DNA from: Kiritimatiellia bacterium
Lineage (GTDB): Bacteria > Verrucomicrobiota > Kiritimatiellia > SLAD01
Reading direction: 5' to 3'
Assembly (NCBI GenBank): GCA_007136425.1
Contig: SLGY01000174.1
Location: 1-36,432 of the forward strand
Length of the DNA stretch: 36,432 nucleotides
In this document: one piece after another, positions 1-36,432 of the stretch
How the letters are laid out: every line of letters begins with the position of its first letter
Numbering within the stretch: position 1 is the first letter of the stretch
Position numbers and translations under genes: made by a program
The notes under the pieces: model-generated
Told to the model about the DNA's origin: nothing
Seen by the model: the letters and a program-made list of their open reading frames with translations, nothing else
Database searches by the model: none

Positions 1-177
1 GTCCGGTCCCTGAGCGGATTGGATGTGGACGGCGTGGAGTCCACGGCGCATGCCGTGCCGGTCCATAATGTGTTCCGCGAAGATGAGACGAGCCGCACGC
101 TGGACCATGACCAAGTCATGGATAACGCGCCCGTTGCGCGACAAGGCTTGTTCATCGTGCCGAGAATCCTGGAATAG
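1..177 (+). CDS. gatC: Asp/Glu-tRNA amidotransferase subunit C (C-terminal part)
   Basis: Frame 1 is open from the first base to a TAG at 175-177 and gives 58 residues. It matches the usual GatC C-terminus: a short segment with 'HNVFREDE' around residues 22-29, then 'VMDNAP' and an 'FIVPRILE' ending, the usual end of this subunit. GatC stabilises GatA on GatB in the enzyme that amidates mischarged Asp-tRNAAsn or Glu-tRNAGln. gatA follows after 9 bases, the standard gatCAB order. The start lies outside the window. The identification rests on the C-terminal motif and the neighbours. Confidence 0.9.
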   Translation, partial: VRSLSGLDVDGVESTAHAVPVHNVFREDETSRTLDHDQVMDNAPVARQGLFIVPRILE

Positions 178-186
178 GGGAACGTT

Positions 187-1644
<1,458 letters not shown>

Positions 1645-1663
1645 CGGTATGAAATATGGCGCT

Positions 1664-1749
1664 GTCCACGCCCTTACGGGCGCGGCTACGAAAGGGCATA
1701 GCGCTGTCCGACGGAAGGGTATCGTAGCCGCCGCGGTAATGCGGTGGAT
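1664..1749 (+). repeat. Double-hairpin palindromic unit between gatA and gatB
   Basis: The gatA-gatB gap is filled by an imperfect palindrome. A hairpin with CGCCC/GGGCG arms is followed by CGGCTACGA, a loop, TCGTAGCCG, and a second hairpin with CCGC/GCGG arms. Its two 26-base outer segments match the core at about 11285-11355 in reverse orientation, with 1 and 3 mismatches. Unlike that copy, it has no flanking terminal inverted repeats here. It lies inside what should be one gatCAB transcript, so the RNA would form two stable stem-loops; any effect on gatB expression is inference. Confidence 0.75.
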
Positions 1750-1761
1750 GTAGACGGATAG

Positions 1762-3210
1762 ATGACGCAACAACCGGAAAGAAAAGTGGAATACAAAGTC
1801 AGCATAGGTCTCGAGACACACGTACAACTCAAGACCCGCTCCAAAATCTGGTGCGGGTGCCCGAACGTCTTTGGCAGCGAACCGAACACGGATGTATGCC
1901 CTATTTGCCTCGGTTATCCCGGGACCATGCCCGTATTGAACCGGGAAGCCGTGCGGTTGACGGTGACGGCCGGGCTCATGTTGGGATGCGAGATCAGTCG
2001 GTACAGCAAGTTTGACCGGAAGAGCTATTTCTATCCGGATATGCCGAAGAATTATCAGATCTCGCAATACGATCTTCCGCTTTGTCTCGGAGGTGGCGTT
2101 GATATTGATGTGGAAGGTACGCGCAAGACCGTGCGGATTCATCGCATTCATCTTGAAGAAGACGTGGCCAAGAACAATCATTTCGCGCAATCCAGCGGGG
2201 TGGACTTCAATCGCGCGGGCACGCCTTTAATGGAAATCGTGTCGGAACCGGATTTGGCGTCGGCCGATGAAGCCTTCGCCTTCCTGGTCGCCCTGAAACA
2301 GATGTTGGTATACGGCGGGATCAGCGACTGCAATCTCGAACAGGGGAACATGCGTTGTGATATCAACTGCAGCGTTCGTCCGGCGGAACGCGAAGCGTTG
2401 GGGACGAAGACCGAGATCAAGAACATGAACACGTTCAAGGGGGTGTATCGGTCCCTGTCCTACGAAATCAAGCGACAGATCGACGTGCTGGAGCAGGGCG
2501 GAACGATACGGCAGGAAACGCGGCGCTGGGACGACGACGCCGGGGTAACGCGATCCATGCGTACCAAGGAATATGCGCACGATTACCGTTACTTCCCCGA
2601 GCCGGATCTGATGCCGGTGGTGTTGAGCGATGCCGAAATAGATGCCTGGCGCGCGACGCTGCCGGAGATGCCCGCCACACGCCGCGAACGGCTGATGCGC
2701 GAGTACGGGTTGCCCGATTACGATGCGGGTGTGCTCGTCGCGGACAAGGCGATCGCGGATTATTTCGAAGAGGTGGCGCGCCTGTCCGGCAACGCGAAAG
2801 CCGCCTCGAACTGGATGATGACGGAAATGATGCGGCTGCTGTCCGAACGCGAACTGGAGATCGGCGCGGTACGGATGACGCCCGAGTCTCTGGCCGGCCT
2901 GATCCGGCTGGTCGACGAAAAAGTGCTCAACGCGCCCGGCGCGAAAGAGGTTTTTTCCGTGCTCTTTGAGGAGGGCGGCGATCCGAAAAAGATCGTCGAT
3001 GAAAGGGGACTGGCCCAGATCAGTGACAGCGGCGCATTGGATCAATGGGTCGAGGACGCGATTGCGGCCAATCCCAAATCCGTCGCGGATTATCAAGGCG
3101 GGAAGAAGGCGGCGCTGCAATTTCTGATGGGCCAGGTAATGCGGGCGAGCAAGGGCAAGGCGAATCCGCCGCTGGTGCTCGACGCGTTGCGTAAGCGTCT
3201 GGATCCATGA
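1762..3210 (+). CDS. gatB: Asp/Glu-tRNA amidotransferase subunit B
   Basis: 482 residues, the family's usual length. GatB binds the mischarged tRNA and performs the ATP-dependent transamidation. Visible signs: 'GLETHVQL' near residue 16, a zinc site with Cys31, Cys33, Cys46 and Cys49, the 'NREAV' segment, 'DFNRAGTPLMEIVSEPD' mid-protein, and a C-terminal YqeY-like tail ending 'QVMRASKGKANP'. The ATG lacks a strong ribosome binding site, and the gene may depend on read-through from gatA. With gatC and gatA it forms a complete trimeric enzyme. Confidence 0.97.
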   Translation: MTQQPERKVEYKVSIGLETHVQLKTRSKIWCGCPNVFGSEPNTDVCPICLGYPGTMPVLNREAVRLTVTAGLMLGCEISRYSKFDRKSYFYPDMPKNYQISQYDLPLCLGGGVDIDVEGTRKTVRIHRIHLEEDVAKNNHFAQSSGVDFNRAGTPLMEIVSEPDLASADEAFAFLVALKQMLVYGGISDCNLEQGNMRCDINCSVRPAEREALGTKTEIKNMNTFKGVYRSLSYEIKRQIDVLEQGGTIRQETRRWDDDAGVTRSMRTKEYAHDYRYFPEPDLMPVVLSDAEIDAWRATLPEMPATRRERLMREYGLPDYDAGVLVADKAIADYFEEVARLSGNAKAASNWMMTEMMRLLSERELEIGAVRMTPESLAGLIRLVDEKVLNAPGAKEVFSVLFEEGGDPKKIVDERGLAQISDSGALDQWVEDAIAANPKSVADYQGGKKAALQFLMGQVMRASKGKANPPLVLDALRKRLDP

Positions 3211-3220
3211 GCGCACGTCG

Positions 3221-3249
3221 TTGACATGATCCTTGCCACTGTGTAATTT
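3221..3249 (+). promoter_or_regulatory. Sigma70-type promoter for the pilus motor cluster
   Basis: TTGACA at 3221-3226, a 17-base spacer, then TAATTT at 3244-3249. It lies in the gap between gatB and the first PilB-type ATPase gene, about 60 bases ahead of the latter's start. Called on hexamer match and spacing only. Confidence 0.55.
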
Positions 3250-3308
3250 TAGGTCATAATCATGGGTATGCCGGATCTGCATTTCTGTAAGACGGGAGAG
3301 TTATCAAT

Positions 3309-5027
3309 TTGACCGCGAACGACGAATACATTGTCGAGATCCTTGAAAGTGTAGGCTTGATTGATCATCAGCAGGCGGAAGCCGCGCTGAGCGCATCCCA
3401 ACAAGAAGACAAAGACATTATTGATATCCTCGTACGAGAGGGCATTGCGGAAAAACTGGATATCCTCAAGGCGTTGGCCAACCAGTTTGGTATGGAAATC
3501 ATTGATCTGACCGGTCATGAAATCCCGCAGGAAGTGATTGATTCCGTTCCGGCCGATGTAGCGCGTCGCTACAAGGTGGTGCCCGCCTACAAGATCGACA
3601 ATACCTTGACCGTGGCCATCAGTGATCCGCTGGATGTGGAAACGCTCGATTCCCTTCGATATGTGCTGAAATGCAATGTGGAAGGCGCGGTCGCGCCGGC
3701 CGAACAGATCGCGACGGCGCTGAACCAGTATTATCCGGAAGGAAAGCATGGGGCCATGGAAACCATGCTGGAAGAAATCACGGAGGGATCCGTGGAGGTG
3801 CCCACGACCGCCATGCAGGAATTGATTGGCGAAGACGTGGAGGTCTCCGAGTCGGATGCGCCGATTATCAAATTGGTGAGTCTCGTGATTCTGGAAGCGT
3901 TCAGGAATCGCGCGTCCGATATCCATCTCGAGCCGATGGCCCGTAAATTCCGTATTCGTTATCGGATCGATGGTGTGTTGCATGAAGTGGAAAGTCCGCC
4001 CAAACGGTTGCAGGCGGCCATTGTCAGCCGTATCAAGATCATGTCCAACATGAGCATTGCGGAAAAACGCGTGCCCCAGGACGGCCGGATCCAGATCAAT
4101 GTGATGGGGCGCGACCTTGATTTACGCGTGTCCACCATCCCGTCGAATCACGGAGAAAGCGTGGTCATGCGGATCCTCGACAAGGAAGGCCTGATGTTGG
4201 GCTTGCCGCAGCTCGGTTTTCTTTCCGACGATCAGCAGACGTTTGAAGGAATGATCGGGTTGTCGGACGGCATCCTGTTGGTCACGGGTCCGACCGGTTC
4301 AGGCAAGACCACGACGCTGTACGCCTGTCTGAATCAGATCAACCGGCCCGATCGGAAGATCATTACGGTGGAAGATCCCGTGGAGTATCAGCTCGCCGGT
4401 ATCAATCAGGTGCACGTCCGGTCCGATATCGGGTTGACGTTCAGCGCGGCGTTGCGCTCCATTCTGCGTCAGGCGCCCAACGTCATCATGATCGGAGAGA
4501 TTCGCGACCTGGAAACTGCGGAGATCGCGGTCAATGCTTCGTTGACCGGGCATCTGGTGTTCAGCACCCTGCATACCAACGATGCCCCGAGCGCCATTAC
4601 CCGCTTGATGGATATCGGGGTCAAACCGTTTCTGGTGGCATCGTCTACGCGCGGGATCATGGCGCAACGCCTGGTCCGCAAGATTTGTCCGAGCTGCAAG
4701 GAGGAGTATCAGCCCACCGACCTTGAGTTACGCATGTTGGGGCCGCATTCCGAGCAGGTGCGGGAAGCCAAGCTCTATCGCGGACAAGGCTGCAACGATT
4801 GCAACCATACGGGGTACAAAGGCCGTTGGGGCCTTTTCGAGATCTTCGTCATCAACGACGAAGTACGCCATATGATTTATGAGCAGGTGGGCGCGTCCGA
4901 TCTGCGGCGGAAGGCGAGGGAACTGGGCATGCGCACCCTGCGCGAGGACGGTCTGCGCAAGGCGGTGGCGGGCATGACCACCATTCAGGAAGTGTTACGT
5001 GTGACGATGGGAGACGCGGCATTATGA
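3309..5027 (+). CDS. PilB/GspE-type assembly ATPase (first copy)
   Basis: 572 residues starting at TTG, chosen because GGGAGAG lies 8 bases upstream and no in-frame ATG is better placed. The protein powers pilus or pseudopilus extension from the cytoplasmic face. An N-terminal GspE/MshE-N domain (about 1-150) precedes the ATPase: Walker A GPTGSGKT at 327-334, Asp box 'VEDPVEY', His box '[11 protein letters not shown]', and a zinc site 'CPSC...CNDC' near the C-terminus. Oddity: the segment before Walker B reads LRQAPN (386-391) where LRQDPD is usual, and where the two ATPases downstream have DPD. It overlaps pilT by ATGA. PilB versus GspE cannot be settled from sequence alone. Confidence 0.93.
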
Positions 5028-6097
5028 GCGCGCATTTGAAGATGGACGACCTGCTGCAATTGGTCGTCGACGAAGGAGCTTCGGATTTGCATCTTGCGGT
5101 GGATTCCCCGCCGGTCCTGCGTATTCACGGAGGTTTGCACGCCATTGATTCCGATCCGCTTACGCCGGAAGATACGGAACGCCTCATGCGCGAGATTACG
5201 GATGATGAGCATTTCAAGCGTGTGGAAGAGGTCGGGGGCGCCGATTTCGGTTTCGGGTTCCGGGATCTTGCGCGGTTCCGCGTGAGCGTGTTCCGCCAGA
5301 AGACGCATTACGGCATTGTCATGCGGCAGATCCCGTCCAAACTGATGACGCTGGAGGAAATCGGACTGCCCCCGCAGGTGAAAGAGCTCCTGTTTCGTCC
5401 ACGCGGCCTGATCCTGGTGACCGGCCCCACCGGGTCCGGTAAGACGACCACGCTGGCGAGCATGATCAACATCATCAATCAGGAGCGCGATGCGCATATC
5501 GTCACCGTGGAAGATCCTGTGGAGTACTATCACGAACACAACAAGAGCTTGGTATCGCAACGCGAGGTCGGCGTGGATGTGAAGAGTTTCAGCCTCGCGC
5601 TGCGCGCGGGCCTGCGGCAGGATCCGGACGTGATGCTGGTCGGCGAAATGCGCGATCTGGAAACGATGGCCGCCGCCATCACCGCCGCCGAGACGGGGCA
5701 CTTGGTCTTTGCGACCCTGCACACCACGGGCGCGGCGCGCACCGTGGACCGCATCGTGGATGCGTTTCCCACGGATCAACAGGAACAGGTGCGTGTACAG
5801 ATGTCCGCGACGCTGGTGGCCGTGATTTCGCAGGTGTTGTTGCCGCGCGTCGACAAACCCGGGCGGATTGCGGGCTTTGAAATCATGATCGCCACCGATT
5901 CGATCCGTTCGCTGATCCGCGAAGGGAAGACCTATCGCATTACGTCAGACATTCAAACCGGTGGACGAATGGGGATGGTGACGTTGGATGCCAGTTTGCT
6001 GGCGTTATATCAGCAGGGCGCTATTGCGCTCGAGGACGCCGTGCGGGTGGCGGATAATTCGGCCGGCTTGATGGAGAAGATCGAGGAGAGCCGATAG
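5024..6097 (+). CDS. pilT: Twitching motility retraction ATPase PilT
   Basis: 357 residues, the usual PilT length. It is a hexameric ATPase that disassembles type IV pili and drives retraction. It lacks the long N-terminal domain of PilB, and starts '[18 protein letters not shown]', typical for PilT. Walker A GPTGSGKT is at 134-141, the Walker B region is '[17 protein letters not shown]', the His box is '[20 protein letters not shown]', and a '[10 protein letters not shown]' segment corresponds to the PilT AIRNLIRE motif needed for retraction. The start overlaps the preceding stop (ATGA), so the two are translationally coupled. Confidence 0.95.
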
Positions 6098-6116
6098 TTC
6101 CGGCAAGAGGTGCATC

Positions 6117-7829
6117 ATGGCCAATGTGGAATATAAAGACTCGTTGCTTCAGGAGATCAACCAGGACGGCTTGCTGACGGACCAGCAACTGGAGGAGATC
6201 CTGGAGGAACATGAGCGGACGGGACGCCCGACGAGAGCCATTATTCTCGACATGCAGTTGTTGTCCGAGGACCAATTGCTTGAAATCATTGCGCGGCATC
6301 TGGGCACGGACGTCATAGACATTCAGGGCGTCGAAATCTCCCCGGAGGTTGTGCGCTCCCTGCCGGCCAGTGTCGCCCGCATGTACAATGTGGTCCCGCT
6401 CGAAGCCGACGGCGGTTCCGTGGAGCTGGCTACGTCTGATCTGCTCAGCCCGGAAGTGGTCGATGAGTTGATGTTCGTCCTCACGCGCGATGTCTCTTTC
6501 CGCGTGGCGCGGGAAGCGGATATCAAAACCACGTTGCAACGGTATTACGGCGATGAGAGCGAATCGGTCAGCGAAATGTTGTCCGCCCTCGAAAATGAGC
6601 TCGAGGATGCGGGCGATATGATCAATCTCGGAAAAGGCGAAGACAATGTATACGAAATCGAAACGGCCGCCAATGCCGCGCCGGTGGTGCGTTTCGTGAA
6701 TCTGGTGCTTTATCAAGCGGTGCAGGACCGCGCCTCGGATATTCATTTCGAACCGTTCGAAAATGAGTTCAAAATCCGTTACCGCGTGGACGGCGCCTTG
6801 TACGAAATGGCCCCTCCGCCCAAGCATTTGGCGCTGCCCGTCACGTCGCGGCTGAAGGTCATTTCCGGCTTGAACATTGCCGAGCGCCGCCTGCCGCAGG
6901 ACGGGCGCATTCAATTGAATGTGGCGGGACGCACCATCGATTTCCGGGTGTCCACGTTGCCCACGCAGTTCGGTGAAAGCGTTGTGTTGCGCGTATTGGA
7001 CCGAAGCGTCGTGTCCCTGGACATGGAAAACCTCGGTTTCCCGGACGATATATTCGAGAATTTCGGAACCGACATTACCAAGCCGAACGGGATTGTGATC
7101 GTCACCGGGCCGACCGGTTCGGGCAAGACGACCACCTTGTATTCGGCCTTGCGCCGGCTGAACCAGATTGAATCCAAGTTATTGACGGCGGAAGATCCGG
7201 TGGAATACGACATTGAAGGGTTGGTGCAGGTGCCCATGCACGAAGCCATCGGGCTGACGTTCGCGCGGGCGTTGCGCGCCTTTCTGCGCCAGGATCCGGA
7301 CATCATCATGGTCGGCGAGGTACGCGACCTGGAGACGGCGGAAATCGCCGTACAGGCCTCATTAACGGGGCACTTGGTGTTTTCGACATTGCATACCAAC
7401 GACGCCGCCGGGGCGGTGACGCGTTTGATCGACATGGGCGTGGAGCCGTTCCTGATCTCCTCTACGCTGGAGGCGGTGCTTGGCCAGCGCCTGGTGCGAA
7501 CCATTTGTAAGGATTGCCGCACGGCCTACGATCCGGAACAGGATCAATTGGAGCAGTTGGGGTTGGCCCGGGACGACGTGGAAGGCCGCTCGTTCTATTT
7601 CGGCGCCGGTTGCGGCAAGTGCAATGATACCGGATACCGCGGGCGTCGGGGAATTTACGAGTATTTGCGCATCAGCGATCCCATCCGCACTTTGATTTCG
7701 GAGCGGAAACCCTCCCTTGTGCTGCGCGAAAAAGCGATCGAACTGGGCATGCGCACGCTGCGGGAAGACGGTATTCGGTGTATACTGGACGGGTACACGA
7801 CGGTGGAGGAAGTGCTGAAATATACTTGA
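6117..7829 (+). CDS. pilB: PilB/GspE-type assembly ATPase (second copy)
   Basis: 570 residues, with AGAGGTG just upstream of the ATG. An N-terminal GspE/MshE-N domain (about 1-150) precedes the motor core: Walker A GPTGSGKT at 331-338, Asp box 'AEDPVEY', normal 'RQDPDIIMVGEVRDLET', His box '[11 protein letters not shown]' and a zinc site 'CKDC...CGKC'. It parallels the first ATPase over its whole length but has diverged clearly from it. It precedes pilC, which favours its being the PilB that works with that platform protein; the symbol is assigned on that basis. Confidence 0.92.
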   Translation: MANVEYKDSLLQEINQDGLLTDQQLEEILEEHERTGRPTRAIILDMQLLSEDQLLEIIARHLGTDVIDIQGVEISPEVVRSLPASVARMYNVVPLEADGGSVELATSDLLSPEVVDELMFVLTRDVSFRVAREADIKTTLQRYYGDESESVSEMLSALENELEDAGDMINLGKGEDNVYEIETAANAAPVVRFVNLVLYQAVQDRASDIHFEPFENEFKIRYRVDGALYEMAPPPKHLALPVTSRLKVISGLNIAERRLPQDGRIQLNVAGRTIDFRVSTLPTQFGESVVLRVLDRSVVSLDMENLGFPDDIFENFGTDITKPNGIVIVTGPTGSGKTTTLYSALRRLNQIESKLLTAEDPVEYDIEGLVQVPMHEAIGLTFARALRAFLRQDPDIIMVGEVRDLETAEIAVQASLTGHLVFSTLHTNDAAGAVTRLIDMGVEPFLISSTLEAVLGQRLVRTICKDCRTAYDPEQDQLEQLGLARDDVEGRSFYFGAGCGKCNDTGYRGRRGIYEYLRISDPIRTLISERKPSLVLREKAIELGMRTLREDGIRCILDGYTTVEEVLKYT

Positions 7830-7904
7830 TAGGCAGCGATAAGCGTTTGATGCATGGACACTCTTCATGCTAACCTGACGACGAACGGTTGAGAGAGAGA
7901 AATT

Positions 7905-9209
7905 ATGCCGACCTATACATTTACTGCGATGGACGCGAAAGGGAAGGAGCAGACCGGAACGGTCGAGGCAGCCAGCCAGTCCGCTGCGCTTGCCGCCATC
8001 CGTGAACAGGGCATGTTCCCGACGACCGTTGAAGAGGCCGGTGCGGCCTCCACGCCGGCGAAGGGCGGCAAAAAGAAGAAAGCGCCCGCCGCTCCAAAAG
8101 GCAAGTCCGCCGGGAAATCGTCCGGCGTGATGAACATGGAATTCCGCATGCCTTCTTTCCTGATGCGGGTCAAGCCCAAGCAGTTGATGACCTATACCCG
8201 CCAGTTGGCCACGCTCATCAATGCCGGGCTGCCCCTGATGCGCGGGTTGCAGGTGATTCTGAAACAGGAGAAACATCCCCTGCTGGCACAGGCCACGACA
8301 GAAGTGATTGAAGGCGTCCAGTCGGGTAGTACCTTTGCGGAGGCGCTGAGCCAGCATCCCCGCGTATTCAACCGGCTCTACGTCAACATGGTCAAGGCGG
8401 GCGAACTCGGCGGCGTGATGGATGTCGTTCTTGAACGACTGGCCGAGTTCATGGAGAAAGCGCAGCGCATTCGCAACAAGGTCGTCAGCGCCATGGTCTA
8501 TCCCATCGTCGTGCTGGCTATGGCCCTTGGTATTTTGACGTTCTTGATGATCGTGATTATCCCGAAATTCGAGGCCATCTTTGATGACTTATTGGGCGAA
8601 GGCGGTTTGCCCGCCCTCACGCAGATCGTTTTGAATATCAGTCGCGGTTTTGTTCAGCGCGCCCCGTTCGTCATTCTTGCGCTGGTGGTACTGGTGGTTC
8701 TGATAAAAATCGCGGGCAAAAGCGGTCCGGGCCGTTACATGATTGATTGGTTGAAGCTGCGGATGCCGATTTTCGGCACCTTGCTCAACAAGACGGCCAT
8801 TGCGCGGTTTACGCGTACGCTGGGAACGCTCATGACGTCCGGCGTGCCGGTATTGCAGGCATTAAACATTGTGCGCGATACGTCCGGCAACGAAGTGATC
8901 GCGCGGGCGGTCAACGATATTCACGACGCCGTGAAAGAAGGCGAAAACATGGCGCCGCCCATCCAGGCATCCGGCGTGTTTCCGCCGATGGTGGTGAGCA
9001 TGGTGGAGGTAGGCGAAGAAACCGGCGAATTGCCGGAGATGTTGATGAAAATCGCCGATAATTACGACGACGAAGTGGATAACACCGTCGCCGGTTTAAC
9101 GTCCATCATCGAGCCGCTGCTTATCGTCTTCCTCGCGCTGATCGTCGGGACGATCGTCATCGCGCTGTTCCTGCCGCTGATCTCGATCATCGGACAGATC
9201 GGCCAGTAA
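7905..9209 (+). CDS. pilC: Type IV pilus inner-membrane platform protein PilC
   Basis: 434 residues with a GAGAGAGAG ribosome binding site. This GspF/PilC family protein is the inner-membrane platform turned by the PilB and PilT motors. After a short N-terminal domain (about 1-30) and a Lys/Ala/Pro-rich linker (about 45-75) come two T2SSF repeats: the first begins 'QLMTYTRQLATLINAGLPL', the second 'ARFTRTLGTLMTSGVPVLQAL'. Each carries a 'EVGEETGELPEML'-type helix. Hydrophobic segments lie near residues 205-230, 250-270 and 405-430. It is the last gene of the cluster; no pilin or pilMNOPQ genes follow. Confidence 0.95.
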   Translation: MPTYTFTAMDAKGKEQTGTVEAASQSAALAAIREQGMFPTTVEEAGAASTPAKGGKKKKAPAAPKGKSAGKSSGVMNMEFRMPSFLMRVKPKQLMTYTRQLATLINAGLPLMRGLQVILKQEKHPLLAQATTEVIEGVQSGSTFAEALSQHPRVFNRLYVNMVKAGELGGVMDVVLERLAEFMEKAQRIRNKVVSAMVYPIVVLAMALGILTFLMIVIIPKFEAIFDDLLGEGGLPALTQIVLNISRGFVQRAPFVILALVVLVVLIKIAGKSGPGRYMIDWLKLRMPIFGTLLNKTAIARFTRTLGTLMTSGVPVLQALNIVRDTSGNEVIARAVNDIHDAVKEGENMAPPIQASGVFPPMVVSMVEVGEETGELPEMLMKIADNYDDEVDNTVAGLTSIIEPLLIVFLALIVGTIVIALFLPLISIIGQIGQ

Positions 9210-9333
9210 ACGCGATTCATCCTCGTCTCTGTCCCGGTCCCGGAAGCGGAGCCGCACCACGCCTGTGCATGAGGTCAATGTGACGGAGGCCCGGCGGAAT
9301 CCTTCACCGATGCCTTCTGCAAGCCGTTACGGT

Positions 9334-9454
9334 GTGTTGATTTATTCCCGGCGCGTCGCAAGCGACGGCCCTACAGCCCCACGAACTAGCATTTTGTAGG
9401 GCCGCCGCTTGCGGCGTGCCGATTTCGTCACGCGATTTTCGAATAAATCAACAC
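9334..9454 (+). mobile_element. MITE-like element with GTGTTGATTTATTC terminal inverted repeats
   Basis: Perfect 14-base terminal inverted repeats (9334-9347 and 9441-9454) bound a 121-base non-coding element. Its core is CGTCGC/GCGACG hairpin, GCCCTACA, loop, TGTAGGGC, CGCCGC/GCGGCG hairpin. CCGTTA occurs just outside both ends (9324-9329 and 9457-9462) and may be a target duplication, although it is separated from the repeats by a few bases. No reading frame of note. It occupies most of the gap between pilC and the convergent 5'-nucleotidase gene; nothing else is seen in that gap. Confidence 0.75.
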
Positions 9455-9505
9455 GCCCGTTAGACGGTGGATGATTATACCGAGCAAACAGCAATCCCCG
9501 TCCTC

Positions 9506-11143
9506 CTAAACTGTCAGCAGGTCAGCGTACGCCCGGGCGGTGTCGTGTCGGGCGGGTGATATGGGAGTGACGGCTTCCCGTGCGGTAAAGTAATCGATCA
9601 GGGCTTCGCGGGTTTGTACGGGGTGCAGTTTCATGCGGCTGTCCGGTCGGCGCAGGATATCGCGCAATTGCATGAAGCCTTGGCCGCCTGATTGGGCGTC
9701 ATAGGAATTGAATGCAACGGTGTACCGTTTTCCGGCCTCCAGCGGTTGGCCGTCGCGTCCATGAATGTCCTTGATTTTCAAGTCCTGTCCGCGTCCTTCG
9801 ATCTCCGCTGTCATGCCCATCAAGCTGAGGCGGCGCCAGCCGCTGAATATCTCGTGCAAAATGAGCGCGAGCTCCTCTCGATCGAGTCGCGCCGTAACCA
9901 CCTTGTTCTCGTAAGGCATGATATCCCAGAGGTCCCCGATGGTCTTGTCGCCCGCCGGGAAGTCGCCGTCGGGAAAAATGAGGCCGTGAATGACCCCGCC
10001 CACGTCCACTCCGCGCTCTTCCATCGCCTCCATGATGGCTGCGGCGATCAATTCCTCCACCTCGCTCGGGCGCCCGACATCATTGTCGATGCTGAGGGTT
10101 TCCTTCAGGGTCCCCACCGGCGTGGACGTGACGGTCCGGGCGTAATCGATGTCGTCGCGCGTGAGTGACAAGACGGCCGGATCAAGGGCGATGCTATCGT
10201 CCATCAGTTCGGTCATCGGTTGGACCCATTTGATTTTACGGGTGTCCTTGTCGAAGGTGATATCGAGTCGGCCCGCGTTGATGCCGAAATAATTGGCTTG
10301 CGTGAAGGGTATACCATTTACGGTTTCATGCGGCACGTCCCGGTGCGTATGCCCGCCGATGAAGGCCGCCACCTCGGGGAATTCCTTCGTCAGGCTTTCG
10401 GTCCGGTTGGCAAAGTCGTCGCCGCCGCGTCGTAAACCCATGTGTCCGGCAATAATGACGGCGTCGACATCCTGGGCGCGCAATTCACGCAGCGCATTCC
10501 GGACGGGCTTGATCGGGTCGAGAAACTCAAAGCCCTGATACAACTTTTCATGAAACCAGTAGGGCATGCCGGTCGTCGTTACGCCGATCACCCCGATCTT
10601 GAAGCCGCCCACGTTCTTGACGATATACGGTTGTACGCGGGATAGGGGATGGGCGGGGTCATCCAAGGCCCCCGCCGGTTTGCCGTCGAGGGTGCTGTTG
10701 GCGCATAAGGCCGGCATGGCGGAAGCCGTCAATACGCCGTTTACGGCGTCCATGCCCCAATCGAACTCATGATTGCCGATCACCCATGCGTCGTAGTTCA
10801 GGTGATTGAAGGTATCGATCATCACGCGACCCTGCGTGCTCAAGCCGACTTGCGTGCCTTGATAGACGTCGCCGGCATCGATCAGTACGTGATGCGGGTT
10901 CCGTTTCTTCCATAAATGGATTTGGGTTGCGCAGCGGGCGATGCCACCGACATCCTCAACCCCTTCATAGGTGGACGTAGGCAGAATATGGCCGTGGAGA
11001 TCCGTGGTATGTAACACGGACACGGTATGAAGAGGTGCGCCCGAGGCCCGTACAGGCCGGGGCAGGGCGGAAAACGCCGCCGCTCCACCCAATATGCGCA
11101 GAAAATCGCGTCTCTGTAATTTGTTGGGGATAATGTAAGTCAT
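9506..11143 (-). CDS. Tat-exported 5'-nucleotidase/UshA-type metallophosphatase
   Basis: 545 residues. The N-terminus carries a twin-arginine signal 'RRDFLRILGGAAAFSAL' followed by a likely cleavage after 'VRASG', so export is in folded form. The metallophosphatase domain shows 'TTDLHGH', 'DAGDVYQGT', 'GNHEFDWG' and 'GGHTHRDVP', the two-metal ligands; the C-terminal half has the 5'-nucleotidase substrate domain ('MPYENKVVT', 'FNSYDAQSGGQGF'). It probably hydrolyses nucleotides or related phosphate esters in the periplasm. An ATG at 11143 is chosen, with GCAGG just upstream; an in-frame GTG six codons earlier is possible. It ends near a MITE-like element and has another upstream. Confidence 0.88.
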   Translation of the reverse strand: MTYIIPNKLQRRDFLRILGGAAAFSALPRPVRASGAPLHTVSVLHTTDLHGHILPTSTYEGVEDVGGIARCATQIHLWKKRNPHHVLIDAGDVYQGTQVGLSTQGRVMIDTFNHLNYDAWVIGNHEFDWGMDAVNGVLTASAMPALCANSTLDGKPAGALDDPAHPLSRVQPYIVKNVGGFKIGVIGVTTTGMPYWFHEKLYQGFEFLDPIKPVRNALRELRAQDVDAVIIAGHMGLRRGGDDFANRTESLTKEFPEVAAFIGGHTHRDVPHETVNGIPFTQANYFGINAGRLDITFDKDTRKIKWVQPMTELMDDSIALDPAVLSLTRDDIDYARTVTSTPVGTLKETLSIDNDVGRPSEVEELIAAAIMEAMEERGVDVGGVIHGLIFPDGDFPAGDKTIGDLWDIMPYENKVVTARLDREELALILHEIFSGWRRLSLMGMTAEIEGRGQDLKIKDIHGRDGQPLEAGKRYTVAFNSYDAQSGGQGFMQLRDILRRPDSRMKLHPVQTREALIDYFTAREAVTPISPARHDTARAYADLLTV

Positions 11144-11255
11144 AACCTGCAACCATCGCACACGCAGTGCTCGTTTGCAATACGTTCCTGACGGTTTCCA
11201 AACGGGCGTGCGTGTGCCCCACGAATCTGCGGACGCGGGCTGCGTAATGTGTTAG

Positions 11256-11382
11256 CAGCCCGTTGAAAAACGTTTGTTGGTGTGCCATCCACCGCCTCAC
11301 GGCGGCGGCTACGAAGAAAACTGCAATGTAGCCGCGCCCGTGAGGGCGTGGACTATGTGGCCGTGAGTTTTTCAACGGGCTG
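11256..11382 (+). mobile_element. MITE-like element with CAGCCCGTTGAAAAAC terminal inverted repeats
   Basis: Perfect 16-base terminal inverted repeats (11256-11271 and 11367-11382) bound a 127-base element. The core is CCGCC/GGCGG hairpin, CGGCTAC, loop, GTAGCCG, CGCCC/GGGCG hairpin. That core is the reverse-complement relative of the unit at 1664-1749. It lies between the 5'-nucleotidase gene and the phosphoglycerate mutase gene upstream of it, both on the minus strand, and fills most of the 252-base gap. Flanking tetramers TTAG and ATAG are not a clean duplication. It encodes no protein. Confidence 0.8.
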
Positions 11383-11395
11383 ATAGGGGAGAAAA

Positions 11396-12577
11396 TTAAC
11401 GCAGGGATTGACGGATCAGTTCGTAGGACCACTCTTCCGGAAGGTCGTCGAGCACCGTTTCATCGAAAGGAGCTTCTTCCGTGACCGTGCCGACGGGGCC
11501 GTCGAGGATGACCAGGGGTACGGGATCCTTGGTATGTCCCCGTAGGGCGACGGGGGTGCGATGATCCATGGCCAGGATGAGGCGGTACGGCTCTCCGCAC
11601 GTTTCCATATGATCCCAGAGCGGCGCCACGATCCGTTTGTCAAAGTCTTCGATCGCCTGTGTCTTCAGTTTTGCGTCGCCCATATGTCCGCATTCGTCCG
11701 GGGCCTCAACATGGACGTAGGCGAAGTCGGACGTCCGTATGATTTCCCGTGCGGCGTCGACCTTGCCGTCGTAGTTGGTGTCGATGAATCCGGTGACGCC
11801 CTCGATGTCGGGCACCGTCAGGCCGGCCAGTAGCCCGAGTCCGCGTACGAGATCCACGGCGGTGACCACACCGCCGGTCAGGCCGTAAAGCGCATGAAAA
11901 TCCTGTAAGCGCAGGGCGCGGCCCTGTCCCCATAGCCAGAGTTGTGTGGCGGGTTCCCGGCCTGCAGCCCGGCGCGCTTCGTTTACCGGATGCTTTTCAA
12001 GGATGGCCTTGGACCGATCCATCAACTCGCGTACTTCTTCTTCCCGTTCGCCTGACGGCAGGTGCGGGGCGATGTCCTGTTCGGCGATGTCGTGCGGCGG
12101 TTGGGTGGTCATATCGGCCGGCCCGTCCCGCCAGAGGAGGAGATGCCGGTATCCAATACCCGGATAAAAGCGAAGGGATTCGCCGCCCAATGTCCGGGCC
12201 ACATCCCGGATTATTTGGTCACCTTCTTCACTGCTTATGTGGCCCGCCGAGTAATCGATCATGCGGCCGTCCCGTACGGTGACCAAATTGCAGCGAAAGG
12301 CGACGTCGTCGGAGGACAGGGGGATACGGGCGCCGGCCGCTTCAATGGGGGCGCGTCCGGTATATTGCTCGGCGGCGTTATACCCTAACAGGCCCATATT
12401 GCATACGTCACTGCCCGGGGGCAGTCCTGCCGGGACCGTGCGGACGTTATGCAGTGTGCCCCGCGCGGCAATGCGGCGCATGGCGGGAATACGGGCGGCT
12501 TGGAGAGGCGTCCTTCCGCCCAACTCGTCCACGGGATAGTCGCCCATGCCGTCGCCCACTAATAGAATATATTTCAT
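11396..12577 (-). CDS. apgM: Cofactor-independent phosphoglycerate mutase, ApgM type
   Basis: 393 residues, the length of the archaeal-type enzyme found in many bacteria. It would interconvert 3- and 2-phosphoglycerate. Alkaline-phosphatase-superfamily metal and nucleophile motifs are visible: 'VGDGMGDYPV' near the N-terminus, the serine of 'GSDVCNMGLLGY' near residue 56, 'VHVEAPDECGHMGD' and 'AMDHRTPVALRGHTKDPVP' near the C-terminus. This family was once annotated as a proposed homoserine kinase, so that name may appear in databases. GAGGCG lies upstream of the ATG. It is divergent from manA. Confidence 0.9.
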   Translation of the reverse strand: MKYILLVGDGMGDYPVDELGGRTPLQAARIPAMRRIAARGTLHNVRTVPAGLPPGSDVCNMGLLGYNAAEQYTGRAPIEAAGARIPLSSDDVAFRCNLVTVRDGRMIDYSAGHISSEEGDQIIRDVARTLGGESLRFYPGIGYRHLLLWRDGPADMTTQPPHDIAEQDIAPHLPSGEREEEVRELMDRSKAILEKHPVNEARRAAGREPATQLWLWGQGRALRLQDFHALYGLTGGVVTAVDLVRGLGLLAGLTVPDIEGVTGFIDTNYDGKVDAAREIIRTSDFAYVHVEAPDECGHMGDAKLKTQAIEDFDKRIVAPLWDHMETCGEPYRLILAMDHRTPVALRGHTKDPVPLVILDGPVGTVTEEAPFDETVLDDLPEEWSYELIRQSLR

Positions 12578-12613
12578 CGCCTGCGCCTCATTGTTGTGTT
12601 CACCATGCCGGGA

Positions 12614-12642
12614 ACGGTACCGAAAGGTTTGCCGGGGGTCAA
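12614..12642 (-). promoter_or_regulatory. Putative promoter for apgM
   Basis: On the minus strand TTGACC (12637-12642) is followed by a 17-base spacer and TACCGT (12614-12619), about 37 bases before the apgM start, in the divergent gap with manA. The -10 match is modest. Confidence 0.35.
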
Positions 12643-12695
12643 TCCGTCGTACTTGCGGGTTGATTCGTCGGCGTGATCCCGATAAACATGCGTTT

Positions 12696-13673
12696 ATGAA
12701 GTCGTTATATCCACTGTTTTTCGAGCCTGTATATCAGCAGTATGTATGGGGCGGTGACCGGATTGCGCGTCGTTTCAATCGCGATTTGCCGGAAGGGGTC
12801 TATGCGGAGTCATGGGAGGTCTCCGATCGAACGGAAGGGATGAGTGTGGTGGCCAACGGCCCCTTGAAGGGGATGCCGCTGGCGGATTTGATCCGCGACT
12901 ATGGTCGCGACCTGCTGGGTACGGATTCGGACGAAGCCCGGTTTCCGTTGCTGGTAAAACTCATCGATGCGCGGGAGACGCTGAGCGTACAGGTGCATCC
13001 CAATGACGAGCGTGCGGCCGCTTGCGGTGGTGAGGCGAAAACGGAGATGTGGTATGTGCTGGAGGCGGACCCCTCTGCGCGCGTGTATGCGGGGGTTCGG
13101 CCCGGCGTCGATGAAGTGAAGTTCCGGGACGCCATGGAACAGGGCGCGCTAGAGGACTTGTTGCATGTGGAGCCGGTACAAGCGGGCGACGCAATTTTCA
13201 TGCCGGGGGGGCGGGTGCACGCCATCGGAGCGGGCTGTCTGCTGCTTGAAGTGCAACAAAACTCCAATACGACGTATCGACTATATGATTGGGGCCGGGT
13301 CGGAGCGGACGGGAAGCCGCGGGATCTGCATATCGACCAGGCGATGCAGGTGATCCGCTGGCATGACGAGGACCGAGTCAAGATGCGTCCCCGCCGCTTG
13401 GGCCTGATTGAGAAAAACGAATTATGGGAAGTGTTGACCTGTTCTCATTTTCGGATGGAACGGCTGCTTATTCGTGAACCATGGCCGGCAGGGCATGACG
13501 GACGTTCGTTTCAGGTGCTGTTTTGCGCTGATGCGCCGGTCCGCATTCGCGCAGAGAACGGATCGCAGGATTTGGTATCGGGCGGTACGTGTTTGATCCC
13601 GGCATCCGTCACACGCTACACGGTGGAACCGCTGGGCGCACCGGCGACCCTCTTGCGCATCACGCGCCCGTGA
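12696..13673 (+). CDS. manA: Mannose-6-phosphate isomerase, class I
   Basis: 325 residues, matching the short Bacillus-type class I enzyme that interconverts mannose 6-phosphate and fructose 6-phosphate. Zinc ligands are readable in 'VQVHPNDE' (Gln and His), 'KTEMWYVLE' (Glu) and 'PGGRVHAIGAG' (His), with the cupin fold around them. The open frame extends upstream to 12546, but the family alignment begins at 'MKSLYPLFFEP', so the ATG at 12696 is used although no good ribosome binding site precedes it. The gene stands alone, converging on the anti-sigma kinase gene. Confidence 0.93.
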   Translation: MKSLYPLFFEPVYQQYVWGGDRIARRFNRDLPEGVYAESWEVSDRTEGMSVVANGPLKGMPLADLIRDYGRDLLGTDSDEARFPLLVKLIDARETLSVQVHPNDERAAACGGEAKTEMWYVLEADPSARVYAGVRPGVDEVKFRDAMEQGALEDLLHVEPVQAGDAIFMPGGRVHAIGAGCLLLEVQQNSNTTYRLYDWGRVGADGKPRDLHIDQAMQVIRWHDEDRVKMRPRRLGLIEKNELWEVLTCSHFRMERLLIREPWPAGHDGRSFQVLFCADAPVRIRAENGSQDLVSGGTCLIPASVTRYTVEPLGAPATLLRITRP

Positions 13674-13713
13674 TGGCCCCATGGGCGTGGGGCGTCTTGG
13701 TCAGAGATGCGCG

Positions 13714-14184
13714 CTAGTGCTCCGCGGCCGATCCGGACGTTTCCGTCGGCGCTCTTCGTTTGATCAGGCGCATGCGGTTTCCCACGTTCGGAAACGATTC
13801 GTATTGTACGTCATCCATGAATTGCCGGATGAGATACATTCCGACGCCGCGTTCATTGCCTTCCAGCCAGTGATCGGGAAATTTCGGTTCCGTATACGTT
13901 TCGGCATCGAATGCCTTGCCTTGGTCAATGATGTCCACCACAAAGCGTTCGTCATTGCTGTCGATTTGGATATGTAACGGGGGCTTGGGGTTACAGGCGC
14001 TGTACGCATGGTCCAGGACGTTGGTGCAGGCCTCGTCCACGGCCACTTCCACCTGGTCGATCGCTTCCGACGACATGCCGGCGGCCGTGGCCAATCGGGT
14101 AACGACCCAGCGGATCATCGCCAGGGAACTCGGATTTCCCGGAAGCATCAACTCGTAATGGGTTCTGCGCAGGGCGGCACACAT
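13714..14184 (-). CDS. RsbW-like serine kinase (anti-sigma/partner-switching kinase)
   Basis: 156 residues of the GHKL ATPase fold. It would bind and phosphorylate a STAS-domain antagonist and inhibit a sigma factor or other target. The N box reads 'VEVAVDEACTNVLDHAY' (about 46-62), the G1 box 'DIIDQGKAFD', and the G2 box 'ERGVGMYLIRQFMDDV'. AGGA lies 7 bases before the ATG, and the start comes 4 bases after the STAS gene stop, so the pair is cotranscribed. No sigma factor gene is in the window, so its target is unknown. Confidence 0.88.
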   Translation of the reverse strand: MCAALRRTHYELMLPGNPSSLAMIRWVVTRLATAAGMSSEAIDQVEVAVDEACTNVLDHAYSACNPKPPLHIQIDSNDERFVVDIIDQGKAFDAETYTEPKFPDHWLEGNERGVGMYLIRQFMDDVQYESFPNVGNRMRLIKRRAPTETSGSAAEH

Positions 14185-14188
14185 GCTT

Positions 14189-14557
14189 CTATCCTGGACT
14201 GTTGACTGTGGGCATATCGTGCAACGCCTCTTCCACTGAGGCGTGCAGATGAAGTACGTGCGTAAGTCCGAGTAGTTTCAAAATACTCTCTATTTTAGGG
14301 GGTAACCGACATAGTACGAGTTGTCCCCCGCGCGATTCACATTGTCGATGAAAATAGAAGAAAAGCCCGAATACGGCGCTGTTCACATAACGTAATTCCT
14401 TACAGTCTATCAGCACGCGCGGGGCATCCGACCGACACAACGGTTCCAGCGCCTCGGATAGGGCACTCTCGCTTGCGACGTCCAGGACGCCCCGAAGCGA
14501 TACCACATGATGATTCGACGCCGACTTTGTGGTGATCTGAAAAGAATCTTTCCCCAT
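14189..14557 (-). CDS. STAS-domain anti-sigma factor antagonist
   Basis: 122 residues forming a single STAS domain of the SpoIIAA/RsbV type. The phosphorylatable serine region reads 'LRYVNSAVFGLF' (about 57-68), where 'YISSAGLG' is usual, so the serine is kept. Upstream 'SLRGVLDVAS' fits the STAS first strand-loop. It would be phosphorylated by the adjacent RsbW-like kinase and dephosphorylated by the PP2C enzyme encoded farther upstream, switching partners. GGGAAAGG precedes the ATG at suitable distance. The three-gene logic is inferred from families and proximity. Confidence 0.88.
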   Translation of the reverse strand: MGKDSFQITTKSASNHHVVSLRGVLDVASESALSEALEPLCRSDAPRVLIDCKELRYVNSAVFGLFFYFHRQCESRGGQLVLCRLPPKIESILKLLGLTHVLHLHASVEEALHDMPTVNSPG

Positions 14558-14712
14558 AATGTCGGACCTTTCCCACTTTCGCGGACGGTGCGGGCATGAC
14601 CCTTCCGGCCATCGATAAGGCTACACTGCGTACCCGCCTCTTGTCCACCCGGAAAACCAAGGCAGCCATAATCTTCAGCGCATATTCGTATACTTGCGTA
14701 ACCCCTTGGAAA

Positions 14713-14915
14713 GAATGACGAAACACCCAAGGACCCAAGCACGAAAAAAGCTCGAATTCCGAATGCCGAAAAGCGAGATGGCTACAATGGCCGGCGCAAT
14801 ATGCTGCCATGCAACACAATGCGATGATCGGTTCAGCAGATAGCCGCCGCTCTTCTGGGGCTGGCTTCGGAATTCGTGCTTCGGATTTGATTCGGGCTTG
14901 GGTCTTTCGTCATTC
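14713..14915. repeat. Imperfect inverted-repeat element
   Basis: The arms pair as follows: 14713-14731 with 14897-14915 (18 of 19 bases complementary) and 14753-14763 with 14866-14876 (11 of 11). About 100 bases lie between the inner arms. Its right arm falls within the 120-base repeat described next. The arms are built from degenerate repeats of 'cgaa' words. No coding potential; could be a decayed mobile element or a structured locus. Confidence 0.6.
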
Positions 14916-14960
14916 GTCATTGATGGGCAATGAGTTGCGTGTATACACGAATCAGCCCTG
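14841..14960 (+). repeat. 120-base dispersed repeat, copy 1
   Basis: Matches the reverse complement of 36313-36432 over 120 bases with 3 substitutions and no gaps. Homology stops sharply at 14960. The left limit is unknown, because copy 2 is cut by the window end. Near its right end is the perfect 12-base palindrome CGTGTATACACG (14938-14949), conserved in both copies. Confidence 0.9.
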
Positions 14961-15004
14961 CATAATCTTTAGCGAACCCGACAAACTGACCCCATTGGGT
15001 GAAT

Positions 15005-15073
15005 CCGCCGGACGCGGAGGTCCGGCCTACAAAGGTCCGTGGTTGTAGGCCGGGGCTCTGCCTGCCGCGCCGG
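15005..15073 (+). repeat. Double-hairpin palindromic unit without terminal repeats
   Basis: CCGGAC/GTCCGG hairpin (15008-15025), CCTACAA (15026-15032), a 10-base loop, TTGTAGG (15043-15049), then a GC-rich arm beginning CCGGGGCTCTG. The core closely resembles that of the element at 28873-28993. No terminal inverted repeats are recognisable around it. Confidence 0.6.
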
Positions 15074-15173
15074 AGAGGCTTTGCGCAGGCGGGTCCCCGG
15101 CGATTATTCGCTAAGGATTGTGGGGGCAGCCCGGGCGCCTTGACGGAGATGTGCCTGAAACGGGTACGAAGTG

Positions 15174-16742
15174 TCAGCGTATTTCCGCGATGAGCATGGA
15201 AAAATCGTCGCTGACACGTTCCCCATCCCGGTGGACATCGACGGCCTGACGAACGGCGTCGATGATCGCCATGGGGGACTCCTCGCCGTGCTGCCGCACG
15301 ATTTCGAGCAGGCGTTCCTCGGTGAATTCCTCGCTTTGCGTGTTCATGGCTTCGGTCAAGCCGTCGGTATAGAAGATGACGCGATCGCCTTCTTCCATGC
15401 TCATCTCTCTCACGGGATATTCCTGGTTCTCCAGAAAACCGAGCGCCGGGCCGCTGGGCAATTTCCAGAGATCCAGTTCTTTGCGGCGCAGGCTGTAGCG
15501 GATCGGATACGGATGGCCCGCATTGGCGAGTCGGAAGGTGTCGGAGGAGAGGTCGAGCACGGCGTAGATCATGGTAATGAACTCGAATTCCGGTATTTCT
15601 TTTACGAGCATCTCGTTCAGCGCGTAGAGGACGCGGTCGGGTTCATAGAGATCGGCGTGCAAATGGCCGTGCGCAAATCCGCCCTTTTCCTTGACGGAAG
15701 AGACGGCCATCTTCAGCAGGCCGGAAATCAGCGCGGCGCTGACCCCGTGCCCGGAGACGTCGGCGATGTACATGGCCACGCGATCATGGTCCAGGCTGAA
15801 GACGTCGAAGAGGTCGCCGCCCAGCATATCGGAGGTGAGATAGAATTTATCGAAGACGAGCCGGTCCTGACGAGGAAAGGCCGTGGGCAGAAATCCGAGT
15901 TGAACCGTTTGTGCCAGTTTAAGGTCGCGTTCGATTTGCTCGTTGTGCGCGGCGAGTTCCCGGTTGGAAGCGCGCAACATGTCGTTGCGGCTCGCCAATT
16001 CTTCGCTCAGTTGCTTGATCTGTTCGAAGGCGGCATGCTGCTGGTAGTAGAGCGTGACGACCAGCGTGATGAGGATGATGATGAACAGACTTACAAGGAA
16101 GAACGTGATTTGAATAGCAAGCAGTTTCTCCCGCACCGTGTCCGCCGTGATATCGACGCCGGCGATGGCTACGGTTTGATTACGCTCATCCCTGATGGGC
16201 GCGTAACCGGAGATCAGGTCCGGATACGGCGGGTCCGGCTGAATCTGCTCGTCCGCGGTCGGGCCGTGCCATGCCTCGACCATTTGCGGCCACGGGGCGG
16301 CGTCGTAGGGCGCCCCGGGCGGTTCGCTCATTTCGTGTTCGGAGATGATGCCGTCCCCGTCCCGGTCGCGGGCACTCTCGTCGACGATGAACTCATAATC
16401 CGTGATTGGGGCGTCGGGATCCAGACTACGGCGCATGGTATAGATGTATTTTACATCCGGATTCTTGATGGAAATCCGATCAAGGAAGGACTGCACGCGT
16501 TGAAACGCGTCCAACTCCTTGTCGTCCGGCGTATGAATGGCGGCCAGATCGGCGGCGTCGATTCCCGCCGCCACCGCAATCGCCACCCCCATCGCATGGT
16601 GACGAATCTCGTCAATGACCACGCGCCGTGCGGTGACGTACAGCGTCAGAAAAAGCATGATCACTGCAATCCAGCACAACGCGAGGCCGGTCAATCGCCG
16701 CCGAGTGAGTCCCGAAAAGAAATGCAAAGGCTCGTCTCTCAT
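15174..16742 (-). CDS. Membrane-anchored SpoIIE-type PP2C serine phosphatase with extracytoplasmic sensor
   Basis: About 522 residues from the ATG at 16742. Membrane segments near residues 20-37 and 210-232 enclose an extracytoplasmic domain. A coiled-coil segment (about 236-285) joins it to a PP2C domain with 'LGGDLFDVF', 'ADVSGHGVSAAL', 'YTDGLTEAMN' and 'SDDFSMLI', which supply the metal-binding aspartates. It would dephosphorylate the STAS protein encoded downstream on the same strand. The external domain contains a perfect EF-hand-type loop (residues 126-137, bases 16332-16367), so calcium sensing is possible. GGGGAG lies 12 bases before this ATG; an ATG at 16754 is also in frame but touches that site. 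Confidence 0.88.
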   Translation of the reverse strand: MRDEPLHFFSGLTRRRLTGLALCWIAVIMLFLTLYVTARRVVIDEIRHHAMGVAIAVAAGIDAADLAAIHTPDDKELDAFQRVQSFLDRISIKNPDVKYIYTMRRSLDPDAPITDYEFIVDESARDRDGDGIISEHEMSEPPGAPYDAAPWPQMVEAWHGPTADEQIQPDPPYPDLISGYAPIRDERNQTVAIAGVDITADTVREKLLAIQITFFLVSLFIIILITLVVTLYYQQHAAFEQIKQLSEELASRNDMLRASNRELAAHNEQIERDLKLAQTVQLGFLPTAFPRQDRLVFDKFYLTSDMLGGDLFDVFSLDHDRVAMYIADVSGHGVSAALISGLLKMAVSSVKEKGGFAHGHLHADLYEPDRVLYALNEMLVKEIPEFEFITMIYAVLDLSSDTFRLANAGHPYPIRYSLRRKELDLWKLPSGPALGFLENQEYPVREMSMEEGDRVIFYTDGLTEAMNTQSEEFTEERLLEIVRQHGEESPMAIIDAVRQAVDVHRDGERVSDDFSMLIAEIR

Positions 16743-16833
16743 GCAAAAAATCATCTCCCCGACAGTTTCGACACGGAAAGAGAGTACACATTCAAAGTCG
16801 AATAGGGTACAAAAAACGGAAGAGGAATGTTTC

Positions 16834-17208
16834 ATGATGGAACGCAAGACAGTTGAAATCATCTGTCCGGCCTGCGGCCAGGAATCCCTGTTGGTCCGGC
16901 GACCGGTGTATGAGGGGTTGAAGAAGTCGGGAGAAACCCTCCAATGCGCCGCCTGCGGTCATGTGTTCGCATCGGAAGAGGAGGTCCCTTACAAGGCAAC
17001 GACCTCGCCCACGCTCTTCACGGAAACCGACCGGCCGGCCGCGCCCCGGGTGTTCGATGAGGGCGAGCAACGTCGCCTATGCCGGTATTGCGCGCATTAT
17101 GTCGTCAATCCCTTTACCCAATGGTGCGGGGTGCATCGAAAGGAAGTAGAGGCCACGGACACCTGCGACCGGTTTGAGGAGCGCAAGGAAGATTCGCCTC
17201 CAATATGA
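16834..17208 (+). CDS. Small double zinc-ribbon protein, function unknown
   Basis: 124 residues. GGAAGAGG lies 8 bases before the ATG. The N-terminal half has a zinc ribbon, 'CPACGQ' paired with 'CAACGH' (about residues 9-40). The C-terminal half has a second cysteine set, 'CRYCAHYV...WCGVH...CDRFE', of a kind seen in small metal-binding proteins; the linker is acidic and Pro/Thr-rich. No catalytic motif is seen. It is divergent from the PP2C gene. I do not recognise a named family; a nucleic-acid or protein-binding adaptor is plausible. Confidence 0.75.
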   Translation: MMERKTVEIICPACGQESLLVRRPVYEGLKKSGETLQCAACGHVFASEEEVPYKATTSPTLFTETDRPAAPRVFDEGEQRRLCRYCAHYVVNPFTQWCGVHRKEVEATDTCDRFEERKEDSPPI

Positions 17209-17270
17209 TCCCGAACGCCTTCCCGCATCGCGTGTTGTCCGTGCCGTTCCGTTTCTTCCAGCCGATGCGG

Positions 17271-18788
17271 TCAGGCGCCTTTCCGGTGCGCCCGTAACGC
17301 GTGCGGAAAACGACAGTGCGCGCAGCGCGACCGATCGTTCAGGCAGAAGTCCTGAAAGATCTGAATGAGCCCTTGCCGGGCCAGCTCGGATCGGTAGAGC
17401 GATGGCGCATGATCCCGGCCAAACAGGTAGAAGGCCGTTTGCTTGATAATGCCGTTGTCGGGTTCGACCGGTAAGCGGTCGAGAGCCGCCGTGATCCGCG
17501 CGGCGGGGACGCCCGTGGCCGCCAGAAAGGGGATGATCACGTTGGTGAGCATGGACGCGGCCCGCATGCGGCCGATCAATGCGACCGGCGCCGCGCGGCG
17601 CGTACTGTTAAAACCCAGGTGATGGCTCATATACGGATCGTACAGCTCGTGGAAATAGGCGATGATCTGGTCCGTCCAGTGCGCTGATTCATCGTCGGCC
17701 CGGCGTCGAATGGTCTCGACCGGCGTGTGTCGGCCGGTCACAAGTTGAGCGGCGGCCATCAGGCGCCGTGCGGGATGGTTGGCCGGACGAATGCCGTCGA
17801 GCCGCCACGCGCAGCGCGTCGCGTGGTCGCCGTACGCATGGCGATATCGCCACCACACATCCCAGAGCGAACGTATACAGCGCGCGGTTTCGTCGGACCA
17901 TCGTTTGGATCGTTGTTCGGGCAGCAGGCCGGCTGCTCCCATCAACAGCGCATAAGCCGTGTGCGCGTCGCCTTCCGCGATGCGTCGCAGCTCTTCCAGC
18001 GGCAGGGCCGCGGCCAGATGGCGGAAGGCGGACTTATTGTGTTTATAGCCGAGGGCCGCCATGAGCTCTTCGTAGAGGGCTTGTTCCATTCCCTTGTCCC
18101 GGATCAGGTCGGTCATGCGCTCGGCTTTGCGACGCAATCGCGCTTCGCCCGCCGCTTGCAAGACGTCGATGCGCGCATCGACGTCGTATGTTTGGAATTC
18201 CGTGGAACACGGCGGCATATCCGCCCGTGCCGCATACGGGTACGCGCTGGGATCAATATGTTCAAAGGAGAAGCCCGGACAGGCGGCGAGCGCGTCCTTC
18301 AAGGCAATGTGCACGGTGCCGGGGAGTCGATCGATGTCGTGCGCGCTGCCGGGGAAATAGGTGACATGAAAACGGACATCCCGGTAACGCGGATCGGCGT
18401 CGTGCCCGTGGGCTTTCCAGTCGGACGGATGGATATGAATCTCGACATCGCCGGCCAGGCGTCGTTCGTGCGGCCCGATTCGCAGGACCCCGCCGAGAAA
18501 ATCGGGGCCGGCCTCTTGGTTCCAGGTGCCGGGATGTTCCACGGTGACCGTTTCCCCGGTATGGGTTCGCAGGGCGACCGGACGCAGGCCGGGATCAAAC
18601 CATGCGCAGTGGAGATGTCGTTCCGAGTAGGGGAAGGCTTTACGTCGCGTCGCCGCCTCGCGCACGGCCGGCGGCGGCGTTTTGTGCAGTTCTTGATACA
18701 GCGGCGCTCTTGGAAACGCGGAAATCTCGTAGTCCGAGAGGTAGTTGCCGGACATCATCCCGGGGTTTTGCGATCCCGTTGAGGCCAT
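17271..18788 (-). CDS. DUF2851 family protein
   Basis: 505 residues. The N-terminal half shows the DUF2851 pattern: 'ERHLHCAWFD', 'HPGTWNQEAGPDFLGGVLRIG', 'GDVEIHIHPSDWKAHGHDADPRYRDVRFHVTYF' (about residues 57-150). The C-terminus ends in a cysteine cluster, 'FCLNDRSRCAHCRFPH', typical of the family. The conserved His/Asp/Glu set in the first half suggests a nuclease-like or metal-dependent fold, but the function is not established. It stands alone between the zinc-ribbon gene and the ABC operon, divergent from the latter. Confidence 0.85.
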   Translation of the reverse strand: MASTGSQNPGMMSGNYLSDYEISAFPRAPLYQELHKTPPPAVREAATRRKAFPYSERHLHCAWFDPGLRPVALRTHTGETVTVEHPGTWNQEAGPDFLGGVLRIGPHERRLAGDVEIHIHPSDWKAHGHDADPRYRDVRFHVTYFPGSAHDIDRLPGTVHIALKDALAACPGFSFEHIDPSAYPYAARADMPPCSTEFQTYDVDARIDVLQAAGEARLRRKAERMTDLIRDKGMEQALYEELMAALGYKHNKSAFRHLAAALPLEELRRIAEGDAHTAYALLMGAAGLLPEQRSKRWSDETARCIRSLWDVWWRYRHAYGDHATRCAWRLDGIRPANHPARRLMAAAQLVTGRHTPVETIRRRADDESAHWTDQIIAYFHELYDPYMSHHLGFNSTRRAAPVALIGRMRAASMLTNVIIPFLAATGVPAARITAALDRLPVEPDNGIIKQTAFYLFGRDHAPSLYRSELARQGLIQIFQDFCLNDRSRCAHCRFPHALRAHRKGA

Positions 18789-18936
18789 AGCTTGACTCCG
18801 GGGAAGCGGTTCATAATAGTTGGGTCAGGGCAGTCCGCATATCCCGAAGTACAGGGTATTCTTTCGGCGCGGGCAGGGCAAAGGGATTTTTTTCGCCGCG
18901 TCGTGGTCCGGCCATGGGAATGGAACAAAATACGGC

Positions 18937-19893
18937 ATGATTTCAGTATCACATTTAACGAAACGGTATCGCGGCGTGGCGGCCGTTGACGATGTCTCTT
19001 TCGAGGTGGAACGCGGCGAGGTGGTGGGATTTCTCGGCCCGAACGGTGCGGGCAAGACGACGACCATGCGTATTTTGGCCGGGTACGTCGCGGCTACGGG
19101 CGGCCGGGTTCTGGTGGCCGGTTACGACGTGGTCACGCAATCGCTCGACGTCCGGCGGCGGATCGGGTATCTGCCCGAGACCGCGCCGCTGTATTCGGAG
19201 ATGCGCGTTGACGAATATCTGCGGTACCGCGCGCGCATCAAACGGGTGCCGGCGCGGCGCTTGCGTTCCGCGGTAGCGGGGGTCAAGGAACGGTGTGGCC
19301 TGCATCAGATGGGGCGGGAAGTGATCGGCCGCCTTTCTCGCGGGTTCCGTCAGCGGGTGGGCTTGGCGGATGCGTTGGTCCACGATCCGGATCTGCTGAT
19401 CCTGGACGAACCGACGTTGGGGTTGGACCCGAACCAGAACCGGCAAGTTCGCAACCTGATCGGGGAACTGGCGCCGCATCATACCATTCTGCTGTGTTCG
19501 CATTTCCTGTCGGAAGTGGAAAAGACCTGTGATCGCGTGTTGATTATCCAGCAGGGCCGTATCGTAGCGTCCGATACGCCCGACCGGCTGAAGGAAACCC
19601 TGGGCGGCGGTAATCGCGTGCGGGCGCACATTAAAGGGCCCGCCGCCGACGTGGAGAAGAAGCTCAACGTGTTGCCTCATGTGCAGCGCGTGGACATCCG
19701 ACGCAACGAGCCGTGGAACGAGTGCCTGATTGAGTCCGCGCGGGAAGTGGATTTGCGCCCGAATGTGTTCGAGTTGGTCGTGCGCAACGGTTGGGGGTTG
19801 CGCGAACTGTCGCTCGCCAATCGGAGCTTGGAAGATGTTTATCTGGGGCTCACATTGGGTGACGGTGCGGCCGACAGGAGGCCCGAATCATGA
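18937..19893 (+). CDS. ABC transporter ATP-binding protein, GldA-like
   Basis: 318 residues from the ATG at 18937, where the family begins ('MISVSHLTKRYRG'); the frame runs farther upstream without family match. Walker A GPNGAGKT at 34-41, signature 'LSRGFRQRVGLADAL' near 135, Walker B 'LLILDEP' and switch histidine 'LLCSHFLSEVE'. The 'RGFRQR' form of the signature is typical of the ABC-2 exporter/GldA group. It pairs with the ABC-2 permease, overlapping it by ATGA. In Bacteroidota, GldA works with GldF and GldG in gliding; elsewhere the role of such cassettes is unknown. Confidence 0.9.
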   Translation: MISVSHLTKRYRGVAAVDDVSFEVERGEVVGFLGPNGAGKTTTMRILAGYVAATGGRVLVAGYDVVTQSLDVRRRIGYLPETAPLYSEMRVDEYLRYRARIKRVPARRLRSAVAGVKERCGLHQMGREVIGRLSRGFRQRVGLADALVHDPDLLILDEPTLGLDPNQNRQVRNLIGELAPHHTILLCSHFLSEVEKTCDRVLIIQQGRIVASDTPDRLKETLGGGNRVRAHIKGPAADVEKKLNVLPHVQRVDIRRNEPWNECLIESAREVDLRPNVFELVVRNGWGLRELSLANRSLEDVYLGLTLGDGAADRRPES

Positions 19894-20642
19894 GAATGCT
19901 GTTGACTTTGTGGCGTCGCGAGATGTCGGCCTATTTCCTTTCGCCGATCGCCTATGTGGTGCTGGTATTCTTTCTGATTGTGATGGGGCTCAGTTTCTGG
20001 ACCTTGATCACCCTGCTTGTTCAAGGGCCCTCGAGTTCCGGCGTGATGCGGGTGTTGCTGGGCGAAAGCCTCTTCTTCTGGCTGGCGCTGTTGCTGGTGG
20101 CACCGGTGTTGACGATGCGCCTTTTTGCCGAGGAAAAGAAGACGGGCACGATCGAGACGTTGTTGACCGCGCCGGTCAGCGACGTGAAGATCGTGTGGGC
20201 GAAGTACCTTGCCGCGCTTGCGTTTTACATCATCCTTTGGGCGCCGACGACCGTGTATGCCGTGCTGTTGGCCCGTTTCAGTCCGGAAACCGCGCCGATC
20301 GATTGGGGCAGCATGACGGCCACCTACATCGGCGTGGGGCTGGTGGGTGCGTTCTATATCTCCGTCGGTCTCTTTACGTCCGCGATTACGCGTAACCAGA
20401 TGGTTGCGGCGATGGTTTGTTTTTCCGTCCTGTGCGCGATGTTTTTTGCCGGTTTCATACCCTATTTCGCGCGCACGCCCTGGATACAGGAAGCCGGCCG
20501 CTATGTGTCCTCGGTCATGCATATGATGGAGTTTTCGCGCGGGGTCGTGGACACGCGCCCGTTGGTCTTTTATCTTACAGGGACCCTGTTGATGTTGTTC
20601 TGCACGGTCAAGGTCATCGAATCACGATATTGGAAAGCCTGA
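19890..20642 (+). CDS. ABC-2 type permease, GldF-like
   Basis: 250 residues with about six hydrophobic segments, starting 'MRMLLTLWRREMSAYFLSPIAYVV'. 'RLFAEEKKTGTIETLLTAPVSD' (about 73-95) is the conserved amphipathic region of ABC-2 permeases that contacts the ATPase. The ATGA overlap with the ATPase gene and the GldG-like gene 12 bases downstream define the cassette. The substrate is not known. Confidence 0.9.
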   Translation: MRMLLTLWRREMSAYFLSPIAYVVLVFFLIVMGLSFWTLITLLVQGPSSSGVMRVLLGESLFFWLALLLVAPVLTMRLFAEEKKTGTIETLLTAPVSDVKIVWAKYLAALAFYIILWAPTTVYAVLLARFSPETAPIDWGSMTATYIGVGLVGAFYISVGLFTSAITRNQMVAAMVCFSVLCAMFFAGFIPYFARTPWIQEAGRYVSSVMHMMEFSRGVVDTRPLVFYLTGTLLMLFCTVKVIESRYWKA

Positions 20643-20654
20643 CGGAAACGACGA

Positions 20655-22139
20655 ATGGACACGCACACGTCAGCCCGAAAGAGTATCCGCCGCCGCCGCC
20701 GTTGGCGTTTCGCCGTAGGCGTGAATGTGGCGATGGCGCTGGTGCTGGCGGTTATGCTGACCGGCTTGTTGAACGGTTTGTCCGCCCGCTATTATCTGCG
20801 CACGGACCTCAGCCGCGCGGGGTTGTATACCCTTTCCGAGAAAACCCTGACGTTGCTGCGATCATTGACCGATCCGGTGGATGTGGTCGTGTTCTTTCAG
20901 CGAGGCGAAGAGACCTTTCATGACGTGGAAGGGTTGTTAAGGGAATACATGTATCACAGCCCGCTGTTGCGGGTGGAGTATGTCGATCCCGATCGAAACC
21001 TGGCGCGCGCGGAGGAATTGGCGCACCGTTTCGAAGGGACGGAACCGAATGTCCTCATTGTGCATAGCGAAGGGCGGTACCGCATTGTCCGCGCTGAGGA
21101 CCTCGCCGAGTTCGATTTTCGGGGGATCCGGGAAGGCATGGGCCCGGCGCGCGCGCTCTTCAAGGGGGAGCAGGCCATGTCCTCCGCCATTCATGGCGTT
21201 ACCCGGGCGCGCATGCCTAAAGTCTATTTCCTGTCAGGACACGGCGAGCGGCGCATTGATAACTTCGATCCGTTCGTGGGCTATTCATCGATCGCCGGCC
21301 GCATGCGCCAGGACAACGTGGAACTGGACGTGTTGGTGTTCGGCGAGACGCCGCGGGTCCCGGAGGACGCCGACGCCCTGATCGTCGCCGGACCGAACCG
21401 GCGCATCTCCCAGCCGGAATTGGACTTGATTCATGCCTATCTGGAACGCAGCGGGCGCGTCATGATGCTGATTGATTCCATGACCCGTACGGGCCTGGAA
21501 ACGGTGCTGTCCCGCTGGGGTGTGTCGCTGGGCGACGACGTGGTGATCGATCCGGAACATACCCTGACGGGACGCGAATTGTTTGTGTCCGAATACGGAT
21601 TCCATCCGATTACCGAGCGGATTCATGGAGTTACGTCCGTCTTCTATATGCCCCGGTCCGTGGAGCCGATGACAAGGCAGGTCGCCTCGTCGTCGGATCA
21701 GGCGGACCGTCCGCATGTGACGACGCTGGCGTCCACGTCGGAATCCGGTTGGGCGGAACGGGATCCGGATCAAACGCCGCTTCATTTTGATCCGGCAATC
21801 GACCGGCCGGGACCGATCTCTGTGGCGGTAGCGGTGGAGCGCGGGCCCGTACCCGGGATTGACGTGCAGATCCGGTCATCCCGCCTGGTGGTTTTCGGCG
21901 ATTCCGGCTTCGTTTCCAACGGCGGACTGACCGGCGGCGACGAAGACTTTTTCATGAGCGCCTTGAACTGGTTGCTGGATCGCGAAGAACTGATGGGCGT
22001 GGCGCCCAGACCGCTGGAACAGGTGCGGCTGGTGCTGGACCGAAATCAGATCCGGCAATTGTTCTGGCTGGCCGTGGTCGGGATGCCGGCCGCAGCGGGC
22101 GTACTCGGTTTCGTGGTCTGCTGGCGGAGGAGACGGTGA
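20655..22139 (+). CDS. GldG-like ABC auxiliary protein
   Basis: 494 residues. A basic N-terminus (Arg-rich, residues 8-17) precedes a signal-anchor helix (about 20-42). The large extracytoplasmic domain starts 'DLSRAGLYTLSEKTLTLLRSLTDPVDVVVFF', the hallmark of the GldG/ABC_transp_aux family, and 'VYFLSGHGERRI' mid-protein is a conserved family segment. A second membrane helix lies near 468-488 with a short Arg-rich cytoplasmic tail. This topology is usual for GldG. It belongs with the adjacent ABC ATPase and permease. Its precise role is uncharacterised outside gliding bacteria. Confidence 0.88.
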   Translation: MDTHTSARKSIRRRRRWRFAVGVNVAMALVLAVMLTGLLNGLSARYYLRTDLSRAGLYTLSEKTLTLLRSLTDPVDVVVFFQRGEETFHDVEGLLREYMYHSPLLRVEYVDPDRNLARAEELAHRFEGTEPNVLIVHSEGRYRIVRAEDLAEFDFRGIREGMGPARALFKGEQAMSSAIHGVTRARMPKVYFLSGHGERRIDNFDPFVGYSSIAGRMRQDNVELDVLVFGETPRVPEDADALIVAGPNRRISQPELDLIHAYLERSGRVMMLIDSMTRTGLETVLSRWGVSLGDDVVIDPEHTLTGRELFVSEYGFHPITERIHGVTSVFYMPRSVEPMTRQVASSSDQADRPHVTTLASTSESGWAERDPDQTPLHFDPAIDRPGPISVAVAVERGPVPGIDVQIRSSRLVVFGDSGFVSNGGLTGGDEDFFMSALNWLLDREELMGVAPRPLEQVRLVLDRNQIRQLFWLAVVGMPAAAGVLGFVVCWRRRR

Positions 22140-22143
22140 ACCC

Positions 22144-24018
22144 ATGCACTTGAAGACCACGTTGACCTTGTTGCTGGCCGTCTTGTTGGCCGCCGGTGCG
22201 CTCTGGTATTTGGAGGGTCGCGAGGAGGTGACCGAACGCCGTCATCGTGAGGTCGCCCGCTTGCTTCAGGTGCACCCCGAGCGCGTACGGGAATTGGTAT
22301 TCGATACGGGCGACAAACGGATTCATTGTCGAATCGCCGATGATGGCGTGTGGCGGTTGATACAACCCGTCAATGCCCGCGCCGATGCCGGAGAAATCGA
22401 TCGCATACTGAGCACGTTGAGTACGCTTGCGCACACGGAAATTATCACCCAGCGCGATCGGCGTGAGCTGGGACTCTCGCTGAGGGATTTCGGCCTTGAA
22501 CGGCCTGACGCCCGTATCGAGTGGGAAGACGAACATGGCCGACGCGTCTTGTTGATCGGGCGCAGCGCGCCTGTCGGTGAAGCGGTCTATGTCAGGTTGG
22601 AAGGGCAGGATGACCTGTATTCGGTATCGTCGCAACTGCTGGATATTTTGCCGGATTCCGTGTTGGCATTGCGGGATCGTGTCTTGTTTCACGGCAGTCC
22701 GCGACGGACGTATCGATTGGAAGTACGAAGGGCGGACGGATTCCTCCAGCTCATGAAAGCCGATGACGGATCCTGGCGCCTGCAACAACCGCTTGCTGCG
22801 GCCGCGTCGCGGGGCGCCGTGCGGCAATTGGTCGATCGCATCTTCGAATGGCGTATCGAAGAATTTGTCGCCGACGGTATTTCCGACGCCACGGTATACG
22901 GACTCGACGACGAGGCTATTCAGGTCACGGTCTATACGGAGGGACAGGAAGCGGGTCAGACGGTGTTGCTGGGTGCGGAGCGGGATCAGCAGAACGGGCG
23001 GGTTTACGCAAGGCGTCAAGACGGGCAATCGGTATTCGCGGTGTCGCGGCAAACGCTCGAAGAGGTGCGTATACGACCCAACGACCTTCGCGATCGTGCG
23101 CTATTCCGGATTTCGCCGCAGGAGATGGCGTCGGTCATGGTGGAGCGGGGCGAAGAGGTGTTGCACTTGGAGCGAACGACCAACGCCGTATGGGCGATTC
23201 GTTCGCCGAAACACTGGAAGGCCGATTCGGCGCGCGTCAAGGAACTGCTGGAAGCGTGGAGTGATGCGCGTATAACCCGTTTTATGGACGAGCCGGAAGC
23301 GGACTTGGAGACCCTGGGATTTACCGAGGACGCGTTACGTATTACCTTCCAGACCCGCCCCGCGCCACACACGCTTCCGCACGGCGGGCAGGCGCCCGTG
23401 CAGTCGGTGACCGTATGGATCAGCGACATTCCAGCGGAAGACGGGCGGCTGCTTGTCAAGAAAGTGAACGAACCGTTTCTGTACGAAATCACCGCTCCGA
23501 TCGAGTTGGGGACGCCGGTGAATCCCTTGTATTATCGGCATCGGGAAATGATTCGCCTGGACAAGGAATCCATCAGCCGTGTGAGCCAGACGATTGACGG
23601 AATGGACCGTGTGGTGGTCCGCAACAGCACGGATCGATTTGTTCCATCGTCTGCGATGCCGGAGGACGCGGCGCTTTCCAATGCGGTGCTGGCCGCCGCC
23701 TTGGAGACCTTGACCGATCTGAAGGCGGATGAATTTGTTGTCGACGCCCCCGCCGATTGGGCGCCCTACGGCTTGGACGAACCCCGCGTGACCTGGTCGC
23801 TTGACTTGACGGGGGCCGCGGGGTTGCGGCGTGTTTTGATGCTGGGCGACGTGCGCGGCGATGGCCGTGCATACGCGCGCACACTCGGTCACGATGTGGT
23901 CTTCCTTTTGGACGCGACGGATTCCGCACGGCTGATGCGCGACCTTTTTGAAGAAGCTCCGGCGCCGATTCCGGACGAGCCGGATCGGATTCCGGACGAA
24001 GGGAATGATGCATCGTAA
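22144..24018 (+). CDS. DUF4340 domain protein, four tandem repeats
   Basis: 624 residues. An N-terminal membrane anchor (about 4-22) is followed by an extracytoplasmic region with four DUF4340-type units. Each has a pattern of 'W.L..P', a helix with spaced leucines, a 'YGLD..'-like strand, 'LLG', and 'YAR....VF'. They cover about 60-175, 200-320, 345-465 and 510-605; the third is the most degraded. The C-terminus is Pro/Glu/Asp-rich. DUF4340 proteins commonly sit next to GldG-like genes, as here (4-base gap). Function unknown; a periplasmic scaffold for the transporter is an inference. Confidence 0.87.
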   Translation: MHLKTTLTLLLAVLLAAGALWYLEGREEVTERRHREVARLLQVHPERVRELVFDTGDKRIHCRIADDGVWRLIQPVNARADAGEIDRILSTLSTLAHTEIITQRDRRELGLSLRDFGLERPDARIEWEDEHGRRVLLIGRSAPVGEAVYVRLEGQDDLYSVSSQLLDILPDSVLALRDRVLFHGSPRRTYRLEVRRADGFLQLMKADDGSWRLQQPLAAAASRGAVRQLVDRIFEWRIEEFVADGISDATVYGLDDEAIQVTVYTEGQEAGQTVLLGAERDQQNGRVYARRQDGQSVFAVSRQTLEEVRIRPNDLRDRALFRISPQEMASVMVERGEEVLHLERTTNAVWAIRSPKHWKADSARVKELLEAWSDARITRFMDEPEADLETLGFTEDALRITFQTRPAPHTLPHGGQAPVQSVTVWISDIPAEDGRLLVKKVNEPFLYEITAPIELGTPVNPLYYRHREMIRLDKESISRVSQTIDGMDRVVVRNSTDRFVPSSAMPEDAALSNAVLAAALETLTDLKADEFVVDAPADWAPYGLDEPRVTWSLDLTGAAGLRRVLMLGDVRGDGRAYARTLGHDVVFLLDATDSARLMRDLFEEAPAPIPDEPDRIPDEGNDAS

Positions 24019-24041
24019 ACGGGTTCGGGCCCGATCGACTT

Positions 24042-26528
24042 ATGGGTAAGAGCTTCAGTACGTTCCCGTCGCGCGGTAAGACGCGGACTCGTTCCCGTGC
24101 GTCGAGCCGTGGTCGATGGGCGTGCCGCCTTTCCCTTTTCCTGTTGGTGCTGGCGTGCGCCGGGTTCGGGTACTTGTATGTTGGCGGTTTCCCGGAGACG
24201 GTAACCGAAAGGGTGCGGGCGGAGTTCGCCGAGCTGGGGTATGAGGTGCGGCTGGACCGGTTGCGGCTCAACCCGTTCAAGGGGATTGTAGCGGATAAAT
24301 TTCACCTGTTCCTGGACGATGCGGACCGGTATCCCGTCGTAGAGGCGGCCGCCGTTGTAATAGGATTCGACCCGCTACGTTGGGGCGCCGGAGAGCACGG
24401 CATGCGCCGTCTTCGGATTCGTGACGGCGTGTTGCGGATTCCCGCCGAGAGTCCGTTGCTTGACGACGAGTCACCGCACGTGTTGTCGCTGGAGGTCGTG
24501 CGAGTGGATGTCCGTTTGGAGGAGGATGGATTACGCCTTTATCGTTTGGGCGCGCGGTTTCAGACGATAGATATTCGCGGCGACGGATTTGCGATGCGCG
24601 ATCCCGTTCGCGAACCCGATGTGGAACTGCTGACCGCCGATCGGTTACGCTCGTTTCTGGATGAACAGACGGGATGGTTGTTGCAGGTGGCGGAGACCGC
24701 GAACGCGTTGCATTTTGAGGACCCGCCCGAGCTGCATTTCAGCTTCTTCATCAACCCGTTGGAACCTGAAGCGGACGAGCTGTCCCTTGTCATGGAGGGG
24801 GCGGGGACGCGTTATCGCGGTTTGCCTTTTGACGGCTGGCGTGTGGAAGCGCGAATGGAGGGGAGGCGGTTTCATGTACCTGTGTGCAAGGTGTTTCATG
24901 AAGAGCGACGCTTCGAGGCGGAGGGCGAATTCGACCTGGCGGATCGCACGGCCGAGGCGCGGATCTACAGCAACTTGTCACCGGTCTACTGGCGCAATCT
25001 CATGCCCGCGGAGGTGCGCGCGCATATGGAAAGCGCGCGCGTACATCCCTTCGGCCCGACGGAGGCGGAGTTGACGTTTGTGCGGGCGCCGTTAGCGGAG
25101 TTCGGCCGGCAAATACATGGTTGGTTCGAGGCCGAACAACTGGACGCGCACGGCGTCTGGTTGGAATCGATCCGGGCGGAGGTTCGGCGCGAAGAAGAAC
25201 GGATCCGGTTCGATGATATTGTGGCGGACATCGGGCGGGACGAGCAACAGGGGACGGCCCGGGGCGAAGCCGCATACGATATCGCCGCGGGCTCCTACCA
25301 TGGGCAGGTCAACGCTTCCTTCGATCCCCGGGCGGTGCTGCCGGTGGCCGGATATTCGCGGATTGCCGGGGAAATCATCCGGTCCCTTTCCTTTGACGAC
25401 TCGTTGCCCAGCGTCGATGTCGTGTTTTCCGGTTCCATTCCGCCCGATCCCGGATTCCATTTTGAAGGCGACATACGCGGTTCGAATTTTCTTTATCGCG
25501 GTTCGATTATTCGTGACTTCGACACGACCTTCCTCGTGACAAATCGTGTCATGCGGATGGACCCGTTACACGTGAAACGGGATGAGGGAACGCTGGACGG
25601 GTGGTACGAACAGGATTTCAACCGGCGCATTACCGACTTGGATGTCGTCAGCGGAGTGGATCCCAAGGCGCTCGCCCGCGTGGGTGGCGGCGTGGTGGAA
25701 CGCATACTCAGGCCGTTTCGCTTTGAGGGGGACGTGGACCTGCATGTGCGTGGTCGCATAGACTATGGCGCTCACAAGGAAACGGATTACATCGCTACGG
25801 GTGAAGCCGAGCAAGTCGGGTGGCGTTGGATCAGTGCGGATTACTGTTCGATGGACTGGATCGCGAAAGGGGACCGCATTCTCATGTCCAATCTGCATCT
25901 GCGGATTTACGGCGGGGAATTGGATGGGTTTGTGGAGCTGGACGGTGTCGGTGAGGAGCCGGTGAGATACACGGTTGACGCGCGCGTGGCGGATGTGTCC
26001 TTTTCCGAGTTGCTGCGGGCCGTACGGCAAACCGAGATGGATTTACAGGAAGGGAGCTTGTCCGGAAGGATCGACGTGGAAGGGCTCGCGGAGGACGATT
26101 GGCGCGCATCGCTGACCGGGGAGGGGCGGGTACGTATACGAAAGGGCGAAGTCTTTCAGATCCCGTTGTTCGGCGGATTGTCGCAATTGTTGGGCCGTAT
26201 CTATCCCGGACTGGGGTTTGCCGTCCAGACCGATGCGCGCGCCGATTTCGAAATCCTCGAGCGCATGGTCCGTTCGGATGACATTCGCATCGAGGGCTCC
26301 GTGTTGAGTTTGCGGGGCGAGGGCCGCTATCATCTGGACGACGAGCTGGATTTCAAGGTCCAGGTCCAGCCGTTACGGCGCGGGTTTCTGGTGGACGCGC
26401 TTCGCCTGGTGACCTATCCGGTGTCGCGCCTGTTGCAATTGCGGCTTGAAGGCACGCTCAGCGAACCGCGCTGGGTTGTTGATACCTTGCCGCGGGATTT
26501 GTGGCGCGTATTGGAACGGGACGAGTGA
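24042..26528 (+). CDS. AsmA-like envelope protein
   Basis: 828 residues. A basic N-terminus (1-27) and one signal-anchor helix (about 28-48) lead into a large beta-rich periplasmic region. It opens with 'VRLDRLRLNPFKGIVADKFHLFLDDA', an AsmA/TamB-type start, and ends with an AsmA-like C-terminal domain ('GRIDVEGLAEDDWRASLTGEGRVRI', 'VLSLRGEGRYHLDDELDFKVQVQPL'). Such proteins form long lipid-handling grooves bridging the envelope. It follows the DUF4340 gene by 23 bases and overlaps prmA, so it belongs to the transporter operon. Family assignment is from pattern, not alignment. Confidence 0.8.
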   Translation: MGKSFSTFPSRGKTRTRSRASSRGRWACRLSLFLLVLACAGFGYLYVGGFPETVTERVRAEFAELGYEVRLDRLRLNPFKGIVADKFHLFLDDADRYPVVEAAAVVIGFDPLRWGAGEHGMRRLRIRDGVLRIPAESPLLDDESPHVLSLEVVRVDVRLEEDGLRLYRLGARFQTIDIRGDGFAMRDPVREPDVELLTADRLRSFLDEQTGWLLQVAETANALHFEDPPELHFSFFINPLEPEADELSLVMEGAGTRYRGLPFDGWRVEARMEGRRFHVPVCKVFHEERRFEAEGEFDLADRTAEARIYSNLSPVYWRNLMPAEVRAHMESARVHPFGPTEAELTFVRAPLAEFGRQIHGWFEAEQLDAHGVWLESIRAEVRREEERIRFDDIVADIGRDEQQGTARGEAAYDIAAGSYHGQVNASFDPRAVLPVAGYSRIAGEIIRSLSFDDSLPSVDVVFSGSIPPDPGFHFEGDIRGSNFLYRGSIIRDFDTTFLVTNRVMRMDPLHVKRDEGTLDGWYEQDFNRRITDLDVVSGVDPKALARVGGGVVERILRPFRFEGDVDLHVRGRIDYGAHKETDYIATGEAEQVGWRWISADYCSMDWIAKGDRILMSNLHLRIYGGELDGFVELDGVGEEPVRYTVDARVADVSFSELLRAVRQTEMDLQEGSLSGRIDVEGLAEDDWRASLTGEGRVRIRKGEVFQIPLFGGLSQLLGRIYPGLGFAVQTDARADFEILERMVRSDDIRIEGSVLSLRGEGRYHLDDELDFKVQVQPLRRGFLVDALRLVTYPVSRLLQLRLEGTLSEPRWVVDTLPRDLWRVLERDE

Positions 26529-27397
26529 ATAACGATATCCCCAGCAGGGCGTGGTACGTATTAACGTTGGCCGTGGCCCCGGATGAAGCTGAACTCCTTG
26601 CGGAGCGGATCCGCGAACAATTTCAGCTCGAACCGGTCCAGCTCGATCGGCCCGGTGGCGCGCATACCTGGTTGGAGCTCTACTTCGAGCGGGAAGAGGC
26701 CCTCCAACCGGTTGCCGAACGCATTCGCGCGACAATTCCGGTTGCGGGGATCGCCGTGCGGCGATGCGATAGTCGCGATTGGCAGGCGTTCTGGCAATTG
26801 CATTTCAAGGCGCAGCCGGTGGGGAAGCGGTTGCTGATATGTCCCGCGTGGGAAGAGTCGGCCGGGGCCGATACCGTGCGACACACGCTGCGCATCGTTC
26901 CCGGGTTGAGTTTCGGTACGGGCGATCATTTCACCACCCGTTTTTGCCTTGAAACAATCGATCAACTTGCGCCGCCGGGCCCGTGCCGGACCCTGTGGGA
27001 CGTTGGTTGCGGAAGCGGAATCCTGGCCGTGGCCGGCGCCTTGCTCGGTATGGAACGCGTGCTGGGGACAGACAACGATCCGGTCTGCCTGACGCAGTCG
27101 GCTGAAAATGCCGCGTTGAACGGTGTGGACCGGGTCACATCCTGGCGTAAAGCCGATATGGGTGAAGGAGCGGGCGGGGCCGGGCCGTTTGATCTGGTCT
27201 GCGCGAATCTATACGCCGCGCTGTTGATCGATGCCGCTCCCGTGTTATGGGAGGCGGCCGCGCGCTATCTCGTGGTCAGCGGAGTGCGCGAAAGTGAGGC
27301 GGACGCCGTCGCGGAAAGTTTAGTCAGTCTGGGCGCGCGGGAAATTGTGCGGGACGGCGATGGTGCGTGGGCGGGTCTCCTTTTCCAGCGCACATGA
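26525..27397 (+). CDS. prmA: Ribosomal protein L11 methyltransferase PrmA
   Basis: 290 residues from a GTG that overlaps the preceding stop codon (GTGA), chosen for that coupling; the frame is open a little farther upstream. PrmA trimethylates ribosomal protein L11. 'GLSFGTGDHFTTRFCLE' (about 140-156) is the PrmA hallmark, followed by the SAM-binding 'DVGCGSGILAV' and 'LVCANLYAALL' in place of the usual 'VVANIL' segment. The N-terminal substrate-recognition domain (1-100) is present. Its place at the end of an envelope-transport operon is probably coincidental co-expression. Confidence 0.88.
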   Translation: MNNDIPSRAWYVLTLAVAPDEAELLAERIREQFQLEPVQLDRPGGAHTWLELYFEREEALQPVAERIRATIPVAGIAVRRCDSRDWQAFWQLHFKAQPVGKRLLICPAWEESAGADTVRHTLRIVPGLSFGTGDHFTTRFCLETIDQLAPPGPCRTLWDVGCGSGILAVAGALLGMERVLGTDNDPVCLTQSAENAALNGVDRVTSWRKADMGEGAGGAGPFDLVCANLYAALLIDAAPVLWEAAARYLVVSGVRESEADAVAESLVSLGAREIVRDGDGAWAGLLFQRT

Positions 27398-27409
27398 ACA
27401 CATAAAGCG

Positions 27410-27443
27410 AGGAGCGGGCCGGTGATGACCAAGCCCGCTCCCC
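27410..27443 (-). terminator. Terminator hairpin between prmA and the RRM gene
   Basis: GGAGCGGGC (27411-27419) pairs with GCCCGCTCC (27433-27441), a 9-bp GC-rich stem with a 13-base loop. On the minus strand TTTATGTGTT follows after a few bases, so it best serves the RRM gene. On the + strand there is no T run, though it may also stop prmA transcripts. Confidence 0.5.
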
Positions 27444-27468
27444 TCATCGCGTCGGATCTAAATCGATC

Positions 27469-27855
27469 TTACCAGCCGCCGTAGCCGCCGCGCTTTTCGT
27501 TGCGGATGCCGCGCCGGCTGCCTTTGCCGCCACCGCCACCGCCGCCGCGAGAACCGCCGTAGCCGCCACCGCCACCGCCGCCACCGCCGCCGCGCGGTCC
27601 GCGTTCTTCGCGGGGACGTGCTTCATTGATAACGAGGGCGCGGCCGTCAAATTCCTTGCCGTTCAACTCGGCAATGGCGGCGTCCGCTTCCTCTTGGGAA
27701 CCCATTTCAACAAAACCGAATCCGCGGGATTTGCTCGTGAATTTATCGAGAATAAGGTCGCAGGATTGAACCGTGCCCACTTGCTCGAAATGACTGCGCA
27801 GGTCGTTTTCCGTGGTCTGGTAGGACAAGTTGCCTACATATAACTTTGTACCCAT
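27469..27855 (-). CDS. Glycine-rich RRM RNA-binding protein
   Basis: 128 residues. One RRM domain (about 3-80) has RNP2 'KLYVGNLS' and RNP1 'KSRGFGFVEM'. An Arg/Gly-rich tail (about 84-128) follows, with long glycine runs. This architecture is that of the small cold-inducible RNA-binding proteins of cyanobacteria and other bacteria, probably acting as an RNA chaperone. A promoter about 145-170 bases upstream implies a long 5' leader. The tail's repeated GGC/GGT codons create alanine-rich open frames in other registers, which are not genes. Confidence 0.93.
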   Translation of the reverse strand: MGTKLYVGNLSYQTTENDLRSHFEQVGTVQSCDLILDKFTSKSRGFGFVEMGSQEEADAAIAELNGKEFDGRALVINEARPREERGPRGGGGGGGGGGYGGSRGGGGGGGKGSRRGIRNEKRGGYGGW

Positions 27856-27998
27856 CTGTTCTACTACTCTTTCTACTGCTCAATGAAGGCCACGACTAAG
27901 CGCCTGATACGTTCAAGCGTCATGAGCCGGTCGCCGACGGGCGCCGCCCATATGATACTCCTACTTAACGCAGTCCTCTTCTTTTGGCTAGCAGGGGC

Positions 27999-28026
27999 AC
28001 TATAAGGGATGTTTGCGGAACAGCAA
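27999..28026 (-). promoter_or_regulatory. Promoter and long leader of the RRM gene
   Basis: On the minus strand TTGCTG (28021-28026), a 16-base spacer and TATAGT (27999-28004). Transcription from here would give a leader of about 135-140 nt before the RRM start at 27855, with a small GGGC/GCCC hairpin inside. Long leaders are common for cold-shock genes; the function here is inferred. The remaining divergent gap (28027-28179) holds the upstream region of the membrane protein gene. Confidence 0.45.
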
Positions 28027-28115
28027 GAACATTCCGGACAGCAATTCTCGCATGTTGTGCGCCCCCGCGATAGATGGTGGAGTGCTACACCGCCCCGCGC
28101 TTTGCGCATAAATCT

Positions 28116-28143
28116 TTGCAAATGCGGGATGGGCGGGTAGAGT
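28116..28143 (+). promoter_or_regulatory. Weak candidate promoter for the membrane protein gene
   Basis: TTGCAA (28116-28121), a 16-base spacer, TAGAGT (28138-28143). Both hexamers match the consensus only moderately. Confidence 0.25.
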
Positions 28144-28179
28144 GTGCGCTTTTGGTACGCCGTGATCGGCAGGATGATT

Positions 28180-28719
28180 ATGTTTACATTGCAAACAGCA
28201 GGTTTGGTGGCGGGACTCGTCCTGTTGCTCCTTGGCGGCGCCGGGGTATTCCGGCCGGAATTTGCGCGCCGCGCGCTCGGCGCGTTTCCGCGAAACCGGA
28301 GGGCGGCCCTGCTGTTGACCCTGATCAACGTGATCTGGGTTGCGATCATGATCTACCATGCCCCGCTGGGCCGTTTTGAGTGGGTGAAACCCTTGCTTTA
28401 TGTGCTGGCGCCGGCCACGTTTCTTGTGGTGATCGTGTTTATGGATGAATTGCTGGCCCCGCGTATGCTGGGCGGCTTGCTCCTGTTGCTTGCCAGTCCC
28501 GTGCTTGATGTCGCCCGCTGGCATGAATCCGATTGGCGCCTCGTACTGACGGTGCTTGTCTATGGTTGGATTGTGTGGGCCATCATCATCGTGCTTAGCC
28601 CGTACCGGTTCCGCCACATCGTATCGTGGGCCATGGGGGGCGTGCGACGCCTGCCGATCTTCGGCGCCCTGCTTGCGCTCGGCGCGCTGCTCATTGTCCT
28701 CGCCGTAACCGTCTATTAA
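28180..28719 (+). CDS. Integral membrane protein, function unknown
   Basis: 179 residues from an ATG preceded at 6 bases by GGCAGG; a GTG at 28144 in the same frame would add 12 residues. About six hydrophobic helices are visible: roughly 4-24, 41-60, 70-90, 95-112, 122-142 and 155-178. Between helices 1 and 2 is a basic segment ('RRALGAFPRNRR'), and an acidic 'MDELLAPR' lies after helix 3. No known catalytic or transporter motif. It stands alone, divergent from the RRM gene. I do not recognise the family. Confidence 0.75.
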   Translation: MFTLQTAGLVAGLVLLLLGGAGVFRPEFARRALGAFPRNRRAALLLTLINVIWVAIMIYHAPLGRFEWVKPLLYVLAPATFLVVIVFMDELLAPRMLGGLLLLLASPVLDVARWHESDWRLVLTVLVYGWIVWAIIIVLSPYRFRHIVSWAMGGVRRLPIFGALLALGALLIVLAVTVY

Positions 28720-28824
28720 ATCTGGTCGCCCACGACCCAGATCAACGCTCCATGCCGACTTCCGTAGCGCCCATTTTCAATGGGCGCAGCGCACCGTCCT
28801 GATTCGGGCCTGTTCAGCGGACTG

Positions 28825-29111
28825 TTATACCAGTTGCTATATCTTTTCGGTACATTCTCTGGGCAACACGGCGAGGCTGTCTCAAAACTTCATAAGCAAG
28901 CCCGCCGACCGCAGAGGGTCGGCCTACAACCACCAGAACTTGTAGGTCGGGGCTCTGTCCCCGGCGTCTTCAAGTTGGTTTTGAGACAGCCTCCGGCGGT
29001 TGCCCCTCCAGTTAATGTGTCACAACACAATGCGTTGTAGCATCACTTTGGAGGGACGCGCTCCGTCGCGTCCTCTGAGAATAGACTGAAAAGTATCGGA
29101 AACTGGTATTA
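28825..29111. mobile_element. Outer imperfect inverted-repeat element ending in the aroK stop codon
   Basis: The ends at 28825-28863 and 29073-29111 are imperfect inverted repeats sharing ATACCAGTT, TTTTC and ATTCTC blocks in register (about 27 of 40 positions). The interior holds a complete second element (28873-28993). To its right is a palindromic segment with CCCTCCA...TGGAGGG and a GGACGCG/CGCGTCC hairpin (29053-29072). The right end supplies the TAA stop of aroK. ACTG occurs near both ends (28821-28824, 29114-29117), a weak candidate duplication. Apart from these repeats nothing is seen in the 389-base gap. Confidence 0.5.
28873..28993 (+). mobile_element. MITE-like element with GAGGCTGTCTCAAAAC terminal inverted repeats, nested
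   Basis: Perfect 16-base terminal inverted repeats (28873-28888, 28978-28993) bound a 121-base element, flanked directly on both sides by CGGC (28869-28872, 28994-28997), a likely 4-base target duplication. The core is GCCGACC/GGTCGGC hairpin, CCTACAA, loop, TTGTAGG, CGGGG/CCCCG hairpin. It lies inside the larger inverted-repeat element. No coding capacity, so it would need a transposase supplied elsewhere. Confidence 0.82.
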
Positions 29112-29630
29112 AAACTGCGTTTGTCCGAGATACAGCGCCACCACTTCCTGGGCCGTCTCGGCCGCCGTGTGATGGGACGTCTCGATCTGCAGCGGGATGG
29201 CCCGGTATAGTTCCTCGCGTTTGGCCAGCAATTCCTTGATGGCCTTGATCTTGTCGTCGTCGCCCTCCAACAGGGGGCGGTGCGTGTCTTTTGCCACCCG
29301 CTCCAGAATGGTGTCCGGATCGGCGTGCAGACAGATCACCACGCCGGTCTTGTTGAAATCCCGTATGTTGTCGGGATTCAGGACAACGCCGCCGCCCGTT
29401 CCGATAACCAGATCCTCGCGCGCGCTGAGTTCCTGAACCAGTTCGCGTTCAAGTGCGCGGAAATGCGATTCGCCTTCCTCCGCGAAGATCGCGCTGATCT
29501 TCTTGCCCGTCCGTTCCTCAATCACCGCATCCATGTCCACGAACTCGCGGTTCAATTGATTCGCCACCATGCGCCCCGTGGCGCTTTTCCCGGTTCCCAT
29601 GAAACCTACAAGAATAATATTCTTTGCCAT
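29109..29630 (-). CDS. aroK: Shikimate kinase
   Basis: 173 residues. It phosphorylates shikimate in the aromatic amino acid pathway. P-loop 'GFMGTGKSATGR' (about 9-20), shikimate-binding 'DMDAVIEERTGKKISAIFAEEGESHFRALE', and 'GTGGGVVLNP' with the substrate-contacting glycines; lid arginine in 'THRPLL'. The open frame extends upstream through the prepilin peptidase gene, but the family start is the ATG at 29630, with AGGAG overlapping the pilD stop. Its own TAA stop is contributed by the end of an inverted-repeat element. Last gene of the leuA-aroE-pilD-aroK operon. Confidence 0.95.
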   Translation of the reverse strand: MAKNIILVGFMGTGKSATGRMVANQLNREFVDMDAVIEERTGKKISAIFAEEGESHFRALERELVQELSAREDLVIGTGGGVVLNPDNIRDFNKTGVVICLHADPDTILERVAKDTHRPLLEGDDDKIKAIKELLAKREELYRAIPLQIETSHHTAAETAQEVVALYLGQTQF

Positions 29631-29632
29631 GT

Positions 29633-30454
29633 TCAGGCTCCTGACATCCATCGGATATACGCGTCCCACCATTCCATACCCCAGATTATCCAGATCACCG
29701 CGGCCAGTGCAAGATAAGGGCCGTAAGGGATCCGGCTCTGCCATTCGTGTCGCCCGCTCAAGATGAAGAGCAGGCCCACAAGCGACCCGGCCAGCGACGA
29801 AAGCATGATGGTGAACAAGACGCCCTGCCAGCCCATGAACGCGCCGATGGCCCCGAGCAGTTTCACGTCGCCGAAACCCATGGCGTCCTTCTTGAACGCG
29901 AACTTGCCGAGCACGGCCACTAGCCATAAGGCGCCCGCCCCGGTGAGCAGGCCGATGGCAGACGAAAGGAGTCCGTCAAGGGGCTGCGCCTCGCCGTGCA
30001 ACGCCGGTAGCGCGGTGCTGAGCGCGACCCCGGCCAGTATGCCGCCGAGACTGATGCGGTCCGGAATGATCATGTGTTCCAAATCCACGAACGTCGCCAC
30101 AATCAAACCGCCGGTCACCAGCATGTAGACGAGCGTAAGCGGCGACCACCCGTATTTGAGCCAGAGCGCGGCGAAGAGAAAGGCGGTCAACGCTTCTACA
30201 AAGGCATAGCGCGGGGAGATGGGGCCGCGACATTGACGACATCGGCCCCGTAAAAGGATATAGCTCAATATCGGGATGTTATCGTACCAGGCGATCATCG
30301 CGTCGCAATGCGGACAACGGGAACGCGGTCGGATCAGCGATTCGTCGCGAGGAATACGATGGATGCAGACGTTCAAGAAGCTGCCTACACACGCGCCGCC
30401 GAAAACGGCAAGCAGGGAGAAATACAAGTGCAACTCCGGGGGCAGGGCACTCAT
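29633..30454 (-). CDS. pilD: Prepilin peptidase / N-methyltransferase
   Basis: 273 residues. This membrane aspartyl protease cleaves and N-methylates type IV prepilins. The N-terminal methylase region has the zinc-binding pairs 'CPHC' and 'CRQC', and the catalytic aspartates are in 'FVDLEHMIIPD' and 'GFGDVKLLGA'. Eight or so hydrophobic helices. The start overlaps the aroE stop (ATGA), so it is embedded in an amino-acid biosynthesis operon. It would serve the pilus motor genes found about 20 kb away in the window. Confidence 0.93.
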   Translation of the reverse strand: MSALPPELHLYFSLLAVFGGACVGSFLNVCIHRIPRDESLIRPRSRCPHCDAMIAWYDNIPILSYILLRGRCRQCRGPISPRYAFVEALTAFLFAALWLKYGWSPLTLVYMLVTGGLIVATFVDLEHMIIPDRISLGGILAGVALSTALPALHGEAQPLDGLLSSAIGLLTGAGALWLVAVLGKFAFKKDAMGFGDVKLLGAIGAFMGWQGVLFTIMLSSLAGSLVGLLFILSGRHEWQSRIPYGPYLALAAVIWIIWGMEWWDAYIRWMSGA

Positions 30455-31311
30455 TTCCCGTATACCGCCTTCTCCAGCGCGGAGCGCATGCCGGTTATGG
30501 AAGGTTCTTTCCCCGTCCAAAGCGTGAACGCCCGCGCGCCCTGATGGAGCAGCATCCCGAGACCGTTGGCCGTGTCAGCGCCCGCCTCGCGCGCGGTGCG
30601 CAGGAAGGCGGTTTCGGGGTACATGTAGATGAGGTCAAATACCTTTTGGCCGGTACAAAACGCGTCCGGCCCCAACAGGGATGCGTCGGCCTCCTTCATG
30701 CCCACGGGTGTCGATTGAACCACCACGTTCGCCGTCCGGCACGCGTCGATTTGGTCGTCGGGAGAGGCGACATGAAGGGTTACCGCCGGATAGGCCGCGC
30801 GAATTTCCGTCGCTACCCGTTCTGCGCGCGATTCGTCCACATCCGATAATGCGATCCGATCCGCGCCGTGTTGCGCGCAGACCAACGCCACCGCACGGCC
30901 GGCGCCGCCGGTACCAAGCACAAAGACGGATTCCCCCGCTATGGAGGGGCCGAAAGATTCCTCCATGGCCTTGAGAAAACCGAATCCGTCGGTGTTGTGC
31001 CCGACCAGACCGTCGTCTGCAAACACCACGGTGTTTACCGCGCCGAGCAGACGGGCGGACGCGTCCAGTGACGGCAGCTCGGAGCAGGCCACTTCCTTGA
31101 GCGGTACGGTCAGATTTACCCCCTGAAAACCCATATCCCGCATCGCGGAAAGGACGGGCATCAATCGGTCCGGATGCACGTCAAACGCCAGATAAATCGC
31201 GTCAAGCCCCAACGCTTCAAACGACGCGTTGTGCATCACCGGCGACAGCGAATGTCCGATCGGATGGCCGAGCACCGCAAAGGGTTTCGTATGTCCGCTC
31301 ACGCTATGCAT
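30451..31311 (-). CDS. aroE: Shikimate dehydrogenase
   Basis: 286 residues. It reduces 3-dehydroshikimate to shikimate with NADPH, one step before aroK. Substrate-binding 'HPIGHSLSPVMHN' (about 16-28), catalytic lysine in 'NLTVPLKE', the 'LGAVNTVV' segment, nucleotide-binding 'GTGGAGRAV' near residue 130, and 'GLGMLLHQGARAF' near the end. AAGGA lies 9 bases before the ATG. It follows leuA by 37 bases on the same strand and overlaps pilD. Confidence 0.95.
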   Translation of the reverse strand: MHSVSGHTKPFAVLGHPIGHSLSPVMHNASFEALGLDAIYLAFDVHPDRLMPVLSAMRDMGFQGVNLTVPLKEVACSELPSLDASARLLGAVNTVVFADDGLVGHNTDGFGFLKAMEESFGPSIAGESVFVLGTGGAGRAVALVCAQHGADRIALSDVDESRAERVATEIRAAYPAVTLHVASPDDQIDACRTANVVVQSTPVGMKEADASLLGPDAFCTGQKVFDLIYMYPETAFLRTAREAGADTANGLGMLLHQGARAFTLWTGKEPSITGMRSALEKAVYGK

Positions 31312-31348
31312 ATCAGAGTTCCTTTTCCCGGCACGGCATCCCGCCGAC

Positions 31349-32932
31349 CTATTTTTTGGCGGGGGCCTTTTTCTTTCGCGTCCGGGTCTTCTGCGGCGAC
31401 GGCGTCATGCCCTGATCCGCCAGATGCCGATTAATACAATTCAAGTAGGCCTTCGCAGCGGCCTCTACAATGTCCGTACTGGACGCTTTCCCGTTGACCA
31501 CATGATCGCCGAAATCGACGCGCACACTGACTTCTCCCATTGCGTCCTGGCCTTTCGTGATGGCCTGCAAGGTGAAATCCAGCAGCCGCCCCCGCATGGA
31601 GCAGATGCGGTCGATGGTTTTCAAGGCCGCGTCGACGGGGCCGTCCCCGCAAGCAGCGTCCTGAAAGACTTCCTCATTGCGTTGCAGCCGCACGGTGGCG
31701 GTCGGCACGGTTTCCGAGCCGGTGGACACGTGCAGATATTGTAACGTGTAAATCGGCGGCGCTTCCGTCATCTGTTGCTGAATCAAAGCGACCAGGTCGT
31801 CGTCATAGATCGTCTTCTTCTTATCCGCAAGGGCGATGAAGGAATCGTAGGCCTTGGACAGTTCCTCGGGATTCAGCCGGAAGCCCAGCTTATGCAGGTG
31901 ATTCGAAAAAGCATGATGTCCCGAATGTTTTCCCAGCACCAATTCCGTTCCGGAAATCCCGACATCTTCCGGCTGCATGATCTCGTAGGTGGTCCGCTCC
32001 TTCAGCATGCCGTCCTGATGGATGCCGGATTCGTGTGCAAACGCGTTAGCGCCCACAATTGCCTTGTTCCGTTGCACGACCATACCGGTCAATTGACTGA
32101 CCAGCCGGCTGGCCCGGAAGATTTCCCGGGTCTTGATGCCTGTGGACAAGGCATAGAAATCGCGCCGGGTACGCATGGCCATGACCACTTCTTCCAAAGA
32201 ACAGTTGCCGGCCCGTTCGCCCAGACCGTTGATCGTGCATTCGATGCCCCGGGCCCCGTTCTTGACCGCCGCCAGCGAATTGGCGACCGCCAAACCCAGA
32301 TCATTGTGGCAATGCACGTGAACGGTCACGTCATCAATGCCTTCCACGTGTTCCTGCAAATAGCCGATCAAGGCGCCGAATTCATCGGGTACGGCATAAC
32401 CGACGGTGTCCGGAATGTTGATCGTTGTGGCGCCCTCGGCGATGGCGGCGCGGCAGACTTCCGCCAGAAACTCCGGCTCGGTGCGGGAGGCGTCCTCCGG
32501 GCTGAATTGCACATCGTCCACATAGTGCTTAGCCATTCGGACGCCGGCGGCGGCCTGTTTGACAATTTCTTCCTTCGCTTTGCGTAACTTGTATTGACGA
32601 TGAATCGCCGACGTGGCCAGAAACACGTGAATACGGCCGCGCTCCCCGGCGGGCTCGACGGATTCGGCGGCGCGCACGATGTCTTTCTCCAGGCAGCGTG
32701 CCAGTCCCGCGATAATCGGACCGCGCACCTCTTCGGCGACGGCGCGTACGGCTTCAAAATCGCCGGGCGACGCAATTGGAAAGCCCGCCTCGATAATGTC
32801 CACCTTTAAACGCGCCAATTGCCGCGCCACTTCCAGCTTTTCACGCAACCCCATGCTCGCGCCGGGACATTGTTCGCCGTCGCGCAGGGTCGTGTCGAAG
32901 ATCACTACTCGGTTTTTCGGATTCTTTTTCAT
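31349..32932 (-). CDS. leuA: 2-isopropylmalate synthase
   Basis: 527 residues. It condenses acetyl-CoA and 2-ketoisovalerate in the first committed step of leucine synthesis. The catalytic TIM barrel begins '[19 protein letters not shown]', has '[21 protein letters not shown]' with the metal-binding HxH region and '[17 protein letters not shown]'. The C-terminal regulatory domain (about 390-505) is present, so leucine feedback is expected; a Lys/Arg-rich tail closes the protein. The open frame runs up into the terminator hairpin, but the family start is the ATG at 32932. It is preceded by a putative attenuator. Confidence 0.96.
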
Positions 32933-32983
32933 GATTTTTCTCAATTCGTTGATTCTATGTACTTTTCTTTCGATACGGTCACA

Positions 32984-33017
32984 ATAATAAAAAACCCATC
33001 GCACACTGCGATGGGTT
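32984..33017 (-). terminator. Intrinsic terminator upstream of leuA (attenuator)
   Basis: On the minus strand AACCCATCGCA (33017-33007), a 3-base loop, TGCGATGGGTT (33003-32993), then a run of T's. The 11-bp perfect stem with T-tract lies 60 bases before the leuA start and after its promoter, so full-length leuA mRNA requires read-through. Confidence 0.9.
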
Positions 33018-33071
33018 AGCCGAAACCGGGTTTGAGGGAGCGTTAGATGAGATGACTCCCGGCCATCGCAG
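33006..33071 (-). promoter_or_regulatory. Antiterminator pairing for leuA
   Basis: The minus-strand segment CTGCGATGG at 33071-33063 is perfectly complementary to CCATCGCAG at 33014-33006, which makes up most of the terminator's 5' arm. Pairing the two would prevent terminator formation. A competing upstream pairing is possible between CTCCGGC and GCCGGGAG around the Leu codons (one bulged base). This is the arrangement of a translation-controlled attenuator. The pairing is seen; the mechanism is inferred. Confidence 0.7.
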
Positions 33072-33162
33072 GGCGCAAAACGCCGTCTAGCCGGAGCGCT
33101 AGCGCCCCGGCGCCGCTAAGGCCGAGAGGGTTGGTTCCTGTCATGGATCGTCTCATCTTCAT
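33043..33162 (-). CDS. Putative Leu-rich leader peptide of the leuA operon
   Basis: A 39-residue frame between the promoter and the terminator, ending TAA at 33043-33045. It has seven Leu codons, five of them in the stretch 'ALALRLDGVL' at residues 20-29 (bases about 33074-33105), immediately upstream of the antiterminator segment. In-frame ATGs at 33162, 33156 and 33144 are candidate starts. The first lies almost at the predicted transcription start and no strong ribosome binding site is seen, so the 33-residue form from 33144 is also possible. Translation is not proven. Confidence 0.55.
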   Translation of the reverse strand: MKMRRSMTGTNPLGLSGAGALALRLDGVLRPAMAGSHLI

Positions 33163-33169
33163 GTCGTGC

Positions 33170-33198
33170 ACCATATTGTGCGGCGCCGTCGTTGTCAA
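33170..33198 (-). promoter_or_regulatory. Promoter of the leuA operon
   Basis: On the minus strand a consensus TTGACA (33193-33198), a 17-base spacer and TATGGT (33170-33175). It lies just after the secreted-protein gene ends at 33223 and gives a start near 33162-33164, with a leader of about 230 nt before leuA. Confidence 0.65.
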
Positions 33199-33222
33199 GA
33201 AGGGCCGGACAATCTCATGGGA

Positions 33223-33771
33223 TCAGCGTCGGGTGTCGCGGCGACGGTCCTGACTCCGCTCGCCCCCGCGTTGTGCATCGCCGCGCCGGTCACCGCGCCC
33301 GCCAGGGCGCAGTTCGCGTTGTTGACGCCGATCGCCCCGTTGTCGTGACCAAAACGGGCTCAAGTCATCCGCCCGTACCTCCAGGGTTTCTTCCCCGAAC
33401 GTGATTTCCTTGGCCACATAATGATCCTCCTCCAACAGATCCGTCCGAAAGGCCGTGACCTCGATGGGGCGTCCGGTTTCGAGCTTGTCCACGAAGGGCT
33501 TTACTGCGTCCGCAGAACCGACGTGCAGGTTGATCATCCGTCCGTCTTCCTTCTCGATGAACAAATGTGTGCCCACATAGGCGCGCCCGGTCGTTCGCGG
33601 ACAGGGACCCGTTTCAATACGGTCCAACGTGCCCTCGATCCGTACCATATCAGGCTGAACACCTTGTCGCGCCAGCCCTTCCGTTTCGCCGCGACCGCGT
33701 TGTCCGTAGGTCGCCCCTGCCACCAACAGGGTAAGTGCTATGATCGTCGTGCTTTTGATGAACGTCTTCAT
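33223..33771 (-). CDS. Small secreted protein with Arg/Gly-rich tail, unknown function
   Basis: 182 residues from an ATG with GGAAGGAG upstream. A signal peptide (1-24, 'STTIIALTLLVAGATYG') is followed by a compact beta-rich domain (about 40-135) with alternating charged and hydrophobic residues ('MVRIEGTLDRIETGP', 'GTHLFIEKEDGRMINLHVG', 'GRPIEVTAFRT'). The tail (about 140-182) is very rich in Arg, Gly, Gln and Asp. The domain looks OB-fold-like, but I do not recognise the family. The tail might bind polyanions. It lies between xseB and the leuA promoter. Confidence 0.7.
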   Translation of the reverse strand: MKTFIKSTTIIALTLLVAGATYGQRGRGETEGLARQGVQPDMVRIEGTLDRIETGPCPRTTGRAYVGTHLFIEKEDGRMINLHVGSADAVKPFVDKLETGRPIEVTAFRTDLLEEDHYVAKEITFGEETLEVRADDLSPFWSRQRGDRRQQRELRPGGRGDRRGDAQRGGERSQDRRRDTRR

Positions 33772-33924
33772 GATGTGCTCCTTCCTTTCTTTGCTGGTTC
33801 GTCTCTCGCCCCGTATAACGAACCAGGCCGGCCGATCGTGCACGCAACCTCAAGAATCATGGTTTCCCCGATGGGATGCATCCGTGCCCGCAGACTGCGG
33901 TTCCCTCTTTGGTTTTTTGCCCGC

Positions 33925-34182
33925 TTACATTCCGGTCCGCGCGTCGTCGAAGGATTCCGTAGTGAGTTCGTCGCCTTTCTTGATGAGCACGTCGATTTTC
34001 TTTTCGACTTCGTTCAGCTTGTCCCCGCATTGTTTGACCAGCGCCGATCCCTCCTCGAAATGGGCCATCATCTGGTCCAGCGACAGCTTGCCCGACTCCA
34101 TTTCCTTGACGATTGTTTCCAGCCGGGCCAGCGATTCTTCAAACGGGACGGGTTGTTTGTCGGGTGTCGTTTTCGTTGCCAT
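33925..34182 (-). CDS. xseB: Exodeoxyribonuclease VII small subunit
   Basis: 85 residues, the usual length. The family core 'FEESLARLETIVKEMESGKLSLDQMMAHFEEGSALVKQC' is present (about 14-52), a helical hairpin that binds XseA. GGAGA lies 7 bases before the ATG. The start is inside the xseA coding region, a 44-base overlap in another frame. It acts with XseA in degrading single-stranded DNA. Confidence 0.93.
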   Translation of the reverse strand: MATKTTPDKQPVPFEESLARLETIVKEMESGKLSLDQMMAHFEEGSALVKQCGDKLNEVEKKIDVLIKKGDELTTESFDDARTGM

Positions 34183-35470
34183 GATGTTTCTCCGTGGTGA
34201 TGCGGTCTACGATAGATTCCACTGTGCCCTGCGCCAGTAGCGTGTTGATGCGCTCGCCCTCGGGTATCTGCGCGGCGTCGCGTAGAATGGCGCCGTCCGC
34301 CGCGCGGGTGATGCTGTACCCGCGTTCCAGTACCGCGTGCGGTCCGAGCAGGCGAAGCTGACTCGCCAAGCGGTCCACCCGGTTGCGCGCTTCCTGGCGG
34401 CGTACCTGGATCAGGTGCTTCGCCGCGACGCCCGCTTCGTCTATGCGTTGCTGGCGTTCGCGCGCCGCCCCGCGCAAGGCGTTGGCCATATCCCGTTTAA
34501 GGCTCTCAATGCGTTGACGATACTGTCTGACAAGATTGTCCGGTTCGCGGAAGACCCAGCTCCGGCTGCATGTCAGAAAACGATTCTTCAGTGTCAGACG
34601 GAAACCGTCCAGCGCGCGCGCCAATCGCCGTGCCGTATGCGCCAATTGCTCTTCAAAATCCTGTTTGCGACCGATCACCAGCTCCGCCGCGGCCGACGGC
34701 GTCGGCGCGCGCAGGTCCGCCGCAAAATCACAAATGGAAAAATCGATTTCATGGCCGACCGCCGAAATCACGGGCCGCTTCGACCGCGCCACGGCGCGCG
34801 CCACGACCTCTTCATTAAACGCCCACAAGTCTTCCAGGCTGCCGCCCCCACGCCCGACGATCAAGACGTCCGCGTTGCCCCAGGCATTGAAGCGATCGAT
34901 CGCCTCGGCGATTTCGTCCGCGGCGCCTTCGCCCTGTACGCGGACCGGAGCGATGACAATGTGCAGGTTCGGAAACCGTCGCAGGAGAATGTTCAGCATG
35001 TCGCGGATCGCGGCGCCGGTCGGCGAAGTAACGATGCCGATACATTGCGGTAAACGGGGTAACGGTCTCTTACGCGCGGGGTCAAACAGTCCTTCGGCTT
35101 CGAGTTTCTTTTTCAAGGCCTCGAAGGCCGCTTGCAGACTGCCTTTGCCCGCTTCCTCGATCGTTTGTACGATGACCTGATATTGTCCGCTACGCTCGTA
35201 GACGGTGATTTGCCCGTACACGCGGACCTTCAAACCGTCTGCCGGGTCAAAGGGCATATCGCGTTGCCGGCCTCGAAAGAGCGCCGCCCGGATCTGTGCC
35301 CGGTCATCTTTGAGCGTAAAATACAAGTGCCCGGACGCGGGCCGGCTCAAGTTGGAAATCTCGCCTTCCAACCATACCGAGCCGATGCCCTCTTCGAGGA
35401 TCGATTTGATCTTGTGCGTCAGTTCTCCGACGCCGTAGACCTTGCGGGTGGGTGACGGAGCAGGGCTCAT
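34139..35470 (-). CDS. xseA: Exodeoxyribonuclease VII large subunit
   Basis: 443 residues. The N-terminal OB-fold domain ('YGVGELTHKIKSILEEGIGSVWLEGEISNLSRPASGHLYFTLKD' region, about 11-55) precedes the catalytic domain with 'GIVTSPTGAAIRDMLNIL' and 'DVLIVGRGGGSLEDLWAFNEE', then a long coiled-coil. The start at 35470 overlaps the stop of the preceding phosphodiesterase gene (ATGA). The open frame extends farther upstream but lacks family match. It overlaps xseB by 44 bases. Confidence 0.95.
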   Translation of the reverse strand: MSPAPSPTRKVYGVGELTHKIKSILEEGIGSVWLEGEISNLSRPASGHLYFTLKDDRAQIRAALFRGRQRDMPFDPADGLKVRVYGQITVYERSGQYQVIVQTIEEAGKGSLQAAFEALKKKLEAEGLFDPARKRPLPRLPQCIGIVTSPTGAAIRDMLNILLRRFPNLHIVIAPVRVQGEGAADEIAEAIDRFNAWGNADVLIVGRGGGSLEDLWAFNEEVVARAVARSKRPVISAVGHEIDFSICDFAADLRAPTPSAAAELVIGRKQDFEEQLAHTARRLARALDGFRLTLKNRFLTCSRSWVFREPDNLVRQYRQRIESLKRDMANALRGAARERQQRIDEAGVAAKHLIQVRRQEARNRVDRLASQLRLLGPHAVLERGYSITRAADGAILRDAAQIPEGERINTLLAQGTVESIVDRITTEKHHGNENDTRQTTRPV

Positions 35471-36246
35471 TCCATATGCTCGGAAATTCGTTTGATCTTT
35501 CGCGTGCGTCCGTTTTGAGGGTCGATATCGAACAGCACGCCTTCCATGCGCACGTCCTCTTTGGCAATGTCGAACTTGGACGGCATGCCGGTCAGTAAAC
35601 GATGCAGTACGGGCTCTATTTCGCGGCCGAGCACGGAATCCTTCGGGCCGGTCATGCCCGCATCGGTGATGTACCCGGTTCCGTGGGGCAGGATACATTC
35701 ATCCGCCGTTTGCACGTGTGTGTGTGTGCCGGCATAGGCGCTGATGCGACCGTCCAAATAGCGGCCGGTAATGATCTTTTCCGAAGTGGCCTCGCAATGC
35801 ATATCCACGAAAATGAGCCGGGTGCGATCTCCCTGGCGTTTAAGCACATCGTCCGCCGTCCGTAGCGGACAGTCCTGGGCCGGCATGAAGACGCGCCCGA
35901 TCAGGTTCATGACCAGTAACGGACCGTGATCGGTGTCGATAAGCGTATGGCCGTGTCCGGGACAGCCGGGCGGGAAGTTAGCGGGCCGGATGATGCGTGG
36001 TTCGCGATCCAGGTACGGGATCAATTCCTTCTGATCCCATGTATGGTCGCCCAACGTCAAGGCGTCGGCGCCCGCGGCAAAGAGTTCCTCCGCGAGGGGG
36101 GGCGTGATGCCGCGACCCGCCGCCGCGTTCTCGGCGTTGGCGATGATGATATCCGCTTTCTTCGCCGTTTTGTAGCGCGTAGCAAAACGGGCAAACGCCT
36201 GGCGGCCCGGGCTCCCGACAATATCTCCGACAAACAATAACTTCAT
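35467..36246 (-). CDS. YmdB-like metallophosphoesterase (2',3'-cyclic phosphodiesterase family)
   Basis: 259 residues, matching the YmdB/TIGR00282 family length. Metal-binding motifs: 'FVGDIVGSPGR' at the start, 'NAENAAAGRGIT' near 37, 'LGDHTWDQKE' near 64, 'DMHCEATSEK' near 148 and 'GTHTHVQTADE' near 175. In Bacillus YmdB is a phosphodiesterase affecting biofilm and motility choices. GGAGAG lies 8 bases before the ATG at 36246. It overlaps xseA by ATGA. The dispersed repeat begins 67 bases upstream. Confidence 0.93.
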   Translation of the reverse strand: MKLLFVGDIVGSPGRQAFARFATRYKTAKKADIIIANAENAAAGRGITPPLAEELFAAGADALTLGDHTWDQKELIPYLDREPRIIRPANFPPGCPGHGHTLIDTDHGPLLVMNLIGRVFMPAQDCPLRTADDVLKRQGDRTRLIFVDMHCEATSEKIITGRYLDGRISAYAGTHTHVQTADECILPHGTGYITDAGMTGPKDSVLGREIEPVLHRLLTGMPSKFDIAKEDVRMEGVLFDIDPQNGRTRKIKRISEHME

Positions 36247-36312
36247 TGCGTGGCTCTCCGCATTTCCCCCCGACCGTACACGAAAACCGGCGCCCCGTAC
36301 AAGCGCGCGTCC

Positions 36313-36432
36313 CAGGGCTGATTCGTGTATACACGCAACGCATTGTCCATCAATGACGAATGACGAAAGACCCAAGCCCGAATCAAATCCGAAGCACGAA
36401 GTCCGAAGCCAGCCCCAGAAGAGCGGCGGCTA
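36313..36432 (-). repeat. 120-base dispersed repeat, copy 2 (cut by window end)
   Basis: Reverse complement matches 14841-14960 with three substitutions in 120 positions. The boundary at 36313 coincides exactly with the right end of copy 1. The palindrome CGTGTATACACG is at 36324-36335. The copy continues past the window edge, so its full length is unknown. It lies upstream of the YmdB-like gene. Confidence 0.9.

Follow-up and report, generated by a model that had tools for sequence, protein, structure and literature searches.

The leuA operon in the window, the 36,432-nucleotide stretch analyzed here (contig SLGY01000174.1 of assembly GCA_007136425.1), is very probably controlled by a ribosome-mediated leucine attenuator located in the region preceding leuA. 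The structural genes follow a promoter, a short open reading frame and an intrinsic terminator, arranged in this order; the frame is rich in codons for leucine, the amino acid of an operon whose leuA is identified; a mutually exclusive antiterminator and terminator are conserved by covariation; and, in simulation, a stall at the control codons frees the antiterminator, while completion of the frame does not. In every respect that can be tested on sequence, the leader is what a ribosome-mediated leucine attenuator should be. The evidence consists of all the parts themselves, the conservation of the frame, the enrichment of leucine codons and of rare ones among them, covariation, and a fixed geometry. 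These features point to translation of the frame, stalling within it and a response to leucine.

The leader and the genes that follow it

The window comes from a soda-lake Kiritimatiellae bacterium with a genome assembled as 226 contigs totalling 2.6 Mb. Its named relatives are MAGs of Kiritimatiellae recovered from the sediment of soda lakes (CSSed series); leuA of the closest relative is 88% identical. The leader block occupies the minus strand between a gene on that strand, which ends at 33223, and leuA (32932–31349). The TTGACA-17-TATGGT promoter, the leucine-rich short frame and the 11-bp terminator that the first-pass annotation had placed before leuA were all found, on the minus strand (Table 1). 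The frame, from the ATG at 33162 to the TAA at 33043, encodes the peptide MKMRRSMTGTNPLGLSGAGALALRLDGVLRPAMAGSHLI. The terminator reads AACCCATCGCA-GTG-TGCGATGGGTT (33017–32993), followed by TTTTATTATT. The segment CTGCGATGG (33071–33063) is the exact reverse complement of CCATCGCAG (33013–33005), within the 5' arm of the terminator and the edge of its loop, and the pairing of segment 3 with segment 2 runs through these positions. The perfect 9-nt complementarity described previously is thus confirmed, but the arm had been placed one base off, at 33006–33014. In the window, a complementarity of this length has a shuffle p of ~0.01.

Table 1. Features of the leader region and of the leuA gene cluster in the window.
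Feature	Position	Strand	Remarks
Upstream gene	33223–33777	−	Same strand as leader and leuA
−35 element TTGACA	33193–33198	−	Kept in relatives
−10 element TATGGT	33170–33175	−	17-nt spacer from TTGACA; kept in relatives
Predicted transcription start (~33163) and leader ATG (33162–33160)	33160–33163	−	Leader mRNA predicted leaderless
Leader peptide frame, 39 codons + TAA	33043–33162	−	7 Leu codons: CTC CTT CTA CTC CTA TTG CTC
Putative degenerate segment 1, CCATGAC	33140–33146	−	Relatives have CCATCGC at the same position (nt 17–23 of the frame)
Control region, Leu codons 13, 15, 21, 23, 25 and 29	33076–33126	−	Stall simulation
Segment 2, antiterminator strand CTGCGATGG	33063–33071	−	Within the frame, close to its end
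UCUCAUCU, 3' strand of a long closing stem with AGAUGAGA (33158–33151)	33045–33052	−	Predicted fold only
Intrinsic terminator, 11 bp	32993–33017	−	Segment 3, 33017–33007; segment 4, 33003–32993; T-rich 32992–32984 next
leuA, 2-isopropylmalate synthase (regulated gene)	31349–32932	−	NF002086 and TIGR00973 above cut-off
aroE, shikimate dehydrogenase	30451–31311	−	37 nt 3' of leuA
pilD-like prepilin peptidase	29633–30454	−	Assignment of the first-pass annotation
aroK, shikimate kinase	29109–29630	−	

The order leuA-aroE-pilD-aroK, with small gaps, is kept in most members of the family and in several other families. Between these genes in the window, neither a promoter nor a convincing same-strand terminator was found, and a leuA-aroE-pilD-aroK operon is plausible. 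The product of the pilD-like gene has no NCBIfam match at E <= 0.001. With its 37-nt gap and conserved order, such an operon would, as suggested earlier, couple shikimate and prepilin genes to leucine supply. However, several families carry the leader without aroE, pilD or aroK (no match to these genes in the available stretch next to the leuA genes of L046, L047, L048, L050, L051 and L054), and the coupling therefore looks like a by-product of gene order; in the window, the three genes probably ride along.

Recurrence, predicted leaderless starts and leucine codons

We collected 145 distinct leuA upstream regions, which were scanned strictly for a promoter, a start codon 5–12 nt after the −10 element, a frame of 14–60 codons with at least two leucine codons, and a terminator 15–45 nt past the stop codon. 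The complete architecture is present in 52 of the 145 regions and in none of 2,900 dinucleotide-shuffled or 145 reverse-complemented controls; since no shuffled region carries all of it, the architecture is not a product of chance. Of the 92 species whose regions were assigned to families of the class, 46 are positive by the strict scan and 53 when visual calls are added; the class is unevenly sampled, and its species, being related, do not count as independent cases. The leader was found in 17 of 32 families of the class, family tallies that include the visual additions.

Within the window's family, the same block is present in three of the six other members with a leuA upstream region, each time with a leader of 39 codons and a terminator before leuA: G002 (L004, MNYGPSIATGNLLGLSPAGASALRLEAALRLAMGGRPLI), G007 (L014, MINEWTIAAYVLPGLLVLGTLVLRLTGAACAAVVVRARR) and G010 (L015, MINEWTIAVFVLPGLLLLWELGLRLLCAAHAAVVVGNRL). 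The block is not found upstream of leuA in G005, G006 and G008. Relatives that share it differ in the sequence upstream of the promoter. The hairpin could in principle be no more than the terminator of the upstream gene, with the frame arising by chance, and it does lie downstream of that gene on the same strand. However, a promoter separates the two, the promoter-frame-terminator block recurs in relatives next to different upstream sequence, and none of the shuffled sequences reproduces it; we rejected this explanation and regard it as extremely improbable.

The frame length of 39 codons is kept in several families, which would also suit a leader whose main product is a trans-acting small protein, the role suggested for peTrpL of Sinorhizobium; terminated leader RNAs would then be leaderless small mRNAs, like rnTrpL (PMC7298713). 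Yet the peptide sequence is poorly conserved, except for leucine and the residues encoded by the pairing segments (AMG, AAVG, AGDG). A trans-acting product was rejected on this ground and is very improbable. Leaders of family f26 (L050–L058, L072) share a common peptide, LALRGDTRATAGDGCC, and a hairpin, CGACACCCGT/ACGGGTGTTGCG, and represent a distinct, strongly conserved form.

Other biosynthetic genes and other taxa were also inspected. In the window's family, the regions preceding ilvB, trpE and hisG showed no such leader. Upstream of hisG in this family (L248–L257), a conserved CTATAGACG...TTGTCTAYTATACGCCG block overlaps the presumed hisG promoter; it holds the inverted repeat TATAGAC/GTCTATA and looks like an operator. 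In G005, a genome without the leuA attenuator, several copies of the palindrome TTTTCCATTCAATGGAAA are located upstream of leuA (L011) and ilvB (L208), possibly a repressor site that replaced the attenuator. From families of Verrucomicrobiota outside the class, 13 leuA upstream regions were scanned, and no leader was detected. One region from such a family (L294) has a leucine-rich frame after a weak promoter, without a clear terminator. Leucine-rich short frames just past a promoter and before leuA, e.g. MRSMLLTTLLILGLSGACAEGVVKPV, were also seen in L070 (labelled Planctomycetota) and in L088 and L089 (Proteobacteria).

The start codons of the leaders fall within about the first five nucleotides of the predicted transcript (+1 to +5), a conserved feature; the ATG in the window is 7 nt after the −10 element, i.e. 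at about +2. Over 62 promoters, counts of ATG upstream of leuA are near zero at offsets 0–5 after the −10 element, with a sharp onset at 6 (13, 10, 6, 7, 5 and 3 at offsets 6–11, compared to about 0.1–0.6 per offset in shuffled sequences). Offset 6 corresponds to +1, since the −10 hexamer spans −12 to −7. This spacing predicts leaderless initiation of the leaders. Leaderless leader peptides are known from Corynebacterium glutamicum ilvB (PMC11857589) and Sinorhizobium meliloti trpL (PMC7298713). In G008 (L012), where the attenuator is absent, the ATG of leuA itself follows a TTGACA-17-TAAAGT promoter by 7 nt, and leuA appears to be leaderless. In the whole genome to which the window belongs (G000), 15 exact TTGACA/TANNNT promoters have an ATG at leaderless spacing versus 7 at 16–19 nt, with 0 for the reversed pattern; this suggestive count indicates that leaderless starts may be common there.

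Leucine accounts for 20.6% of the codons in the leader frame, compared to 6.6% and 3.9% when the leaders are read in the two alternative frames. The choice of leucine codons is also conserved, with the rare CTT, CTA and CTC used rather than CTG. In the leaders of 27 genomes with a full leuA, the counts are CTT 50, CTC 35, CTG 32, TTG 29, CTA 14 and TTA 1, while leuA of the same genomes, which may itself be codon-biased, predicts CTT 2.7, CTC 22.8, CTG 104.5, TTG 27.6, CTA 0.6 and TTA 2.7. The window leader has CTC 3, CTA 2, CTT 1, TTG 1 and CTG 0, and its leuA has CTG 22, TTG 13, TTA 3 and CTT 1; six of seven leucine codons being CTC, CTT or CTA has p=0.002 against the genes of the window. By analogy, this bias fits the logic of the Salmonella leu leader, in which replacement of CUA by CUG is reported to have lowered sensitivity (Carter 1986, as cited in PMC1183508).

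Pairing segments and simulated stalling

In four relatives (L004, L037, L014 and L015), segment 1, CCATCGC (nt 17–23 of the frame), pairs with segment 2 (nt 94–101) in the predicted fold, and the 5' and 3' arms of the terminator constitute segments 3 and 4. The predicted anti-antiterminator of the window differs from theirs. Segment 1 appears to have decayed to CCATGAC, and the AGAUGAGA/UCUCAUCU stem that closes the predicted fold may replace its pairing.

Segments 2, 3 and 4 covary (CCCATC/CCCACC/CCCGCC), with sets such as GCGATGGG/CCCATCGC/GCGATGGG, GCGGTGGG/CCCACCGC/GCGGTGGG, GGCGGGC/GCCCGCC/GGCGGGC and others. For 41 of 48 leaders, the complementarity of the leader to its own arm is higher than to arms taken from other classes (17.4 vs. 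14.1, p=1e-7, a value that overstates independence because the species are related). In only 13 of 52 leaders is the complementarity individually distinct from that of shuffled sequence at p<=0.05; the signal of a perfect match in a single leader is weak in short-frame leaders, as segment 2 lies past the stop codon or the match is short. An alignment of leuA upstream regions, with a search for conserved leucine codons and covarying antiterminator/terminator pairing, had been suggested in the first-pass annotation as the way to check its proposal, and the outcome of this comparison is positive.

The position of segment 2 is also constrained. In 24 of 48 leaders it ends 16–21 nt ahead of the stop codon's first base, and exactly at −17 in 13 of these 48; in 40 shuffles, 3.7 leaders on average, and never more than 8, had it in the 16–21 nt position. 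In one leader group, segment 2 spans the stop codon (position 0); in the group with 18 codons, the best match is 8–10 nt past the stop, and the pairing is short and uncertain. Given the general size of the ribosome footprint, −17 would correspond to the 5' edge of a ribosome on the stop codon.

Stalling was simulated with segment 4 not yet made. In the window, a stall at Leu codons 13–25 sequesters segment 3 with a probability of 0.84–0.99, and 2:3 pairing is 0.77–0.99 with the A site on codons 9–28 (two footprint settings). Codon 29 is borderline (0.25–0.77), and pairing is about 0 from codon 31 onward. Without a ribosome, or with the ribosome at the stop codon, it is 0.00. The order of the parts suits ribosome-stall attenuation, as proposed earlier, and stalls do free the 9-nt segment in the simulation. 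Once segment 4 is present, the terminator usually beats 2:3 pairing thermodynamically; control must therefore be kinetic, as it is in other attenuators. Averaged over 48 leaders, segment 3 is paired at 0.70 when the stall is at a leucine codon, compared to 0.62 at other codons, 0.46 with no ribosome and 0.30 with the ribosome at the stop (leucine stalls vs. stop, p=7e-14). Only 17 of 48 leaders exceed 0.5 for leucine stalls and also stay below 0.3 at the stop, so that the model gives a clear picture for some leaders and a blurred one for others.

The strong fold of the leader (z=−4.3) is also what would be expected if a riboswitch, a T-box or a protein-bound leader sensed leucine, tRNA or a protein directly, with the frame being incidental. 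However, Rfam covariance models (T-box, SAM and other riboswitches) gave no match to the leader, in agreement with the earlier remark that it resembles neither a T-box nor a SAM leader, and none of these mechanisms needs a conserved frame, rare leucine codons or a geometry tied to the stop codon. Direct sensing was rejected on these grounds and is very unlikely.

In the ribosome-mediated mechanism that we favor, a sigma-70-type promoter would start an RNA whose first codon is, or nearly is, the leader AUG, and a ribosome would track RNA polymerase through the frame. If charged tRNA-Leu is scarce, the ribosome would stall at the rare leucine codons (codons 13–25), leaving segment 2 (33071–33063) free to pair with segment 3 while segment 4 has yet to be transcribed; this pairing would block the terminator and allow leuA-aroE-pilD-aroK to be transcribed. 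If leucine is ample, the ribosome would reach the stop codon and sit between segments 2 and 3, the end of segment 2, 16–21 nt before the stop, being at about the 5' edge of the terminating ribosome; alternatively, segment 2 might pair back with upstream sequence. In either case, segments 3 and 4 would form the terminator and transcription would stop.

Relation to known attenuators and significance for the class

The putative attenuator is similar to the enterobacterial leuL system of the Salmonella and Escherichia coli leuABCD operons: both have a leucine-rich peptide, rare leucine codons (work cited in PMC1183508), exclusive antiterminator and terminator structures, and leuA downstream. It differs from leuL in its predicted leaderless start, in a segment 2 that lies within the frame and keeps a set spacing from the stop codon, in its unrelated sequence, and in its operon, leuA-aroE-pilD-aroK. 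The actinobacterial LEU element likewise has a frame with leucine codons upstream of leuA; however, it is a pseudoknot whose base stem pairs the leucine codons with the leuA Shine-Dalgarno box, with no obvious terminator (PMC1262725), whereas a strong intrinsic terminator lies between the frame and leuA here, ~60 nt before the gene. C. glutamicum ilvB (PMC11857589) and S. meliloti trpL (PMC7298713) are comparable in having a leader AUG that coincides with the transcription start or is one nucleotide away from it, with the attenuator next, but belong to other operons and phyla and respond to other control amino acids.

Attenuators of this kind had been called poorly described outside Proteobacteria and Actinobacteria, which is only partly right, since a leucine-rich attenuator has been described for the ilv-leu operon of the Firmicute Staphylococcus aureus (PMC5794164). 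That system shares leucine-dependent attenuation of a branched-chain operon, but is located upstream of ilvD and has no visible sequence relation to the leader studied here. For Verrucomicrobiota, Kiritimatiellota, Lentisphaerae and Planctomycetes, the literature searched, in which subscription journals are mostly not included, describes no such attenuator.

Ribosome-stalling attenuation is known from few phyla and would now extend to leuA in a class of Kiritimatiellota. The presence of the leader in 17 of the 32 sampled families suggests that attenuation is a probable mode of control of leucine synthesis in this largely uncultured class. The comparative set, with its conserved geometry, rare leucine codons and predicted leaderless starts, allows the mechanism to be read without a cultured host, and the leaders point to widespread leaderless initiation in the class. 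We lean slightly towards the view that leuA was already preceded by a leaderless leucine attenuator in the ancestor of Kiritimatiellia. At least three layouts would have arisen from it since, with segment 2 ~17 nt before the stop codon, across it or just past it, and their spacings would serve as a ruler of the footprint of the terminating ribosome. If so, the leaders would represent a single switch in dozens of natural versions, within a class that is almost entirely uncultured.
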